Below, in pieces: positions 1-64,000 of a stretch of 64,000 nt of DNA (the first letter of the stretch is position 1; each line of letters opens with the position of its first letter). Source of the DNA: Mucilaginibacter corticis (lineage in GTDB: Bacteria; Bacteroidota; Bacteroidia; Sphingobacteriales; Sphingobacteriaceae); assembly GCF_007558865.1 (NCBI RefSeq), contig NZ_VLPK01000001.1, positions 1,798,001-1,862,000 of the forward strand. The letters run 5' to 3'. The position numbers were made by a program, and so were the translations under genes. Under the pieces are notes generated by a model, which was not told the DNA's origin, made no database searches, and saw only the letters and a program-made list of their open reading frames with translations.

Positions 1-1290
1 GGGTATATTGACGAGTTATTTGCACTGGCCGGAAAAGATCCTTCACAGTATTTTAAATACCAAGAATTGGATATCATTTGTAAGTATTTTTACGAGGATG
101 GCACCCGCTTAACCGCTTATGCCGACGAGGCAAAGTTTATAAAAGAAATAACTACCATCACCGACGAACCTGCCGCATCGCTGAAAAAGCAACGCGCAAA
201 CAGCAGCAAGATCTATGAATTAACTAACCCTGTTTTTTTAGAACGGGGCTTTAGCGGGCTGAATAGTTTATTTAATAAAGAAGCGTTAAAAGCCCTGGTA
301 AACCTGCCCAAGTTGGATACAGCGCGCACCATGCACCGGGCAAATCAAAGTTTTTTTAAAGATAAGCGGCTGGTGCAGTTTTATGACAGGTATGCCACCT
401 ACAATGGTTCAAACCCCTATACCGCGCCGGCTACGCTAAACGTGGTTCCGCACCTGGAACAGCAACTTGGTGCCTATTTCCCCCAAGGGGGCATGTACAG
501 CATTATTAACACACTTGTAAAGCTGGCGGAAGAATTGGGGGTAAAATTTCATTATCAGTCGCCGGTTGACGAGATCGTTTTAAATAATAAAGTTATACTG
601 GGGGTAAAGGTTAAAGGCGAGTTGATTAATGCCGATATCGTAGTATCAAACATGGATATCTGGTTCACCTATAAAAAGCTGTTAAAAGATCATCCAAAGC
701 TTCATCCGCAAAAAACATTACAACAAGAGCGCAGCAGTTCGGCATTGGTGTTTTACTGGGGGATAAATACAACGTTCAATGAGCTCGATCTGCATAACAT
801 TTTCTTTAGTGCCCATTATAAAGCCGAGTTTGACCACATCTGGAAAGAAAAAGATATTTACCACGACCCGACCGTTTATCTCAATATTAGTTCAAAACTA
901 AATCCTGACGACGCGCCGCGCGGCTGCGAGAACTGGTTCGTCATGATCAACGTACCCGCCAATACCGGGCAGAATTGGGACGGCCTGACAACCCAAGCCC
1001 GAAAAAATATCCTGGCTAAATTATCCCGATTATTGAACCGGGATGTAACTCCGCTCATCATCAGCGAAAGCATATTAGATCCCCGCGGTATTGAAAGCAA
1101 AACCTCATCTTACCAGGGATCGATCTACGGTACCAGTTCAAATAGTAAGTACGCCGCGTTTATGCGTCACGCCAATAAATCGGGCCAGGTAAAAGGCCTT
1201 TATTTTTGCGGCGGCAGTGTGCACCCGGGGGGCGGTATTCCGCTTTGCCTGCTGTCGGCAAAGATCGTAAGCCAGTCGGTTGGCCGGTAA
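1..1290 (+). CDS. Carotenoid desaturase (CrtI/CrtD family), 3' part
   Basis: The frame is open from base 1, so the N-terminal FAD-binding Rossmann part lies outside the window; the 430 visible codons are the substrate and C-terminal parts. The C-terminal signature CGGSVHPGGGIPLCLLSAKI closely matches the second FAD-contact motif of carotenoid desaturases, and the mid-protein SNMDIWFTYKKLL segment fits the same superfamily. Family members desaturate phytoene or hydroxylated carotenoids at the membrane. The wording of the C-terminal motif resembles CrtD (1-hydroxycarotenoid 3,4-desaturase) more than CrtI, but I cannot separate them without alignment. The TTG at 67 is internal, not a start. A carotenoid gene fits the pigmented Sphingobacteriaceae. 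Confidence 0.85.
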   Translation, partial: GYIDELFALAGKDPSQYFKYQELDIICKYFYEDGTRLTAYADEAKFIKEITTITDEPAASLKKQRANSSKIYELTNPVFLERGFSGLNSLFNKEALKALVNLPKLDTARTMHRANQSFFKDKRLVQFYDRYATYNGSNPYTAPATLNVVPHLEQQLGAYFPQGGMYSIINTLVKLAEELGVKFHYQSPVDEIVLNNKVILGVKVKGELINADIVVSNMDIWFTYKKLLKDHPKLHPQKTLQQERSSSALVFYWGINTTFNELDLHNIFFSAHYKAEFDHIWKEKDIYHDPTVYLNISSKLNPDDAPRGCENWFVMINVPANTGQNWDGLTTQARKNILAKLSRLLNRDVTPLIISESILDPRGIESKTSSYQGSIYGTSSNSKYAAFMRHANKSGQVKGLYFCGGSVHPGGGIPLCLLSAKIVSQSVGR

Positions 1291-1371
1291 AAAAAATTAC
1301 AATCTTAATCTTATTAAACTAAAAACTGTAGGCTAAAAACATTCGTAAATACATGAAAATGTGTTAAAACC

Positions 1372-1599
1372 ATGTACAACAAGAGTGCCATAGCAGCTAA
1401 CATCAGAAGGGTAAGAATGCATAAAAACTACTCGCAGGAATATCTGGGTTTAAGGCTTCATATATCGCAAAACGCGTACAGTAAAATTGAAATAGGACAA
1501 TCAAACATTACCCTGCAACGCATCTTTGAAATTGCCGAAGTATTTGAGGTTGATGTTTGCGAACTGATTGACGTACAAAGGCCGTTTGTCGTTCGGTAA
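1372..1599 (+). CDS. Small XRE-family HTH regulator
   Basis: A 75-residue protein that is nearly all helix-turn-helix. Residues about 8-62 read as an HTH_3/XRE fold, with the pattern NIRRVRMHKNYSQEYLGLRL, then SQNAYSKIEIGQSNITLQRI as recognition helix and following helix, and a C-terminal FEVDVCELI segment that usually caps this fold. It has no effector or dimerisation domain. It stands alone downstream of the carotenoid gene (81 bp gap) and converges with the DUF4419 gene, so its target is not evident. Single-domain XRE proteins of this size are frequent in Bacteroidota and are mostly uncharacterised. Confidence 0.85.
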   Translation: MYNKSAIAANIRRVRMHKNYSQEYLGLRLHISQNAYSKIEIGQSNITLQRIFEIAEVFEVDVCELIDVQRPFVVR

Positions 1600-1681
1600 T
1601 TCTCAGTATGCTTTTATAGCAGCACACCCCACCCGGTAGAAGTGTGTGCCTCCAAAACGTAAATTCGACAAAATTATTTAC

Positions 1682-3097
1682 TTACTTAACGTTGTATGCC
1701 TGGCCATTAATATACAAGCTTGTATTCGGGAACATTTTTACAATTCGGTCTATTTCGGGCTGTTGTGTTGTTCCGTTAAGCGTAAGGTCATCTATTTTAA
1801 TTTGTCCTAATTCATCAGGTATCCTGATATTGCCAAAAAAATTGATGACCAACTTCTTTATCGGGCCTATCATCCATGTTTCAGGCGGTACATTATCTAC
1901 CTTTAAGTTTACAACCCCATTATTGTTTAATGTGGTTAACTTGTCTATTAATGCCTGCCTGAAAGGGTCTTTTTTACGGATCATCCAACCGATACGTGGT
2001 TTTAGCCCATACGTTTTTACATTCTGATCAAGCCCGACAAACCCCGCCCATAACTCTAAAGATGTTTTTTTTAAGTGAGCCGGGTCGGTGGCGTCTGTGT
2101 AATCAAGATTTACTTTCAAAAATTCATTGGGCAGCATTTGTCCACTCAGGCTTAACTCTTTTAAATCCAATTTACGTCCCTTTTTATCGTACGGAAAAAA
2201 TTTGACTATCCAGCCATCAACCAAATCAATGTTTGGGCCACAACTCATTTTTTTGGTATGATATTTAAACATGGCCTGCCAAAACTTTTTATCTGCTTTG
2301 CCTTTTGATGCTTGTATAAATTGTTTTAATATAGGTTCCAACTCATCAATCCACCAATCCAGTTGGTATTTACGGATAGCTTCTGTTTTATTCAAAACGC
2401 TTTCCCAGTCTTTCGTAGTGCCTTCAAGTGTTATTTGCGGAATACCACAGCCACTTATAAATAAATTGTAATTAAAAAACGATTGCACCGCGTTCATTAG
2501 TGTAATTTGAGATGCAATTTTAGTATCAAGCGTTGTTGTACTAAAGTTAGACGTCATTGCTGTTGTTAATTCCCTGCCGGTGAATGTGGCGATCTGACTA
2601 TCAAAACTTGCAAATGCTTTTTCCCAGTGACTGCCCGGACTAAGCATGTCGTGATCTGATGTGTACGCCAAGGTTTTTTTTCCTTCAAAATTTACTAATA
2701 GATCACGTAATAGTTCTGCGTTGTTGTTGACATGGTTTGCAAATCCCTGGCTTATTAAAAGCCAGATCATATCAGGCGATAGGGTAAACGGATGGTGATC
2801 GGCGTAAGCAGCGTACATCCCCTCAAAAAATGGATGAAAGCCGCGTGCTACCAATTTTTCAGGAATATTGCTTTTGGTTACAATATTAGATTGACCATCG
2901 GTGTTTTGCTTGCCCGGATCGCCGGGTAACTTTCGGTCTTCCTTGATCAGCTTTTCTAAAATATCGTCATAACTTTCGGTAGCAAATATTTTAGTCTTAG
3001 GTGCACTTAATTTTTCCACCTTAAAGGTTATACCTTTTTGAGCAAATATATTACAGGTAAATATTACCGATAAAAATAGCAGGACGGACTTTTTCAT
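1682..3097 (-). CDS. Secreted DUF4419 protein
   Basis: A 471-residue protein with a clear signal peptide (KKSVLLFLSVIFTCNIFAQ) and therefore probably periplasmic or exported. The central region, with GFHPFFEGMYAAYADHHPFT, SPDMIWLLISQGFANHVNNN and later WWIDELEPILKQF and SCGPNIDLVDGWIVKFFPYD, is characteristic of DUF4419, a family of unknown biochemical function found in bacteria and fungi. The gene is monocistronic as far as can be seen; a 15-bp perfect inverted repeat sits 20 bp before the start. The family assignment is firm, but no function can be offered. Confidence 0.8.
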   Translation of the reverse strand: MKKSVLLFLSVIFTCNIFAQKGITFKVEKLSAPKTKIFATESYDDILEKLIKEDRKLPGDPGKQNTDGQSNIVTKSNIPEKLVARGFHPFFEGMYAAYADHHPFTLSPDMIWLLISQGFANHVNNNAELLRDLLVNFEGKKTLAYTSDHDMLSPGSHWEKAFASFDSQIATFTGRELTTAMTSNFSTTTLDTKIASQITLMNAVQSFFNYNLFISGCGIPQITLEGTTKDWESVLNKTEAIRKYQLDWWIDELEPILKQFIQASKGKADKKFWQAMFKYHTKKMSCGPNIDLVDGWIVKFFPYDKKGRKLDLKELSLSGQMLPNEFLKVNLDYTDATDPAHLKKTSLELWAGFVGLDQNVKTYGLKPRIGWMIRKKDPFRQALIDKLTTLNNNGVVNLKVDNVPPETWMIGPIKKLVINFFGNIRIPDELGQIKIDDLTLNGTTQQPEIDRIVKMFPNTSLYINGQAYNVK

Positions 3098-3116
3098 GGC
3101 TGACAGGTTTAAATTG

Positions 3117-3149
3117 GTTGATTTAAAATTACTATAATTTTAAATCAAC
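3117..3149. repeat. Perfect 15-bp inverted repeat
   Basis: GTTGATTTAAAATTA, loop CTA, TAATTTTAAATCAAC. It lies between the end of the LytTR regulator gene and the start of the DUF4419 gene, both on the minus strand. It could be an AT-rich transcript terminator for the two-component operon or an operator for DUF4419. The stem has only two G-C pairs and no T tract follows on the minus strand, so a protein-binding role is at least as likely. Confidence 0.5.
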
Positions 3150-3191
3150 ACAAATCGTCAAATTGAAAAATTCGCGATCTTTATGGAGTAC

Positions 3192-3911
3192 TTACCTTTT
3201 AAAAAACCTGCCCCGCAAGATCTGCTTGATGGCATCGTCATAAAAGCTTTGGCCAATGGTTATTTTTGTTATAGCTAAATCTAATATACTGCCTTCAATA
3301 TTATTGATTTTATCTATATTAACAATATAGCTTTTATGCACCTGCAAAAACTTGTCAGCAGGCAGCTTTTCCTGGATGCCTTTTATGGTTAGGTAAACAA
3401 CCAGTTTTCTATTTGTTGTGTACAGTGTTACGTAATTAGCCATAGCCTCTATGTAGACCAGGTCGGCATAATTTACGCGCTCAATTTTATTGTCGCACTT
3501 CACGTAAAAATATTCATCGGTGCTTTTTTCCGGTAGATTTTGTTTCTGCTCGAGCGTTTTTAATTTAAGCGCTTTTTGTGCTGCCTTGATAAAGCGGTCT
3601 AACGAGAAAGGCTTTACCAGGTAATCAATCACAGCCATTTCAAAACCATCCAGCGCGTATTGCCCGTATGCCGTGGTCATGATCACCATAGGCAGGTTAT
3701 TAACAGACTTCAGAAATTGAAAGCCATTCATTTTTGGCATATTCACATCCAGAAATATCAGGTCTACGTCAAGCTCGTTCAATAGCCCCGTCGCTTTTAC
3801 CGGGTTCTCTGCAGCGCCAACCAGTTTCAGAAAGTCGGTTTCCTCAATATATTCCTGCAACAGTTTGCGGGCAATAGGCTCGTCGTCAATGATAAGGCAA
3901 TTCAGTATCAT
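3192..3911 (-). CDS. LytTR-type response regulator
   Basis: A 239-residue regulator. Residues 1-120 form a receiver domain with acidic pair D9-D10, phospho-acceptor D55 in FLDVNMPKMNG, and the conserved lysine in DYLVKPFSLDRF. Residues about 135-235 form a LytTR DNA-binding domain (YFYVKCDNKIERVNYADLVY, then KFLQVHKSYIVNIDKI). It is the output partner of the LytS-type kinase just upstream; the start codon overlaps the kinase stop by 4 bp (ATGA), so the two are translationally coupled. Such pairs in Bacteroidota control nearby envelope or metabolic genes; the target here is unknown. Confidence 0.93.
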   Translation of the reverse strand: MILNCLIIDDEPIARKLLQEYIEETDFLKLVGAAENPVKATGLLNELDVDLIFLDVNMPKMNGFQFLKSVNNLPMVIMTTAYGQYALDGFEMAVIDYLVKPFSLDRFIKAAQKALKLKTLEQKQNLPEKSTDEYFYVKCDNKIERVNYADLVYIEAMANYVTLYTTNRKLVVYLTIKGIQEKLPADKFLQVHKSYIVNIDKINNIEGSILDLAITKITIGQSFYDDAIKQILRGRFFKR

Positions 3912-4921
3912 AGGTCTGATAAAGTTAAAGTAACCTCGTAATAATCGTCCGTATTGATCAGCGTAAGCTGGTGTTTATCGGGGTATAAGATCTCCAGCCT
4001 TCGCTTGGTATTGGCAATGCCGAGGCCCGATGATTTTTCGGTAGTGTTAATAAATGGCTCTTTGGTGTTATATATCTTAAACGTAAGTTGCCCGTTATCA
4101 TATTTAAGACAAATATCAACCCGGTTCTCTTTACAATCATTAAAGCCGATATATTTAAAGGCATTCTCAATAAAGGTAATGAACAACAGCGGCGCCACCA
4201 TGATCTGCCCGTTAACGTCGGCATTAAAATCTACTATGACGCGCTCGTCCATACGCCCCTTCTGTATGGCTATATAGTTTTTAATGTAATTGATCTCACT
4301 GTCCAGCTCAATTTGCTCTACATTACATTCATACAACTGGTAGCGCAGCATCTCTGAAAACACCAGCAGCATATTACGCGCGTCTTTATTTGATTTATCA
4401 ATATGCCCGTAAATAGAATTGATAGAGTTAAACAGAAAATGCGGATTAAACTGCGCCCGTAAAAAATTAAGCTCATTAGTTGCTTTTTCTTTTTCTATCT
4501 GCTCGATGTAGATCTGCGAGCGGATCTTTTCGGCCACCATTTTGGCAGCCAGGATACAGATCACCCAAAAAAGGATATTGATAAACGAATCAAAGAAGAT
4601 AGATACATAATTGAATTGCGGATGCGCTACCTTAAACACGTAAGTAACCACAAACATGGATACCGGGATACGGATCAGCGCTGTAATGATTATCCCCGAC
4701 AGGAAAAATATACCAAACGCAACGTACCGTTGTTTATTGAGCAGTTGCGGAATGGTATATAATGCGTTAAAGTAATAATTTACAGATATAAAGGCCAGGT
4801 AACAAAACTGTATGGTAATGGTATGGGTTAGCACCAGCGCGCCATTTCTGAAAATAAAGATCCAGAAAAAGTAGGCCAGCAGCCAAAATGCTAAGTGATA
4901 TATGAGTTTATTGACTTTCAA
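3908..4921 (-). CDS. LytS-type sensor histidine kinase
   Basis: A 337-residue membrane kinase. The first 135 residues carry about four hydrophobic helices, followed by a short linker and the His_kinase domain with phospho-acceptor motif NPHFLFNSINSIYGHI near residue 160. The C-terminal ATPase has the N-box FITFIENAFKYIGF and a SSGLGIANTKRRLE G-box. The start is TTG: an in-frame TAA lies two codons upstream and no ATG occurs before the membrane segments, so TTG is the only start that keeps them. There is no periplasmic sensor domain, so it probably senses within the membrane. It overlaps its LytTR partner by 4 bp and starts 50 bp after the cytochrome c gene. Confidence 0.92.
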   Translation of the reverse strand: MKVNKLIYHLAFWLLAYFFWIFIFRNGALVLTHTITIQFCYLAFISVNYYFNALYTIPQLLNKQRYVAFGIFFLSGIIITALIRIPVSMFVVTYVFKVAHPQFNYVSIFFDSFINILFWVICILAAKMVAEKIRSQIYIEQIEKEKATNELNFLRAQFNPHFLFNSINSIYGHIDKSNKDARNMLLVFSEMLRYQLYECNVEQIELDSEINYIKNYIAIQKGRMDERVIVDFNADVNGQIMVAPLLFITFIENAFKYIGFNDCKENRVDICLKYDNGQLTFKIYNTKEPFINTTEKSSGLGIANTKRRLEILYPDKHQLTLINTDDYYEVTLTLSDL

Positions 4922-4970
4922 AAATTAATTGTTTACAAAGGTAAGTTACCAAAACCTTTCAAATTTATAA

Positions 4971-5378
4971 TTACTCCGTACCATCCGGAAATGCCTGGCC
5001 CTTATGGCAGGTGTTGCAGGATACAACCATAGCGCTGCTGCCAATTTTAGGATGCTTTACATGCAGGTATTTTTTATTGATACCAAGGGTCATGCGCATC
5101 ATTTCACGGGTTATTTCCTTTTCGGGTTTGGCATCGCTTGCAAAATCAAGCCCGCGGCCATTTTTATTGTTAGCGTGGCAAAAACTGCAATTTACACCCA
5201 GCGCGTCCTGGAAATCATCAACCATCATACTTTGTAATTCTTTCGAGCTAATATTTTTTGGCAGCACCTTTAAATTGGTATAATGCACAGGTTCGGGATC
5301 TTTTAAAGCAGCGGCTGCGGTTACGGTTGCCGTAGCCGCCAGCGCTGCTATTACTATAAATTTTTTATTCAGTTTCAT
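4971..5378 (-). CDS. Periplasmic cytochrome c, reaction-centre-cytochrome-like, two CxxCH motifs
   Basis: 135 residues with a signal peptide (FIVIAALAATATVTAAAA) and two haem-attachment motifs, CSFCH near residue 65 and CNTCH near residue 121. Between them lies REMMRMTLGINKKYL, which resembles the axial-methionine helix of the photosynthetic reaction-centre cytochrome c subunit fold, a family also widespread in non-photosynthetic Bacteroidota. It is probably a small periplasmic electron carrier. Its ATG overlaps the YceI stop by 4 bp, so it is coupled to YceI and, above that, to the Tat-type phosphoesterase. Confidence 0.85.
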   Translation of the reverse strand: MKLNKKFIVIAALAATATVTAAAALKDPEPVHYTNLKVLPKNISSKELQSMMVDDFQDALGVNCSFCHANNKNGRGLDFASDAKPEKEITREMMRMTLGINKKYLHVKHPKIGSSAMVVSCNTCHKGQAFPDGTE

Positions 5379-5920
5379 GCCGCAGGGTGATCTTTCTTAG
5401 CGGTTACATTGATCATTACTTCCAACTCGTCAGACACGGTGCTTGTGCCGCCCACGCCAAAATCTTTTCGTTTTATTTTAAACGATCCCTTAAACACATA
5501 GCCATCTGCTGTTGCGTTTGCCGAGAAAGGGAACGTTATTGGTTGCGTTTTACCTTTAATAGTTAATTGTCCGTTCAGCATATAGGTATCGCTTTTATTG
5601 GTAGGCAAAATTTTTGTCGATGCGAGGCGGATAACCGGGAAATTCTTCACGTCAAAAAAACTGCTGCCTTTTAAATGTTCGTCGCGCAAGCTGTTATCTG
5701 TGTTAACAGTAGATGCGTTGATGGATACATCAAACGTGCTGACGGCAAGGCCTTGAGGGTCGAAATTGATCGAACCCTCAAAACCAGAAAACGAGCCGTC
5801 CACATCAAACCCCAGATTTTTGATTGTAAACTTTAATGTTGATGCCTGCTCAACCGGTTTAAGCTGTGCGTGGCAAAGTGTAGCGGCAAATAAGAATATT
5901 AAGGTGGTGATTGTTTTCAT
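5375..5920 (-). CDS. YceI-family periplasmic lipocalin-like protein
   Basis: 181 residues with signal peptide ending LCHAQ. The body matches the YceI family throughout: a beta-barrel with FTIKNLGFDVDGSFSGFEG, DEHLKGSSFFDVKNFPVI and LTIKGKTQPITFPF. YceI proteins bind isoprenoid or fatty-amide ligands in the periplasm and are often linked to quinone or redox genes. The pairing with a c-type cytochrome downstream (4-bp overlap) fits that association. It starts 27 bp after the metallophosphoesterase gene, so the three probably share one transcript. Confidence 0.92.
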   Translation of the reverse strand: MKTITTLIFLFAATLCHAQLKPVEQASTLKFTIKNLGFDVDGSFSGFEGSINFDPQGLAVSTFDVSINASTVNTDNSLRDEHLKGSSFFDVKNFPVIRLASTKILPTNKSDTYMLNGQLTIKGKTQPITFPFSANATADGYVFKGSFKIKRKDFGVGGTSTVSDELEVMINVTAKKDHPAA

Positions 5921-5947
5921 TGTGATTTTTATTTTATTATCTGCCGT

Positions 5948-6949
5948 TTATGATGCAATTAACGGGGTGTCGGTAATTGCCAGTGAGTGATTATGTTCAA
6001 CGTAGTTAACAGCGGTTAATCCCAGCATGGTGCGCAGTTTTTCGGCAGGTACTTTCATTGGTCCCGGCGCAGGCGCGGTGCCTGGTGCAGGTTGCGGGAA
6101 AGCTGTTGAGTTTGCGGTATGGAAGGTAATATTACCCTCAACCTTTTGTATGGTTTGATGGATGTGCCCGTTTAATACCGACACCGAGCCAAAGCGTTTT
6201 AGCAAAGCCAAAGCTTGCGCGCTATCATCAGTTCCCCAGCCCCATTGCGGGTAAATGGCCCAAAGCGGTATGTGTGCAAATACCACGATAGGTGTGCTGT
6301 TTGATAGCGGTTTCAGGTCATTCTCCAGCCATTTTAGTTGTTCGGGGCCTATGTAACCCAGGCCGCCGTCTACGTGGTTGGTTACGTTAACTAATCCAAT
6401 AAAATGTACGCCGTGCGAGTCAAAACTATACCAGCCGTCGCCCAAGGTGCCTTTTCCGTAGCGCTCCAAATAAAGCTTACCGTTATCTGTTACGTCATGC
6501 TCGCCGGGTACATAAAATATTTTTTCTGTTTTTACAGACTTTAAAGATTGTTCAAGTGTGTCAAATTCTTCAGCTTGTGCCAGGTGAGACAGGTCGCCGG
6601 TGTGTAATACAAATGACGGCGCGCTGGGCATATTGTTAATTTTAGCTATGGTAGCGTTTAAGGTGCCTACCACATCAGTGTTGGCCGGTTTGTTAAAGCC
6701 AATGTGGCTGTCGCTGATCTGCACGAAACTAAAGTCAGACGCGGGTACTACCAGGCCTTTTTTTAGTCCGCCGGTGGTTTTATCTATCATCTGGCTCATG
6801 CCATATGATTTTAAAATACCGCCCGACATCATCCAGAGTACGCCGGTGCCGGCCCAGGCCATACATTCTAAAAATCCGCGGCGGTCAATGCCGTCATTGT
6901 TCTCTTCGGGAGTAGAGTGATCATGGTTATGAAAGTGGTGCTTCATCAT
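5948..6949 (-). CDS. Tat-exported metallophosphoesterase
   Basis: 333 residues. After a histidine-rich start (HHFHNHDH) comes a twin-arginine signal, DRRGFLECMAWAG, and a hydrophobic stretch, so export by Tat in folded, metal-loaded form is likely. The calcineurin-like phosphoesterase core has DSHIG, HTGDLSH, PGEHD, FAHIPLW and NGHIHQ. The third motif has Glu where most family members have Asn (GNHD); the rest of the metal ligands are present. The substrate is unknown. It is first in a cluster with YceI and cytochrome c, and the 358-bp gap upstream should hold the promoter. Confidence 0.88.
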   Translation of the reverse strand: MMKHHFHNHDHSTPEENNDGIDRRGFLECMAWAGTGVLWMMSGGILKSYGMSQMIDKTTGGLKKGLVVPASDFSFVQISDSHIGFNKPANTDVVGTLNATIAKINNMPSAPSFVLHTGDLSHLAQAEEFDTLEQSLKSVKTEKIFYVPGEHDVTDNGKLYLERYGKGTLGDGWYSFDSHGVHFIGLVNVTNHVDGGLGYIGPEQLKWLENDLKPLSNSTPIVVFAHIPLWAIYPQWGWGTDDSAQALALLKRFGSVSVLNGHIHQTIQKVEGNITFHTANSTAFPQPAPGTAPAPGPMKVPAEKLRTMLGLTAVNYVEHNHSLAITDTPLIAS

Positions 6950-7256
6950 ATTTATTTTTAAGTGACTGAAATAATTATGATACGAAGGAAGAAAAAGCCG
7001 CGCTCTGGCTATAATATTTTACATCAACAGGGAAAATTACTTGATGAACAAGGTAAATGCACAGGTATATAAATGAGCGGGTATACCCGTTAATACGGTT
7101 TTATTTGAGTAATAGGATAAAAAGGTTTCGTAAGCAGAAAAAATGCGTATAAATACCTGTTTTTCAAATAAAAACGCTAGTACAAAGCGTATTGATTATT
7201 ATTGTAATGCCCTATGCCTTATCACAATTAGCTTATAGGGGTTAAAGCAAACAAGA
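6950..7256. other. Intergenic region, no gene seen
   Basis: About 300 bp between the phosphoesterase start and the terminator of the next minus-strand gene. It is AT-rich, with no convincing ORF, and must contain the promoter of the phosphoesterase operon. I could not place a clean TAnnTTTG element. Confidence 0.5.
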
Positions 7257-7280
7257 AACGCCCCGGGTATCCGGGGCGTT
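7257..7280 (-). terminator. Hairpin terminator after lipoprotein gene
   Basis: Perfect 10-bp stem AACGCCCCGG, loop GTAT, CCGGGGCGTT, 27 bp past the stop of the minus-strand lipoprotein gene. A short, interrupted T run follows on the minus strand. Almost the same stem is found after the paralogous gene upstream. Confidence 0.75.
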
Positions 7281-7307
7281 CTGTTTGTTAAATTATAGGG
7301 ATAATTT

Positions 7308-8105
7308 TTATTGTTGGGCGTAATAGCCTGTAACTAAATCAATATTGTAAACCAAAGTACCCATGGTTAAGGTTGCTTTGTTGCCACCTATAAATTTAAA
7401 GATTCCTTTATAACTAAATTTACCATAGTTTGATGAGCCTGTTATAACTGCTGATGCTGTACCGCTAATTAAGATACCGCCAGGTTTGGTAAATAATACG
7501 TTGCTGCTTGTTAGCGTAACATTACTTGTACCGTAATATTTTTGGCCTCCTAAGGTAGTAAATGAACCTATACGATTGTAAGTACCGCTAACAGTGTATT
7601 GAGTTGCTGTTGAAGCTAAACCGGTAATGGTAATTTTTGATGTTCCGTAATCGGTTGATTTAAGTTTTGGAGCAGTAAAGCTGCCTTTAAATGTAATGTT
7701 ATCTACAACGTTAGTACCAATGTTATCTGCTGTACAATTTAAGGTACGTGCAAATTTATAAAGAGAACTGTAAGTAATAGAATTTGCAGTTCCTGCAGAT
7801 GCAAGACTGTCAGCAACTGTAGTTCCGCATTTTTGATACAGCGTATTAGGATCTATCGCGTTAATGGTTTTGCCACCATCTGTGCTGATATTATTCATTG
7901 ATATTGCACTTGATGCTTCGCTGTTGGCTACCGAAGCAAAACCGTATGTACTGCCGGCCATTGAACTAACAGCCAGGTCAACTGCTTGGTCTTGTGTTAA
8001 ACCTGCGTTGCTGTCGTCTGTTTTCATGCCGGATTCATCCTTTTTACATGAAATTGCAAATAATATAAATGTTACAACTAAAAGGAGTCTTGACGTTTTC
8101 ATCAT
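7308..8105 (-). CDS. Lipoprotein of unknown function, paralogue A
   Basis: The start is set at the ATG at 8105, because MMKTSRLLLVVTFILFAISC is a lipoprotein signal with lipobox Cys; the longer GTG-initiated frame would bury it. The mature part starts with a charged linker (KKDESGMKTDDS), then a short helical part (TQDQAVDLAVSSMAG), then a beta-rich, Ser/Thr/Gly-rich C-terminal two-thirds that ends TLTMGTLVYNIDLVTGYYAQQ. It aligns end to end with the next gene upstream. No known domain was recognised. It is probably a surface- or periplasm-anchored protein. Confidence 0.75.
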   Translation of the reverse strand: MMKTSRLLLVVTFILFAISCKKDESGMKTDDSNAGLTQDQAVDLAVSSMAGSTYGFASVANSEASSAISMNNISTDGGKTINAIDPNTLYQKCGTTVADSLASAGTANSITYSSLYKFARTLNCTADNIGTNVVDNITFKGSFTAPKLKSTDYGTSKITITGLASTATQYTVSGTYNRIGSFTTLGGQKYYGTSNVTLTSSNVLFTKPGGILISGTASAVITGSSNYGKFSYKGIFKFIGGNKATLTMGTLVYNIDLVTGYYAQQ

Positions 8106-8301
8106 TTTCTGGGGGGATTTAATTTTCACTCTAACTATTTTTCACTCTAAATATTAAACGTATTAACTACGTAGACCCACTTATACGGTATCGATTTTGG
8201 TTTTGTTGTCATTAAAAAAAGTTTTTTATGTTATTAATATGTTATCACACAATAACTTTCATGTTTATGGCCTTACAGATCAATTTGCCCATAATAACAA
8301 A

Positions 8302-8322
8302 CGCCCCGGTTTTGCCGGGGCG
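8302..8322 (-). terminator. Hairpin terminator after lipoprotein gene
   Basis: Stem CGCCCCGG, loop TTTTG, CCGGGGCG, 40 bp past the stop of the minus-strand gene that ends at 8363. The stem core is the same as in the terminator after the downstream paralogue. Confidence 0.7.
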
Positions 8323-8362
8323 CTGTCATTTTTGTAGGTAGATGATGTATCGTTGTTGATCT

Positions 8363-9148
8363 TTATTGCTTAGTGTAACTGCCGGTAAGTAAATTCACTA
8401 TATAAACGGTGGTGCCAACAGTTAATGTAGCTTTGTTATTGCCGTTAAAAACCAGCGTTCCGGCAAAGCTGAATGTGCCCGAATGCGCGGTGCCTGATAT
8501 AGTAATGGTGGCAGTACCGCTTGCAATAGCGCTGCCCGGTTTGTTTAAAACTATATTGGTGGCTACAATTTCAACATCGCTGCTGCCACTGGCTTTGTTG
8601 CCTACTTTTGATGTAAAAGCACCCTTACGGCTGTAAGTACCGTTTACTGTATAACTGGCAGCACTGGGTGCTAAGCCGGCTATAGTAATGTTTGATGTTC
8701 CGGAGTCATTAGAACTAAGGCGCGGGCCGTCAAAACTGCCTTTAAATGTTATGGCGTTGATCAGGTTATCAGGCACGTTGTTGGTATTACAATTTAACGT
8801 GCGCGAGAATTTGTAAAACGAACTATAAGTTACAGATGCAGTGTTGCCCGAAAAATCAATACTGTCGGCAATAGTAGTACCGCAAGCTTGATGTGCCGAA
8901 TTTGTAGAGGTAGAGTTAACGGCTTGCCCACCTGTGCTAATTGAATTAAAAGTTTGTGCATTGGCGCCAACATTGTCGGCTACGCTGGCAAAGCCAAATG
9001 AGTTTACAGAAATTGCACCTACAGCCATATCAACGGCTTCGTCGCTGGTTACAGCTGATTTTGTGTTGTTGTCGCTTGTTCCGCTTTTTTTACAGGATAC
9101 GGCAAATATTAACAGCGGAATAATTAATGTGAATTTTAACGCTTTCAT
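8363..9148 (-). CDS. Lipoprotein of unknown function, paralogue B
   Basis: 261 residues with lipoprotein signal KALKFTLIIPLLIFAVSCKK. It is a clear paralogue of the next gene downstream: both share SDEAVDMAVG/TQDQAVDLAVS, the CGTTIADS/CGTTVADS block, SSFYKFSRTLNCN, the FKGSF block, and the end NKATLTVGTTVYIVNLLTG. Each gene has its own GC-rich hairpin after it, so the duplication probably included the terminator. The two conserved cysteines in CGTT and LNC could form a disulfide outside the cytoplasm. The function is unknown. Confidence 0.75.
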   Translation of the reverse strand: MKALKFTLIIPLLIFAVSCKKSGTSDNNTKSAVTSDEAVDMAVGAISVNSFGFASVADNVGANAQTFNSISTGGQAVNSTSTNSAHQACGTTIADSIDFSGNTASVTYSSFYKFSRTLNCNTNNVPDNLINAITFKGSFDGPRLSSNDSGTSNITIAGLAPSAASYTVNGTYSRKGAFTSKVGNKASGSSDVEIVATNIVLNKPGSAIASGTATITISGTAHSGTFSFAGTLVFNGNNKATLTVGTTVYIVNLLTGSYTKQ

Positions 9149-9380
9149 AATTTTTAAGGGGGTTATAATTTACGATTATGTTTCCCCTATGACAGGGTTT
9201 AATGGCAAAGGTTTATTTTATGTAAAAATTTTTTTAAGATGTTGTGACAAAGCTCAATGGCATCGGTGTTGAACTTTAATAAGTACATATATTAAAACCG
9301 AAAGCAGGGTTGCATCCATCAGGATTGATGGGGCCAGTTAGTGTTGATGTGGTTAGATAATATTGATAAATATGCCTAGC

Positions 9381-11747
9381 TCACTCTGTTTTTAAACTCT
9401 TTACCGGATTTACAATGGCTGCTTTTACAGATTCATACCCAATGGTAAGCCAGGCAATAAACAGGGCTGTTATTGACGAAATGAAAAATATTAACCAGCT
9501 AACGTTTATGTGATAAGCAAAGCCTGACAGCCACCTGTTGGCTGCGTACCATGAAAGTGGTATTGCTATGGCTATAGCGATCAGGATCAATCTGGTAATA
9601 CCTGAAGACAATAAATATACAATGCTTGGCACCGATGCGCCTAACACTTTACGCACACCAATCTCTTTAGTTCGCTGTTCGGTCATAAATGCCGATAAAC
9701 CGTATAAACCAAGGCTTGATATAAAGATACCCAATATCGCAAACAGGTTAAAAATATTACCCATCTGCTGTTCGCCTTTATAAAGGTTATTCAGGTCCTG
9801 ATCAACAAAATCAAATTTAAACGGATAAAGCGGGTTAAGGTTCTGGCATATTTTCCCAAGGTCCTTTATAGTTGCCTCTGTTTGTCCGGGCTTTGTCCTT
9901 ACAACTATATAACCGCCGTCTTTGTAGTATGTCAAAACCAAGGGCTGTATGGATTGCTGGATGGGCTTGAAATTAAAATCCTTTAAAACACCCACAATTG
10001 TGCCTGTATTATTCCTAAATGTCAGCTTTTTGCCAATTGCTGCGTCTGCGGTCAGGCCCATCATGGCAGCCATTTTTTCATTAACCATGAAATTGTTCGA
10101 GTCGGCCCTGAATGACTTTGAAAAACCTCTGCCGGTTTTTACGTTCATCTTAAATACATTCACAAAATCCTCGTTAACAGCAAGTGTGGGCATAAATACC
10201 TGGGCTTTGGGGTCCTTGCCGGCCCAGTTTACGTCAAGTGTCCAGTCTTTAAGGTCAGTTGGCAGGTCGGAGATAATGGTAAAATCATTGGTGAGCGGAT
10301 TTTGTGCCAGTTCATTTTTCAGCGCCTGCTGATTGCTTGCTAAAGCGCCGTTGGCAGGAATGTACAAAAGGTTAGCTTTTTCAAATCCGGGGTTCCTGTC
10401 CCTGATAAATTTAAGCTGGTTATAAATAACCACAGTACCTACCAGTAATATAATGGAGATCATAAACTGGGTTACAACCAGCACATTGCGGAACAATAAA
10501 TTGCCGCCCATTGATTTTACATTACCCTTAAGCACCTTAACCGGGTTAAAGCCCGAAAGGAACAAGGCCGGGTAACTGCCTGCAATGAGCCCGGTTAATA
10601 AAGCAATACCAAAAAGGCTTAGCCTAAGGGTGGTATCGGCTATATTAAGCGTGAGATTTTTGCCTGCTAAATCATTAAACGCAGGCAGAGCAATATTGAC
10701 TATTGTGATCGCCAGTAATAGTGAGAGAAAAGAAATGAATACAGATTCGGTTAAAAACTGGATGATCAATTGACCGCGCACCGCACCTGCCACCTTGCGC
10801 AACCCTATCTCTTTAGCCCGGCGTGCCGACCGCGCAGTGGCAAGGTTCATAAAATTGATACAGGCAACAACCAATATCAAAACAGCGACAATAAAAAAAA
10901 TATTTACGTACAGCGCGTTGCCGTGCCCGGGCAGATCATATTTGATCTCGGGAGCTAAATGGATCTTTGCTAAAGGCTGCAATTGGTAAGTAACTTTTAT
11001 GTCGCTGCGTACGCTGTAGTAAATTTTGTCTATTTGCTTTTCCAGCCTTGCTAAGTTTACAGCTGTAGGGTCAAAGCTCTTATCCAATTGAAGATAGGAG
11101 TAGAAGTTAAAGTTGCCCCAGGCATTTTCTTTCAGATCATTCACATAGGGCGTAATTGTAGCCATTGACACAACAAAATCAAATTGTAGGTGCGAGTTAC
11201 CGGGTACATCAGCTAAAACCCCGGTTACCGATACATTGATACCCTCATATAGTTTTAATACCTTACCTATCGGATTTTCGTTCCCAAAATATTTTTTTGC
11301 TGTGGATTGGGTTATTAAAATGCCATCCGCGCGTTTTAACGCCGTAGCACGGTTGCCCTCAACCATCGGGAAGGAAAAAATATCCATGAAACTTGGGTCG
11401 GCAAAGGCTACATGCTTTTCTTCAAATTTTTTATTACCTGATGTTACCAGCGTTGAAGATGGAAACACCATACGGACCGTGTTTTTGATAACCGGTAGTT
11501 GCGCTTTCAATCCGGCGGGCATACCGGCAGGGGTTGTCGCCGCTTTTGAATCGCCAAAATCGCAGGTTAGCTCATAGATCTGAGCCGCGTTTTTATGAAA
11601 CTTATCATAGCTTAATTCATTTTTAACCCAAAGCAGAATAAGCACGCTTGATGCCAAACCTACAGCTAAGCCTGTGATATTGATAAAAGAACTGGCTTTG
11701 TCTTTTATTATATTTCTGTAAGCAAGCTTAAAATAAGTTTTAAACAT
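9381..11747 (-). CDS. FtsX-type ABC transporter permease
   Basis: 788 residues in the two-block layout of Bacteroidota MacB/FtsX permeases: a membrane helix near residue 20-40, a periplasmic MacB-PCD domain, three helices about 280-410, a second periplasmic domain, and three final helices. Each block carries the typical cytoplasmic motif, ARRAKEIGLRKVAGAVRGQL and EQRTKEIGVRKVLGASV. Such permeases work with a separate LolD/MacB ATPase and transmit force to the periplasm rather than move solutes. No ATPase gene is adjacent. The DUF2807 gene lies 71 bp upstream on the same strand. Confidence 0.93.
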   Translation of the reverse strand: MFKTYFKLAYRNIIKDKASSFINITGLAVGLASSVLILLWVKNELSYDKFHKNAAQIYELTCDFGDSKAATTPAGMPAGLKAQLPVIKNTVRMVFPSSTLVTSGNKKFEEKHVAFADPSFMDIFSFPMVEGNRATALKRADGILITQSTAKKYFGNENPIGKVLKLYEGINVSVTGVLADVPGNSHLQFDFVVSMATITPYVNDLKENAWGNFNFYSYLQLDKSFDPTAVNLARLEKQIDKIYYSVRSDIKVTYQLQPLAKIHLAPEIKYDLPGHGNALYVNIFFIVAVLILVVACINFMNLATARSARRAKEIGLRKVAGAVRGQLIIQFLTESVFISFLSLLLAITIVNIALPAFNDLAGKNLTLNIADTTLRLSLFGIALLTGLIAGSYPALFLSGFNPVKVLKGNVKSMGGNLLFRNVLVVTQFMISIILLVGTVVIYNQLKFIRDRNPGFEKANLLYIPANGALASNQQALKNELAQNPLTNDFTIISDLPTDLKDWTLDVNWAGKDPKAQVFMPTLAVNEDFVNVFKMNVKTGRGFSKSFRADSNNFMVNEKMAAMMGLTADAAIGKKLTFRNNTGTIVGVLKDFNFKPIQQSIQPLVLTYYKDGGYIVVRTKPGQTEATIKDLGKICQNLNPLYPFKFDFVDQDLNNLYKGEQQMGNIFNLFAILGIFISSLGLYGLSAFMTEQRTKEIGVRKVLGASVPSIVYLLSSGITRLILIAIAIAIPLSWYAANRWLSGFAYHINVSWLIFFISSITALFIAWLTIGYESVKAAIVNPVKSLKTE

Positions 11748-11818
11748 TGTTATGGGTTTTAATTGATTTATTAGGTTACGATGTTTCTGAAATATATATT
11801 AAAAATACGTTCTTATTG

Positions 11819-12571
11819 TCAGTCAACTTTTTTTATTTGTGTAGAGCCTGATGTTGAAATTTTTGCAAGCTGCGCATTACCCTTATATAAAACTTCGCTG
11901 CTGCCTGATGCTGCTACTTCAAGGCTTTGTGCTGCGCTGATCTCTAACCTGCTGGAGCCGGAAATAGATAACGCGCACTTATCGCTCTTTACGCCGAATG
12001 CCCTGATATTGCCGGAACCGGCTACACTTATAGATGAGTTTTGCACCTGTCCCGAAGCTATCGCAACATTACTCGAGCCGGCCAGGGATAAATCAAAGTC
12101 CTTAGCTTCGATATCCGCTAACTTCATATTTCCGCTACCGCTACAGCTCACGTTTAAGCGCTTTGCTTTTATCGGTTTATCGGCTACAATGTTTCCCGAG
12201 CCGCCATTACTAAGCCTGAAATTGTCCGCAGCGAGGTCCGACTGGCAAGTTAGATCCCCCGACCCGGACTTTTCAATACTTTCGAGCTTTTTATAAGTGA
12301 TGTAAATGATTGCACGGATATTCCGTTCATTGTCCGCGGTGCGAACCTTCAAAATACCATCCTTTACTTCTGTAAGAATTTTTGCCGGATCGCCCTCTTT
12401 AGGCTCTATTTTAACCTGTTCTTCATTTCCGTAATTAATGAAGACGTTAAAGCTTCCGCCCACCCTAACCTGGTTAAAAGGATCTACCTTGCGGGTTTGT
12501 GTTTCCTGTGCGATGCAGAAGGCTGGCACCAGCATGATTGCCAGCACTATCAGATTTTTAATTGTTCTCAT
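11819..12571 (-). CDS. Head-GIN domain (DUF2807) protein
   Basis: The start is placed at the ATG at 12571, which gives signal peptide MRTIKNLIVLAIMLVPAFC; the longer frame adds 13 unrelated residues. The mature protein (about 230 residues) is a right-handed beta-helix-like repeat of the DUF2807 putative auto-transporter adhesin/head-GIN family, with the repeated turn motif GSGDLT, GGSGNI, GSGNMKL, GSSNVAI, GSGNIRA, GSSRLEI. It begins with the conserved FNQVRVGGSFNVFI. These proteins are exported in Bacteroidota; the ligand is unknown. It lies directly upstream of the FtsX permease and may share its transcript. Confidence 0.88.
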   Translation of the reverse strand: MRTIKNLIVLAIMLVPAFCIAQETQTRKVDPFNQVRVGGSFNVFINYGNEEQVKIEPKEGDPAKILTEVKDGILKVRTADNERNIRAIIYITYKKLESIEKSGSGDLTCQSDLAADNFRLSNGGSGNIVADKPIKAKRLNVSCSGSGNMKLADIEAKDFDLSLAGSSNVAIASGQVQNSSISVAGSGNIRAFGVKSDKCALSISGSSRLEISAAQSLEVAASGSSEVLYKGNAQLAKISTSGSTQIKKVD

Positions 12572-12808
12572 TTTTATGTATTTCGGTAGATACAGTGAAT
12601 GTTGTGCCAATAAATATCTATTTTATTTTCAGTGTGTTATTATGCTTGCTATATCGTCGAGCGTTCGTTTTCGGACAGTTGGCGTACGGTGACGTACATA
12701 GGTTAAGCGTAATAATTATTATGTAAAAACACTATAGACGTTAAACGTCGGCAGCAGAAAAAACAATCAAACAATCGTGCCCAAAACCTGGGTTAGGCCA
12801 TATTTCAG

Positions 12809-13474
12809 TTAAAACTTATAAGCAATCCGGGCATTCATAGTAATACTCGGGGCAGGCCCGTTAAAAGGTTTATTAAATTCGAAGTTTAAATTGAGCTCAC
12901 GCGGCTCTATCAAAATAGCATTAGGATCAACCAAGCCTGATTGCGTGACCTTCCTTAATTCGCCTCCGAAACCGGCATAAAAGTCAAATACAAAACGCCT
13001 GGCAAGCAATTGCACGCCATACTTAAGATTTCCGGCAATAAATCTTTTGTGAATGTCAACATTGTCGTTGTACGCAGGAGAACTCGCAGATGTATCTGCT
13101 GCAAATACCATATTGGCTTTATAGTCTGCTTTCAAATAGACCATATTGGCAGCTATATACATCCTGAAGGAAGAACGCTTAGTTGGTAAGAAATATTTCT
13201 GTTCCAGATCCAGTCGCCAGCCTTTGTAATCGGTAAAATCGCTCTTAGGTAACAACGCATTTGACATACGCGCTACAGCGACAAGAGTTGCAAAGTTATT
13301 ATGGTAGCTTCGCTGGTAGCCGAGTTCAAATCCCGGGTTTATAGGGTCAACAATACGCAATGGTGTAACAATAATCTGATTCGGGTAACTGTCTGTTTTA
13401 ACTTGTGCAAATGTGACGAGGCCACTCAGCATTATGATAGTAAGAAAAATGAACTTGATGGGGTTAGGTTGCAT
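12809..13474 (-). CDS. Probable outer-membrane beta-barrel protein, unknown
   Basis: 221 residues with signal peptide ending VTFAQ. The mature part alternates aromatic and polar residues and ends in a terminal aromatic (IAYKF), as expected of an outer-membrane barrel. Segments NPGFELGYQRSYHNNFATL and FRMYIAANMVYLKADYK look like beta hairpins. It resembles the DUF3575-like/opacity-type small barrels common in Bacteroidota, but I cannot name the family. It stands alone; no operon partner is visible. Confidence 0.7.
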   Translation of the reverse strand: MQPNPIKFIFLTIIMLSGLVTFAQVKTDSYPNQIIVTPLRIVDPINPGFELGYQRSYHNNFATLVAVARMSNALLPKSDFTDYKGWRLDLEQKYFLPTKRSSFRMYIAANMVYLKADYKANMVFAADTSASSPAYNDNVDIHKRFIAGNLKYGVQLLARRFVFDFYAGFGGELRKVTQSGLVDPNAILIEPRELNLNFEFNKPFNGPAPSITMNARIAYKF

Positions 13475-13582
13475 GGTATATTATAGTCATCTAAGATAAT
13501 AATAATCGATAAATCATAGTGGTGATGGTGGCCCTGTTAATTATAAAAAGACTTGTCCTGACCGAGATACAATGACGTGAAA

Positions 13583-13607
13583 AAGCCCTGTCTAAAAGAC
13601 AAGGCTT
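13583..13607 (-). terminator. Hairpin terminator
   Basis: Stem AAGCC-TGTCT / AGACA-GGCTT with one C-A mismatch and loop AAA. On the minus strand it is followed by a short T run. It lies 80 bp past the haloperoxidase gene, with the tRNA-Pro remnant between, and resembles the hairpin placed directly after the intact tRNA-Pro gene. Confidence 0.6.
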
Positions 13608-13618
13608 ATATAACTGCT

Positions 13619-13670
13619 GGGATGGAAGTATTCGAGCGGACGACCCCCGGCAACCCTTGCTGGCGCGATA
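13619..13670 (-). pseudogene. Remnant of a tRNA-Pro gene
   Basis: Read on the minus strand this stretch matches the intact tRNA-Pro(GGG) gene of this window at 42 of 52 positions without gaps. The match covers the D-loop end, anticodon arm, variable loop, T arm and 3' acceptor strand. The T stem no longer pairs, one anticodon-stem pair is lost and the 5' acceptor strand is absent, so it cannot be a working tRNA. A terminator-like hairpin follows, as at the intact locus. It could be a decayed second tRNA-Pro gene or the scar of an integrated element. Confidence 0.75.
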
Positions 13671-13687
13671 CTCCCCTGGTTTTTTAC

Positions 13688-15019
13688 TTATTCAGCAGGT
13701 TTAAATTTATGGTCCTTCAGCTTTGCAACAATAAAATTGCCAACATCGGCACCTAATGTATACCCGTTATTTACAGAATCCATAAAGTGGATCCCGCCCC
13801 AGTACCTGCTGATCGCGGCTTCCTGTGATGCCTGTTTGAAAGAGGTAAAACTTCTTTCTTTTACGCCGTATTTTTCTTCTACAGAATCTGTGTATTTATA
13901 GTTGTCGCCAAAATAATAAGTCAGTATGGTTGCTGCTGTTGATGATATATAACTGTGACCGCTCAAATATTCGGGGAATGGCGGTGTCTGCAAAAATGGT
14001 TTCCACAACGGATCGATCAATTTGCGAATTGCCGATTCGGGGCGGATCCTGTTGCTGCGGTATTTTTCGTCCCAGCAGCCAATAAAGCTATCTGTAAGGC
14101 CGAAAGTTAACATGCTGTAAACCTCCATAGTTTTAGAGAAGCTTAATTTTGATTGCTGGCAGGCAATACCTGCTATGCCCATCCAATGCGCCCCGGGAGA
14201 GATCTTTTTCAGGCCCAGCATCAAATGGCCTTTAGTATCCACCGCAAAGGGGTTACAATCCCAAAAGGCGGCTATTTTCTTGTGGTCCTCGGTAAGATTT
14301 TTACCTCCGTCTACATAATTGCTATCCAGCATTTTGCAGAAGAGCGAGTTCTTGTCTTTTGAATACGGAACGGGTCGTACAGGTATAAATTGCGAACTGG
14401 TATCTATAATAAATGTCCGTACAGTTCTGAAATAAGGCTCGACCGGTGCAAAAAAGGCTGGCGGGGTGGGGTACCAGTAGCCCTCGCCAACCAGTGGGGT
14501 ATAGCGCGGATAATTGCTGATACGGTTATAACGGTCTTTTTTTGCATAAGCCAGAACTTGTTTGGCAATTTGTACCGCGTATGATTGTGAATGTGCGATG
14601 ACATCATCAGAGAAACCGATCTTGCGGCACGAGTCAAGCAACTTTGCTTCAAAATCTGCAAATTTCTTGCCAGATGGCTGCATTTTTTTTGCAGTCTCTG
14701 CCATAGCCAGCAATGCACTTAACTGGTAAGCGTATTCGCCCGAGTCCAAGGGTTTTTTAATGTCGGGGAATTTATTGAGGAGGCCTTTTAGTGGAACAAC
14801 CTTTTTGTCATTCAGCGCCAATACGGTGTAACCTGATATGCAAGCATATGAATAGAACCTTGCCGCCAATGGCGGATTGGTAACATCATGCATCATATAG
14901 GCCGTCATCTGGTCCAGCACCTTTTGAATGTCTTTGTTAGTCAGCTGGGGATAGGTTTCTTTCTTTTTGCACCCTAACAGAAAGATCAGCAGTGCGCAGA
15001 AAATAGCTATGCGTTTCAT
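13688..15019 (-). CDS. Vanadium-dependent haloperoxidase-like / PAP2 lipoprotein
   Basis: 443 residues with lipobox signal IAIFCALLIFLLGCKKK. The vanadate/phosphate-binding residues of the PAP2-haloperoxidase fold are visible: RIRPESAIRKLIDPLWKPF, then SGHS at 353-356 inside PFPEYLSGHSYISS, and R405...H411 in ISRYWGGIHFMDS. This set serves either halide peroxidation (vanadate) or phosphatase activity. It lies 42 bp downstream of the giant VCBS/UnbV gene on the same strand, a pairing I have seen as recurrent in Bacteroidota. It is probably anchored in the envelope. Confidence 0.87.
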   Translation of the reverse strand: MKRIAIFCALLIFLLGCKKKETYPQLTNKDIQKVLDQMTAYMMHDVTNPPLAARFYSYACISGYTVLALNDKKVVPLKGLLNKFPDIKKPLDSGEYAYQLSALLAMAETAKKMQPSGKKFADFEAKLLDSCRKIGFSDDVIAHSQSYAVQIAKQVLAYAKKDRYNRISNYPRYTPLVGEGYWYPTPPAFFAPVEPYFRTVRTFIIDTSSQFIPVRPVPYSKDKNSLFCKMLDSNYVDGGKNLTEDHKKIAAFWDCNPFAVDTKGHLMLGLKKISPGAHWMGIAGIACQQSKLSFSKTMEVYSMLTFGLTDSFIGCWDEKYRSNRIRPESAIRKLIDPLWKPFLQTPPFPEYLSGHSYISSTAATILTYYFGDNYKYTDSVEEKYGVKERSFTSFKQASQEAAISRYWGGIHFMDSVNNGYTLGADVGNFIVAKLKDHKFKPAE

Positions 15020-15061
15020 AAAATAGTATATACGTGTTATTAGTTTGTTATGCTTGTTTTA

Positions 15062-18000
15062 TTATTTACCGAACTGAAATGCCCGCATTTTTTGCTGATT
15101 GATACCTATAAGCAAGGTGTTGTTTAAAGTGATCACGCTCCGCACATCGCCTTTCAATCTTAAATTGCTTTGCATTTCGGGCACGTAGCTAAAGCCGCCT
15201 TTACCATCGCCTTTAAGTAGCACGCCATGGTTGGCATCATACTTACCAAAACGGATCCGCGACTGATAGATGTTGCCACAAAGTAAAAGGTCCTTGTGCC
15301 CATCACCATCATAATCAAGCGATGTAATAGTATATACTGGTGCATACTGCGCCTGTATTGGCAAAGGCATTTCCTTATATTTACCGCCGGCGGTGCCTTC
15401 AAAATAAGCGGTTTTTAAATAATTGGCCTTCAGTGTTTTTGCACCCTTCATTTCGTCCTCGGTAAATACATCTTTCAGGGTTGCATCCGCGTAGCTTTTA
15501 TAATCAGGGAAACGTGCGCGCATAATGCTCATCTGGTCCAGCAGTTCATCGCGGGTTAAATAAGGATAGCTTTTGCCCTGGATATAGAAGCACAGTATAG
15601 GGTCAATAGCGCCATTGTCGTCAAAATCTTTGTAGCATAGTTCGGCAGGTTCCGCATCGCTTACCTTGCATTGGCTGTTAAGGCCCAGGTTGCCTACAAC
15701 AAGATCTGGTTTGCCGTCGCCATTAAGGTCTTCAACTTTCAGGCTGTTCCACCAACCGTTATATTCTTTATCAAAATATTTATCGGTTTGGTTGGCCAGT
15801 TTACCGCCCTGGTTTATAAATACGCTTATCGGCATCCAATCGCCCACCAATACCAGGTCGGCTTTCTTATCACCGTTCATATCAAGTATCGCCGCGTCTG
15901 TAACCATCCCGATATGTTCAAGCTCAGGCGCTATGGTTTTTATCTGGTCGGTAAAATGGCCTTTACCATCATTGATCAATATAAAACTCTTTGGCGCTTC
16001 AGGATACCTGGATCCGGCATTACGGCCACCCACAAAAAGATCTGGTTTGCCATCGCCGTTGATATCGCCCACCCTTACACAGCTTTTGCTTACCAGCATG
16101 GCCGGTAAAGTACCCTGCGCTTTAACCAGTTTACCTTTACCATCGTTTAGGTATAACCTGTCCTGAAATAACGGATCATTATCCTTGAAACTGGCATAGC
16201 CGCCACTTACTACATAAAGGTCTAAGTACCCGTCGCCATTGGCATCAAAAAATACGGCATCAGCATCCTGGCTGTCCTTATCGGCCAAAAAAGGTTGCTC
16301 GTCTTTAATAAACTTGCCGCCCTTTTGCTGGATGTACAAAGCCCCCGGCGTATGTACATCACCACCCACAAACACATCTTCCAGCCCGTCACCGTTAACA
16401 TCGCCTTTTGCCATACACGGACCCACGAAAGACAGCGCGTTCACCAATAATGGCTGGCGTTTGTAGTCATTGATCTGGTTGGGTACCTGTTCTGCCGCCA
16501 CAGGCGATGGGATCTCTTTGAACACAGGTGCTACCGGGGCAGGTTTACGGTAAATATCTTTAGCATCCTTTTCATAAAAGGTAAGCAGGCGGTCTGCGGC
16601 TACTTTGGTTACAACCTGTTGTTTGCCGCTTAACCAAACAACGCGGATAGAATCTGCTTCTTTATTCTTTCCTAAGCCAAAATGCAACTGTGCTGATACG
16701 GTTGATAAATAACCTTTGGCAGGCATTTGCTCTATAACCTGTAATTTGCCTTTGGTGTATACGGTGACTTTGGTGCCAAGTCCATCGGTGTTTTTACCGG
16801 CACCTTTCAGGTTTATCCTGAGGTAATGTTCGCTCTTGTCGCTTTTATTTTCATATACAAAAGCAGATCGGTTAATGTTGTTTACCACCAGGTCAAGGTC
16901 GCCGTCATTGTCCAGATCTGCGTAGGCTGCACCATTACTGTTTGATGGCAAGGTCATGCCCCATGCCGCGCTTTTGTCGGTAAAGGTTAAGTCGCCGTTA
17001 TTTTTAAATATATAGTTCTTTACGTCAGACGATGGCATATTGCTAAGCATGTCAAGCACGTGCTTAGGTTCAATCTCGCCATTAATGCTTTTAAAATAAT
17101 TCTCGTTGTATTTAAGCACATCCATATTGGTAAAATCACGCATATAACCATTGGTAACATACAGATCCTTCATGCCATCATTATCATAGTCGGCAAATAA
17201 GGGCGCCCAGCTCCAGTCTGTATTTGATATGCCGGCCAATTGCCCTATCTCGCTAAAGGTGCCGTTGCCGTTATTCATATGCAGCATATTGCGCATATAC
17301 TGGTAATAAAAGCCATTGCGCAGGTTGATATTGAACGACTCGTAATTATCCATACCGGCCAGTAATTTCTGGCGCTTATTATCTTCAGGAAGCATATCCA
17401 GAGTAAATATGTCAGGCAGGCCATCGTTGTTAATGTCGGTAATGCTGTTACCCATCGAGAACAGGGTGATATGATCCAGGGTGGTGGTCATCTTATCGGT
17501 AAAAGTGCCGTCGCCATTGTTAATGTACATAGCATCAGGCACAGAATAGTCATTAGATAAATAAATATCCGGGAGGCCGTCGCCGTTGATATCCGCTATG
17601 GCAGCAGCGAGGCCGTAAGACAATGTCGACATATTAAGCCCGGCCTTTTTAGTAACATCAGTAAAATGCCCGTTGTCATTCCTGTATAACTTAGTACATA
17701 CCTGCGGGTCATCCTGCTTTTTTAATTGCTGGATATTCACGTCATCAAGTTCATGCATGATCTTGGTATTCTCATTCACCAGCAATAGGTCAAGGTCGCC
17801 GTCTTTATCATAATCAAAGAAATAGGCCTGTGTGCTGTAAGCTGTATCTGCAAGGCCATAACTTTCCGCCTCGTCTTTAAAAACGGGTATCCCATGCGCA
17901 TCCAGCCCCTGGTTAATAAATAGCTGATTCTTGCGGTTGGCACCCGGACCTCTGCCTGAATAGCATTGGAAAATGTCTGGCTTACCATCACCGTTAACGT

Positions 18001-18379
18001 CCACAATATTTACACCTGTTTTCCAGCCATTTTCGCGGCCGGCAACACCGGCTTCGGCGGTAATGTCGGTAAACTTCATATTACCGCGATTCAGGTATAG
18101 TTTATTATCGCTCATGTTGCCCGAGAAATAAATATCGTCCAGGCCATCGTTGTTCAGATCGCCTATGGCAACGCCGCCGCCGTTATAAAAAGCCTGATAA
18201 TTCAGGATGTTTTTTTCAAAGTTCTCGGTGATGACATTATTGAAGAGGATGCCTGTTTTGGATGAGTCTAATAAAGTAAATAGCTGTTTTTCGGGCACCG
18301 CGTTTGATTGATCTTTGTTAGATCGACCGCATGCGGATAGTAAAACAATACAAATTGCACCTAAGTAAAATTTTGTCAT
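15062..18379 (-). CDS. VCBS/FG-GAP repeat lipoprotein with ASPIC/UnbV domain
   Basis: 1105 residues; the lipobox is LLSACGRS. The N-terminal half contains many FG-GAP/VCBS repeats with calcium-loop signatures such as DLNNDGLDDIYFSG, DVNGDGKPDIFQC and DINGDGLPDIYLS, predicting a beta-propeller. An ASPIC/UnbV domain follows near residues 520-590 (LRINLKGAGKNTDGLGTKV, then KGYLSTVSAQLHFGLG). A second set of repeats fills the C-terminal half. It belongs to the CRTAC1-like extracellular protein family. The gene is directly upstream of the haloperoxidase-like gene, so the two products may act together at the surface; that is inference. Confidence 0.92.
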   Translation of the reverse strand: MTKFYLGAICIVLLSACGRSNKDQSNAVPEKQLFTLLDSSKTGILFNNVITENFEKNILNYQAFYNGGGVAIGDLNNDGLDDIYFSGNMSDNKLYLNRGNMKFTDITAEAGVAGRENGWKTGVNIVDVNGDGKPDIFQCYSGRGPGANRKNQLFINQGLDAHGIPVFKDEAESYGLADTAYSTQAYFFDYDKDGDLDLLLVNENTKIMHELDDVNIQQLKKQDDPQVCTKLYRNDNGHFTDVTKKAGLNMSTLSYGLAAAIADINGDGLPDIYLSNDYSVPDAMYINNGDGTFTDKMTTTLDHITLFSMGNSITDINNDGLPDIFTLDMLPEDNKRQKLLAGMDNYESFNINLRNGFYYQYMRNMLHMNNGNGTFSEIGQLAGISNTDWSWAPLFADYDNDGMKDLYVTNGYMRDFTNMDVLKYNENYFKSINGEIEPKHVLDMLSNMPSSDVKNYIFKNNGDLTFTDKSAAWGMTLPSNSNGAAYADLDNDGDLDLVVNNINRSAFVYENKSDKSEHYLRINLKGAGKNTDGLGTKVTVYTKGKLQVIEQMPAKGYLSTVSAQLHFGLGKNKEADSIRVVWLSGKQQVVTKVAADRLLTFYEKDAKDIYRKPAPVAPVFKEIPSPVAAEQVPNQINDYKRQPLLVNALSFVGPCMAKGDVNGDGLEDVFVGGDVHTPGALYIQQKGGKFIKDEQPFLADKDSQDADAVFFDANGDGYLDLYVVSGGYASFKDNDPLFQDRLYLNDGKGKLVKAQGTLPAMLVSKSCVRVGDINGDGKPDLFVGGRNAGSRYPEAPKSFILINDGKGHFTDQIKTIAPELEHIGMVTDAAILDMNGDKKADLVLVGDWMPISVFINQGGKLANQTDKYFDKEYNGWWNSLKVEDLNGDGKPDLVVGNLGLNSQCKVSDAEPAELCYKDFDDNGAIDPILCFYIQGKSYPYLTRDELLDQMSIMRARFPDYKSYADATLKDVFTEDEMKGAKTLKANYLKTAYFEGTAGGKYKEMPLPIQAQYAPVYTITSLDYDGDGHKDLLLCGNIYQSRIRFGKYDANHGVLLKGDGKGGFSYVPEMQSNLRLKGDVRSVITLNNTLLIGINQQKMRAFQFGK

Positions 18380-18895
18380 AGAATGGCTTTAGTAATTAAG
18401 ATTATTTATTTGAATTACCGTGAAAAGCTAATAACCACCCAATTTTGAAAAACGAAGCAGACGTAAAATACCCTGAACGGCACAATAGGTTCATTAGGCA
18501 AATCCGCTTATATAATTTTTATCAGTTTTATTGGTTGAGAATTGGCATTCCCCGAACGTAAATTCAAACACAAGGTAATGCATTTTTTACAAAGAAACAG
18601 CATGATTAGTCTGTTTTTTTTATGGGGATGTCGTTTTAAATCTGTATAAAAATTTATCTTTTATTGCGATGATATATAAAAGTGTATTAAATTAGCACCG
18701 CATCTATTAAGTGCAAACCAATTATTGCCACTTTGGCGAAATCAATTCCGGATAGCATTACACTGTCATTTATGTGATATGGCCTATCTGTGATTTCTTC
18801 TTTCGGTAAGAGTTTTACAGCTTTATAATGCACCTGATTAATACAAGAAACATTAATAAACTATTTTATAAAACCACTTATTGCAACTTTTTTAA
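18380..18895. other. Long divergent intergenic region
   Basis: 516 bp between divergent genes. It must hold both promoters. I see no ORF of note, no strong hairpin and no clean TAnnTTTG box. The length is unusual for this compact region. Confidence 0.5.
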
Positions 18896-19987
18896 ATGAA
18901 AAAACTTTTACTTACTTCATTCTTATTTGCCAGTTTATTATCGGCAAAAACTTTTGCCCAAGGCTGTGTGGCCATACGCAGCACAGGCGGTGTTTGTTCA
19001 ATGCTTGAACACCCCGACAGTACTAACGAAAATGGCGCCTGGATCTTTAATTCAAACAATCGCTATTTTCGCTCATACAAACACTTTATCGGCCGGCAGG
19101 AGCAAAAACAGCGTATTGCCGCAGGTACCAATGTTATCAACCACTCTTACACACAGGATATGGCATTGACCCGCGTATTTAACAGCCGTTGGTCAGCCGC
19201 CATTGATATACCGGTTCTTGCCAATACCAGGTCGTCGCTTTATGAGCATGGGGGTAGCAAACGTGCGCTGACCTCTTCTTTCGGCGTGGGCGATATCAGG
19301 GTGTCAACTTATGCATGGCTGCTTGACCCGGCTAAAGTAAAAAACTTTAACGTGCAGCTTGGCCTGGGTATTAAATTTGCGACAGGCGCCTACAACTACC
19401 AGGATTATTTTAGAAATACCGGCCCGAACGGATCAAGCTTGTTAGGCCCTGTTGACCAGTCAATACAGTTAGGTGACGGCGGGACAGGCTTAACTTTAGA
19501 GGTAAATACTTTTTACCACTTATCATCAGCTTTCAACCTGTATGGCAATTTCTACTATTTATCTAATCCACGCCAGGTTAATGGTACATCAACGGCTCGT
19601 GGTGGTGTAGCAAGCGCTGCTAATATTGCCAATACCAGCGATGTAATGAGCGTACCTGACCAGTATATGGCCCGCGCAGGTGCAAGTGTGAAAGTAAACA
19701 AATTTACTTTTTCTGCCGGTGTAAGAGACGAGTGCTTACCGGTACATGACCTTATCGGCGGCAGTGACGGCTTCAGAAGACCGGGCTACATCATATCGGC
19801 CGAGCCGGGAGTAACTTACGAGTTTAAAGGTGTAACTATATACGCTTTGGCACCATGGGCCTTGATACGTGACCGTACACAAAGTGTACCTGATATTTTG
19901 AAAACACAACAAACAGGTACTTACACCCACGGCGATGCCGCCTTTGCTGATTATGTGATCAATGTGGGCATTGGTTTTAAATTATAA
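18896..19987 (+). CDS. Outer-membrane barrel protein, transporter-like, unknown
   Basis: 363 residues; signal peptide MKKLLLTSFLFASLLSAKTFAQ. The mature N-terminus has an unusual pair of cysteines, QGCVAIRSTGGVCSM, followed by a long beta-rich body with alternating aromatic residues and a terminal INVGIGFKL strand, as in outer-membrane barrels of the MetA-pathway/transporter type. Segments such as FNVQLGLGIKFATGAYNYQDY and YALAPWALIRDRTQSVPD fit that view. The function is unknown. It faces the tRNA-Pro gene across a strong bidirectional hairpin. Confidence 0.72.
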   Translation: MKKLLLTSFLFASLLSAKTFAQGCVAIRSTGGVCSMLEHPDSTNENGAWIFNSNNRYFRSYKHFIGRQEQKQRIAAGTNVINHSYTQDMALTRVFNSRWSAAIDIPVLANTRSSLYEHGGSKRALTSSFGVGDIRVSTYAWLLDPAKVKNFNVQLGLGIKFATGAYNYQDYFRNTGPNGSSLLGPVDQSIQLGDGGTGLTLEVNTFYHLSSAFNLYGNFYYLSNPRQVNGTSTARGGVASAANIANTSDVMSVPDQYMARAGASVKVNKFTFSAGVRDECLPVHDLIGGSDGFRRPGYIISAEPGVTYEFKGVTIYALAPWALIRDRTQSVPDILKTQQTGTYTHGDAAFADYVINVGIGFKL

Positions 19988-20007
19988 GCGCTTAAAATAA
20001 AGAGTTT

Positions 20008-20054
20008 GAAATAACAAAAGCCTTTAGGTTATACCTAAAGGCTTTTGTTATTTC
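20008..20054. terminator. Bidirectional terminator, perfect 22-bp stem
   Basis: The two 22-nt arms at 20008-20029 and 20033-20054 are perfectly complementary, with loop TAT. The stem core is AAAAGCCTTTAGGT, with A/T runs on both sides, so it should terminate the outer-membrane protein gene on the plus strand and tRNA-Pro on the minus strand. Confidence 0.88.
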
Positions 20055-20056
20055 AG

Positions 20057-20130
20057 TCGGGATGGCGGGATTCGAACCCACGACCTCCAGCACCCCATGC
20101 TGGCGCGATACCGGGCTACGCTACATCCCG
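20057..20130 (-). tRNA. tRNA-Pro(GGG)
   Basis: 74 nt, full cloverleaf. Acceptor CGGGATG/CATCCCG with discriminator A; anticodon arm CCAGC-ATGGGGT-GCTGG gives anticodon GGG; T arm GTGGG-TTCGAAT-CCCGC. CCA is not encoded. Confidence 0.97.
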
Positions 20131-20145
20131 AACGTGTTGGGGTTA

Positions 20146-20176
20146 CAAATATAATAACGCGTACTATTTGGTCAAA
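20146..20176 (-). promoter_or_regulatory. Bacteroidota-type promoter of tRNA-Pro
   Basis: On the minus strand, TTTG (20176-20173), 19 nt, then TATATTTG (20153-20146), about 16 nt before the tRNA 5' end. It matches the -33 TTTG / -7 TAnnTTTG consensus. The -33 part overlaps a palindrome ACTATTTG-GT-CAAATAGT at 20163-20180. Confidence 0.75.
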
Positions 20177-20192
20177 TAGTAATTGCAAGTAA

Positions 20193-21506
20193 TCAGGGAT
20201 GCGGTTCTTTGGTGATCGCGTCGCTTAAATAACCGCCGAAAAGGCTTAACTGTAACTCGGCAGGCTGGTCGCCATTAATGGTAAAATCATTGATGGACGT
20301 CCCGTTCAACGCACCTGTGGTGTTGTCGATGGTCCATTTTTCTTCCAGCACCTTGCGGCCGGCTTCGCCCAGGTTGTTATCGTCAAAATAACTAATGGTC
20401 ATGGTGTTGGCCTGCAGCGTCATTATCAGGTAGCCATTATACCCAAGCGGGATGTTGCCGTTAAGCACCTGCCGCCTCCGCGAATCGTACAATACCAGGT
20501 TACGGTTCTCGCCGCTGGCAGGGTTATTATTGCGGGGCCGTTTTACGCCGCCGTCGGTGGTGTAAAGTTCAACCGGCATACCGCTGTTGCCAATACAACG
20601 CGCAAACAGGTTGCCGCCGTTGCTCATTTTATTTGGCCCGTAAACAGAAAAATAATGCTCATGCCCCCACAGCCAGATAATGTCACGCCCGGCAGGCAAC
20701 AGCGAAGCAATGTATGCAGCAGGTTTAGGGAACTCCGATTCGAACGCCGAAAAGCATTGGTGATGCGACAGGATAATGATACCCCGGTTATCATCGCTTA
20801 GCTTTACCGTGTTTTGCAGCCATGTTTTCTGTTCGGGTGTAAGGTCAAGGTCGGTATTTGGGGTAAGGCCTAATAATCCCGTTAAAGAGTCGTAGCCTGT
20901 ATCTAAACCTATAATGCGCCAGTATTCGTTCTCTAAAGTAAAAAAGCTGGCTTGTTGTACCTGTGTTGGTGCTTCCTGATCAGGCGCGTAGGCACCCATA
21001 TAGGGCAGCAGTTGGGTGAAATAGCTTTTGCCGCTCGAGTACATTTCATGATTGCCTATCATGGCGAAGCTGCCGAGTGTTCCGTAGGGCCAGGTACCGC
21101 CCTGGTCGGTATTAAAATTTTCGGCTATCTCCTTGTCATTTCCCACATAATAGGTATCACCAAGGTGGATGCTGTAATCCTGGATACCGGCTTGTTTGGC
21201 CACCAGTTGCGACTCGGCAGTGTACGATGCCCAATCGCTCAATATCGCTATGCTGACAGGTTCGGTCGACGGTTTGGCTATCTTAAAGATCCCCGTATTG
21301 TCGCCGCTGTAAACAGGGTAAGGCTTATACTTTGCCTGGCAAACGCTGCCTACATTTTTTAAAAACCAGGTCAGTTTGTTCTCTTCAACCAGGCCATCCA
21401 TATTATACAACGGGACAGGCTTTGCAACGCTGTCATTAATAGCACTCAACTGGTTTGATAACGAGGACCGGTTAAGGCCTACCAAGTCACTTTGATTTCT
21501 TAGCAT
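20193..21506 (-). CDS. Calcineurin-like metallophosphoesterase
   Basis: 437 residues, no signal peptide. The metal-site motifs are in order: ILSDWAS, HLGDTYYVG, MIGNHEMYSSG, LSHHQCFSAF and LWGHEHYFSVYG, as in purple-acid-phosphatase-like enzymes. The first motif has Trp where DxH is usual, so one ligand may come from elsewhere. The C-terminal 130 residues (YLIMTLQANTMTISYFDDNN) form a beta-rich tail. It lies 33 bp downstream of the patatin gene on the same strand; together they could break a phospholipid and then a phosphate ester, but the substrate is unknown. Confidence 0.85.
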   Translation of the reverse strand: MLRNQSDLVGLNRSSLSNQLSAINDSVAKPVPLYNMDGLVEENKLTWFLKNVGSVCQAKYKPYPVYSGDNTGIFKIAKPSTEPVSIAILSDWASYTAESQLVAKQAGIQDYSIHLGDTYYVGNDKEIAENFNTDQGGTWPYGTLGSFAMIGNHEMYSSGKSYFTQLLPYMGAYAPDQEAPTQVQQASFFTLENEYWRIIGLDTGYDSLTGLLGLTPNTDLDLTPEQKTWLQNTVKLSDDNRGIIILSHHQCFSAFESEFPKPAAYIASLLPAGRDIIWLWGHEHYFSVYGPNKMSNGGNLFARCIGNSGMPVELYTTDGGVKRPRNNNPASGENRNLVLYDSRRRQVLNGNIPLGYNGYLIMTLQANTMTISYFDDNNLGEAGRKVLEEKWTIDNTTGALNGTSINDFTINGDQPAELQLSLFGGYLSDAITKEPHP

Positions 21507-21539
21507 CTGATCACGATTAAGTGGTTTATGTCAAGTTTC

Positions 21540-22562
21540 TTACTCAAATACCACAGGGTCCTCGCCTTGCAGCAATACAGTTATGATGTCATCCATTTCG
21601 GCACAGTTTTGCGCGGTATCTGTGCCTACCTGCAGCAGAGCCTGGATATTTTGATCAGAGGCATCGTCCATCTGCGGATTGGCTGTACCCAGGCTTGATG
21701 GTTGGATCCGTACATAATTTGCCTGGTGGTTTTGTGCCGAAAACATTTTGATCATGTGGTAATTGGTCACCTCGGCCGCGCCCGACATCATGATATCGAT
21801 AACCGGTTTTACCCAGCCTATCTCGCCCCAGCCTTTTGCTTTTTCATAACTATATGGCGCATCCTGGCTGCCTGTGCCGATAGATACCACATACATATCC
21901 TTGGCAGTAGGGCTACCTACCGAGTTCCTGACCTCAGAATAAGCGCAAAGCGATGGGTTATTGGCAAAAACACCGCCATCTACACAGGCATAGCTTTGAC
22001 CGCTGATAGAAGTGATCAGTTCTGTTTCAAAATAAGTTGGCGCAGCGGATGTTGAACGTGCCACCTGGCGCACATAAAAATCGGCCACATCACCTTTTAG
22101 CTTTTGATCATGCTGGGCAAAAAACTTGGTTTCGCGGTTTTGAATATCGTAGCTGGTAATGATGCAGGGTTTTAGCAACTGGCTCAATTTAATATCACCA
22201 AAATATTCCTGGAGGCAGCTCTCAATACCTGCTGCAGCATATTTTTCTTCCACCACACCACCAATTGATCTGAGTTTATGCCAGATAGTAGAATTAAAGA
22301 TTTTGTCGCCATTTTTTACATAAAGGTCTACCGCTTCCTTGGCCGAGAACCTGGCCTTCTTTGGATCGTCAGCCGATGGGCATAATAAGATACAGGTTAA
22401 AATACCACCAGTACTGGTGCCTGCAAAAAAATCGAAGTATTCTGCTATCCGCGCATCCGGATTGCCTGTTTTTTCCTGCAGTTTGGCCTCTAAAGCTACC
22501 AGTATTTGTCCCGGAATGATGCCGCGGATACCGCCGCCATCTATCGATAAGATTTTTTTCAT
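21540..22562 (-). CDS. Patatin-like phospholipase
   Basis: 340 residues, no signal peptide, so probably cytoplasmic or at the inner membrane face. All patatin landmarks are visible: oxyanion glycines DGGGIRGIIPG at 8-18, nucleophile S50 in GTSTGG, and catalytic D195 in VDGGVFANNPS. The pattern of a full-length bacterial patatin is kept, so it should be an active Ser-Asp lipid acyl hydrolase. It is first in a two-gene unit with the metallophosphoesterase and diverges from the DUF5995 gene (161 bp). No cyclase, TIR or other antiphage partner is adjacent, so a CBASS-like role is not supported. Confidence 0.92.
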   Translation of the reverse strand: MKKILSIDGGGIRGIIPGQILVALEAKLQEKTGNPDARIAEYFDFFAGTSTGGILTCILLCPSADDPKKARFSAKEAVDLYVKNGDKIFNSTIWHKLRSIGGVVEEKYAAAGIESCLQEYFGDIKLSQLLKPCIITSYDIQNRETKFFAQHDQKLKGDVADFYVRQVARSTSAAPTYFETELITSISGQSYACVDGGVFANNPSLCAYSEVRNSVGSPTAKDMYVVSIGTGSQDAPYSYEKAKGWGEIGWVKPVIDIMMSGAAEVTNYHMIKMFSAQNHQANYVRIQPSSLGTANPQMDDASDQNIQALLQVGTDTAQNCAEMDDIITVLLQGEDPVVFE

Positions 22563-22723
22563 TTTTATTATTGGGTGATTGGTTTGAATTGGTTAAAGCG
22601 GGTTCACGTTGCCCCCGGCAGAAAGAACGTATTGCTTATGGGGTTGATAAAACCCGCCATAAAGTATTGTGTCTCAATTCAAAGTTAAATAGAATATATA
22701 TCTTTAGCTATTAAAAAATCATA

Positions 22724-23512
22724 ATGGCCGCAACTACAATTGATGATATTATTACGTCGCTTCAAAATATAATTGCGCAGTGCACTGCCAATAACAGCAG
22801 GTTAGGTTACTTCGCTACGTTATATTTAAAAGTTACCCAAAGCGTAAAGGACGGCATAGCTGCGGGGCAGTTTCAGGATGGCCCGAGGATGGAGAAACTG
22901 GATGTTGTTTTTGCCAGCAGATATCTGACCGCTTATGAGCAATATCAAAATCATCAGCAGCCTACACAGTCGTGGGCTATAGCTTTTGAGCAGGCCGAGA
23001 AATCGTCCATATTGGTTTTGCAGCACCTGCTGTTGGGAATGAATGCCCATATTAATCTTGACCTGGGTATAGCAGCGGTGGAGGTTTGCGGCGATGATCC
23101 GCTGACATCTTTACAGCAGGACTTTGATTCTATCAATACCATCATATCCGCGCTAACCAATGAAGTGTTGTTTGAGCTTGGGCAGGTTTCGCCGTTATTA
23201 TCGCTGCTTGGGTTGCATGCATCTGATAATAATTCGGCGCTTATCCAGTTCAGCATAGGCAATGCCCGCGATGGTGCCTGGTGTTTTGCCGAAGGGCTTA
23301 TTGCAAAAAAAGGAACTGAATACGATCAATATATTGCCGACAGGGATACTACGATCACCAAATTAGCCAAAAGCCTGATACACGGTACAGGGTTTTTTAT
23401 GAACGCCACACTTTGGCTGATCCATATTTTTGAAAAGAGAAACCCCGCAGCAGTTATAAAAGTGCTTAATGAGTATCAGAAAAAGAAGATCGTAATAGCT
23501 AAAGCTGATTAG
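22724..23512 (+). CDS. DUF5995 family protein
   Basis: 262 residues, no signal peptide, mainly helical. The block HLLLGMNAHINLDLGIAAVE, followed by DPLTSLQQDFDSIN, is what I recognise as the core of DUF5995; the conserved N-H-I-N and later DGAWCFAEGL could form a polar or metal site. The function of the family is unknown. It is divergent from the patatin-phosphoesterase pair and could share its regulatory region. Its stop overlaps the stop of a small convergent gene. Confidence 0.78.
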   Translation: MAATTIDDIITSLQNIIAQCTANNSRLGYFATLYLKVTQSVKDGIAAGQFQDGPRMEKLDVVFASRYLTAYEQYQNHQQPTQSWAIAFEQAEKSSILVLQHLLLGMNAHINLDLGIAAVEVCGDDPLTSLQQDFDSINTIISALTNEVLFELGQVSPLLSLLGLHASDNNSALIQFSIGNARDGAWCFAEGLIAKKGTEYDQYIADRDTTITKLAKSLIHGTGFFMNATLWLIHIFEKRNPAAVIKVLNEYQKKKIVIAKAD

Positions 23513-23688
23513 TTGCTGTAAACGTGTTTTTTCTCGTTTACCTCAATAATTTTGGCAGAGATACCAACTTCGCCGGTTGACTTTAACTCGTCAGCAGATA
23601 CACCGTATTTTTTCAACCAATACTCATCATTGTAAGCATCGCGTATTTCCATTACGTCCCGTTGTTGTTTTTTTACGTTATTTTCCAT
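23509..23688 (-). CDS. Small DUF3606-like protein
   Basis: 59 residues from the ATG at 23688; a longer start at 23730 adds a weak leader (RYLDLLSSLNSKV) and seems less likely. The segment DAYNDEYWLKKYGVSADELKS resembles the YWxKKFGVSxxxL core of the DUF3606 family, often found as short stress-associated cytoplasmic proteins. The assignment is tentative. It converges with the DUF5995 gene and the stop codons overlap by 4 bp. Confidence 0.6.
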   Translation of the reverse strand: MENNVKKQQRDVMEIRDAYNDEYWLKKYGVSADELKSTGEVGISAKIIEVNEKKHVYSN

Positions 23689-23866
23689 GACTTTACTATT
23701 TAAAGAAGATAACAAATCTAAATAGCGCATATAAAGTTATGGTTGGTTTAATGTTAAGTAAATGTTAAGTGCGTTAATTGACTATAAACTGACAATTGTT
23801 TTAATAGGTTTTGAAAGGAATATCTAAGATTTTATTTACTCCTGTGTTGGATGTGCTAAATTATTC

Positions 23867-25870
23867 TCATTTCAGCACCATGATTGATTTATCCGTTATA
23901 TTTTTAATAACCTCATCAAGTTCGTAAGCCGAGATCAGCAGGTATTCAAGCGCCTCGTCTCTGTCGCTGTCTGTTAACTTTGCATCTTTAATTAGTTGTA
24001 CAATAGCCATGATCCGTGTAAGCGGGGCACGGATAATATGCGATTGCATCCACGATATTTCTATCAATTTCTCGTTTAACGATTTCAACATTTGTTCTTT
24101 CTGATGCTGCTTTGTTATATCCTGCATGGCGCCTACCATACGGGTGGCCTTGCCTCCGGCATTGCGTATAATAACGCTTTTATCAATTACATAGGCGCAC
24201 GTGCCATCTTGTTTAATGTAGCGGTATTCGTCATGCCAATTAGTTTGCTGACTGTTTATGGCTTTGCCAATACCTTCCAAAACGCGGTCAACATCTTCCG
24301 GGTGAATGTGTGCAGCGATGGTTTGCTTGTCGCCGGTACCCGAGCCCTCGTCATAACCAAAAATAGTTTTATAACCTTGCCCCCATGAGATTATTTCGGT
24401 TTGCAAATCCCAATCCCAGATAGCGTCGGAAGTAGCTTCGGTTGCATAGACATATTTTTCGTTACTTTCTTTAAGCAATTCCTCGCGTTGAAAGTTTTCT
24501 AAAATAACATGTAAAATGCGACACGCTCTTTTAATGGTATTTTCTTCATATTCGCTGGGTGCACGCACCTCGTGAAAGTAATTGGCAAAGGTAGCCATCA
24601 CATTGCCGCTCTTGTCAAAAATCGGCGCCGACCAGCAAGCCTTCAGGCCGAAACGGGCGGCGAGCTCTCTATAATCGGCCCAACGCGGGTCATTGGCTAT
24701 ATCGGTAACTATCACCTTTTGGCGGGTAAAGGCTGCTGTACCGCAAGAACCTGCGTTGATCCCAATTTTGCAGCCTTCTACGGCATCCAAAAAATCTTTA
24801 GGCAAACCCGGTGAAGCCAGCGTGAACATCTGTGAGTTTTTTACCTGTTGCATAGAACATAACATACCGGGATGAATTTCTTCAATGCCCGATAAGTAAC
24901 TCATCAACACACTATGTCGGTTCGAATCCTGCTTCATGTTTATTTGCAGTACCTTCGTCTCCAGTTTGTCCAGTTTTTGATAGTACAGGCTTTCGGTGAT
25001 ATCGTTTGCTACCACCATCAGAGCATCGGTATTTTTAAATAGAAACCTTGCGCCCCATATTTCAACCTGTAGCTTTGTTTTATCTTTACGCTGATGGATA
25101 AACGTGCCCGGATAAATAGTTCCTGCGCCCCAGTCAACCACATTTCTTGCAGCCATTAAATTCGGAATTTCCTCAGGCGGGCGCAGGTCCATGGCCGTCA
25201 TATTCAAAAACTCTGAGCGCGTGTAACCGTATCGTGTCAGTGCCGCGTCGTTAACATCAAGTATTTTCAGCGTTTTAAAATCATACACCCATTTAGCCAG
25301 GGGGCTCGATGTAAAAAGTATCTGATATACCTCTTCAGAGTTTTTTAATTCCTCTTTTGCCTTCATCGTGGCCACCAGGTCGGTGGTTTCATTACAGATC
25401 ACTAACACGCCTTCCGTTTTGCCTGATTCGCCGTTCACCGGGCTGTAGTTAAACGTACAATACACATCCTCCATTTTACCATTGCGAAAGATCGGGATCA
25501 GCTGGTCCACGCTCCAGGTGGCTTCGCCGCCATTCATTACCTGATCAATTAACGGCTTAATTACGGGCCATACCTCGTGCCAGCAATCTTCGCCGCGCTG
25601 ACCCAAAGCAGTAGGGTGTCTACCGTCTTTATCCAGACTGGGTCTGAAAGCATCGTTATAAAACTGAATAAGTTCAGGCCCCCACCATAAAAACATCGGA
25701 TATTTGGAATTAACGATGATGCCCAGTGTTGTAAGCAGGCTTTGAGGCCAATCATCGGGGCTGCCTAAAATCGTGTCCTCCCAATCGAAACCGCATATTA
25801 GCTGGCCCATCTCTCCGCCGTTTTTTAAGTAACGGTTAAGTAGTTGATATGTGAGGTCGGTTTGTCGCAT
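23867..25870 (-). CDS. PAS/GAF sensor with H-box but no ATPase domain
   Basis: 667 residues, no membrane segment. Domain order as read: an N-terminal PAS-like domain (about 20-165, with MFLWWGPELIQFYNDAFRP), a PAS (about 180-300, with YTRSEFLNMTAMDLRPPEEI), a GAF (about 310-470, with GICNAGSCG-like INAGSCGTAAFTRQ), a PAS_3 (about 485-610), and a final 55-residue helical stretch. That stretch, SWMQSHIIRAPLTRIMAIVQ, is a HisKA-type H-box helix, and the protein stops 45 residues later. No N, G or F box of the ATPase exists in it or in the 136 bp after it. It may be a phospho-relay or dimerisation partner for another kinase. Confidence 0.85.
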   Translation of the reverse strand: MRQTDLTYQLLNRYLKNGGEMGQLICGFDWEDTILGSPDDWPQSLLTTLGIIVNSKYPMFLWWGPELIQFYNDAFRPSLDKDGRHPTALGQRGEDCWHEVWPVIKPLIDQVMNGGEATWSVDQLIPIFRNGKMEDVYCTFNYSPVNGESGKTEGVLVICNETTDLVATMKAKEELKNSEEVYQILFTSSPLAKWVYDFKTLKILDVNDAALTRYGYTRSEFLNMTAMDLRPPEEIPNLMAARNVVDWGAGTIYPGTFIHQRKDKTKLQVEIWGARFLFKNTDALMVVANDITESLYYQKLDKLETKVLQINMKQDSNRHSVLMSYLSGIEEIHPGMLCSMQQVKNSQMFTLASPGLPKDFLDAVEGCKIGINAGSCGTAAFTRQKVIVTDIANDPRWADYRELAARFGLKACWSAPIFDKSGNVMATFANYFHEVRAPSEYEENTIKRACRILHVILENFQREELLKESNEKYVYATEATSDAIWDWDLQTEIISWGQGYKTIFGYDEGSGTGDKQTIAAHIHPEDVDRVLEGIGKAINSQQTNWHDEYRYIKQDGTCAYVIDKSVIIRNAGGKATRMVGAMQDITKQHQKEQMLKSLNEKLIEISWMQSHIIRAPLTRIMAIVQLIKDAKLTDSDRDEALEYLLISAYELDEVIKNITDKSIMVLK

Positions 25871-26051
25871 TTAACAAATTGTGAAATTCGTAGAAATAAC
25901 ATTTAAAGTTAAAAATATAATCCGGCTTTAGTAATTTAAAACATTTGTATTAGTCGTAAAGCGATGGGCTTGATTAAGGGATATATATTTCCTATGTGAT
26001 TAGATGTAGCCATCTTAAGTTTTTATTATGATTAAATTAACGATCAAACCA

Positions 26052-26081
26052 TTTGCTGATTAATAAATTTTGCTATTTTTG
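26052..26081 (+). promoter_or_regulatory. Bacteroidota-type promoter of tRNA-Ala
   Basis: TTTG (26052-26055), 18 nt, TATTTTTG (26074-26081). The tRNA starts 55 bp downstream, which leaves a leader of about 47 nt. Confidence 0.6.
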
Positions 26082-26135
26082 CCGTCCGTTCGCGATAGAC
26101 AGTACAACTGCTAATCGAAAACTGCCACCTTAAAA

Positions 26136-26209
<74 letters not shown>

Positions 26210-26219
26210 CCTGATAATC

Positions 26220-26252
26220 AGCCACTTGCAAATATTTGTAAGTGGCTTTTTT
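26220..26252 (+). terminator. Terminator after tRNA-Ala
   Basis: Stem AGCCACTTGCAAA / TTGTAAGTGGCT (one mismatch or G-U), followed by TTTTTT, beginning 10 nt after the tRNA. Confidence 0.85.
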
Positions 26253-26311
26253 GTTAAAGGTAATGCCTGACCGACGTTTAATAGCATTCAAAACAATTCA
26301 TTAATGCAGAG

Positions 26312-26951
26312 TTATGGAGTGATTGTGGGAGTGTGCTGGCTATCCACATTGTTATTTTCTGCGATTAGCGTTCTTCGCCACGTCCTTTTTTTCAACGTTA
26401 TCACTACTTCAAATTTAATCGCAACAATTTCTGGGTTGTTAACTGAAAGTTCATAACTTAAACTAGTTAATGTTTTTGCCCTTAATACGTGGTTCATATG
26501 TTTGCCAGAGTCATTGATCCGGCCTTTTCCATCTTTAATAAAGTACCTAGTCTTTTCAATGACTTCAGGAATATAAAAAACGTTTACATAGACTGTAGGG
26601 TTATAAACAGTGTAATCGCCAATATTTTTGATTTCTATGTCGAGAAAATGCCTTTTATTCGTACCGCTTAACCTAATCATTTTATGTTTTATCTGAAATT
26701 CAATTTTAGAAAGAAAAAGGTGTCCCTTGAAAAATCTCAGATAAGCGGCTATTGCTCCCGTGATGATAATCAACAACTTACTAATTTCCAAGAGAAAGCT
26801 TACGGTTTGCTTATTATTGGTAAGCATTACTTCATTTAATATGTTAGCCTTTAATAAGGCCACGATACCCAAAACAATTACAACAAGAATGATTGTAAAT
26901 GTTATAGGGTCTAAAACAGCTTCTATTAAATTACAGGTAGTTAGTACTCAT
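26312..26951 (-). pseudogene. Membrane protein gene, probably frameshifted near its start
   Basis: The open frame runs 26947-26312 without an ATG before the first membrane helix (ITFTIILVVIVLGIVALL). A good ATG exists at 26951, overlapping the integrase stop as ATGA, but after six codons it meets TAA. Removing one T near 26934 joins the two frames into MSTNYL-NLIEAVLDPITF. I read this as a gene coupled to the integrase that has taken a 1-bp insertion. The rest has a second helix (ISKLLIIITGAIAAYLRFF) and a soluble C-terminal domain of unknown type (FLDIEIKNIGDYTVYNPTV). Alternatively, translation starts at the TTG at 26872 and the gene still works. Confidence 0.6.
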
Positions 26952-27492
26952 TTAAGTTTCATCAGACAGGCTATGTCGCCGGAACATTCAAATGTTTCGT
27001 TTCTGTAAAAGCACCTAGTTTTCTTTAAATAAAGTTCGGTCATGGAAAGACTGGTATGGCGGTTTGCTTTCATAATTTGAGCCAACGTCCAACCGCTGTT
27101 GTGTTTTTTGATATTACTCGTATGTTTAAATGAATACAAATCGTAACCCTTGTTTTGAAGTTTTTCGCTATCCTTCAAATATGGATTTTCTAGCGATTCT
27201 TTCTAATCTATATTTTTAAAAGAGGTGATTAATATGGTGTATTTATTCCAACCTGAAGTTCGCCAACTATATTGGTGGTAGAACCTACTAAAAAATGTTC
27301 AGGATTACAATTTGCTAAATCCAACTTCTCTAATTCTTTCATGAAATTTTCTACAAATTCCACAGTTTGGCTTTTTACATTCGTGGTGCTTTTCTTTACT
27401 GATGCTCTTATAGTAATTATCCCTTTCTTTAAGTCTATATCCTTGACTTTTAATCCCCGAATCTCACCAGGTCTACCCGGGATATTGATTTT
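26948..27492 (-). pseudogene. Tyrosine recombinase (integrase) remnant
   Basis: Two out-of-frame pieces of one catalytic domain. The first (27492-27229) reads INIPGRPGEIRGLKVKDIDL, containing the first catalytic Arg region (RPGEIRGL), and stops at TAA. The second (from about 27205 to 26948) reads NPYLKDSEKLQNKGYDLYSF, then KHTSNIKKHNSGWTLAQIMK, then ANRHTSLSMTELYLKK, which carries the H-x-x-(R) / H region and the end of the fold; Tyr is in ELYLKK. At least one frameshift and several stops lie between, and the N-terminal SAM-like domain is missing. It sits 740 bp from tRNA-Ala, a typical integration target. Confidence 0.85.
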
Positions 27493-27661
27493 TTAGATAA
27501 TTGGTATTTGTATACAAGGGATTGCCTCAAAAGGGGCAGCCCCTTGTTATTTAATAACTTAACATACCAGGGCAAACATTCTATAGCGCTTTTTATATAT
27601 TTACGGACATAGAACACCTTATTGTTAAATACCCCGATCATTTAAAATCATCTCTCTTAAA

Positions 27662-28090
27662 ATGGAAAATCACAGAAAAGTAAGTATTAAAAACTGGTAT
27701 AAAAAGCATATTGAATCCAGCGATTTTGGCGAGCGTTTGGCCGATTCGGTTGCCAGTGGCATGGGCTCGTGGCGGTTCATTATTATCCAAACGCTAATAG
27801 TAGCGGCTTGGATGGTGTTAAATGTTGTGGCCTATACGCAGCATTGGGACCCATACCCTTATATTCTGCTCAACCTGCTTTTTTCTACACAGGCAGCCTA
27901 TGCGGCACCGATTATTATGATGGCGCAAAACCGCCAAAGCGACCGCGACCGTGCCCAGGCCGACGAAGATTTCAGGACAAATGTGGAAGCCAAAAAAGAG
28001 ATTGAGGAGCTCCAAATAAAACTAAATGCCATTGAAATTGATAAACTGGATAAAATCCTGGCCTTGCTTGAAAAAATGGATAAAAAATAA
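27662..28090 (+). CDS. DUF1003 membrane protein
   Basis: 142 residues. It has the family's hallmark order: a soluble start ending FGERLADSVASGMGSWRFII, two membrane helices (IIQTLIVAAWMVLNVVAY and PYILLNLLFSTQAAYAAPII), then MMAQNRQSDRDRAQADEDF and a coiled-coil tail. DUF1003 proteins are small inner-membrane proteins of unknown function, often stress-related. It starts just past the decayed integrase region. Confidence 0.92.
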   Translation: MENHRKVSIKNWYKKHIESSDFGERLADSVASGMGSWRFIIIQTLIVAAWMVLNVVAYTQHWDPYPYILLNLLFSTQAAYAAPIIMMAQNRQSDRDRAQADEDFRTNVEAKKEIEELQIKLNAIEIDKLDKILALLEKMDKK

Positions 28091-28136
28091 AACGGTAATA
28101 AATAGTACCGATATTTATTAATTTAAATGTTGTGAT

Positions 28137-28655
28137 ATGTATCTAACCAAATTTGCATTAGTGTCATGGCTTATAATTACAAATTTTGGCCATATATCAA
28201 TCGGGTATAAAACAAACCAGGTTACAATTACCCCGGCCAAACTGTTTACCCAGTCAGAGGCCGACAAAATCATGGGTTCTGCTACGCATTTAACAGACAG
28301 TGTTTCAAAAAAAGAGGCGTTGCAATCTTCGTATTTATGTGGTTACAAAGCGGACAGTAAAGATCAGAAAACCGGCAAAATTGGAACGGTTTACTTTTTG
28401 TTTGAAGCATATAATGATATTGCAGGTGCCAAAAAAAGATTTTCGGATGTCTATCTTTCTAATCGCGCTAACGGGGCACAGGCTGTTGATCATTTAGGCG
28501 ATGAAGCGCTTTACCATACCGACAATCAAAATTTTGACCTGATGATGGTGCGAAAAGGAAAGTATGTATTTAACATAAAAATCAATACCAGGACAAGTAC
28601 AAGCAGCCTTGCTGAGTTGAAAATCGTTGTGAAAAAGATCACCGATCATATTTAA
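28137..28655 (+). CDS. Exported protein of unknown function
   Basis: 172 residues. The first 20 residues (LTKFALVSWLIITNFGHISI) are a signal or anchor segment. The rest, with LFTQSEADKIMGSATHLTDS, SYLCGYKADSK and LGDEALYHTDNQNFDLMMVR, recalls the exported lipoprotein-like folds in which a conserved Cys and a GDEA turn appear (DUF3558-like), but I cannot assign it. It follows DUF1003 by 46 bp and may be co-transcribed. It converges with the rhamnosidase gene. Confidence 0.7.
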   Translation: MYLTKFALVSWLIITNFGHISIGYKTNQVTITPAKLFTQSEADKIMGSATHLTDSVSKKEALQSSYLCGYKADSKDQKTGKIGTVYFLFEAYNDIAGAKKRFSDVYLSNRANGAQAVDHLGDEALYHTDNQNFDLMMVRKGKYVFNIKINTRTSTSSLAELKIVVKKITDHI

Positions 28656-28681
28656 GTAAAACCAGTTTCTTTATGTACAGA

Positions 28682-31219
28682 TCACTTATCCTTATCAAAA
28701 AATATCCCGCTTAATACCGCCTTACTATTTGGCGACATATTGATCCTGAATTTAACCGGTCCGTTATAGGCATAGGTTAGGTACACACCTCCTGTGCAGC
28801 TCTTAATCATCTTTGCAGGCGCTATTATATTTGATGTTTCAGCATCAAACATTTCAACTTCAATAGGTTTTGTTGTGTTGTCCCAATCCAGGAAATAGAG
28901 CGATACCCGGTAATTATGTTCGCCTTTTACGGCGATGGTTGACGTGAAAGTGTAACCTATCTGATCGCCGTCCATGGCATATAAACCGGCAGCCGTTCTG
29001 GGGTAGCCGTTGGTAGGGTCGGGGGCCAATGCCCGGCGGTCGTTAGTTTTTGAAGCGTTGGTCAGGTTAAGCGGCAGGCCGTTGCCTTTTACCTTGTAGT
29101 AGTTTACAGAAGTAACATACGGTGGTAAGGCCGTTTTGTCCTTCCCGTCGCCATTATAGTTGCACAACACATAACCATCCTTGCCGTAAATGCCTCCCCA
29201 ATTGCCGCCGGTTTTTGAATCCATACTTATGTATTTAGCAGCATAAGACGCAAAGGGTTCAATATATTTAGGCGTAGCGCCATTGTAATCGACAACAAAC
29301 TTATACTTGCCGGGTTGCGCACCGGTGAGGTAAACAAAATCAGCGTCCTCGCTGGCCCCGCCAAAACTATCAATTGGGTGGTACCTGCCATCCCATAACA
29401 ACACCCCATTTACTTTTATACTGCGGATGTTTTTCTCCACCTTCGGAATGCCGATCCGGCCGATTGTGCCTGTCGGTACAGATATACTACATATCCCGGT
29501 AGCAACATTAAAGTCCGCACTGATATCACCATACAGTGTATGCGTTTTGCCAGAAACATAAGTAAGCGTGCGACCCAAATGCGGTAATATGTTAAACGTA
29601 GTGAAACCGGGCGAGGTGGGCTTTATACCCAGTACTTCTTCACTTAGCCATTTGGTTACACCTGCGCCCCAGGGATGACACAGGCTGGTAAAGCCGCACT
29701 GATTGGTAGGCACAGGCCCGTTCGTGCCAACCATCGCGTTCCATGACGGGCGGTAATCTTCAAAAAAGGTAGTGCCCCCATATTTTATCTGCCCGCCCCA
29801 CAGATCTCGGATCGAGATTAAAGCATCGTCATATTTATTCATCAACGCAAACGCCTGAATCACAAAATATTCATTAAATGGCGAGTAAGAGATGCGGTTC
29901 ACCTTATCGGTAAAGCTCTTGGCATAGATCGCTTTCTTCTCATCAATATTTAGAAGTCCCGTAGTCACTGCATCAGCGCCCGCGTGCAGGCCGAAGTCTT
30001 TATACCAGGCTGCATCTTTCTTCAGGTTGGCCATTTCTTCGGTAGCGTATTTATTGTATTTGTCTTGCAGATCTGCCCGGCCGCAAGCAGCCATGGCCGC
30101 AGCAAACTCTTTCCACGCACGGATGGAGAGCATTTTGTAAGCGTTCTGCGGTTCGGGCAGATTGGGGTGTTCAAACCCTGCGCCCAAGCGTTCATCCCAG
30201 CCATAGTATTCAAGGTTGGGATTGGTGTCGTAAACTTTATAAGCGTCGTCCAGTTTAGCGCAGGCATTATCGGTATACTTTTTTAGGGTTAGCGAGTCAC
30301 CGGTATATTTGTAGTAATCTACCAGGCTCAGCACCCAATAAAGCGCATAACTCCTGATACCATTACTTTGGCCCGATGTATAATCGATGTTCTTCTTCAC
30401 AAAATCATAATTAGCAAATGCCACCATTGATGCAGCCTGCGCGGGGTGGGCATCGCCCGTCCAAGAGAACCTGTCGCCGCGGTTCATCAGTATCGCGCCT
30501 AAATAATCTTTAAGCAGGTTTAGTTTCACGGTGTACGCGCCGGTATACCAGATCCGCGTCAACAGTGTATCGCTGCATGAAAAGCTGCCTTTATAGTTAG
30601 TGGGCCTTACCTGGCAAACCAAACGCACGGCAGTGATATGCCAGGTCTTAGAAAATGACCGCATATGGATCCAGCCAAACCGTACGCCTTCATACAGGTC
30701 AGGATTCAATTCAAGCCGATACGTATTGCCATGTTTTTTGGGCGATAACGTTTTGGGCGGATAGTTTGACGAATAGTTGGGTGGCTGGTTATATTCGCTG
30801 ATACTCATTTGTACACTGTCCTGCAGATCAGGGCTGTCAAATTCAAGCAAGGCCGCATTGGTTTGGCCGAAATCGAAACGGATATCGCCCTTGCCGTTTA
30901 CTACTATAGTGCCGGTCTTTTTAAAACCGCTCATATTAAAGCTATGCGGATTTGATACCGACCAACTGACCGGCGATAAAGTATAGCTTTCTAACCCATC
31001 GGTAGCCTTTGGGCCGGCCCAGGTATAATTGAAGATCGGGTCTGGCGAGTGCGGGTTTAATTGCCCGGCCTTTTTAGCAGAGATAGGCGGATAACCGGTG
31101 ATCTGCGCATACGCCTGCTGCCAGCCGAATCCTGATAACAGGACAAGGATCAGACAAAAAGCACGTTTGAGACTTGCTTTTGCATACAGGTGTCCGAACG
31201 CACGTGCCAGGTAATTCAT
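28682..31219 (-). CDS. GH78-like alpha-L-rhamnosidase (six-hairpin glycosidase)
   Basis: 845 residues from the ATG at 31219; the TTG nine codons earlier is not needed. A signal peptide (KRAFCLILVLLSGFGWQQAYAQ) follows a short N-terminal helix. An N-terminal beta-sandwich region leads to the (alpha/alpha)6 barrel with NRGDRFSWTGDAHPAQAASM, matching the acidic DRFxWxGD motif of bacterial rhamnosidases, and EYYGWDERLGAG. A C-terminal beta domain (IKVNGVLLWDG) and a further jelly-roll module near 720-845 follow. It is expected to release alpha-L-rhamnose from glycans in the periplasm or at the surface. The gene is followed downstream by nothing related; FucP lies upstream on the same strand. Confidence 0.82.
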   Translation of the reverse strand: MNYLARAFGHLYAKASLKRAFCLILVLLSGFGWQQAYAQITGYPPISAKKAGQLNPHSPDPIFNYTWAGPKATDGLESYTLSPVSWSVSNPHSFNMSGFKKTGTIVVNGKGDIRFDFGQTNAALLEFDSPDLQDSVQMSISEYNQPPNYSSNYPPKTLSPKKHGNTYRLELNPDLYEGVRFGWIHMRSFSKTWHITAVRLVCQVRPTNYKGSFSCSDTLLTRIWYTGAYTVKLNLLKDYLGAILMNRGDRFSWTGDAHPAQAASMVAFANYDFVKKNIDYTSGQSNGIRSYALYWVLSLVDYYKYTGDSLTLKKYTDNACAKLDDAYKVYDTNPNLEYYGWDERLGAGFEHPNLPEPQNAYKMLSIRAWKEFAAAMAACGRADLQDKYNKYATEEMANLKKDAAWYKDFGLHAGADAVTTGLLNIDEKKAIYAKSFTDKVNRISYSPFNEYFVIQAFALMNKYDDALISIRDLWGGQIKYGGTTFFEDYRPSWNAMVGTNGPVPTNQCGFTSLCHPWGAGVTKWLSEEVLGIKPTSPGFTTFNILPHLGRTLTYVSGKTHTLYGDISADFNVATGICSISVPTGTIGRIGIPKVEKNIRSIKVNGVLLWDGRYHPIDSFGGASEDADFVYLTGAQPGKYKFVVDYNGATPKYIEPFASYAAKYISMDSKTGGNWGGIYGKDGYVLCNYNGDGKDKTALPPYVTSVNYYKVKGNGLPLNLTNASKTNDRRALAPDPTNGYPRTAAGLYAMDGDQIGYTFTSTIAVKGEHNYRVSLYFLDWDNTTKPIEVEMFDAETSNIIAPAKMIKSCTGGVYLTYAYNGPVKFRINMSPNSKAVLSGIFFDKDK

Positions 31220-31397
31220 GAATAAATAATTAAGGCGGTTATACAAAGGTCTTGCTAACGAAAATACATGCTTACGTGCAGTAATGTATGATTAGATATA
31301 TTCTATTTTTTGTACTTTTTGATATTTAATATCGCAGCCATACTAAAACTTAGCTTAGAGATATAGGTCGCGTTTTGTTGAACACATTCCGGTATTT

Positions 31398-31415
31398 GTT
31401 GGTGACAACACCAAC
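31398..31415. repeat. 7-bp perfect hairpin
   Basis: GTTGGTG-ACAA-CACCAAC, just beyond the fucP terminator in the gap toward the rhamnosidase start. It may be an operator or second hairpin; nothing decides between these. Confidence 0.4.
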
Positions 31416-31429
31416 AATGTCAAAAACAA

Positions 31430-31460
31430 AAGAACCCGGACCAAACTGGCCCGGGTTCTT
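31430..31460 (-). terminator. Terminator after fucP
   Basis: Stem AAGAACCCGG / CCGGGTTCTT with an inner CC/GG pair, 23 bp past the stop. On the minus strand it runs into TTTTGTTTTTG, a good T tract. Confidence 0.85.
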
Positions 31461-31482
31461 GGTTATGAATGCTTTAAATCGA

Positions 31483-32724
31483 TTATCGTTTAGCTGTTTT
31501 AACCTTATAAAACTTAAAGCCGAATAAAAAGATCACCGCGTAGCAAATAATTGGCAGGTAATATGCCTGTGCCACATTGTGGTTAGCAACCTGTCCCATA
31601 ACGAAAGGGAATAAAGCGCCGCCCACAACACCCATCGCGATAAACGATGATGCTTGTTGCGTATGGCTGCCCAGGTTCTTTAGTCCTAAACTAAAGATGG
31701 TTGGGAACATGATGCTGAAGAAGAAGTTGATCATCAGCAATGCGATGTATGATGGCCAGCCCAGGTGTTGTGCAACTATGATACACATCAATATATTGCC
31801 GCCTGCAAAAATGGTTAACAGTTTATTAGGCGCTATTATCGTCATTAACGAAGTGCCTACAATACGGCCCAATAACATCATGCCCATAAACAAGCTCATA
31901 AAGTATCCTGCTTTTTCATCGCTAAAGTGCATAATATTTACACCATAGTTAATAAAGTAGGCCCAGGTACCTGCTTGTGCAGCCACGTTAAAAAACTGCG
32001 CAACGCAGGCCCAAACAAAATGGCTATGTTGAAATAAACCCTTTTGCGGGGCGACGTCAACATTTAATGCTTCCGGATCATTTGACTCGGCAGCCGCATG
32101 AGGATCAACCAATGCCGGGATCTTTAAAAATGCAAACACAAGAGCCAGCAGCAATACAACAATGCCAATAGCTACATATAAAGTTTTTACCGATGTAAGG
32201 TCGGTTGATTTAACCGTATCGCCGCTCAACAAGAAAAATGCGCCGATAGTTGGGCCGATGATAGTACCAACCGCGTTAAATGTTTGCGCGAAGTTTACAC
32301 GCAGGTCGCTTTTACGTTGGTCGCCCAATGCAGCTGCAAAAGGGTGTGCAACGGTTTCAAGCGTAGCCATGCCGCAACCTACTATAAATAAGGCTATCCT
32401 GAAAAAGGTGAACGAAGCCGCGTTGGCTGCGGGCACAAACAGAAACAAACCAAGTGCAAATAAAACCAGGCCTAAAATTACGCCGGCTTTATAGCCAAAT
32501 TTTTTCATGAAGAAACCTGCGGGGTAACTCATGATAAAGTAAGCGCCAAATACAGAGAACTGGATCAATCCGGAATCTGCTATTGAAAGATTTAATACGT
32601 TTTGAAAGTGTTTGTTTAATACATCACTCATAGAGTGCAGTACACCCCACATCAGGAATAGCGAGGTGACAAAAATAAAGGTGACGACGAATTTCTTCTC
32701 GGTAAAAGCTGCTTTTTGGCTCAT
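31483..32724 (-). CDS. fucP: L-fucose:H+ symporter-type MFS transporter
   Basis: 413 residues with about 12 membrane helices. The start FVVTFIFVTSLFLMWGVLHS, the helix-5 motif GCGMATLETVAHPFAAALGD and the NFAQTFNAVGTIIGPTIGAF motif are typical of the FucP/GluP branch of MFS sugar:proton symporters. A charged cytoplasmic loop (HAAAESNDPEALNVDVAPQK) separates the two halves. The context (alpha-L-fucosidase, rhamnosidase) points to fucose, but the branch also carries glucose/galactose/N-acetylglucosamine, so the substrate is inferred. Confidence 0.85.
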   Translation of the reverse strand: MSQKAAFTEKKFVVTFIFVTSLFLMWGVLHSMSDVLNKHFQNVLNLSIADSGLIQFSVFGAYFIMSYPAGFFMKKFGYKAGVILGLVLFALGLFLFVPAANAASFTFFRIALFIVGCGMATLETVAHPFAAALGDQRKSDLRVNFAQTFNAVGTIIGPTIGAFFLLSGDTVKSTDLTSVKTLYVAIGIVVLLLALVFAFLKIPALVDPHAAAESNDPEALNVDVAPQKGLFQHSHFVWACVAQFFNVAAQAGTWAYFINYGVNIMHFSDEKAGYFMSLFMGMMLLGRIVGTSLMTIIAPNKLLTIFAGGNILMCIIVAQHLGWPSYIALLMINFFFSIMFPTIFSLGLKNLGSHTQQASSFIAMGVVGGALFPFVMGQVANHNVAQAYYLPIICYAVIFLFGFKFYKVKTAKR

Positions 32725-32949
32725 TTGTTTGATTGTTAATTTATATTGGCCGCAACATTCTTGCTGCAGCTTAGTGCATTACTAAATATTATAAAATCTG
32801 TTTAATAGCTTAATTGGTTAGTATACTTGCGGGTTGGCAATTATTTTTATTGTAGCCAAAAAAACAAATTTTATCCGTCAAATCATAATTATTGCGGTAT
32901 TAATACCATTTTTATTGTTTATGATCAAAATGGAAACAGTCAACCCTTT

Positions 32950-33891
32950 ATGAGAAATATTCTTTATATTTTGTTGATGCTTATTTGTTTGGGATGCTCG
33001 GCCGGAAAAGTAAGCCGGTCAAATCAGCAAGTAGCGGTAATTACTGATCCTGCTTTTGCAAATGGTATTAGCGTTATCGGTAGTAATTCATCACAACCCA
33101 ATGTTACAGATACCATCTATCCGTTTGGCAAAACTAAAGGCAAACCATCATGGCGCGTGGTGCAATGGGCAAGCCGTTTTGTTTTAGGTGGTGATAAACC
33201 TGTTGTAGATCATGATACGGTTATATACCAGAATGCCGGTAAGCGGATAACCTTTCTGAAAAAAGGCAGGCACACCATCATCGGCTTAGAAGTTAAAGGC
33301 TCGGCCGAATATACCTCACCACGAAAAAATAACCAGAGCTGGCCGCATTTATTACTTGAACAGCAGTACGCCACACCCATCGAGCTAAGCCATGTACAGC
33401 ATCTTAACTATAGCATACAGGCAAAACTACTTTATGCTATTGATCATTTAGGCGATGCCTATAACCCAGGCCTGCATACAGCACAAATTACCCTGTTTAT
33501 GTCCATACAGAATTTAAATCCAAGTTCGGCAGGGTATAGGGATTACTTTTGGTTTGGCTTGCCTTTGTATGATTATCGCTACCCTGAAATTGCGCCTTAC
33601 GGTGCCCAGGATATGGGAAAAGACGATGCAACAAAGAAATTTATATCCGCTGTAAGCAGTGCAGAACTGTATGCCGGTACTATGCACAATAAGCAATGGA
33701 TAGCTATTAACAAGGATGTTTACCCCATGCTTGTAAAAGCTTTTAATACCGCGCAGCAACGTGGTTTTTTAAAAGGGAGCAAATTAAGCGATATGGCTAT
33801 AGGCGAGATGAATGTGGGCTGGGAAATTCCGGGGACGTACGATGCGGGCATCCTGATAAAAGATCTGAAGCTTACAGCAGGTTTAAAATAG
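32950..33891 (+). CDS. Unknown lipoprotein of the fucose locus
   Basis: 313 residues from the ATG at 32950, which gives lipoprotein signal RNILYILLMLICLGCSAGK; the longer frame upstream adds 41 residues unlike a signal. The mature part is beta-rich, with WRVVQWASRFVLGGDKP, KNNQSWPHLLLEQQYATPIE and YRDYFWFGLPLYDYRYPEIA. It looks like a secreted beta-sandwich (lectin or lyase-like), but I recognise no family. It opens a plus-strand unit with GxGYxYP and GH95 and diverges from fucP, so a role in binding or degrading a fucose- or uronic-containing glycan is plausible. Confidence 0.72.
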   Translation: MRNILYILLMLICLGCSAGKVSRSNQQVAVITDPAFANGISVIGSNSSQPNVTDTIYPFGKTKGKPSWRVVQWASRFVLGGDKPVVDHDTVIYQNAGKRITFLKKGRHTIIGLEVKGSAEYTSPRKNNQSWPHLLLEQQYATPIELSHVQHLNYSIQAKLLYAIDHLGDAYNPGLHTAQITLFMSIQNLNPSSAGYRDYFWFGLPLYDYRYPEIAPYGAQDMGKDDATKKFISAVSSAELYAGTMHNKQWIAINKDVYPMLVKAFNTAQQRGFLKGSKLSDMAIGEMNVGWEIPGTYDAGILIKDLKLTAGLK

Positions 33892-33954
33892 CGGCATGGC
33901 GTATAATTACTTACAAATACTACATTTGTTGATAACCAATTATATGATCTACTG

Positions 33955-35850
33955 ATGAAAAAGAGCTTGCTTGTTATGGCGCTGATTGCCATTAGCTTTA
34001 ATTCTATTTTCGCACAGCCAAAAAAGCTGCCGCCAGTTGGCATGATAGACCTGGGTTTTACCCTTCAATTTAAACAGGGCGATCAGCAGTCTATCAACAA
34101 CGCCTGGGATTATACCCACACCGTGGCTTCGTTGCAAGGTATTGTAAACCGTACCGTACCGCAATTGTATGTCTTCCTGGTAAAAAACGGAAATGCCGAT
34201 ATCGACCGTTATTGGTGGAACAAGTACCGCGCGCCCGGCAAGTGGCTCAGCAAGCGCGACACCATAGTTTATAAAAACGTGGTAGACCTGATATCCGCTT
34301 ACAAAAACAAGATCAAAGGCGCTGTGGTGTATGATCCTAACGTACCTGCCACCAGCAACGTAGCTTCATCTATCGCCGGGGGGGACGACCTGATCGTGAT
34401 CCGTTATGATACCAACCCAAACAGTCTTTATTCACAGATCATAACCGGCGGGCCAAAGATCCCGGTGCGGGTAAGCCTGATCAATGCTGATGGCTCGTCG
34501 TTGTTTACGGGTAAAGGCACTATCCCCGGAACCGGCCGTGCATCAAGCGGATCTGCCAAGAATGATGCCTACCTATGGTTTTTAGAGAAGTACATGAAAC
34601 CGGGTAAGGTCAACACCAAATACGGCGCTTATTATATCGATCAGCAATGGTTAAAGGATCCCTTTCTGGCTAACCCTAATCACCATACGCTGTCAAACCA
34701 TGACTTTTTCATCAGCCGCAAAGGTTTCTTTTTCGACCTAAGCCCCTGGGTCGACGAAGCCGCTACCGACGACCCAACGCAAAAGCCCGGCACCGATGCT
34801 AATACGCTTAAAGAGATCCTGCTTACCGCTTACAATCAAAACAAAGGCAAAGATTATACTTACCTGGGCGGCTTCCCGCCGTGGGCATTTAAATATACCC
34901 AACACGCCAAAGGCCGGCACGAGGATGTAGCGACCGAGTGGGAGTATTCTCGCATTATCAGCGCCTATAATGCCTTTAAAGATGCCGATGCCATTGGTTA
35001 CGGCGCACTGGCAAATGCCTCGTTCTGGCAGCACTTCCCGCTCAAGAAGGAGTATAAACAAAACTGGGTAACCCCTGCTGAACTACAGAAGAAAGGCTAT
35101 CTGACCGCCGATGACAAGATAGATTATAAAGGCCGCAACTTCGTGGTATTTTATGTGGGCGATTATGATGCATCGTCGTGGGTATCGCAAACTACACCTA
35201 CCTTATGGGATGATGAAAACCGTGGTAAAGTGCCCATGATGTGGTGCATCAGCCCGGTACTGGCAGAGCGTGTGCCTATGGCTTTGGACTATCGCCGTGA
35301 AACCGCCAGCCCGAATGATTACTTCGCTGCCGCGGATAACGGGGCCGGCTACCTGATGCCGGGTATGCTGCAGGCCCCGAGGCCATTGTCAGGTCTGCCC
35401 GATGGGCTGGATGCCTGGGTGGCGCATAACAAACCATACTACAAACAATGGGGGCTAACCATAACCGGTTTCATTATTGACGGGCAGGCACCACCGCTTA
35501 ACCAGCACGGGCTTGATGCCTATGCCGCTTTTAGCCCCAACGGTATTGTGCCGCAAAAGGTACCGCTTACCCTGCTGCATGGCGATATGCCGGTGATCCG
35601 GTCGGATGCGGATGTGAACGAGGACCCGGCAGAGGCCGCTAAGATCATTTACAATCGCATCCATGACAGGAAGATCCCGTTCCACTGGTTCAGGAATATA
35701 TTGAAAAGCCCGTCATGGTATGTGCAGGTAGTGGCCGAGCTAAAGAAGCTTGACCCTAAAATTGAATTGCTTACCGCGCCGGATTTCTTTGAGTTATACC
35801 GTATCTACCTTAAAGCAAACCCGGATGCCGCGCAGGGCAAAATAAAGTAA
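33955..35850 (+). CDS. GxGYxYP-domain protein (putative glycoside hydrolase)
   Basis: 631 residues with a signal peptide ([17 protein letters not shown]). The segment [20 protein letters not shown] carries the GxGYxYP-type signature, here NGAGYLMP, and the front [36 protein letters not shown] matches the N-terminal repeat of the same family. The family is predicted to be a glycoside hydrolase but lacks an established reaction. It lies 63 bp after the lipoprotein and 76 bp before the GH95 start, so the three form one operon. It is expected in the periplasm. Confidence 0.82.
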
Positions 35851-35926
35851 TGAAATGCCCGAAAAGTTGATTAATCCAAAATCGTATTGGGTTAGTTTTG
35901 AAGCACCATTATATCAACTTACAAAC

Positions 35927-38182
35927 ATGAAACTATTCAACATTAAGTTCATCAGTATAGGTATGGCCCTGCTGCTTTGTCTGATCCAAACAGAACGGAC
36001 AGCGGCACAAAAGATGTGGGACAACCGCCCCGCCAAAGAATGGATGACCGATGCTTATCCCATAGGTAACGGCCGAATAGGCGGGATGGTTTTTGGCGGT
36101 ATTGACCATGAACGGATCCAGTTTAATGATAACACGCTCTGGACAGGCGATGAGCATGACCGTGGCGCTTACCAAGCTTTCGGTAACCTGCTTATTGACT
36201 TTAGCGGGGCCGATACCAAAGACGTTCCGGCTGATTACCGCCGCGAGCTCGATCTCTCAAGATCTGTCAGCGAGATTAGCTACACTAAGGACGGTGTGAA
36301 ATACAAGCGCGAATACTTTTGCAGCTTCCCCGATAAGGTAATGGTTTTAAGGTTTACCGCAAGTAAAAAGGGTGCTCTATCAGGTGTGCTGCACTTAACC
36401 GATGAGCATGGCACCCAGCCATCAGTTAACGGCGACCGCATACAGTTTGCCGGGAAGTTAAATAACGGTATGGCTTACCAGGCCACCGCGCTGGTAAAGT
36501 TGGAGAACGGTAAAAGCGCTACCGAAGCCGATCCTAAAGGCGGACAGCAGATAAAGATAACTGATGCGGATGCCATCACCATATTGTTTACCGGTGCTAC
36601 CGACTTTAACAACAACCGCGCTACAAACTGGCGCGGCGAAGCACCCGCTACCAAAATAGAAAAGGTTTTAAAAGAAGCTTCGGCCAAGCCATATGCTGTC
36701 TTGCTGAAAGACCATATTGCCGATTACCAAAGCCTGTTTGGCCGTGTGCATTTAAACCTGGGCACAACACCGGCTGCAGCCATGGCTCTGCCGACCAACC
36801 AGCGGCTGGTTAATTATAAGAAGACGTTCGACCCGGAGTTAGAGGCCTTGATCTTCCAGTACGGCAGGTACCTGTTGATCAGCTCTTCAAGAAAGGGCGG
36901 CCTGCCTGCAAACCTGCAGGGCTTGTGGAACGAAAGCAACAACCCGCCATGGGGTGGCGACTACCATACCAACATCAACATACAGATGAACTACTGGCCG
37001 GTGGAGTCAACCAACCTGTCTGAATGCGCTTACCCGTATCTTGACCATATCAACGCGATACGTGAGATCAGGAAGATCAACACCCAAAAGGAGTACCCGG
37101 GCGTGCGCGGCTGGACCTTGCGGACTGAAAGCAACCCCATGGGCGGCGAAAGCTACTTGTGGAACACCCCCGGCAGCGCGTGGTACGCGCAGGCGCTTTG
37201 GGAACACTACGCCTTTACCAAAGACACCAAATACCTGAAGGACTTTGCTTACCCCATCATCAAGGAGATCTCTGAGTTTTGGGACGACCACTTAAAGCAC
37301 CGGGCAGACGGTACACTGGTATCGCCGATGGGCTGGTCGCCGGAGCATGGGCCTACAGAGGATGGCGTGACCTATGACCAAATGATCGTGTATGACCTGT
37401 TCACCAATTACATTGAGTCGGCGGATATATTGGGGATCGACAAGGCTTACCGCGACCATATTGCCGACCTAAAAGATCACCTGCTTAAGCCTAAGATAGG
37501 CAAGTGGGGTCAGCTGCAGGAATGGGAAACTGATCGAGACGACCCGAAAGATACGCACCGGCACGCATCGCATTTGTTTGGCTTGCACCCTGGTAGGCAG
37601 ATCAGCACCATAAAGACGCCGGAGCTGGCCAATGCGGCAAAGGTTAGCTTGCTGGCACGCGGCGATATCTCGACAGGCTGGTCAATGGCGTGGAAGATCA
37701 ACTTCTGGGCCCGCCTGCAGGACGGCAACCATGCGCATACCATTATTAGCAACTTTATAACCCCGGTTGGCGGCAACGGGATAGACTATAACAACGGCGG
37801 CGGTATCTACGCCAACCTGTTATGCGCGCACCCGCCGTTCCAGATTGACGGCAACTTTGGCTATACCGCCGGCATTGCAGAGATGCTATTACAAAGCCAG
37901 ACCGACGAGATCCAGCTATTGCCTGCTCTGCCAAGGGCATGGGCCACCGGCAGTGTGCAAGGCCTAATGGCCCGTGGCGACTTTGAGGTTACCGACATGC
38001 AGTGGAAAGACGGCAAGCTTACCAAACTAACCATCAGATCAAAAGCAGGGGGCGAGTGTAAACTCAGGGCCTTAAGCGCGTTGAAACCCGCAGCGGCAGG
38101 CGTTACAGCTACCAAAGCCAACGAAGGCTTCAAATACAGCTTTAAAACAGAGGCGGGTAAAAGCTACAGCTTTACCAATTAG
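35927..38182 (+). CDS. GH95 alpha-L-fucosidase
   Basis: 751 residues from the ATG at 35927, which starts a signal peptide ([17 protein letters not shown]); the ATG at 35855 would add 24 residues and spoil it. The N-terminal beta domain begins with the GH95 hallmark [20 protein letters not shown], then [10 protein letters not shown]. The (alpha/alpha)6 part has [50 protein letters not shown] and [17 protein letters not shown], and the catalytic region with [17 protein letters not shown]95 enzymes remove alpha-1,2 or other alpha-fucose, or L-galactose, by inversion. It sits last in the plus-strand operon. Confidence 0.93.
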
Positions 38183-38203
38183 GCACTCGTCGCAGACGAG
38201 CGC
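38183..38203 (+). terminator. Hairpin after GH95 gene
   Basis: Stem CTCGTC-GCA-GACGAG with flanking GC/GC, one base past the stop codon. There is no T tract, so it may be a weak terminator or mRNA-stabilising hairpin. Confidence 0.45.
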
Positions 38204-38217
38204 AAGCTGACATAACG

Positions 38218-38333
38218 GTGTGCCAAATTGAATGTGTCCTGATGATACACTTTGGTACACTGTTTTTTATAACCTGCTTAAAATAAGGTAGTTGATTTTG
38301 TGAATCTGATTTCATGATACAGTTTGGCACACT
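38218..38333. repeat. Three copies of a TTTGGCACAC-type motif
   Basis: ATGATACACTTTGGTACACT at 38242-38261 and ATGATACAGTTTGGCACACT at 38314-38333 agree at 18 of 20 bases. A third, inverted copy (GTGTGCCAAATTG) is at 38218-38230. They lie in the non-coding gap between GH95 and a small membrane gene. No ORF is plausible here. They may be operator sites or remnants of a small mobile repeat. Confidence 0.6.
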
Positions 38334-38423
38334 TTTCATGACTTTTGCGTCATTTTTTGGGTGGCTGTTTCCTGACAATATGATGTCACCAATAATGTCA
38401 CCGGATATTTTAGCTGATCCAAT

Positions 38424-38735
38424 TCAGATTGAAAACCAAAGAGCGATAGGCATTATAATAGCAAGTAACAGCCACCAATAAAATTTCTTTGGGCCTTTAT
38501 CAAAACAGGAAAAGATTAAAATTATGCTGGCAAATAAAATCGCCGTGAAGGAAAGAAAAAGTATACCATACATAACTCCTTCGCCCCAGGCTAATTTTTC
38601 GCCCCCATGTATTTGAGGGAGCGCTCGCGTAAACCGCCATTTTGCAATAATAACCAAATACGCAAAGCTAATGTAAAGTAAGTAGATAGCTATCGAGATA
38701 GGATGCCGCTTAACAATTTGCCAAAATATTTTCAT
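38424..38735 (-). CDS. Small membrane protein, unknown
   Basis: 103 residues with three hydrophobic segments (ISIAIYLLYISFAYLVIIAK, VMYGILFLSFTAILFASIIL, WWLLLAIIMPIALWF) separated by short polar loops (GGEKLAWGEG; FDKGPKKF). It has no recognised family and stands alone between the fucosidase operon and the VOC protein. The ATG and the membrane pattern support it as a real gene; the base content resembles its neighbours. Confidence 0.6.
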   Translation of the reverse strand: MKIFWQIVKRHPISIAIYLLYISFAYLVIIAKWRFTRALPQIHGGEKLAWGEGVMYGILFLSFTAILFASIILIFSCFDKGPKKFYWWLLLAIIMPIALWFSI

Positions 38736-38965
38736 AGCGCTTATATTAATCTTTAATACAGATCGCTTAATAAAGTAACCCTGTATTATAGGTATTTGGT
38801 CTCAGCAGGAGAGTCCTTAAGTTTGCTTTCACATGACCCCACTCGCGCTGATTTATAATCAGTGCTTAATATGGCGCAGCAATTATATCGCGTCACAGAC
38901 GCTAAACAAGTTAAGCATTACTTACAGACGGGCGCAAAGTGGATCTATAGCTTTCAAAATCGACT

Positions 38966-39325
38966 TCACGCATCTCCATGCAAACTGATCCTATTACCGT
39001 CAGGATCAATCACAGCGGCGAATAGCCCCCACGGAGTTTTTTCGGCAGGCCCTGCGGCTATCCCTTTTTCAGCCAGGTCACTTATATCTTTGTGGATATC
39101 GTCTGTTTTAATTACAAAACCGTTAATACAGCCGGCCGGCATATTTTCAAACCACGTTACCAGTGTAATACTTGGGGTTTTGCTGCCGGGCAGGCAGAGC
39201 TGTATCCATTTTTTATCACCCTCAAAAGGCGCCTCAACTACTATTTCAAAACCTAAAGCCAGGTAAAATGCTTTGGCGCGCGCCTGGTCTGTAACCGGAA
39301 TGGAAATAATCTCTATTGATTTCAT
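38966..39325 (-). CDS. VOC-family (glyoxalase/bleomycin-resistance-like) protein
   Basis: 119 residues with the two beta-alpha-beta-beta-beta repeats of the vicinal-oxygen-chelate fold: front half SIEIISIPVTDQARAKAFYL...GFEIVVEAPF, back half VIKTDDIHKDISDLAEKGIA...WGLFAAVIDPDGNRISL. The usual metal ligands His5, Glu and others are only partly present (IPVTD in place of xHxD), so it may be a ligand binder rather than an enzyme. It is single-gene and divergent from the alpha-galactosidase. Confidence 0.85.
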   Translation of the reverse strand: MKSIEIISIPVTDQARAKAFYLALGFEIVVEAPFEGDKKWIQLCLPGSKTPSITLVTWFENMPAGCINGFVIKTDDIHKDISDLAEKGIAAGPAEKTPWGLFAAVIDPDGNRISLHGDA

Positions 39326-39431
39326 AACAATGCGTTCTTTAAACTAATTTAAAGATAAAAACGGAATATTAAATATTGAACCTGTAAGGACGAAAATCAG
39401 CAGCTAAAATTGGTTTTATTAAAAAAAGTAC

Positions 39432-39468
39432 TACATTAGTTTTTGGGTTGTGTATACAAGCTAATGTA
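39432..39468. promoter_or_regulatory. Dyad upstream of GH36 gene
   Basis: TACATTAG (39432-39439), 21-nt spacer, CTAATGTA (39461-39468), a perfect 8-bp inverted repeat, 74 bp before the GH36 start. The inner sequence TTGTGTATACAAG (39448-39460) is itself partly symmetric. It may be an operator; no regulator gene is adjacent. Confidence 0.45.
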
Positions 39469-39541
39469 TTTGTATGCCGGTATGTAAACCTGTTTCCCCG
39501 ATGGCCGGTTAAGCCCAATATAAACCAATAATAAACTTAAA

Positions 39542-41593
39542 ATGCGTTTAAAAAACAGTGTATTAAAACTTGTAGTACTACTGCTTTTACCTATTGGCCT
39601 GTCTGCACAAATGACGCAACGGGTAGACGGTATTGTAGATGTGCAAAAATGGATCAGCAATTCATTTGCTAAAGCAAAGGTGCCCCCTTTTTCGTTTGTT
39701 TACAACGGCAAACCATCTGCATCCTTTATCACCAAGTGGGATTACAAGCTGCAAAAAATGCAAACCGATGATGAGGGGGTAATTAAATACCAGGTTTCTT
39801 ATACCGATAAGCTGACCGGTATGCAGGTAAAATGCCTGGTAAGCGGTTATAAAGATTTTCAGGCGGTTGAGTGGGTGCTTAATTTCACCAATACATCCTC
39901 AAAAAATTCATCGGTGTTAGAGAAAGTAAACGTGCTTGATCTCGCGGTTAATTACAATCGGCCGGGTAATTTTAATTTGTTGCATGCTAACGGTAGCAAT
40001 GCCGCACGTGCCGATTTTAGTCCGAAACTAACACCTTTTGAACCGGGTAAGCAGCAATATTTTTCGCCGGCAGGCGGCCGCTCGTCAGACGATACTGCTT
40101 TTCCGTTTTTTAATGTTGAGTCGGCAAACAAAGCAGGTATAGTTTTAGGCATCGGCTGGACGGGCACCTGGTTTGCCGATTTTGTGCAAAAAGATACAAA
40201 AACCTTATGGATGGCAACCGGTATGAAAAATATGAAGCTGTTTCTTTATCCCGGCGAAAGCATCAGGACGCCAAGTATTAACATGCTGTTTTGGCAAGGC
40301 GATGACCCCATGGCGGGTAATAACAAATTGCGCCAGTATATACTTAAATATCACTCGCGTAAAATAAACGGCAAATTTGCAGAATATCCTTTATCGGGCG
40401 GCTTTGCATGGGGCGACCCGCCGCCATGTAATGAATACAGTTGTTTGACCGCGGATTTTGCCATTGCTGTAATTAACAGGTATAAGCAATTTAATATAGT
40501 GCCCGAGGTGTTTTGGTTAGATGCCGGCTGGTATACCGGTAGCGGCGGCCCCGATTACAGCGGCGGCAATTGGTACACCTCTGTAGGTAATTGGACGGTT
40601 GATACTGTGCGTTTTCCGCACGGCTTAAAACCCGTGTCGGACGCGGCACATAAAGTAGGATCAAAATTTATGCTTTGGTTTGAGCCTGAGCGTGTAGTAG
40701 CCGGATCAATGTTTGATAAGCTGCACCCGGAATGGATGCTTAAGATCCCTAACAGCCGCCAATATCTTTTTGACCTGGGGAATAAAGAAGCCTGTAAATG
40801 GCTGAGCAATTATATAGCTAAAATGATAGAGGATAACGGCCTTGACTATTATCGCCAGGATTTTAACATGCATGCCGACCCGTATTGGGAGGCTAATGAA
40901 GAACCCGGGCGTACGGGTATCAGGGAGATAAGGCACATTGAAGGCTTGTATGCTTTTTGGGATTTTTTATTAGCTAAGTTCCCTAACCTTTTAATTGACA
41001 ATTGTGCCAGCGGGGGCAGGCGTTTAGATATGGAGACCACATCGCGCAGTGCACCGCTTTGGCGTACCGACTATAATTACGGCGAAACTACCGGCTATCA
41101 AAACCATACATACGGCTTAAACTTTTGGCTGCCCCAGCACGGAACCGGTATTTATGCAACCGATAATTATAATGCGCGCTCCAGCATGAGCAGCGCTATG
41201 GTTATCGGCTGGAAAATTAACAGCAACACCGTAACCATACCAGATATGCAAAGGGTAATTGCGGATTATAAAGCTATTCGCCCTTATTTTTATGAAGATT
41301 ATTACCCCTTAACCGGCCTGGGCGATCTAACCGGCGATAATGTTTGGGTTGCCTATCAATTACATAAAAAATCAGACGAAACAGGGCTGGTGTTTGCATT
41401 CAGGCGCGGAAAAGACGCGCCTAAAACCATTGTGGTAAAGCTGTCGGGATTAAACCCGGCTGTTGATTACGAATTAACTAATGCCAACGATGGGTCAAAA
41501 TTCATAAAATCAGGTAAAGAACTTAAAAACGGTATTGAACTGCAATCGGCAGATGCACCGGGATCGATATTGTTAAAATACAAGGTTAAGTAA
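39542..41593 (+). CDS. GH36 alpha-galactosidase
   Basis: 683 residues with a signal peptide ending GLSAQ. The N-terminal beta-sandwich leads into a clan GH-D (beta/alpha)8 barrel: EVFWLDAGWYTGSG, FMLWFEPERVVAGS, nucleophile D440 in DYYRQDFNMHADPYW, CASGGRRLD, and acid/base D510 in PLWRTDYNYGE. A C-terminal beta domain closes it. It should release terminal alpha-galactose by retention and is secreted to the periplasm. It is transcribed alone, 217 bp from the VOC gene, with a short lipoprotein gene downstream. Confidence 0.92.
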   Translation: MRLKNSVLKLVVLLLLPIGLSAQMTQRVDGIVDVQKWISNSFAKAKVPPFSFVYNGKPSASFITKWDYKLQKMQTDDEGVIKYQVSYTDKLTGMQVKCLVSGYKDFQAVEWVLNFTNTSSKNSSVLEKVNVLDLAVNYNRPGNFNLLHANGSNAARADFSPKLTPFEPGKQQYFSPAGGRSSDDTAFPFFNVESANKAGIVLGIGWTGTWFADFVQKDTKTLWMATGMKNMKLFLYPGESIRTPSINMLFWQGDDPMAGNNKLRQYILKYHSRKINGKFAEYPLSGGFAWGDPPPCNEYSCLTADFAIAVINRYKQFNIVPEVFWLDAGWYTGSGGPDYSGGNWYTSVGNWTVDTVRFPHGLKPVSDAAHKVGSKFMLWFEPERVVAGSMFDKLHPEWMLKIPNSRQYLFDLGNKEACKWLSNYIAKMIEDNGLDYYRQDFNMHADPYWEANEEPGRTGIREIRHIEGLYAFWDFLLAKFPNLLIDNCASGGRRLDMETTSRSAPLWRTDYNYGETTGYQNHTYGLNFWLPQHGTGIYATDNYNARSSMSSAMVIGWKINSNTVTIPDMQRVIADYKAIRPYFYEDYYPLTGLGDLTGDNVWVAYQLHKKSDETGLVFAFRRGKDAPKTIVVKLSGLNPAVDYELTNANDGSKFIKSGKELKNGIELQSADAPGSILLKYKVK

Positions 41594-41665
41594 AGCACGG
41601 TTTTCTTGATGGAAAACAAATTCAATCTGATAAGTATTATACTATAACTATAAAACGATACAATT

Positions 41666-41788
41666 ATGAAAAATAAGTTTTTACGCCTGTTATTGCTTGG
41701 AGCAGTGGTAGGCACCTTAGTTACCAGTTGTGGTCCGCCGCGTAAATTAGCACCACCACCGGCCCCTCCGGGAGCACCGTCACATTAA
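41666..41788 (+). CDS. 40-residue proline-rich lipoprotein
   Basis: ATG at 41666, TAA at 41786. The product has a full lipoprotein signal (FLRLLLLGAVVGTLVTSC) and a mature tail of only 19 residues, CGPPRKLAPPPAPPGAPSH, rich in Pro and Ala. It is too short for a folded domain. A strong hairpin 15 bp downstream supports expression as its own unit. Similar tiny Pro-rich lipoproteins occur in Sphingobacteriaceae; the role is unknown. Confidence 0.7.
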   Translation: MKNKFLRLLLLGAVVGTLVTSCGPPRKLAPPPAPPGAPSH

Positions 41789-41802
41789 TAACAACAATAA
41801 CA

Positions 41803-41832
41803 ACGTCCGCCTAAAATATTTTAGGTGGACGT
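41803..41832 (+). terminator. Terminator after small lipoprotein
   Basis: Stem ACGTCCGCCTAAAAT / ATTTTAGGTGGACGT (one G-U pair) followed by TTTTG. The gap to the first TPR gene is 37 bp. Confidence 0.82.
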
Positions 41833-41869
41833 TTTGTTTATAAGCTGTTTTAGGTAACTTTATTTAACC

Positions 41870-42820
41870 ATGAAACGCCTTATCCTGTCATTGATGCTTA
41901 CCTGCTTTGTAATTACTGCAAGCGCACAAACTGCAAACGTTGACACTGCTTTAAAATTTGATAATTCAATTATGGCCTATGAAAAACACTGGGTAGTTTT
42001 GAAGAAGCCTGTTGCCTATTCATGTTACACTTTTGGATATGTTTATATTGACAAATACAAAGGTTTTATGTTTAAAGAGGCAGGACAGTTTGAAATAGGT
42101 AAAAAGAATAGATACGTACTTAGATACGGTAAAAAAGATATATACACGTTTAGCCCCGGTAATAATGACCAGGACTCTGTTACCCGGGTGATTCGATTCA
42201 TGGATACCTTAGGTGGCCAAAATGTAAGAATTATGCCACCGCCACATGCTGCAATTTTGCCGCCAAAACATTTTAAAGAATTAAAAATTGAAGCCGAACC
42301 CATTTGGGTAAAACCTTATTATGTTTATACTGATACGCTTGACCATAATTACCGCTGGGGCTGCTTTCATGTCGAAGAAACCGATAGAGATACCGGAATA
42401 GGTTATTTAGAAAAAGTTTACCGGGTATCGCCCCATTACAAAGGGGTAAAGATCCCGATGGATCATGCTTATTGGATCAGTCGTCAGGGAATTGAGCTTA
42501 AGCTGGCGCCCGCCTATGTTGTAAAAGGGCAATATGATAGGGCTATTACCATATTAAACAAAGCGATACAGAATGATCCGAAAAATTTGGCTTTCTATTA
42601 TGAATTGGGAATGGCTTATAGAGACAAATCAGATTGGTTGAATGCAATTGAGGTTTATCAGCAAGCGATAGCACAGATATCCGCTGATAAATCATCATTT
42701 AAAAGTTTGATGGCCGGTTCTATAAGTTACTCATTTGCCCAGCTTAATCGCGATCAGGAGAGTAAATACTGGCATGAAAAAAGCCTTGAATATAGCCCTT
42801 GTCCAAGTTGTATTCCTTAA
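41870..42820 (+). CDS. Exported TPR protein, tandem paralogue 1
   Basis: 316 residues with signal peptide KRLILSLMLTCFVITASAQ. The first half is a paralogue-specific domain with the YGF/FGYVYIDKYKGFMF pattern, then KHFKELKIEAEPIWVKPYY and LEKVYRVSPHYKGVK. The second half has two or three TPR-like repeats (QYDRAITILNKAIQNDPKN, LAFYYELGMAYRDKSDWLNA, IEVYQQAIAQ). The protein ends in a CPSCIP motif. It is first of three tandem homologues; a conserved leader (TAACTTTATTTAACCATGAAA) precedes it. It is probably a periplasmic scaffold; partner unknown. Confidence 0.8.
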   Translation: MKRLILSLMLTCFVITASAQTANVDTALKFDNSIMAYEKHWVVLKKPVAYSCYTFGYVYIDKYKGFMFKEAGQFEIGKKNRYVLRYGKKDIYTFSPGNNDQDSVTRVIRFMDTLGGQNVRIMPPPHAAILPPKHFKELKIEAEPIWVKPYYVYTDTLDHNYRWGCFHVEETDRDTGIGYLEKVYRVSPHYKGVKIPMDHAYWISRQGIELKLAPAYVVKGQYDRAITILNKAIQNDPKNLAFYYELGMAYRDKSDWLNAIEVYQQAIAQISADKSSFKSLMAGSISYSFAQLNRDQESKYWHEKSLEYSPCPSCIP

Positions 42821-42864
42821 AGAAGTGTTCTATTATAGCCTGTTTTGATTAACTTTATTTAACC

Positions 42865-43734
42865 ATGAAACACCTTATCCTGTCATTACTTATTACCTGC
42901 TTTTTTGTTAAAGTAAGTGCACAAATTGCAAATGTTGACACATCGCTAAAATTCAGACAGCTCTTCGTCAATTGCGAACGCAGATGGGTAGTACTACCCC
43001 AAAAAAGCGATACTGCCAAAACCTATGCGTACGGCTATATTTACATTGATGAATATGCCGGGTTTACGTTTGATTTACAGGGTATGTTTAGTGTTGATGA
43101 TAAGGGAAGATATGTTAACAAATCTTCTGTGTTTCCAAATAAGGCTTCCTATAAATATCGCTTGCCGGCAAATTGGTTTCGTGTGGCCTTGTTATCACCA
43201 AAACATTTTGAAGAGTTAAAAATTGAGCCCGAACCGGATTGGGTTAAGGCGTACTATAAATATACCGATACTGTACAACATAATTTTAGATTGGGATTTG
43301 TTTATAACGCCGTAGACCAATGCGCCCTTGCGTTACCTTATTTAGAGCGTGTTTACAAAATTGATCCGCATTATAAGGGGTTGGGGTTTGAAATGGCCTT
43401 TGCCTATAATGGCTTAAATCGTTTTGATGAGGCGATCAAAGTGTTAGAGCCGTCAGTAAAAAGTGATCCTAAGAACTTATTCCTTTATAAGGAATTGGGG
43501 TATGCCTATGCACATAAACGCCTTTTTGATAAGGCTATTACGGCTTACAAGCTTGGCCTGCAACTAACAGCGGAAGGACAATCTGAAGAAAAAGGCGAAA
43601 TGGCAGCTAATATGGCAGATGCCTACAAAAATCTTGGGAACCAGGAGGAATATAGAAATTGGATGATAAAAGGTAAATCATATGTGCCTCCTACGTCACC
43701 TAATTATAAAAGATTTGTTAATGCAGGCTTTTAG
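42865..43734 (+). CDS. Exported TPR protein, tandem paralogue 2
   Basis: 289 residues, signal peptide KHLILSLLITCFFVKVSAQ. It is homologous to its neighbours: YGYIYIDEYAGFTFDLQGMF, KHFEELKIEPEPDWVKAYYK, LERVYKIDPHYKGLG, then TPRs (NRFDEAIKVLEPSVKSDPKN, LFLYKELGYAYAHKRLFDKA). It lacks the CPxC tail of copies 1 and 3 and ends KRFVNAGF. The leader TAACTTTATTTAACCATGAAA is the same as in copy 1. It starts 44 bp after copy 1. Confidence 0.8.
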   Translation: MKHLILSLLITCFFVKVSAQIANVDTSLKFRQLFVNCERRWVVLPQKSDTAKTYAYGYIYIDEYAGFTFDLQGMFSVDDKGRYVNKSSVFPNKASYKYRLPANWFRVALLSPKHFEELKIEPEPDWVKAYYKYTDTVQHNFRLGFVYNAVDQCALALPYLERVYKIDPHYKGLGFEMAFAYNGLNRFDEAIKVLEPSVKSDPKNLFLYKELGYAYAHKRLFDKAITAYKLGLQLTAEGQSEEKGEMAANMADAYKNLGNQEEYRNWMIKGKSYVPPTSPNYKRFVNAGF

Positions 43735-43764
43735 TTAATAAGTTTTCGGTAACTTTAAGTAACC

Positions 43765-44676
43765 ATGAAAAACCTTATCCTGTTATTGATGCTTTTTTGC
43801 ATTGCTTTTCAAGTAAATGCGCAGCGATTAATATGGAATGACGCAAATATTACTTACGATAAAGGCTTTGTTGATGGCGAAAATCATTGGGTAATAATGC
43901 CGCGAAGCAATACTTCTGAGGCCTATCCTTTTGGATTTTTATATATTGATCCGGAGGTGGGTTTCGTTTTTCAGCAGGCCGGAGTTTTTAAAATAGATAA
44001 TCAAAAAAAGTATTTACTGGATGAGGCCTCAACAAAAGTTTTGTATCCCAGGAAAATGCTAAGCCCCGGCAGATTTGTTTCCTCGATCACCATCTGGCGT
44101 TTTGCTTTAGTTTCTGATGAGCATTTTAATGAATTGAATATAAAACAATCTGAACCTGACTGGGTAAAACCTTATTACACTTATACAGATACGTTAGCTT
44201 ATAATTATAGCCAGGCATGTATTTATGCCAATTCACGTTATATAGAAACAGCAATTGATTATCTGCAAAAAATATATAAAGTAAACCCGCATTATATAGG
44301 GTCTAAACAAAAGGTAGATTTTGGCTATTACCTGGGCAGCCCGGGTGTCGAGCTTAAACTGGCCTGGGCTTACAACTCCATAGATCAACCTGATAAAGCT
44401 ATTGAAATTTTAAAATCGGCGATCGCGTTCGACCTGAAAAATCCATTCTTTTATATTGTCTTAGGTTTTTCTTACGACCAAAAAGAAAATTGGGAAACGG
44501 CGATAGATACTTATAGACATGGCCTGCAGCTTATGGGTAAAGAGAAATCCGAATTGAAAAGCAATTTCGCCTACGGCATATCAAATGATTATCACGCGCT
44601 TAAAAACGACGACGAACGCAAAAACTGGCGCGCAAAAGGCGACGAATATAATCCATGCCCGGGTTGTGTTTATTAA
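43765..44676 (+). CDS. Exported TPR protein, tandem paralogue 3
   Basis: 303 residues, signal peptide KNLILLLMLFCIAFQVNAQ. It shares FGFLYIDPEVGFVFQQAGVF, EHFNELNIKQSEPDWVKPYY, LQKIYKVNPHYIGSK and the TPR region (QPDKAIEILKSAIAFDLKN) with the two copies upstream, and ends YNPCPGCVY, like the end of copy 1. It starts 30 bp after copy 2 behind a slightly changed leader (TAACTTTAAGTAACC). Together the three look like one operon from recent duplication. Confidence 0.8.
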   Translation: MKNLILLLMLFCIAFQVNAQRLIWNDANITYDKGFVDGENHWVIMPRSNTSEAYPFGFLYIDPEVGFVFQQAGVFKIDNQKKYLLDEASTKVLYPRKMLSPGRFVSSITIWRFALVSDEHFNELNIKQSEPDWVKPYYTYTDTLAYNYSQACIYANSRYIETAIDYLQKIYKVNPHYIGSKQKVDFGYYLGSPGVELKLAWAYNSIDQPDKAIEILKSAIAFDLKNPFFYIVLGFSYDQKENWETAIDTYRHGLQLMGKEKSELKSNFAYGISNDYHALKNDDERKNWRAKGDEYNPCPGCVY

Positions 44677-44772
44677 AAGATAGCTATTCTTTTTTCCAAT
44701 GTCCCGGCGGGATATTACGCAGGAACTTTGTGTACGATATTGTTTCTTATTCCGAAATCAGGTTTAATAATT

Positions 44773-45204
44773 CTATTTAACCCTGACCCAAATATCGTTG
44801 TCGATAGTGACGAAGCTGTCGGCCTTGTACTTGCTCTTTCCGCCAAACCTGATCCAGTAAGCTTTACCAAAATGGTTTGTGTGAAATTCATACAGATCGG
44901 TAGGGTAAAAGCTTATAGACTCGCCCCGGCCCTGCAATTGCTTTAAAATAATGCCGCCTTTTACAGAAATTATTGTGACATAAACGTCCCTTCCATTATC
45001 GTCCATAGTTTTGTATTTCCCTGCAAACATTGCCAATTGAGCGGCGGTAAGTTTTATAGCTTTTTGATCGATTACATTACCGGCTTTGCTATTTGATTGT
45101 TGGGCATTGGCTAAATTTATGTTGAGGCAAAACCCCATTACAAGAGACAATATAATAACATGGCTTAATGGCCTTTTTCCGGGGATCTGATTAGGATTTT
45201 TCAT
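44773..45204 (-). CDS. Exported protein of unknown function
   Basis: 143 residues from the ATG at 45204, giving a signal segment (VIILSLVMGFCLNINLANAQ); the longer frame adds 23 unrelated residues. The mature part has LTAAQLAMFAGKYKTMDDNG, then VYVTIISVKGGIILKQLQGR and PTDLYEFHTNHFG, a pattern like the DUF3471/beta-barrel domain seen at the C-terminus of serine hydrolases. The assignment is tentative. It converges with TPR copy 3. Confidence 0.68.
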   Translation of the reverse strand: MKNPNQIPGKRPLSHVIILSLVMGFCLNINLANAQQSNSKAGNVIDQKAIKLTAAQLAMFAGKYKTMDDNGRDVYVTIISVKGGIILKQLQGRGESISFYPTDLYEFHTNHFGKAYWIRFGGKSKYKADSFVTIDNDIWVRVK

Positions 45205-45293
45205 TTGTATATATGATAACGTATGGTATCCCAATATACACAATGAGTGTGATTTAATAAAACGTTTTACCAAGTTATATATTTCAATAGATG

Positions 45294-45328
45294 CAAAAAG
45301 CCTTAAGCTTAAAACTTAAGGCTTTTTG
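45294..45328 (-). terminator. Terminator after DUF308-like gene
   Basis: Stem CAAAAAGCCTTAAG / CTTAAGGCTTTTTG, loop CTTAAAA, 6 bp past the stop; A/T runs on both flanks. Confidence 0.85.
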
Positions 45329-45333
45329 TTTGA

Positions 45334-45888
45334 TCAGGCAGTCTGGTTAACTGTTTTTGACAGTCGCAACGCGGCCAGCAAATAATAGAATGCACCGAAC
45401 GCGGCATAGCCGGCTAAACTGGTAATGCCTTTTGTAGGGTCGTGCGCCAGGATGATAAACGAGGTGCCGCCAAGCATAGACTGGCCGCCACTGATGATCA
45501 TGGGCCATTGGCCGCCTAACAATTTACGGCGGCGTAAACCTAAAATCAGTTGGATCAACCCTGTACCAATGGCCCAGGCACCGAAAACCATCAGTGCTTC
45601 CGGCACGCCTTTTTGTATGGCAATGCCAACGGCCACGGTAGTAATGCTGCTGATAACCAAGTTTACATACTGCGGCGTTTTTGATGGACTGTTCTTATTG
45701 GCGCGAATATCAAGAAAAGTACCCACAACATCCCAGGCCGGGTAAATGATCAGCAAAAGGCTGCCAATGCCTGGCGATGTTTTTGCAAAAAGGGCGACAA
45801 GGATCACCCAGGTAATTGAAAATGCTGCGCGGATAAAGTATAGCTTACGTAATGATCCGGCTGTTTTTGATGAAATATTTGATGTCAT
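45334..45888 (-). CDS. DUF308/HdeD-like membrane protein
   Basis: 184 residues with six hydrophobic helices in three hairpins, as in HdeD/DUF308: FIRAAFSITWVILVALFAKT, GIGSLLLIIYPAWDVVGTFL, NLVISSITTVAVGIAIQKGV, EALMVFGAWAIGTGLIQLIL, then WPMIISGGQSMLGGTSFIIL and a final helix. There is no catalytic motif; the family is linked to acid or membrane stress. It is divergent from a Crp/Fnr-type regulator across 77 bp that contain a perfect palindrome, so it is a likely target of that regulator. Confidence 0.78.
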   Translation of the reverse strand: MTSNISSKTAGSLRKLYFIRAAFSITWVILVALFAKTSPGIGSLLLIIYPAWDVVGTFLDIRANKNSPSKTPQYVNLVISSITTVAVGIAIQKGVPEALMVFGAWAIGTGLIQLILGLRRRKLLGGQWPMIISGGQSMLGGTSFIILAHDPTKGITSLAGYAAFGAFYYLLAALRLSKTVNQTA

Positions 45889-45943
45889 GATTTTTTAAAT
45901 TATTGTTTTATGATGCCAAAGGTCAGGCTTATTATCTGTCGTA

Positions 45944-45963
45944 ATTTTCACTTAAGTGAAAAT
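45944..45963. promoter_or_regulatory. Perfect 20-bp palindrome, likely Crp/Fnr operator
   Basis: ATTTTCACTTAAGTGAAAAT, fully symmetric, in the divergent gap between the DUF308-like and Crp/Fnr genes. If the TATATTTG at 45983-45990 is the -7 box, the dyad centre falls about 40 bp upstream of transcription start, the usual class II activator position. Confidence 0.75.
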
Positions 45964-45995
45964 GCGTGTGTCAGATTCCTGCTATATTTGATCAA

Positions 45996-46598
45996 GTGAT
46001 AGACAAGAACGAAATATTAACAAAGTATCTAAAGGAATTTGCGCCATTAACCGACAAGGATCTCAGCGACAGCCAGCCATTTTGGAAAGCACGTAAGATC
46101 AATAAAGGCGATTTTTTTAATATGCAAAGCATGGTTTGCAATGACCTTGGGTTGGTGGTAAAGGGTATCTTCAGGATCTATTACCATGACCCGGATACCA
46201 AAGAAGATAAGAACATCTTCTTCTTTTCTGAAAATCAGTTTGTGGTTTCTTTCAGGAGTTTCATCTCCCGCAACCCCTGCTGGTATTTTATCGAAGCGAT
46301 GGAAGATTCAGAGATCTTCTTCATTTCTTACAAAGATTTGAACAATCTTTATGCGAGCCATCCCAACTGGGGGACATTTGGCAGGCTGCTGGCCGAATCG
46401 TTCTTTGCCAATGCGCAAACCCGTACCGAAGAATTTATTTTCTTCTCGCACGAACAACGTTACCTGCGTTTGCTTAAAGACCATCCCAAGATCGTCGAAC
46501 GCATCCCGGCTTATCATATTTCGTCGTACCTCGGCATTACCAACCCTTCTTTAAGCCGGATCAGGAAACGGATCGAAAATAAGGCTAAGGAGGGATAG
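45996..46598 (+). CDS. Crp/Fnr-family transcription regulator
   Basis: 200 residues from the GTG at 45996; the frame is open from a GTG at 45966, but that start lies 3 bp from a palindrome and upstream of a TATATTTG box, and its extra ten residues do not fit the family. Residues 1-130 form a cyclic-nucleotide-binding-like barrel (KINKGDFFNMQSMVCNDLGL, then FFFSENQFVVSFRSF). The C-terminal HTH (PAYHISSYLGITNPSLSRIR) matches the Bacteroidota Crp-like group. It lacks the Cys cluster of FNR. It probably regulates itself and the divergent membrane gene. Confidence 0.85.
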   Translation: MIDKNEILTKYLKEFAPLTDKDLSDSQPFWKARKINKGDFFNMQSMVCNDLGLVVKGIFRIYYHDPDTKEDKNIFFFSENQFVVSFRSFISRNPCWYFIEAMEDSEIFFISYKDLNNLYASHPNWGTFGRLLAESFFANAQTRTEEFIFFSHEQRYLRLLKDHPKIVERIPAYHISSYLGITNPSLSRIRKRIENKAKEG

Positions 46599-46770
46599 GC
46601 GAGTTATTTTAAACAACTGTTGAGACTTGGCAGAAATATTTATTGTTTTCATCAAACAAAACGATGCTATAGTTTCTTTTTTATTTCTTGATCTACATTA
46701 AGTTTAACCGCGGAAAATAGCCCCACATTTGTTTCAACAAACAAAATACTTAACTCAAAAACTAAACGAC

Positions 46771-47592
46771 ATGAGCACAATCACCACCAAAGACGGAACC
46801 GAAATTTATTACAAAGACTGGGGAACAGGCAAACCGCTGTTCTTTCACCATGGCTGGCCATTATCAAGCGACGACTGGGACGCGCAAATGATGTTCTTCC
46901 TTGAAAAAGGCTACCGCGTTATTGCCCACGACCGCAGGGGACACGGCAGATCAAGCCAGGTTTCTGATGGTCATGACATGGATACCTACGCAGCCGACGT
47001 TGCGGCAGTTACAGAAGCGCTTGACCTGAAAGATGCAGTACACATCGGCCACTCAACAGGTGGTGGCGAAGCTATTCATTACGCGGCTAACCTTGGTAAA
47101 GACCGAGTATCAAAAGTAGTGCTGATCAGCGCGGTTACTCCATTGATGGTCCAAACCGAAAATAATCCGGATGGCGTACCCATGTCTGTTTTTGACGAGA
47201 TCCGCCAGGGTACCGCGTTTAACCGTGCTCAATATTTTGAAGATTTTACCATTCCTTTTTATGGATATAACCGCGAAGGTGCCAAAATATCAGTAGGCAT
47301 TCGTAAAAACTGGTGGCGCCAGGGTATGATGGGCGGTGTAAAGGCACATCATGACGGTATTAAGGCTTTCTCTGAAACAGATTTCACAGAAGATCTTAAA
47401 AGTGTTGATATCCCCGTGTTGGTATTGCACGGCGAAGACGACCAGATCGTGCCGTTCCCGCTTTCTGGCGCTAAAGCTATCAAGCTTTTGAAAAACGGAA
47501 AACTGATCTCTTACCCGGGCTTCCCGCATGGTATGCCGGCTACCGAAGCTGAAACTATCAACAAAGACCTGCTGGCTTTTATCCAGTCATAA
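46771..47592 (+). CDS. Alpha/beta hydrolase, non-haem chloroperoxidase/esterase type
   Basis: 273 residues from the ATG at 46771; the earlier TTG at 46729 is not credible. The start MSTITTKDGTEIYYKDWGTG and FHHGWPLSSDDWDAQMMFFL are typical of cofactor-free chloroperoxidase-type esterases. The triad is Ser in GHSTGGGEA, Asp in LHGEDDQIVPF and His in GFPHGMPATE. It has no signal peptide, so it is cytoplasmic. Such enzymes hydrolyse small esters and form peracids in vitro. It is monocistronic, ended by a strong shared terminator. Confidence 0.9.
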   Translation: MSTITTKDGTEIYYKDWGTGKPLFFHHGWPLSSDDWDAQMMFFLEKGYRVIAHDRRGHGRSSQVSDGHDMDTYAADVAAVTEALDLKDAVHIGHSTGGGEAIHYAANLGKDRVSKVVLISAVTPLMVQTENNPDGVPMSVFDEIRQGTAFNRAQYFEDFTIPFYGYNREGAKISVGIRKNWWRQGMMGGVKAHHDGIKAFSETDFTEDLKSVDIPVLVLHGEDDQIVPFPLSGAKAIKLLKNGKLISYPGFPHGMPATEAETINKDLLAFIQS

Positions 47593-47614
47593 GCTTTAGA
47601 TAATGACCAAAATA

Positions 47615-47657
47615 AAGAACGGGATGATAAAGCATTATGCTTTGTCATCCCGTTCTT
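47615..47657. terminator. Bidirectional terminator
   Basis: Stem AAGAACGGGATGATAAAGCA / TGCTTTGTCATCCCGTTCTT (one G-U), loop TTA, between the convergent hydrolase and SDR genes. Confidence 0.88.
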
Positions 47658-47673
47658 GTATAGAAAGAAATTA

Positions 47674-48396
47674 CTACGGGTTCATCCTGTTAAAATAATC
47701 CATAATAGTTTCATTATTGGCTTCTGCTCTTGCTTCGCTGGTGCCGAAAGTTAATTCGGTTTTACCTTCCTGCAATTGTTTAAATATGGATACTATAAAC
47801 TCACTTACAGGAGGGTGCGCATCGTGAAGCCCCTTTGCACCAAGATCAGTATTTAATGCCGGCGGGATAATTTCAATTACCTCTGTACCGGTATCTTTCA
47901 ATTGGTGCCTTAACGAAAGCGTGAACGACCGTAAGAAAGCTTTGGTACCGCAATACACCGGCACCTTTGAAAGGGGTACAAAAGCCAATCCCGATGTAAC
48001 ATTCATAACAGTGGTTAACGATTTCAGCTTTAAAAATAGCTGCGTTAAATGGATAGGAGCAATAACGTTAATGGTGATCTCGTTGGCGGCTTTTTCATAA
48101 AAGTTATCATCCGCAATGTTCATCCAGTTTTGAATGCCGGCATTGTTTACCAGTACATTCAGGTCCGGGTGGTTAGCCGCTACCCAATTGTAAAGTTCTG
48201 CGCGTTCTGCTTCGTTTGCAATGTCGCATACTTTGGTGATCACACCCGGGAATTTTTCAGCTACTTCGTTTAATACTGATTCCCGTCTGCCGCAAATAAT
48301 AACGGTGTTGTTTTCCCGGATAAACCTTTCGGTTAGTCCCAGGCCGATGCCGGTAGCGCCGCCGGTGATCAGGATCTTGTTGTTTGCTAATTTCAT
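47674..48396 (-). CDS. SDR oxidoreductase (DltE-like)
   Basis: 240 residues. The Rossmann start ITGGATGIGLGLTERF, the NNAG motif (VLVNNAGIQNW), catalytic Ser in NVTSGLAFVP and YCGTKAF (Tyr-x-x-x-Lys) are present, so it should be an active NAD(P)-dependent dehydrogenase. The closest type is the DltE-like clade. It is last of three minus-strand genes; its ATG overlaps the AraC stop by 4 bp. The substrate is unknown. Confidence 0.9.
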   Translation of the reverse strand: MKLANNKILITGGATGIGLGLTERFIRENNTVIICGRRESVLNEVAEKFPGVITKVCDIANEAERAELYNWVAANHPDLNVLVNNAGIQNWMNIADDNFYEKAANEITINVIAPIHLTQLFLKLKSLTTVMNVTSGLAFVPLSKVPVYCGTKAFLRSFTLSLRHQLKDTGTEVIEIIPPALNTDLGAKGLHDAHPPVSEFIVSIFKQLQEGKTELTFGTSEARAEANNETIMDYFNRMNP

Positions 48397-49193
48397 AGTG
48401 ATGTTTTAATGGATGTTTTTTGTTGTTCGGACAGTTGCGTAGGCGTAAGCCCGAATAGTTTTTTAAATGCAAATGAAAAATGCGACAAAGCTTCAAAGCC
48501 CAGGTCGAGATAAATTTCTGACGCTTTCTGATCCTTTGTACCGATCAGGAAATAAGCCTCCTGCAAGCGTTTTTTAACCAGCCAACGGTTAGGCGTTTCA
48601 TTAAAGATAGTTTTAAAGTCACGCTTAAAAGCCGATATACTACGGCCCGTTAAATAAGCAAAACGATCTATACTTACATTGAACTTATAGTTACGGTTCA
48701 TAAACTCTTCCAGGTTTATTTTCTGTGGCACGGCAAAGTCAAAAAACAACCCTGCAAGTTCGGGTTGATTTTGCAGCAGGATAATAAGTAGCTCTTCCCG
48801 TTTTACATCTGCAAAAGGGGGAGTTATTTTTCCATGATCGTAATATGGCAGTAACGACTTGATGAAATTTGGTAACAACTTATTTTCCGGCAGGCGTAAA
48901 ATCGTTTCGTCTGATTGAAATTTCAGCACACGCGGTTGATGTTTTTCCTGAAATGCTTTAAGAAATGTCTCATCAAAAAAAACGAAGACTTTTTCCAGTT
49001 CTCCGTTTACTTTTTCTTTCTTAAATCTTATCAAACGATTTTTTCGGGCAAGTCCGCATTCCCCTGATTTGAACACATAGTTGCTGCTTCCGTCATACAG
49101 GTGCATTTCGCCATTGATGATATAAGCGAAAGTATGTTCGGCTACAAATTGTTCGGGTGAGATCACCCCGATATGATAATCTGATATGGGCAT
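48393..49193 (-). CDS. AraC-family transcription regulator
   Basis: 266 residues. The N-terminal 150 residues form a cupin-like sensor (FAYIINGEMHLYDGSSNYVF, SGECGLARKNRLIRF). The C-terminal 100 residues carry two HTH motifs: FAYLTGRSISAFKRDFKTIF and LDLGFEALSHFSFAFKKLFG, the latter with the AraC signature. It sits between two SDR genes in one operon and probably controls that operon through repeats upstream of the first SDR gene. Confidence 0.9.
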   Translation of the reverse strand: MPISDYHIGVISPEQFVAEHTFAYIINGEMHLYDGSSNYVFKSGECGLARKNRLIRFKKEKVNGELEKVFVFFDETFLKAFQEKHQPRVLKFQSDETILRLPENKLLPNFIKSLLPYYDHGKITPPFADVKREELLIILLQNQPELAGLFFDFAVPQKINLEEFMNRNYKFNVSIDRFAYLTGRSISAFKRDFKTIFNETPNRWLVKKRLQEAYFLIGTKDQKASEIYLDLGFEALSHFSFAFKKLFGLTPTQLSEQQKTSIKTSL

Positions 49194-49213
49194 GTTGGCA
49201 TTTCAAATTTACC

Positions 49214-50119
49214 TTATTTAACGATTGATAACAAGGCGCGTGTTTCATTCACTACGCGATCTTGAAACTCCGGATCGCGAACCTGCGCCGAGCCATCCAT
49301 TGGCTTGCCTTTCTCGTCAAAATACATGCCTGTTTTACCGGAACCATCAGTCAGGATCTTTGTGATCACTATCGCTGATTTTTTTGGCGTACTGCTGTAT
49401 GCAGAGAAAGGAGGAATGATCGCCATCAAATGACCGAACAAAAATCGGACAAATGCATTCGTGCTTTCACCACCAAGACCGGTTCCGCGGGTTATTCCCG
49501 GTTCTACGGCATTATAATTTAATTTGGGGTTTTCACGTGCAAGCGCCATTGCCGCCGCGAGAATGCATTGTTTTGATGTGGCATAAGCATCAATGCCCGG
49601 CATTTTAGACCCTCCCGTTTTCCATTCGCCGCGGGCACTGGCCTCGGCAGATAAGTAACGACCGCCTTTCATCCCCATGATCTTTGCCGGTTTGCGTTCG
49701 GGGTCCTCAATGGCTGATGCTATAAAAACAACGTTCGCTCCGTCAATAAGATGGGGCGCAAGTGCCTCGGTCAGTGCAAATGCCCCGAGATGGTTCGTGG
49801 CAAATGTCATATCCCAGCCTTGTGCACTTTTGGCTGGTTTGGCCGGCATTATACCTGCGTTATTAAGTAATCCGGCAAGGGGCAGCTTAAGCGCGATGAT
49901 CTGTTCAGACGCACGCTTTACGCTTTTTATATCTGATATGTCACACACCACAGGCATGGCATTGTACCCTTTGGCTTTTATCTCGTTTTGTATCTGACTC
50001 AGTTTTTCTGCATTCCTGCCTACAAGAATGACAGTGCCATGTTTTGCCAATTCAAGCGCCGTGGCATAACCAATGCCCGATGTCGGACCGGTAATTATAT
50101 AGGCTTTATTATTTTTCAT
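49214..50119 (-). CDS. SDR oxidoreductase
   Basis: 301 residues. ITGPTSGIGYATALELAKHG is the NAD(P)-binding glycine loop, NNAGIMPAK the second motif, and DAYATSKQCIL the catalytic Tyr-x-x-x-Lys. It is longer than its operon partner, with a C-terminal extension (GMYFDEKGKPMDGSAQVRDP) as in the retinol-dehydrogenase/protochlorophyllide-reductase-like clade. It is first in the SDR-AraC-SDR operon, 20 bp from the regulator. Confidence 0.9.
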   Translation of the reverse strand: MKNNKAYIITGPTSGIGYATALELAKHGTVILVGRNAEKLSQIQNEIKAKGYNAMPVVCDISDIKSVKRASEQIIALKLPLAGLLNNAGIMPAKPAKSAQGWDMTFATNHLGAFALTEALAPHLIDGANVVFIASAIEDPERKPAKIMGMKGGRYLSAEASARGEWKTGGSKMPGIDAYATSKQCILAAAMALARENPKLNYNAVEPGITRGTGLGGESTNAFVRFLFGHLMAIIPPFSAYSSTPKKSAIVITKILTDGSGKTGMYFDEKGKPMDGSAQVRDPEFQDRVVNETRALLSIVK

Positions 50120-50125
50120 GATCTG

Positions 50126-50210
50126 AAAATTTACACTGCAAAGTTCAATGTAAATTTTTAGATAAGCTTTCTTGGAAAGTCCAAGTTTGTTATCCTGAAA
50201 GGTCCAAAAG
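50126..50210 (-). promoter_or_regulatory. Operator-like repeats upstream of the SDR-AraC operon
   Basis: AAAATTTACA (50126-50135), 13 nt, TGTAAATTTT (50149-50158), a perfect inverted repeat starting 7 bp before the SDR ATG. Further up lie CTTGGA-AAG-TCCAAG (50171-50185) and a related TGAAAGGTCCAAAAG (50196-50210), spaced about 25 bp. These are the expected forms of autoregulation sites of an AraC-type protein. Confidence 0.6.
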
Positions 50211-50229
50211 TAATAGGCATGTAGATTCT

Positions 50230-50877
50230 TTAAGCAGCACTATTACCGCGGTTAACCAACCTGCTAACCCCGATCAAAAAACTGCTCAATATCAAAAATA
50301 TCACCAACACGCCGGTCGAATTGATCAACACCTGCGCGTAACCAAACTTGGCGGCGTTTAAAAACGGGTAAGGATAGTAGCCGGTACTTGCACCACGCGC
50401 CAGGCTATACACCAAATAAAGCAGCGGGAATATTGCCCAGGATAATAACAGGTTCCATTTTAGTTTTTCCTTCGGCACAAAAAGTACCCAGAATAATAAA
50501 AAACTAACCGTGCTTATTTCATGCAATAAAACATCCGTCAGTTTAAATAGTCCGTGCAATTGCCAGATGCCTTTTAATACCGTAGCGTAAACCAACCCTA
50601 CTATCAGTATGTAAACCGCGATGGCTGTTAATACCGAAGCGCGCCCGAAGAAACTGCCCCAACGGGAACCCGGCGCGAATAGAATTGCGGTAAGTGCCAC
50701 CGCTATCAGGAGATTGGTTTGTATGGTATAAAAGCTCAGGATCTGTACCAGCGCACCAAAAAATGACCGGCCTTCTGACTGATACATCCCGGTAGAGATA
50801 ATAAACTGCAATACCAGCGCGAACCAGAGCATCAGCATATTTATCCATAAAAATATCAGCCCTGGTTTGTTTTTCAT
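50230..50877 (-). CDS. Pr6Pr-family membrane protein
   Basis: 215 residues with six membrane helices and the pattern FFGALVQILSFYTIQTNLLIAV, then LLHEISTVSFLLFWVLFVPK and an aromatic YYPYPFLNA loop, which fits the Pr6Pr/FAR-17a-like integral membrane family. Function in bacteria is unknown. It lies 24 bp after the YfhO gene on the same strand, so the two are probably cotranscribed. Confidence 0.8.
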   Translation of the reverse strand: MKNKPGLIFLWINMLMLWFALVLQFIISTGMYQSEGRSFFGALVQILSFYTIQTNLLIAVALTAILFAPGSRWGSFFGRASVLTAIAVYILIVGLVYATVLKGIWQLHGLFKLTDVLLHEISTVSFLLFWVLFVPKEKLKWNLLLSWAIFPLLYLVYSLARGASTGYYPYPFLNAAKFGYAQVLINSTGVLVIFLILSSFLIGVSRLVNRGNSAA

Positions 50878-50901
50878 TTGTTGGTGTACTGTTTGTTTCT
50901 C

Positions 50902-53403
50902 CTAACTTTTCACTTCGTTATCAGGGATATATTTACGGATCTTATTACCAAATAATGCACCGCCCAACAATAACACCAGTAGTATAGAGCCGGCTGTAGA
51001 GATCTCTTCGCCCACGTAGTAAGACCTTGGGTGGAAAATAAATTCAATTTTATGCTGCCCTGCCGGGATAGGCGCGGCCCGCAACAGGTAATCGGCCCTG
51101 AAATATGGGCTCTCCGTGCCATCAATAAGCAATTTCCAGCCTTTGTTGTAATAGATCTCCGAGAAAACCGCAATACCCGCTGTTTTTGAAGATGATCTGT
51201 AAACCATGTGGTCGGGATTGTAGGCGGCCAATTTTATCGTAGCGCTGCTATCGGGCGCTATCTGTTCATTGCCTATTATAGTTTGGTACTGTTTATCCGC
51301 TATCGCTTCATCTTTAGGCTCAAAGTGGGTAAGCGCCTGCATTTCTTCATCGGCATTGGCAACATATTTTATACGCTTAACAAACCATACATTGCCACAG
51401 GCGGCAGGGTTGGGGTACAGGGTTTCTCCCTGCTTGCCTGAATCGGGTGCTATGATGTATTTGGTGTTAAGCATGTTCAATACAGCCGGGTTTGCCCGCC
51501 CGTTAAATTGATTGTCCATCAATTCATCATACCGTTTCATGCGCGCGGCAGAGTAACCGCCTAATGTTTTATGGAAGAACGGATTCTGTACGTCCTGCTT
51601 CATACTTGCCGTTGCATCGAATACCCTGAAATCTGGATCCGGGTCTTTGGCTATCTCTGTATCGACAGGCCTTTGCGGTACCGATGTTTCCTGCTTATCG
51701 GTAAAGTTGGTGTCTTTTAAATAACGTTTGTCTACCTGCCAAAGATCAACCAATATCAGCGCCAGCAGAACAACGGAAAAGGTGGCCAGGTTTAGTTTTT
51801 GTTTGATAAACAGCCATACAACACCAAACGTAAACAACACAAATACCAGCGACCGTGTAGCGTCGGCGCGTTCAAGATTGACCCTGTCCTTCACCACAGC
51901 ATTAGCCAGCGCGTTGGCCGTAGCACCATCGCCCCGTAAAGCCTGGGTTAAATTGGCCACGCTGCTTACCTGGTCGCTTGGTCTGAAACTTAAAAACAAT
52001 TCAGGCAGGACTATCAGTATTAATAAGAGCCCGCCGGTTATATATAACGACAGCAATAGTTTTTTAACCAGGATCTTTTTATCCGCGGTAGCTATCACTT
52101 CCCTGATGGCTAAAAAAGCCAGCACCGGCACGCACAGGCTGGTGACAGCCAGAATAGAATCAACCGTGCGGAATTTATTATACAGCGGGAAGTATTTTAA
52201 AAACAGATCCGACAAATAAGGCCAGTTGCCACCGAAGGACAGCAGCATAGTTAATACCACGGTACCCAGCAGCCACCATTTCAACCGGTCATTAACTATC
52301 AATAAGCCTAATACAAACAACAGGCAAATGCCTGCGCCGAAGTAATTCGGCCCGCTGGTGTCAGGACGTTTATCGCCCCAGTAAAGCGATAGACCTTCCA
52401 TACCCGGCCTGGTGGTTATTTGTTGTATAATGTTTAACGCCTGTTCTGCCGGCTGCCCTTTATCTGTGAAAACCTTAACCATTTCAGAGTTTTCGTCAAA
52501 CAGCTGCGGCCCCGAAGCACCACCCGAAGCGTTGGGCACTAAAAAGGTAAAACATTCTGCAACGCCCTGGCTGTATTGATAAATGTAATCCCTGTCAAGG
52601 CCATCCCGCGGTTCTTTGGAGTTATTGGTCAGGTTTGATTTGCCCCTGTAACTGTCTTTGCCATATTCGTAGGTGCTCCATAAAATTGACGCGTTTACCG
52701 CGAAGGCCAGTAACGATGCCGCTGCCAGGTAACACAATGATTTTACAAATTGCGCGACGGTTTTATTTTTTATGGCATGATACAATTCGATACCTATCAG
52801 TATCAAAATGGCCATCATTAAATAATAGGTCATTTGCAGGTGGTTGCCCTTGATCTCGATAGCCAGAAACAGCGCCATCAATGATGATCCAAGCAAATAC
52901 CTTCCCCTTAACGTTAACAGGATACTGGCCAGTATCGGCGCAAAAAAAGCAATGGCAAAAGCCTGTTCAGAATGCCCCGCCGCCAGCAGGATCATATTGT
53001 ATGATGTAAAGGTAAAAGCCACCGCACCGGCTGCTGCCAGCCACGGGCTTAACCTTAATACGCTAAATAAAAAGTACGTACCCAGTAACAGCACCAATAC
53101 CAAACCTACCGGGCTGGGTAGCCAGTAACTAATGGCGGTTACAATATGTGTAGCTATGTTGGCTTTGTAAGGTGCCCACAATTGATAAGCGGGCATGCCG
53201 CCAAAGATCTGGTTGGTCCACAAAATGGTGGTATCGCGGGCGCGGTAATCCATGATCTCTTTGGTGGTTGATTGCGCGCCAAGCGTATCTCCCTGCCCCA
53301 ACACCTTACCCTGAAAGGCAGGCGAAAAATAGAAAAAGCACAGTACTAAAAATATCCCGGCAACAGCAAAATGTATCCCGTTACGTTTTAACCAATCCAT
53401 CAT
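50902..53403 (-). CDS. YfhO-family polytopic membrane protein
   Basis: 833 residues from the ATG at 53403 (TTG at 53412 and ATG at 53400 are alternatives). About 13 membrane helices, a large periplasmic loop after GDTLGAQSTTKEIMDYRARD, and a C-terminal periplasmic beta domain ending FIFHPRSYYVGEEISTAGSI and a final helix. Both the GDTL start and the NPAACGNVWFVKRIKY/YYNKGWKLLIDGTESPYFRA end are family marks. YfhO proteins are GT-C-like and have been linked to sugar modification of teichoic or lipid-linked glycans in Firmicutes; here the role is open. Confidence 0.88.
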   Translation of the reverse strand: MMDWLKRNGIHFAVAGIFLVLCFFYFSPAFQGKVLGQGDTLGAQSTTKEIMDYRARDTTILWTNQIFGGMPAYQLWAPYKANIATHIVTAISYWLPSPVGLVLVLLLGTYFLFSVLRLSPWLAAAGAVAFTFTSYNMILLAAGHSEQAFAIAFFAPILASILLTLRGRYLLGSSLMALFLAIEIKGNHLQMTYYLMMAILILIGIELYHAIKNKTVAQFVKSLCYLAAASLLAFAVNASILWSTYEYGKDSYRGKSNLTNNSKEPRDGLDRDYIYQYSQGVAECFTFLVPNASGGASGPQLFDENSEMVKVFTDKGQPAEQALNIIQQITTRPGMEGLSLYWGDKRPDTSGPNYFGAGICLLFVLGLLIVNDRLKWWLLGTVVLTMLLSFGGNWPYLSDLFLKYFPLYNKFRTVDSILAVTSLCVPVLAFLAIREVIATADKKILVKKLLLSLYITGGLLLILIVLPELFLSFRPSDQVSSVANLTQALRGDGATANALANAVVKDRVNLERADATRSLVFVLFTFGVVWLFIKQKLNLATFSVVLLALILVDLWQVDKRYLKDTNFTDKQETSVPQRPVDTEIAKDPDPDFRVFDATASMKQDVQNPFFHKTLGGYSAARMKRYDELMDNQFNGRANPAVLNMLNTKYIIAPDSGKQGETLYPNPAACGNVWFVKRIKYVANADEEMQALTHFEPKDEAIADKQYQTIIGNEQIAPDSSATIKLAAYNPDHMVYRSSSKTAGIAVFSEIYYNKGWKLLIDGTESPYFRADYLLRAAPIPAGQHKIEFIFHPRSYYVGEEISTAGSILLVLLLGGALFGNKIRKYIPDNEVKS

Positions 53404-53520
53404 AAGCAGCAATAAGTAAACGGTTTAAAAATACAATTATAGGTCATATAATTTTTATTCTTTTTAAACGGGTTATTTATGCCGTCTAACGATTTTAACC
53501 GGGAATTTGCAAGGCCATTC

Positions 53521-54060
53521 TTAATGCGCTATGATCAGCGCGATAACCGCGCCTATTACCAAACCACCCAAACCAAACTTAACAGCTTTCGAGTTGCGGT
53601 CGCGTTGCTCTTTGGCCAGCAGGTCCTGCGCTTTTTTTAATTCTTCCTGGGCGGCGGTCAGGTCGGTGGTTGATTTACCTAAGCTGCTGTCAATATTATT
53701 TAACTTGCTGCTTGATTGATCGGCCATGGATTTGCTCGCGCTATACAACGAATCATACTTGCTTTTCAATTGCTGGTAGTAACCCTCTTTCACGGTGTTC
53801 AGGCTGTCCTTAGTTTGAATGATGGACATGTACTGGTCCGTCAGGCTTTTTACCTGTTTGGGATATGATTGGAATTTTGAGTAGGTCAGTTTATTTAATA
53901 CAATAGCCGTATCAACTTTAATAAGCAGTAACTGGCCGTTAAAAAAACGGTTTACCTTTTCGTTCGCGGCGTCATTAAACTCGATGGTTTTTTGGGCCAA
54001 GCAATGTGTGCTTATCAACAGAAACAAAGCGGCTGTTATGGTTAGTTTTAAGGTTTTCAT
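53521..54060 (-). CDS. Exported coiled-coil protein with C-terminal anchor
   Basis: 179 residues. Signal peptide KLTITAALFLLISTHCLAQ, then a helical region with heptad-like repeats (about 85-155, e.g. SSKLNNIDSSLGKSTTDLTA), and a final hydrophobic helix (VKFGLGGLVIGAVIALIIAH). A periplasmic coiled coil anchored at its C-terminus is predicted. It starts 7 bp after the stop of the next gene upstream, so they are co-transcribed and may interact. No family was recognised. Confidence 0.72.
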   Translation of the reverse strand: MKTLKLTITAALFLLISTHCLAQKTIEFNDAANEKVNRFFNGQLLLIKVDTAIVLNKLTYSKFQSYPKQVKSLTDQYMSIIQTKDSLNTVKEGYYQQLKSKYDSLYSASKSMADQSSSKLNNIDSSLGKSTTDLTAAQEELKKAQDLLAKEQRDRNSKAVKFGLGGLVIGAVIALIIAH

Positions 54061-54067
54061 GATCGGT

Positions 54068-54442
54068 TCAATTAGCGTTTAGTATTTCCATTTCTTTAAG
54101 CAACGAATCTCTTTTTTGGGTAAGCGTTTTTACCTTGCTGTTTACCTGGCCCTGCGCTTTGGCTTCGTCAAGTTCTTTTTTCACGTTCATTACCTCTACG
54201 TTGGTTTGGATCTTGTTAATGTTGTCTTTAAAATCCTGGATATCTTTTTGCATCGCGTTTATTGAGTCGCGGGCGCTTTTTAAGTTATTAAGCGCGTCCT
54301 GGATATTGTTTTGCGACAGCGTGATGTTATTCTTGATCTCGCCCAGCTGGCTTTTTTGAAAAAGCATGATAACTACGTTAACCACCGTAACTACCAGTAT
54401 GGTAATTAAGATTATCTTGAGCGTTTTGTCGGTATTTTCCAT
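54068..54442 (-). CDS. Membrane-anchored coiled-coil protein
   Basis: 124 residues: a short cytoplasmic start, one membrane helix (IILITILVVTVVNVVIMLFQ), then about 85 residues of coiled coil (NNIQDALNNLKSARDSINAM, KDIQDFKDNINKIQTNVEVM). It has no catalytic motif. Its partner downstream has a matching long coiled coil on the same side of the membrane, so a hetero-oligomer is a reasonable guess. Low-complexity content makes homology hard to judge. Confidence 0.7.
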   Translation of the reverse strand: MENTDKTLKIILITILVVTVVNVVIMLFQKSQLGEIKNNITLSQNNIQDALNNLKSARDSINAMQKDIQDFKDNINKIQTNVEVMNVKKELDEAKAQGQVNSKVKTLTQKRDSLLKEMEILNAN

Positions 54443-54773
54443 AACTGAAAAAATTAATTGTAAAACTTAGGTTAAGTATAAATTGGTTAAGGGTATCTTG
54501 ATTTAAGGGCCGGAGATTGGCTGCACCGGTTTGAAGAAAGGTATTTTTAACTTGCAGGATAAATTGCTTTACCGGGGATAAAGAAACGTGCATCCATGTA
54601 AGTATAAAATAAGGTTTAATCATGTCATCAGGAATAACAGGTAATCAAATTTAAAAATAAAAATCTCTTTTCCAATAACTTACATGATTAATTATAGGTT
54701 GATAAGTTGCCCGTTTTTTTACGGGTTTATTCTTTTTTGAGTGTATAAAATCTTAATATCGCTGTTAATTAAA
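54443..54773. other. Intergenic region, divergent
   Basis: About 330 bp between the coiled-coil pair and the clan GH-D glycosidase. It holds a hairpin CCCGT-TTTTTT-ACGGG near 54709 followed by T-rich sequence. No ORF is convincing; promoters for both directions must be here. Confidence 0.5.
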
Positions 54774-56276
54774 ATGAAAAATAACATACTATTAGCATTG
54801 GCTTGCCTTGCGGCATTTGCAGGTTATGCCCAGAAAAAACAGGTTTCATTGATCCCGGCAAAACCTTCGGCAGCGGCTGATTATTTTTGTACCTGGAATG
54901 TGCAGGGCTATGTGGTTAGTTACAGTTCGACACCTGCGACAAGGCAGGCCATGAACGAGCAAAGCATTTTCGGCAATGGCAAGTTTGAGGGCTGGGCGCG
55001 CATGTTTGCTAAACTACATAAAGATCTTTTTTTGGTATTGGATGATGATTGGGAAACCCCGTTGAATGGTGATAGAAATCATTACGGAAGCTTAATTGTT
55101 AATGACGAAAGGTTCCCATCAGTAAAGGGAATGTCGCCAGCACAGAAACTTACTGTGCTATCTGATAAGGTAAAACAATTAGGCTGGAAAGGCCTGGGCC
55201 TATGGATCTGCGCGCAACAGGCACCACATTATAAAAACAATGACGACGCGGCCTACTGGACCGAACGTTTTAACTGGATGAACAAAGCCGGCATCGGCTA
55301 CTGGAAGGTAGACTGGGGCCAGCAGGAAAAGAGCGCGGAGTGGCGGGCCTCGCTAACCAAACTGGGCCAAAAAATCGCACCAAACCTTGTCATTGAGCAA
55401 GCTATGACACCGGCCGTACTTTCGACCGCAGCGGCATACCGTACTTATGATGTTGAAAATATTATAGCGGTACCTCATACTATTGACCGTGTGGGAAAAC
55501 TGCTGACCGCTTTGCCCGAAGGCCAGGCCGTTAGTGTAATCAATTGCGAGGACGAGCCTTATATAGCAGCCGGTTTAGGCTGCGCGACGGGTATTATGCG
55601 GCACGAATATAACGGCAAACTGCCCGACGGTAAACAAGATTACGCGTTTCCACCGGTTGGCCGCGACCTTAAAAGCAGGTTGGACGAAGTGACCCGTTGC
55701 GTGATGTGGCACCGGATAGCCCTGCCGTTTGGCATTAATAAGACCAGCGTTTTTGTTGATACCACGCTATTGCATGATTACTGGATAGTACAAGACCGCG
55801 AAACATGGATGGACCGGCCCAATGGTTTTAAAAACGCCTGGCAGGCCCCCGCCGTTATTACCCGCGGACTTGACAAACCTATCATCACCCTACAAAAAAG
55901 CGACACTATCAAACCTTATATCCTGGCATCAAAATACCCTAATGGGGCTATCGCTATCGCGTCTATCGGCCGTACCATCGGGCGCGAATACCTTACACCA
56001 CGCGCCGATGTTACTTTAAAGGCTGATGCGTTGGATAAGCCTTTCGGCATATTCGGGCATTATAACAGCCTCAACATCGTTGTTGCTCAACCAGTACACT
56101 TTACCAAAGTTTTGGCGCAGGACCTTGCCGGTAATACACCTGTTGACATTACCCGACAGATTGTACACCACGGTAATAGAATAACCATACCGGGGACAAT
56201 TATTGACAAAGTAGGGCTATCCGCAGCAACTAAAGGCGATAAATCAGAGCCGGGTATGGTAGTGGTGTTTAGATAA
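54774..56276 (+). CDS. Clan GH-D glycosidase (GH27/GH36-like)
   Basis: 500 residues from the ATG at 54774 (signal peptide ILLALACLAAFAGYAQ); an upstream frame extension of 11 codons is not needed. The barrel shows FLVLDDDWETPLNGD at strand 2, GWKGLGLWICAQQAPHY, then GIGYWKVDWGQQEKSAEW with D in KVDWG as the expected nucleophile. A later Asp/Glu, possibly in VINCEDEPYIAAG or TYDVENIIAVPH, would be the acid. It is unlike standard GH27 and GH36 in length and motif wording, so the exact family and substrate are open. It converges with the serine hydrolase. Confidence 0.75.
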   Translation: MKNNILLALACLAAFAGYAQKKQVSLIPAKPSAAADYFCTWNVQGYVVSYSSTPATRQAMNEQSIFGNGKFEGWARMFAKLHKDLFLVLDDDWETPLNGDRNHYGSLIVNDERFPSVKGMSPAQKLTVLSDKVKQLGWKGLGLWICAQQAPHYKNNDDAAYWTERFNWMNKAGIGYWKVDWGQQEKSAEWRASLTKLGQKIAPNLVIEQAMTPAVLSTAAAYRTYDVENIIAVPHTIDRVGKLLTALPEGQAVSVINCEDEPYIAAGLGCATGIMRHEYNGKLPDGKQDYAFPPVGRDLKSRLDEVTRCVMWHRIALPFGINKTSVFVDTTLLHDYWIVQDRETWMDRPNGFKNAWQAPAVITRGLDKPIITLQKSDTIKPYILASKYPNGAIAIASIGRTIGREYLTPRADVTLKADALDKPFGIFGHYNSLNIVVAQPVHFTKVLAQDLAGNTPVDITRQIVHHGNRITIPGTIIDKVGLSAATKGDKSEPGMVVVFR

Positions 56277-56292
56277 TAGCAAACCCAAAAGA

Positions 56293-57699
56293 TCAGGAAG
56301 CTTTCTGCTTTAAGATTTTCTGTATTGCTATAATTGTTTTTCCTAACTGTACTTTGTTGTTTGATAAGACCACACAACCGCTGTTTAGTTCGGGGAATAT
56401 GGAGATATGCGCGGTTGATCCTTGTGTGCTGCCATTATGCTGATACTCGCGCGATGTGCCGCTGTTACGTACACCCCAGCCTAAGCCGATATCATTAACC
56501 GTTGGCCGGTGGGTAAGTTTAATGGCTGCGCTGTTTTCGGCAATTTGGGCGTTCATATAGATCAGCAGATCTTTTACTGTAGTGCATAATCCGCCGGCGG
56601 GCGAAAAATAATGTTCATCGGTAATTGGTAATATCCGGTCGTTTTCGCTGTGTGGTATGGCTATGTTGGAGTAAGGCTTTTCATTAATATACCAGGTTCT
56701 ATTCATGTGCAGGGGCGATGTGATGTACTGCCTGATCAGTACCGCCATAGGCTTGCCATACACTTTCTCCAGGATGTGCCCTAAAACTGACATGCCCCAG
56801 TTTGAATAGCGGAATTTATGGCCGGGTATGGTATCAATTGTCACTTTAGAAAGCGCAGTGTAAAACCGGGCCGAGTCGTAATGTAATTCGGGATTAACAG
56901 GGTCATAACCGGCCAGGTCGCCTATATCGGCAGGTAACTCGGGTAAGCCTGAGGTATGGTTCGCTAAATTTTCGAGAGTAATGGGTACACCGTTAAAGCT
57001 AAGGTTAGGGTAATTACCCGGCAGGTATTTCCTGATATCATCCTTGAGCGATACCTTATTATCTGACACGGCTTGACCAAGGATGGTGGCCGTAAATGTT
57101 TTGGTGATAGAGCCTATTTCATACCCTGTTTGCGCGGACGGCAGCTTACCATTTTCCTTATTTGTTTCGCCGTAATTGTAAATATGTGGTTTGCCGTTTT
57201 GCAGGATACCTATGCTGAGGCTGTTAACCTTTGCATTACGGAAATAATCAAGGGCAATCGAATCAACAGCCTTATCAAGCGCAGATTTGAGCGGGTTATC
57301 TGTTAACACTTTTGGCGCATGGTCAAGCAGCACAGGCGGCACGTTCAGAAAGCCCAGTGTGGTGATCTTTTTATCCGGTTTTACCTGTAAGTGCATCACC
57401 ATATCTCTTAATTCAAAATTTAACAAGTAAGACGCCACGCCTTTGTCTTCGGACTGGAAAGCAGAGCCAAGGATCTTGCCTGAGTTTTGGATCCCCTTTA
57501 AAAATCTTACCAGTTGGGCCGATGAAATATTTTTGCTGAATGATGTGTCTAAAAGGCTGTAAATATCCTGATAATCATTCCTGTTAAACTTAGACACAAC
57601 GCTGTCTTTCACTTCATCATACAATGGGCGGTTAACCTGCGCGGCCACAGGCAGGCAATACAAGGACAAAAGAAAGGCTATGAGGCGAGCTGTTTTCAT
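56293..57699 (-). CDS. Beta-lactamase-type serine hydrolase
   Basis: 468 residues from the ATG at 57699, giving signal peptide KTARLIAFLLSLYCLPVAAQ; the longer frame adds 15 residues without support. After an N-terminal DUF3887-like region (about 20-125: EVKDSVVSKFNRNDYQDIYS), the class C/AmpC-like fold has the SxxK nucleophile in EIGSITKTFTATILG, the Tyr in RYSNWGMSVLGHIL and HNGSTQGSTAHIS as third motif. It should be a periplasmic esterase or peptidase, not necessarily a beta-lactamase. It stands alone. Confidence 0.9.
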   Translation of the reverse strand: MKTARLIAFLLSLYCLPVAAQVNRPLYDEVKDSVVSKFNRNDYQDIYSLLDTSFSKNISSAQLVRFLKGIQNSGKILGSAFQSEDKGVASYLLNFELRDMVMHLQVKPDKKITTLGFLNVPPVLLDHAPKVLTDNPLKSALDKAVDSIALDYFRNAKVNSLSIGILQNGKPHIYNYGETNKENGKLPSAQTGYEIGSITKTFTATILGQAVSDNKVSLKDDIRKYLPGNYPNLSFNGVPITLENLANHTSGLPELPADIGDLAGYDPVNPELHYDSARFYTALSKVTIDTIPGHKFRYSNWGMSVLGHILEKVYGKPMAVLIRQYITSPLHMNRTWYINEKPYSNIAIPHSENDRILPITDEHYFSPAGGLCTTVKDLLIYMNAQIAENSAAIKLTHRPTVNDIGLGWGVRNSGTSREYQHNGSTQGSTAHISIFPELNSGCVVLSNNKVQLGKTIIAIQKILKQKAS

Positions 57700-57917
57700 C
57701 AGGACATATGATTGTTTTAATCGATGAAACCTAAAACATGCCAAAGTTTTAAAATGCTTATAATTAACACTTTAAAAATTTGGTTGCTGTAAAAGCCTGT
57801 ACGACAGCGAGACAACAAGTGTACGAATATGATACGCGTTGCCATGATCTGTTTAATCTTTTTGATATTCGCCAAGTTTACCGCATAATATTAAAAACAC
57901 TTAAAATATATTTTAGA

Positions 57918-58007
57918 ATGAAGTTTCAAGATTCGATCATTAGAAGACATATTAAAAATAATGACGTTACCATAATAATCGTAAATTACAATACATTAGA
58001 TATATGA
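57918..58007 (+). pseudogene. Possible N-terminal fragment of a family 2 glycosyltransferase
   Basis: A 29-codon frame ending with NNDVTIIIVNYNTLDI and TGA. VTIIIVNYNT is the typical first strand of GT2 glycosyltransferases, but the frame stops right after it and nothing downstream continues the fold. The stop overlaps the start of the next gene (ATGA). It could be chance in AT-rich DNA; a search of the 29 residues would decide. Confidence 0.3.
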
Positions 58008-58351
58008 CATCATTAAACTTTTTTAGAAAAGATGATTTGAAAACAAAGATCTCGTTGATAAAGCAAGATCTTAAAAAAATAGTATCCAATGTATGTGATG
58101 AACCAATAGTAGTATTGTCGTATGGTGTTTATGATATTAAACCTGAACATTTAATTATTTGGATAACCGTCGAGTCTGATAAAATGAAAAAATGGCTTAA
58201 ATCCAACAACGCATTGAACGTTGACATACGAAAACTTTTAGATATATATGATTATCCCCAAGAAGCAAGAGATAAGGTAATAATTGATTTCGAATCACAA
58301 CAAACTGTAGACAGAGAATCTGAAGGCGATTGGCATTTACATTTTAAATAA
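58004..58351 (+). CDS. AT-rich gene of unknown function
   Basis: 115 residues, no signal peptide, charged and Lys/Asp/Ile-rich; visibly poorer in G+C than its neighbours. Readable segments are KISLIKQDLKKIVSNVCDEP, YDIKPEHLIIWITVESDKMK and LLDIYDYPQEARDKVIIDFE. No family was recognised. The composition and the fragment just upstream suggest recent acquisition. It converges with the GH43 gene. Confidence 0.6.
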   Translation: MTSLNFFRKDDLKTKISLIKQDLKKIVSNVCDEPIVVLSYGVYDIKPEHLIIWITVESDKMKKWLKSNNALNVDIRKLLDIYDYPQEARDKVIIDFESQQTVDRESEGDWHLHFK

Positions 58352-58401
58352 AGACATTATAGTCTCCGCACGCTCTTCAAAGAGAACCCTGTGCTTAAAC
58401 C

Positions 58402-59964
58402 TTATTTCCCAAACACCTTAAGCTCAAATATGCTCAACGCGTTGTCTGCATTTACCGGGTCCGATTCATCCGCTGTTTTCGGGATATCAGCATGAGTGAT
58501 GGTGAGGCGGACAAACCTGGCGTTAACAGGCTGCTTAACCCTGTCTGTCACCGGCGATAACTTTGCACCGGAGGCTAAACGGTCTGTAAACATCTTCCAG
58601 TTTTTTTGCGCCGCTACAGTTGCTAAACTCCCGGCATCTTTGGCGTTCAAATATTCTAATTTGTAATAATAAGCCCGGCTGGTAAATTCAAACATGGTTT
58701 CAATGCTGTCAATTTTATGGTCGGCAGCCAGGTCTACAATTATCCAGGGTTCTTTTGCGTCAAGGCCCGCATCCCAATGGGTGCCGTAGTTTTCGTCCAC
58801 GGCATATTTGCCTTCATACTTAAATGAGATATCGTGCGTGCGGTAGCGTTTTGCATAAGGCCCGTTAGCATAAACCCTGTCAGACGAGGTTAAGGTTTGT
58901 TTACCCAAAGCCAGGTTTTTAGATTTAGCTGGCGCGATCTTTTTTAACTGCACACCGCGGTGTGTAGGTGTTACTTTTTTGATACTTCCGTCGGTATTAA
59001 AAAGCATTTCGTCAATGCAGGTTTGGCGCTTGCTGTCAACAAACGGAAAATGCTGGCGGTGGTATGCAATATAAGTATGCCCGTTGTAATCAAAAACCGA
59101 ATGATGGCCGGGGCCAAGGATATTGTTTTTATCGTCGCGTTGTAAAATAGGCACGGTTTCAGAACTGTCCAGTTCGGTATAGGGGCCGGTAACTTCTTTA
59201 GAAACAGCGTAGCGCACATTATATTCCTCGCTGCCTTTAAACGACCACATGAGGTAATAAAGGCCCTTTCTTTTATAAATGAACGATGCCTCAAAAGCGT
59301 TCTTCAGCCCCGCAGCCAGTACGTAATGATAGCTTCCTAAAAATTCCGTAGCCTCTGTTTTGGTGAAACGCGCGTCATCGTTATCGAAAAATATCTTGCC
59401 GGCCGCGTCAAAACGGAATTTGATGATCCTGAACGGGTTCGAATTAAAGTTGAAATAAACCTTTTGGTCATCATCAACAAAAAACTGCCCGTCATAACCT
59501 TTAAAAAACATTTTACCCGGTGCTTCGCCATTGGCATCTTCCCATGGCCCCAGCGGCGAATTGCTCATGGCGATAAAAACATTAAAGTTGATGCTGTACA
59601 TGAGGTAATATTTGCGCGTAGGCTGGTAGTAGATCATGCTTGGCGCCCAAACGGCGGTAGTGCCTGCAAAATCTGTCCATGATTTGGGCAGATCAATGAT
59701 CTTGTTTTTCCAGGTTTTGCCATCGTAAGAGTACCAGGCCTGCGGCGGGAAAACATTGCCGCCACCGGCACCGTCATTGGTGCCGAAAGCATAGAACGCG
59801 TTGGTTTTGGCATCGTAAAAAAAGGACGCGTCGGCCAGGTAAGCCGGGATAACCGGGTTGCCGGTATGCTGTGCAAATACGCCCAGGTCTTTTACAGTCT
59901 GCGCAAAGCCCGCTGACCATATCATGACCAACAAAAAAGTTAGGTTAAGGAATATCTTTTTCAC
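58402..59964 (-). CDS. GH43 glycosidase with C-terminal F5/8-type module
   Basis: 520 residues with signal peptide (IFLNLTFLLVMIWSAGFAQ). The five-bladed propeller of GH43 begins with NPVIPAYLADASFFYD (catalytic base Asp), continues with TAVWAPSMIYY and the acid Glu in KNAFEASFIYKRKGLYYLMW, and ends with GPGHHSVFDYNGHTYIAYHR. A C-terminal galactose-binding-like (F5/8, discoidin) module spans about 350-520 (YAVDENYGTHWDAGLDAKEP). GH43 enzymes act on arabinose, xylose or galactose linkages; the substrate is unknown. No SusCD pair is adjacent. Confidence 0.9.
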   Translation of the reverse strand: MKKIFLNLTFLLVMIWSAGFAQTVKDLGVFAQHTGNPVIPAYLADASFFYDAKTNAFYAFGTNDGAGGGNVFPPQAWYSYDGKTWKNKIIDLPKSWTDFAGTTAVWAPSMIYYQPTRKYYLMYSINFNVFIAMSNSPLGPWEDANGEAPGKMFFKGYDGQFFVDDDQKVYFNFNSNPFRIIKFRFDAAGKIFFDNDDARFTKTEATEFLGSYHYVLAAGLKNAFEASFIYKRKGLYYLMWSFKGSEEYNVRYAVSKEVTGPYTELDSSETVPILQRDDKNNILGPGHHSVFDYNGHTYIAYHRQHFPFVDSKRQTCIDEMLFNTDGSIKKVTPTHRGVQLKKIAPAKSKNLALGKQTLTSSDRVYANGPYAKRYRTHDISFKYEGKYAVDENYGTHWDAGLDAKEPWIIVDLAADHKIDSIETMFEFTSRAYYYKLEYLNAKDAGSLATVAAQKNWKMFTDRLASGAKLSPVTDRVKQPVNARFVRLTITHADIPKTADESDPVNADNALSIFELKVFGK

Positions 59965-60136
59965 GGTTTTAAGATAGGTATTATTGGTAATTAATTACAA
60001 AATTGGCTTTTTTCGGGTTTATTTGGTTGTAATAATAGTCACAATTTAGCTGAGAGCTAAATGGATTTTGGGACAGATTTGCAAACTTTGACAAATGAGG
60101 GAATTAACTATGTATTCTCTCTCAATCTAACATATT

Positions 60137-60931
60137 TCAAATCGACATCACTTTGTTTGCCATATAGGCTACTTTGTTGGCAGCAGAGCAATTCATCAGA
60201 AGATTGGGATAGTGACTTGAGAACAACTTCTTCCAAGCACCATTAGCCGTTTTTGAAGGATGCAGAAACTCAATTATCTTTCCATTAGTTTTGATATCCA
60301 TATTAGCCAGAGCTTGAGAAGCTTTCTTTCCATAAACAATAATAACAGATGGATTGATTAAATCAATTTCTGATTGTAATGTACTTTTAAAATGCATTAA
60401 CAAATCTTGAGGAAAAGCTTCTTTTATAGCATTATCTTTCTTTAACAATATTTTATTAATATCAGTGATATATACATTAAAGTCATTGTTTAACAATGTC
60501 TCGTGAAAATCCCAGTACTCTTTTAAACTTTTTCGGCACGCATCCAAGTGACTTGCAAAAGGTGTACCTAATAGAGCATGTTGACGGGCCTCGCTAATTA
60601 AAGGGTCTAAAGGGTTTCGTAGAGGATCTTCAGCGACGATTATTGCATTCTTATTGTTGTTAGTTTTACTAATGAATATTGGCAGATCGATACCCAAACA
60701 ATATGTTGCGTCATTATACTTATTTAGAAAGTCCTGATCTGAAGTATTCGGTTGAATATCTTTTCGCAGTAAATAAGGGGTTTTGTACGATATATGCGCA
60801 TTTGGATCATCGGAACAGCCTTTAAAAAACAAATAAGGCGTGAGTAGCAGAGATCTATCGAAAGAAAAAGTTAAGTGTAAAGCATCCGTAAGGCGCTGAA
60901 AAGTCTTTTCGTTGAAGTTGCAAAAATCCAT
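60137..60931 (-). CDS. Uracil-DNA-glycosylase-like protein, AT-rich
   Basis: 264 residues, no signal peptide. The arrangement recalls the UDG superfamily: an early AIIVAEDPLRNPLD (in place of GEAPG), GTPFASHLDACRKSLKEYW, then VYITDINKILLKKDN, SVIIVYGKKASQALANM and the HPS-type end motif FLHPSKTANGAWKK. The first motif is degenerate, so enzyme activity on uracil is not assured. The gene is clearly poorer in G+C than its neighbours and is preceded by a dyad GTATATC-N10-GATATAC, suggesting acquisition with its own control. It could be a DNA repair or defence protein. The family is inferred from motifs only. Confidence 0.55.
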   Translation of the reverse strand: MDFCNFNEKTFQRLTDALHLTFSFDRSLLLTPYLFFKGCSDDPNAHISYKTPYLLRKDIQPNTSDQDFLNKYNDATYCLGIDLPIFISKTNNNKNAIIVAEDPLRNPLDPLISEARQHALLGTPFASHLDACRKSLKEYWDFHETLLNNDFNVYITDINKILLKKDNAIKEAFPQDLLMHFKSTLQSEIDLINPSVIIVYGKKASQALANMDIKTNGKIIEFLHPSKTANGAWKKLFSSHYPNLLMNCSAANKVAYMANKVMSI

Positions 60932-60943
60932 TATGATAGGTTT

Positions 60944-60967
60944 GTATATCGCAATATAGGGATATAC
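60944..60967. promoter_or_regulatory. Dyad operator upstream of the UDG-like gene
   Basis: GTATATC, 10 nt, GATATAC: perfect 7-bp half-sites, 12 bp before the ATG, overlapping the region where the -7 box is expected (minus-strand CTATATTGC). A site of this form would suit repression. Confidence 0.6.
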
Positions 60968-61093
60968 GAATATAAACTATCCGAAATGTTTATTAATATC
61001 TTAGTCTCATTGTGCTTTGGTCTGTGACTACACTTTTAGTGATACACTATCTTATGTGAATCACTTCATTAATCATAAAGAAATTTGATGGGG

Positions 61094-61675
61094 CTAAATA
61101 GTTATCGCTGCCTTAACCAGGTAAGGCAGGATCTCTTTCTGGAAGGATACGAAATTCTTACGTACGTCCGAGTCGGACACAGAAGTGAACGCGAAACTGA
61201 ACACAATGCTTTTGCTGCATTTGATCAAAAATCGCATGCGCTGGTGGTAGTTATCTGTTTTGCGGATAGCGGTTATGCGCGTAAATGAGGCCAGTAGCAA
61301 GTCCTCCAGCTCATTACTCAGGTTCTTTAAAAAATCCTGCGAGTTGGCGCTTTCGCGGATAAAGTCCCAGCCTATAAATTCGTTGCAAACGGTGTAGCTT
61401 AAGCGGCAGGTTTTCATGATGAGGTTACCAAGGTGGGCCTCTTCGTCCATTTCGGGCGTGTTGGTCAGTATCAGGTCGTCAACACTAACGCGGATGTAGT
61501 CCATCAGTAAGGTATGCAGTACATGCTCCTTGCTGTCAAAATACTTGTAAATTGTAGCTTTGGCTATTTTGGCCCGCTTGGCAATTTCGTTAACGCTGGT
61601 TTTGTGGTACCCAAATTTGCGAAACAGATCTTGCGCCGCACGTTTAATGCTATCTTTTATTTTATCTGCTTCCAT
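61094..61675 (-). CDS. TetR/AcrR-family regulator
   Basis: 193 residues. The N-terminal HTH reads DLFRKFGYHKTSVNEIAKRA, then KIAKATIYKYFDSKEHVLHT, the full TetR signature. The C-terminal 140 residues form the ligand domain and have no recognised ligand type. It starts 3 bp after the Rieske-like gene and so belongs to the pheS transcript; that is an unusual place for a TetR gene. It could regulate something further away, as no efflux gene is adjacent here. Confidence 0.92.
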   Translation of the reverse strand: MEADKIKDSIKRAAQDLFRKFGYHKTSVNEIAKRAKIAKATIYKYFDSKEHVLHTLLMDYIRVSVDDLILTNTPEMDEEAHLGNLIMKTCRLSYTVCNEFIGWDFIRESANSQDFLKNLSNELEDLLLASFTRITAIRKTDNYHQRMRFLIKCSKSIVFSFAFTSVSDSDVRKNFVSFQKEILPYLVKAAITI

Positions 61676-61678
61676 TAA

Positions 61679-62092
61679 TCAGTTCTGTACAAATATATTA
61701 TACCCATCAGTATATGCTTGGTATTCTTTTAATGATTTTATCGCCGGTGCTTTTACTGGAGTGCCATCTTCTAAACTCCATTTTGAGCCACTACATGGAT
61801 CGGTAACAGTATATGAAGGGTTATCTATAGCTAAAATACATTTATTTTGCGGTAAATAAGCACTGCAAGCGTCATACGCGGCATAAGTACCATCTGCTCT
61901 TCGATATAAAATCAAACCAGCAACACCGTATCCTTTGATATAAATAGCACCAAAGTTATGGTGTAGAACACTTAGTTTCGGATCAATAGGCATCACAAAA
62001 TTAACCGAAACATTAGGGACGTAGTCGCCTGCTTTACCGCAGCCCAAGCAGCTTAGCAGCAGTAATGTTATTATCCCTAATTTTTTGACCAT
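61679..62092 (-). CDS. Rieske-like lipoprotein lacking the iron-sulfur ligands
   Basis: 137 residues with lipobox signal LGIITLLLLSCLGCGKA. The order of motifs follows a Rieske domain: AYDACSAYLPQN, then VTDPCSGSKWSLEDGTPVKA, PAIKSLKEYQAYTDGYNIFV. The canonical C-x-H and C-x-x-H are altered to CSA and PCSGSKW, so both His ligands are missing and a 2Fe-2S cluster is not expected; the remaining Cys may form a disulfide. It lies 1 bp from the pheS stop and 3 bp from TetR. Function is unknown. Confidence 0.7.
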   Translation of the reverse strand: MVKKLGIITLLLLSCLGCGKAGDYVPNVSVNFVMPIDPKLSVLHHNFGAIYIKGYGVAGLILYRRADGTYAAYDACSAYLPQNKCILAIDNPSYTVTDPCSGSKWSLEDGTPVKAPAIKSLKEYQAYTDGYNIFVQN

Positions 62093-62093
62093 G

Positions 62094-63128
62094 CTATATA
62101 ATTTCAGTTTGAAACTGTTTCAGGAAACGCTCATCGTTCTCACTAAATAAACGCAGATCACGTATAACATATTTTAGGTTGGCTATACGTTCCATGCCCA
62201 TACCAAAGGCAAAGCCGGTGTAAACTTTACTGTCTATACCGCAATTCTCCAACACGTTAGGATCAACCATGCCGCAGCCCAGTATCTCAACCCAGCCGCT
62301 GTATTTACACATATTACAGCCTGATCCTTTACAGATGGTGCAAGACACATCCATTTCGGCAGATGGTTCGGTAAACGGAAAGTATGAAGGGCGGAAACGT
62401 ACCTTGGTACCTTCGCCGTAAAGCTCCTGCACAAAGTGATAAAGCGTTTGCTTTAGATCGGCAAATGACACATTCTCATCAATATACAAGCCTTCAACCT
62501 GGTGGAAGAAACAGTGTGCACGGGCAGAGATGGCCTCGTTACGGTAAACACGGCCCGGCATAATAGCGCGGAACGGCGGTTTGCCGTTCTCCATCATACG
62601 CACCTGTACAGACGAGGTATGGGTACGCAAAGCGATATCATCTTTGCCATTGTTTTTCTTGATAAAGAAGGTATCCTGCATATCGCGTGCCGGATGTTCC
62701 TCTGGGAAGTTCAGGGCCGAGAAATTATGCCAGTCGTCTTCTATCTCCGGGCCTTCGGCAACTGTAAAGCCAAGGCGCTTGAATATATCTATGATCTCGT
62801 TACGCACCAAAGACAACGGGTGGCGCGAACCAACCTGGAAGTTATCGCCGGGTAAAGTAAGATCAATTTCGGATTTCGAATTTTCAACTTCAGATTTAAA
62901 AGATTCCTGCAGATCCTGGTGCTTAGCCTCTGCCAGTTGTTTAAACTGGTTCAATACCTTGCCAAATGTGCGTTTCTCTTCTGAAGAGACCGTTTTAAAT
63001 TGCTCAAAAAGGTCTTTAATGATCCCCTTGGTGCCTAAAAATTTTATCCGGAACGTTTCCAGTTCATCCGCGTTAGCAGGCGAAAAGGCATTGATCTCGG
63101 CGGTGTATTGATCTATTTGGTCTTGCAT
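62094..63128 (-). CDS. pheS: Phenylalanine--tRNA ligase alpha subunit
   Basis: 344 residues, normal for bacterial PheS. The N-terminal coiled coil (about 1-85) leads into the class II core with GSRHPLSLVRNEIIDIFKRL, RTHTSSVQVRMMENGKPPFR, FHQVEGLYIDENVSFADLKQ, FPFTEPSAEMDVSC and GCGMVDPNVLENCGIDSKVY, then GFAFGMGMERIANLKYVIRD. A Cys set CTICKGSGCNMCKYSGW is inserted between motifs. It pairs with PheT (not in this window) to charge tRNA-Phe. Its ATG overlaps the PIN-toxin stop by 1 bp (TAATG). Confidence 0.97.
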   Translation of the reverse strand: MQDQIDQYTAEINAFSPANADELETFRIKFLGTKGIIKDLFEQFKTVSSEEKRTFGKVLNQFKQLAEAKHQDLQESFKSEVENSKSEIDLTLPGDNFQVGSRHPLSLVRNEIIDIFKRLGFTVAEGPEIEDDWHNFSALNFPEEHPARDMQDTFFIKKNNGKDDIALRTHTSSVQVRMMENGKPPFRAIMPGRVYRNEAISARAHCFFHQVEGLYIDENVSFADLKQTLYHFVQELYGEGTKVRFRPSYFPFTEPSAEMDVSCTICKGSGCNMCKYSGWVEILGCGMVDPNVLENCGIDSKVYTGFAFGMGMERIANLKYVIRDLRLFSENDERFLKQFQTEII

Positions 63129-63544
63129 TATAATGTTCTTAAAAATTGTTCGGCTGTTAAAACCGGTATTGGAAATTTTTTATAGTGTTTGATATTTCTG
63201 CTGATAATCAAATCACATTGATTTTTTTCGGCAATAAAATATTGGATGGTGTCTTCAAAATCGGCATGTTCATTATCCAACGCTTTTTTGATATCATCTG
63301 ATTCAAAAGCTAGCGGATCTACAATTTTGGTCAACACTTTAAGTTGTTCTTTTGCAACCTGCCTGTTAAGATTTTTTGCCACCATGTAATGGATATTGGC
63401 AAATATCAAGGTTGATGTTTTTAAACTTAAACTACCATTTAATCCTTGTTGTAAGAGTATTTGGCTGAATGGTTCGAAAGGCTGCCTGCGTAACAGTAGA
63501 TCAAGCAGGACATCACTGTCAACAAAAATGTTTTTATAAGCCAT
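63128..63544 (-). CDS. PIN-domain toxin
   Basis: 138 residues. Acidic residues at the expected places of the PIN nuclease site are seen: FVDSDVLLDLLLRRQPF (D8, D10), then ALDNEHADFEDTIQYFIAEK (E/D near 95-100) and LIISRNIKHYKKF. Such toxins cut RNA, often tRNA. It overlaps its antitoxin gene by 11 bp and the pheS start by 1 bp, so all three are one transcript. It may be a chromosomal VapC-like pair with the DUF6364-like protein. Confidence 0.88.
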   Translation of the reverse strand: MAYKNIFVDSDVLLDLLLRRQPFEPFSQILLQQGLNGSLSLKTSTLIFANIHYMVAKNLNRQVAKEQLKVLTKIVDPLAFESDDIKKALDNEHADFEDTIQYFIAEKNQCDLIISRNIKHYKKFPIPVLTAEQFLRTL

Positions 63545-63818
63545 TCTTCTCTTTCAGGTATTCATATTTCACATCCCACAAATTGACATCATCAGGATAT
63601 TTGCCTTTTAATATGCCTGTTAAAGACAATATCTCATCCGATATTTTCATATCCTTATATTTTTCAAGCACCGGATTTGTCTTTTCTCTCTTTGTAGCGA
63701 AGTCGGTAAGTAATTTCTTAAACAACTTAGAAACGCTTATGTCGTCCTCAGAGGCTATCCTTTTAGCCAGCTCGACTGTTTGCTCATCAGCACTTAAAGT
63801 CAATTTTGTGGTTGCCAT
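63534..63818 (-). CDS. DUF6364-like antitoxin
   Basis: 94 residues. The front ATTKLTLSADEQTVELAKRI, then ASEDDISVSKLFKKLLTDFA, is a ribbon-helix-helix-like DNA-binding part with a DUF6364 pattern; the C-terminal half (YPDDVNLWDVKYEYLKEK) would neutralise the PIN toxin. It is first in the operon and behind a promoter with two 10-bp direct repeats, the usual set for autoregulation. Confidence 0.82.
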   Translation of the reverse strand: MATTKLTLSADEQTVELAKRIASEDDISVSKLFKKLLTDFATKREKTNPVLEKYKDMKISDEILSLTGILKGKYPDDVNLWDVKYEYLKEKNGL

Positions 63819-63830
63819 AGCACTTTCTTT

Positions 63831-63863
63831 TTTATACGTACAAATATAAATAATTTATACGTA
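63831..63863 (-). promoter_or_regulatory. Operator and promoter of the toxin-antitoxin-pheS operon
   Basis: TTTATACGTA occurs twice in direct orientation, at 63831-63840 and 63854-63863 (23-bp period). Between them on the minus strand is TATATTTG (63848-63841), the -7 box. Each repeat contains the palindrome TACGTA. The antitoxin starts 13 bp downstream of the nearer repeat. Confidence 0.75.
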
Positions 63864-63866
63864 ACA

Positions 63867-64000
63867 TTATTTTATCACCCCTAACTCTTTACCAACCTTG
63901 GTAAATGCGGCAATGGCTTTATCCAGGTGTTCAACGTCATGCGCGGCAGAGATTTGTACCCTGATCCTTGCTTTGCCTTGCGGAACCACCGGGTAGTAAA
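63867..64000 (-). CDS. kbl: Glycine C-acetyltransferase, 3' end
   Basis: The last 44 codons of a PLP-dependent enzyme of the glycine C-acetyltransferase / 2-amino-3-ketobutyrate CoA ligase type, running off the window edge. Readable motif [20 protein letters not shown], followed by [20 protein letters not shown], is the C-terminal signature. It converts threonine-derived 2-amino-3-ketobutyrate and CoA to glycine and acetyl-CoA. It lies 48 bp upstream of the antitoxin on the same strand. The distance leaves little room for a terminator. Confidence 0.88.

Follow-up and report, generated by a model that had tools for sequence, protein, structure and literature searches.

Fragments of tRNA genes are a general result of integration, as set out for Islander (PMC4383910) and in the account of partial tRNAs by van der Gulik et al. 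2023 (PMC9897764). In the part of the Islander description that concerns geometry, an island has an intact tRNA gene and a 3' fragment of it downstream, in the same orientation and within 2-200 kb; an integrase lies within or overlaps the candidate island, and the repeat starts from a recognised crossover subsite (anticodon, T-loop or junction). In the sections of van der Gulik et al. (PMC9897764) that deal with partial tRNAs, partial non-functional copies have a complete gene nearby and are explained by integration or by CRISPR capture. For Mucilaginibacter, a paper on genomic islands (PMC6316836) reports integrases, and its main text does not use the word tRNA. In open-licence papers we found neither a tRNA-Pro hotspot nor the tRNA-Pro-like satellites that we report below described in this genus.

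The locus we analyse is a decayed partial copy of tRNA-Pro(GGG) in Mucilaginibacter corticis, within a stretch of 64,000 nucleotides that we call the window. As in an Islander island, the partial copy lies on the 3' side of an intact gene, 6.4 kb away, and both are on the minus strand. By ARAGORN and by Rfam, the window contains two tRNA genes, tRNA-Pro(GGG) and tRNA-Ala(GGC). The features are as follows.

~13579-13607, minus strand: terminator-like hairpin with a T-run, just 3' of the remnant, from sequence reading and fold (a pattern scan did not list it)
13619-13671, minus strand: tRNA-Pro(GGG) remnant, decayed 3' part (tRNA positions 20-72)
13688-15019, minus strand: PAP2-superfamily protein, 443 aa (Pfam)
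15062-18379, minus strand: FG-GAP / ASPIC-UnbV protein, 1105 aa (Pfam)
18896-19987, plus strand: 363-aa protein without a Pfam match
20007-20055, no strand assigned: long inverted repeat, near-perfect, adjoining the 3' end of the intact tRNA-Pro, from sequence
20056-20130, minus strand: intact tRNA-Pro(GGG) gene (ARAGORN, Rfam), identical to the gene of the relative G019
26136-26211, plus strand: tRNA-Ala(GGC), divergent from tRNA-Pro (ARAGORN, Rfam)

The inverted repeat at 20007-20055 is possibly a bidirectional terminator that also serves the convergent gene 18896-19987. When the terminator hairpins are compared with each other, their similarity is at background level. Between the two tRNA genes, the stretch 20193-23512 holds metallophosphatase, patatin and DUF5995 genes, and only 8 of the 148 other genomes encode a homolog of the metallophosphatase; in G019 the tRNA-Pro and tRNA-Ala pair is only ~164 bp apart. 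A T-arm-like stretch at 13318-13350 on the plus strand, within the gene 12809-13474, is probably a chance resemblance.

By local alignment, 13671-13619 on the minus strand is identical to positions 20-72 of the intact tRNA-Pro(GGG) at 43/53 positions, without gaps. A sequence-only reading of this DNA had seen here the 3' part of a tRNA-Pro gene, on the same strand and followed by a terminator-like hairpin; its ungapped count of 42/52 (13670-13619 on the minus strand against tRNA positions 21-72) is reproduced, and the hairpin is seen in the fold. T-loop-like letters recur by chance in genomes, but the next best 52-mers on both strands of the window reach 37/52 in tRNA-Ala and no more than 29/52 anywhere else. 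A BLAST search of the whole genome with the intact gene returns the gene itself, one gene on another contig at 88% (tRNA-Pro(TGG) in relatives) and the remnant at E 1e-7, all remaining matches having E >= 0.05. The window scores and the whole-genome E value rule out a chance match for all practical purposes.

All ten mismatches of the remnant fall at position 34 or later, in the anticodon loop and stem, the T-stem and the T-loop; the T stem is destroyed and the GGG anticodon arm is largely retained. Positions 20-31 are perfect (12/12), positions 32-72, the supposed att core by comparison with the genus elements described below, match at only 31/41, and the DNA beside the remnant that would correspond to tRNA positions 1-19 matches at 4/19, which is chance level. 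We rule out a functional tRNA or a structured RNA: the remnant is not called by ARAGORN, nor by Rfam at E <= 10, it does not form the cloverleaf of acceptor, D, anticodon and T stems of a functional tRNA gene, and, taken by itself, it folds less well than its shuffles do on average. Homology to one gene, a lost end, lost stems and the missing tRNA call together are what characterises a truncated tRNA pseudogene. Comparison with the tRNA-Pro(GGG) alleles at the loci of 29 relatives does not single out a donor: several alleles fit the remnant about equally well (for most, 42-44 matches over 53-54 columns).

Three genes lie between the two copies: the PAP2, FG-GAP and 363-aa genes, which the sequence-only reading had called haloperoxidase, VCBS and outer membrane, respectively, and had taken for possible cargo. 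The PheS-nearest relatives are G137, G118, G104, G141, G123, G133, G162, G019 and G140 (93-96%), and G086 is also at 93% besides these nine. The PAP2 and FG-GAP genes are adjacent on the same strand, a pair that is conserved in relatives. Among named organisms, the closest matches to the PAP2 protein belong to Mucilaginibacter. The best PAP2 matches are in G137, G019, G104, G140 and G118 (76-77%), where the FG-GAP gene adjoins PAP2 and both are located elsewhere in the genome. Judging by these nearest homologs, which come from the PheS-nearest clade, the PAP2/FG-GAP operon is clade-native and not foreign. The proposal of foreign cargo is therefore unsupported: set against the species relationship given by PheS, the two genes follow the clade and give no indication of a foreign origin. 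The 363-aa protein has matches in 95/149 genomes, its own included; the best are in G133 (83%, in the clade), then G080 (75%, outside it and not among the PheS-nearest), then G118, G104 and G140, and there is no tRNA within the ~4-kb loci of its 11 best relatives. Ten genus integrases used as queries find no integrase trace in the 64-kb window (best E 0.76), and base composition has no clear step in the window.

The remnant coincides with a break in synteny. G019, G104, G140 and G118 resemble one another over the 400 bp that follow the PAP2 gene (alignment scores 486-753), and the corresponding flank in the window scores 16-22 with each of the eight loci in the comparison, which indicates that the operon moved relative to its neighbours. 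The flank of G137, the PheS-nearest relative, scores 17-21 and is yet another one, so the break could have arisen in several ways. The PAP2 stop codon is ~17 nt from the remnant, and the join in the window lies within about that distance of the remnant; DNA similarity to relatives stops at the coding ends, and an identity of ~73% cannot place the join more exactly. None of 82 relatives' loci around tRNA-Pro(GGG) shares gene order with the window, and 16/82 have scattered homologs of window proteins. With no syntenic locus among these 82, neither the block at the same place nor a functional tRNA-Pro at the site of the remnant is seen in relatives. The only near relative keeping tRNA-Pro(GGG) is G019, which shares no genes with the window and whose flanks are at background. 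In the other eight of the nine PheS-nearest relatives (G137, G118, G104, G141, G123, G133, G162 and G140) the gene was not found; several of these are incomplete assemblies, G123 being 99% complete, and the loss of tRNA-Pro(GGG) in most of the nearest relatives is an apparent one.

We searched 149 genomes of Mucilaginibacter, a genus of soil bacteria, with a pattern of the 3' part of tRNA-Pro(GGG), allowing at most 3 mismatches. The pattern is present in 121 genomes and more than once in 24, and a reversed control pattern has zero matches. In 18 of the 24 the copies are on one contig, and the second copy is downstream and on the same strand in 18/18, at distances of 1.5-147 kb; in G017 a third copy lies 508 kb off, on that same strand too. 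For the remaining six, with copies on different contigs, orientation is not definable. Seventeen of the 18 second copies are repeats that begin at positions 27-32, in the anticodon arm, and run to 75. The 18th, in G067, is a complete second tRNA-Pro(GGG) gene 2.2 kb downstream (74/75). The DNA 5' of the distal repeats is alike among many elements, and 17 such element arms match 3-9/12 over positions 20-31 (mean 5.9). An integrase or a piece of one is found in 17/82 loci around tRNA-Pro(GGG), a count made with queries drawn from some of these genomes and with downstream DNA of varying length; 16 of the matches are 180-413 bp downstream of the tRNA, the one in G060 is upstream, and 6/17 span at most 115 residues. 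Other elements have the integrase at the distal end, and Pfam confirms a tyrosine integrase for one tRNA-proximal and one distal case. Islets with an eroded integrase occur in G032, G064, G096 and G098. The G032 islet (C11, L036) takes up the 3.8 kb that separate tRNA-Pro(GGG) from a perfect 3' repeat, and next to the tRNA stands an integrase stump of 87 residues; the genes of the islet are presumably an arsenic-type set, going by names assigned from the sequences. Decayed scars are found in G095 (89%) and G098 (82%). In G080 (C1:1252355, 1399531) and G090 (C1:3794242, 3932911), where tRNA-Pro and distal repeat are 139-147 kb apart, the two differ in their T-arm allele, which is what an element that brings a new 3' end to the tRNA would be expected to leave. 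Viral contigs have no exact att-core match; one match otherwise, L330, is without a tRNA and in unrelated-looking DNA. That the 3' end of tRNA-Pro(GGG) serves as an integration hotspot in Mucilaginibacter is well supported by these genome comparisons.

The remnant may accordingly be compared with a decayed attachment-site scar (attR), as the sequence-only reading had suggested. An island would have entered the 3' end of tRNA-Pro(GGG) and renewed it, leaving the displaced original at the far edge; the integrase would later have been lost, and the block would be what remains. We take this for a serious candidate that is nonetheless probably not the right one. The side, the strand and the part of the tRNA in the remnant agree with an attachment scar, the geometry is that of every same-contig second 3' copy in the genus, integrases or stumps do stand near the tRNA, and both eroded-integrase islets and decayed scars exist. 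By eye, several distal repeats are also followed by a hairpin-like stretch, like the remnant. The hotspot geometry thus makes the suggestion plausible, but the usual left boundary and the integrase are missing: the match runs from position 20 and not from 27-32, it is perfect outside the att core and imperfect inside it, and the window has no integrase trace. By eye, no element arm follows the intact gene on its 3' side or precedes the remnant on its 5' side, and a clade-native operon also speaks against an island.

Relatives also hold partial copies of a different kind. Downstream pieces that start at positions 19-21 occur in G012 (+144, +244), G087 (+123), G142 (+122, +1919), G157 (~+122) and G105 (+842), and 5' pieces occur upstream of tRNA-Pro(GGG) in G021, G030, G105 and G161. 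Most of them have another hairpin, of TCCC..GGGA type, in place of the anticodon arm. The tRNA-Pro-like satellite loci are these.

G012: L060, L325
G087: L258
G142: L308
G105: L303
G157: L326
G160: L281
G021: L052, L328
G030: L035
G161: L327

The 3' forms are downstream and the 5' forms upstream, mostly at most 0.3 kb from the tRNA, and several downstream satellites are followed by a terminator-like stretch. An alignment of 12 satellite hairpins has 93% of its cells paired and shows changes on both sides in two pairs, the fold having been read from the same sequences that the pairing test uses. In shuffles, two such pairs appear in 135/500, and 0/500 reach six cells or the covariation score of the hairpins. 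A motif scan for the hairpin form gives six matches in 5/149 genomes. Five stand next to tRNA-Pro(GGG), and the one in G096 has no tRNA in its 3-kb locus. Rfam finds only the intact tRNAs in the satellite loci. In G142 and G160, the DNA after the satellite resembles the element arm found after tRNA-Pro in other genomes.

The remnant could be a member of this satellite class with a replaced anticodon arm, displaced later by an insertion, but we find that unlikely. The downstream satellites start where the remnant starts and several share its terminator-like continuation, and the G160 satellite, ~9.4 kb from the tRNA and beyond an integrase island, illustrates how a copy next to the tRNA comes to lie far from it. 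The remnant, however, keeps most of the GGG anticodon arm and is without the TCCC/GGGA hairpin, the class profile scores it at only E 2.9, far below tRNA-Pro itself, and it folds no better than shuffles. A bolder form of the idea, which we think more improbable still, would make the remnant a worn member of an undescribed class of tRNA-Pro(GGG) satellites that carry hairpins for the anticodon arm and act as secondary attachment sites. If it were true, satellites could draw integrases off the real gene, or let islands accumulate beside tRNA-Pro(GGG).

Our preferred explanation, in which our confidence is no better than even, is that a rearrangement at the hotspot truncated a second tRNA-Pro(GGG) copy, of which the remnant is the decayed rest. 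A second copy, or a 3' piece with its terminator, would have arisen beside the intact gene; a rearrangement would have separated the two copies by clade-native genes and severed the second near position 19/20; and with the intact gene supplying the tRNA, the stump would have been free to decay. The remnant would have no present function, except possibly that of lending its terminator hairpin to the PAP2/FG-GAP operon. A truncated copy is favoured by a similarity far above chance, by the abrupt start at position 20 followed by the perfect stretch, by the second copies in relatives, including the pieces that start at 19-21, and by the synteny break at the remnant next to a clade-native operon in a window without integrase trace. 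Against it, nearly all second 3' pieces in the genus that are >2 kb from the tRNA are integrase attachment repeats, divergence of the flanks hides the event itself, and most partial copies in relatives have the changed anticodon arm that is absent from the remnant. The perfect match over positions 20-31 could be luck, at 0.81 to the 12th power or ~0.08. We prefer a truncated copy to a decayed attR mainly for the left boundary at position 20, and by a small margin, since attR has prior frequency on its side. Under either of these two readings, the remnant is a dead genomic scar at the hotspot.

The fragment alone is an ordinary genomic scar, and its value is that of a pointer. It led to the well-supported hotspot at tRNA-Pro(GGG), with its integrases, eroded-integrase islets and swapped 3'-end alleles, and also to the apparent loss of tRNA-Pro(GGG) in most of the nearest relatives and to the odd hairpin-armed satellites.

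Unlike the islands in the Islander description cited above (PMC4383910), the window has no integrase between the copies, where the genes are PAP2, FG-GAP and one without a Pfam match; the remnant is strongly decayed and begins at position 20, which is not an anticodon-, T-loop- or junction-type site. The example given by van der Gulik et al. (PMC9897764) has 44-bp repeats with 1 bp different, whereas the window copy is 81% identical and without an element. The hairpin-armed satellites resemble the remnant in that their downstream forms start at 19-21, and differ from it in the hairpin that stands for the anticodon arm and in lying mostly so close to the tRNA. The tRNA-Pro(GGG) integrase islands of Mucilaginibacter have features of their own, a repeat core from 27-32 to 75, recurring arms and often an integrase or a stump, and they share with the remnant the same tRNA gene, the same side and the same strand.
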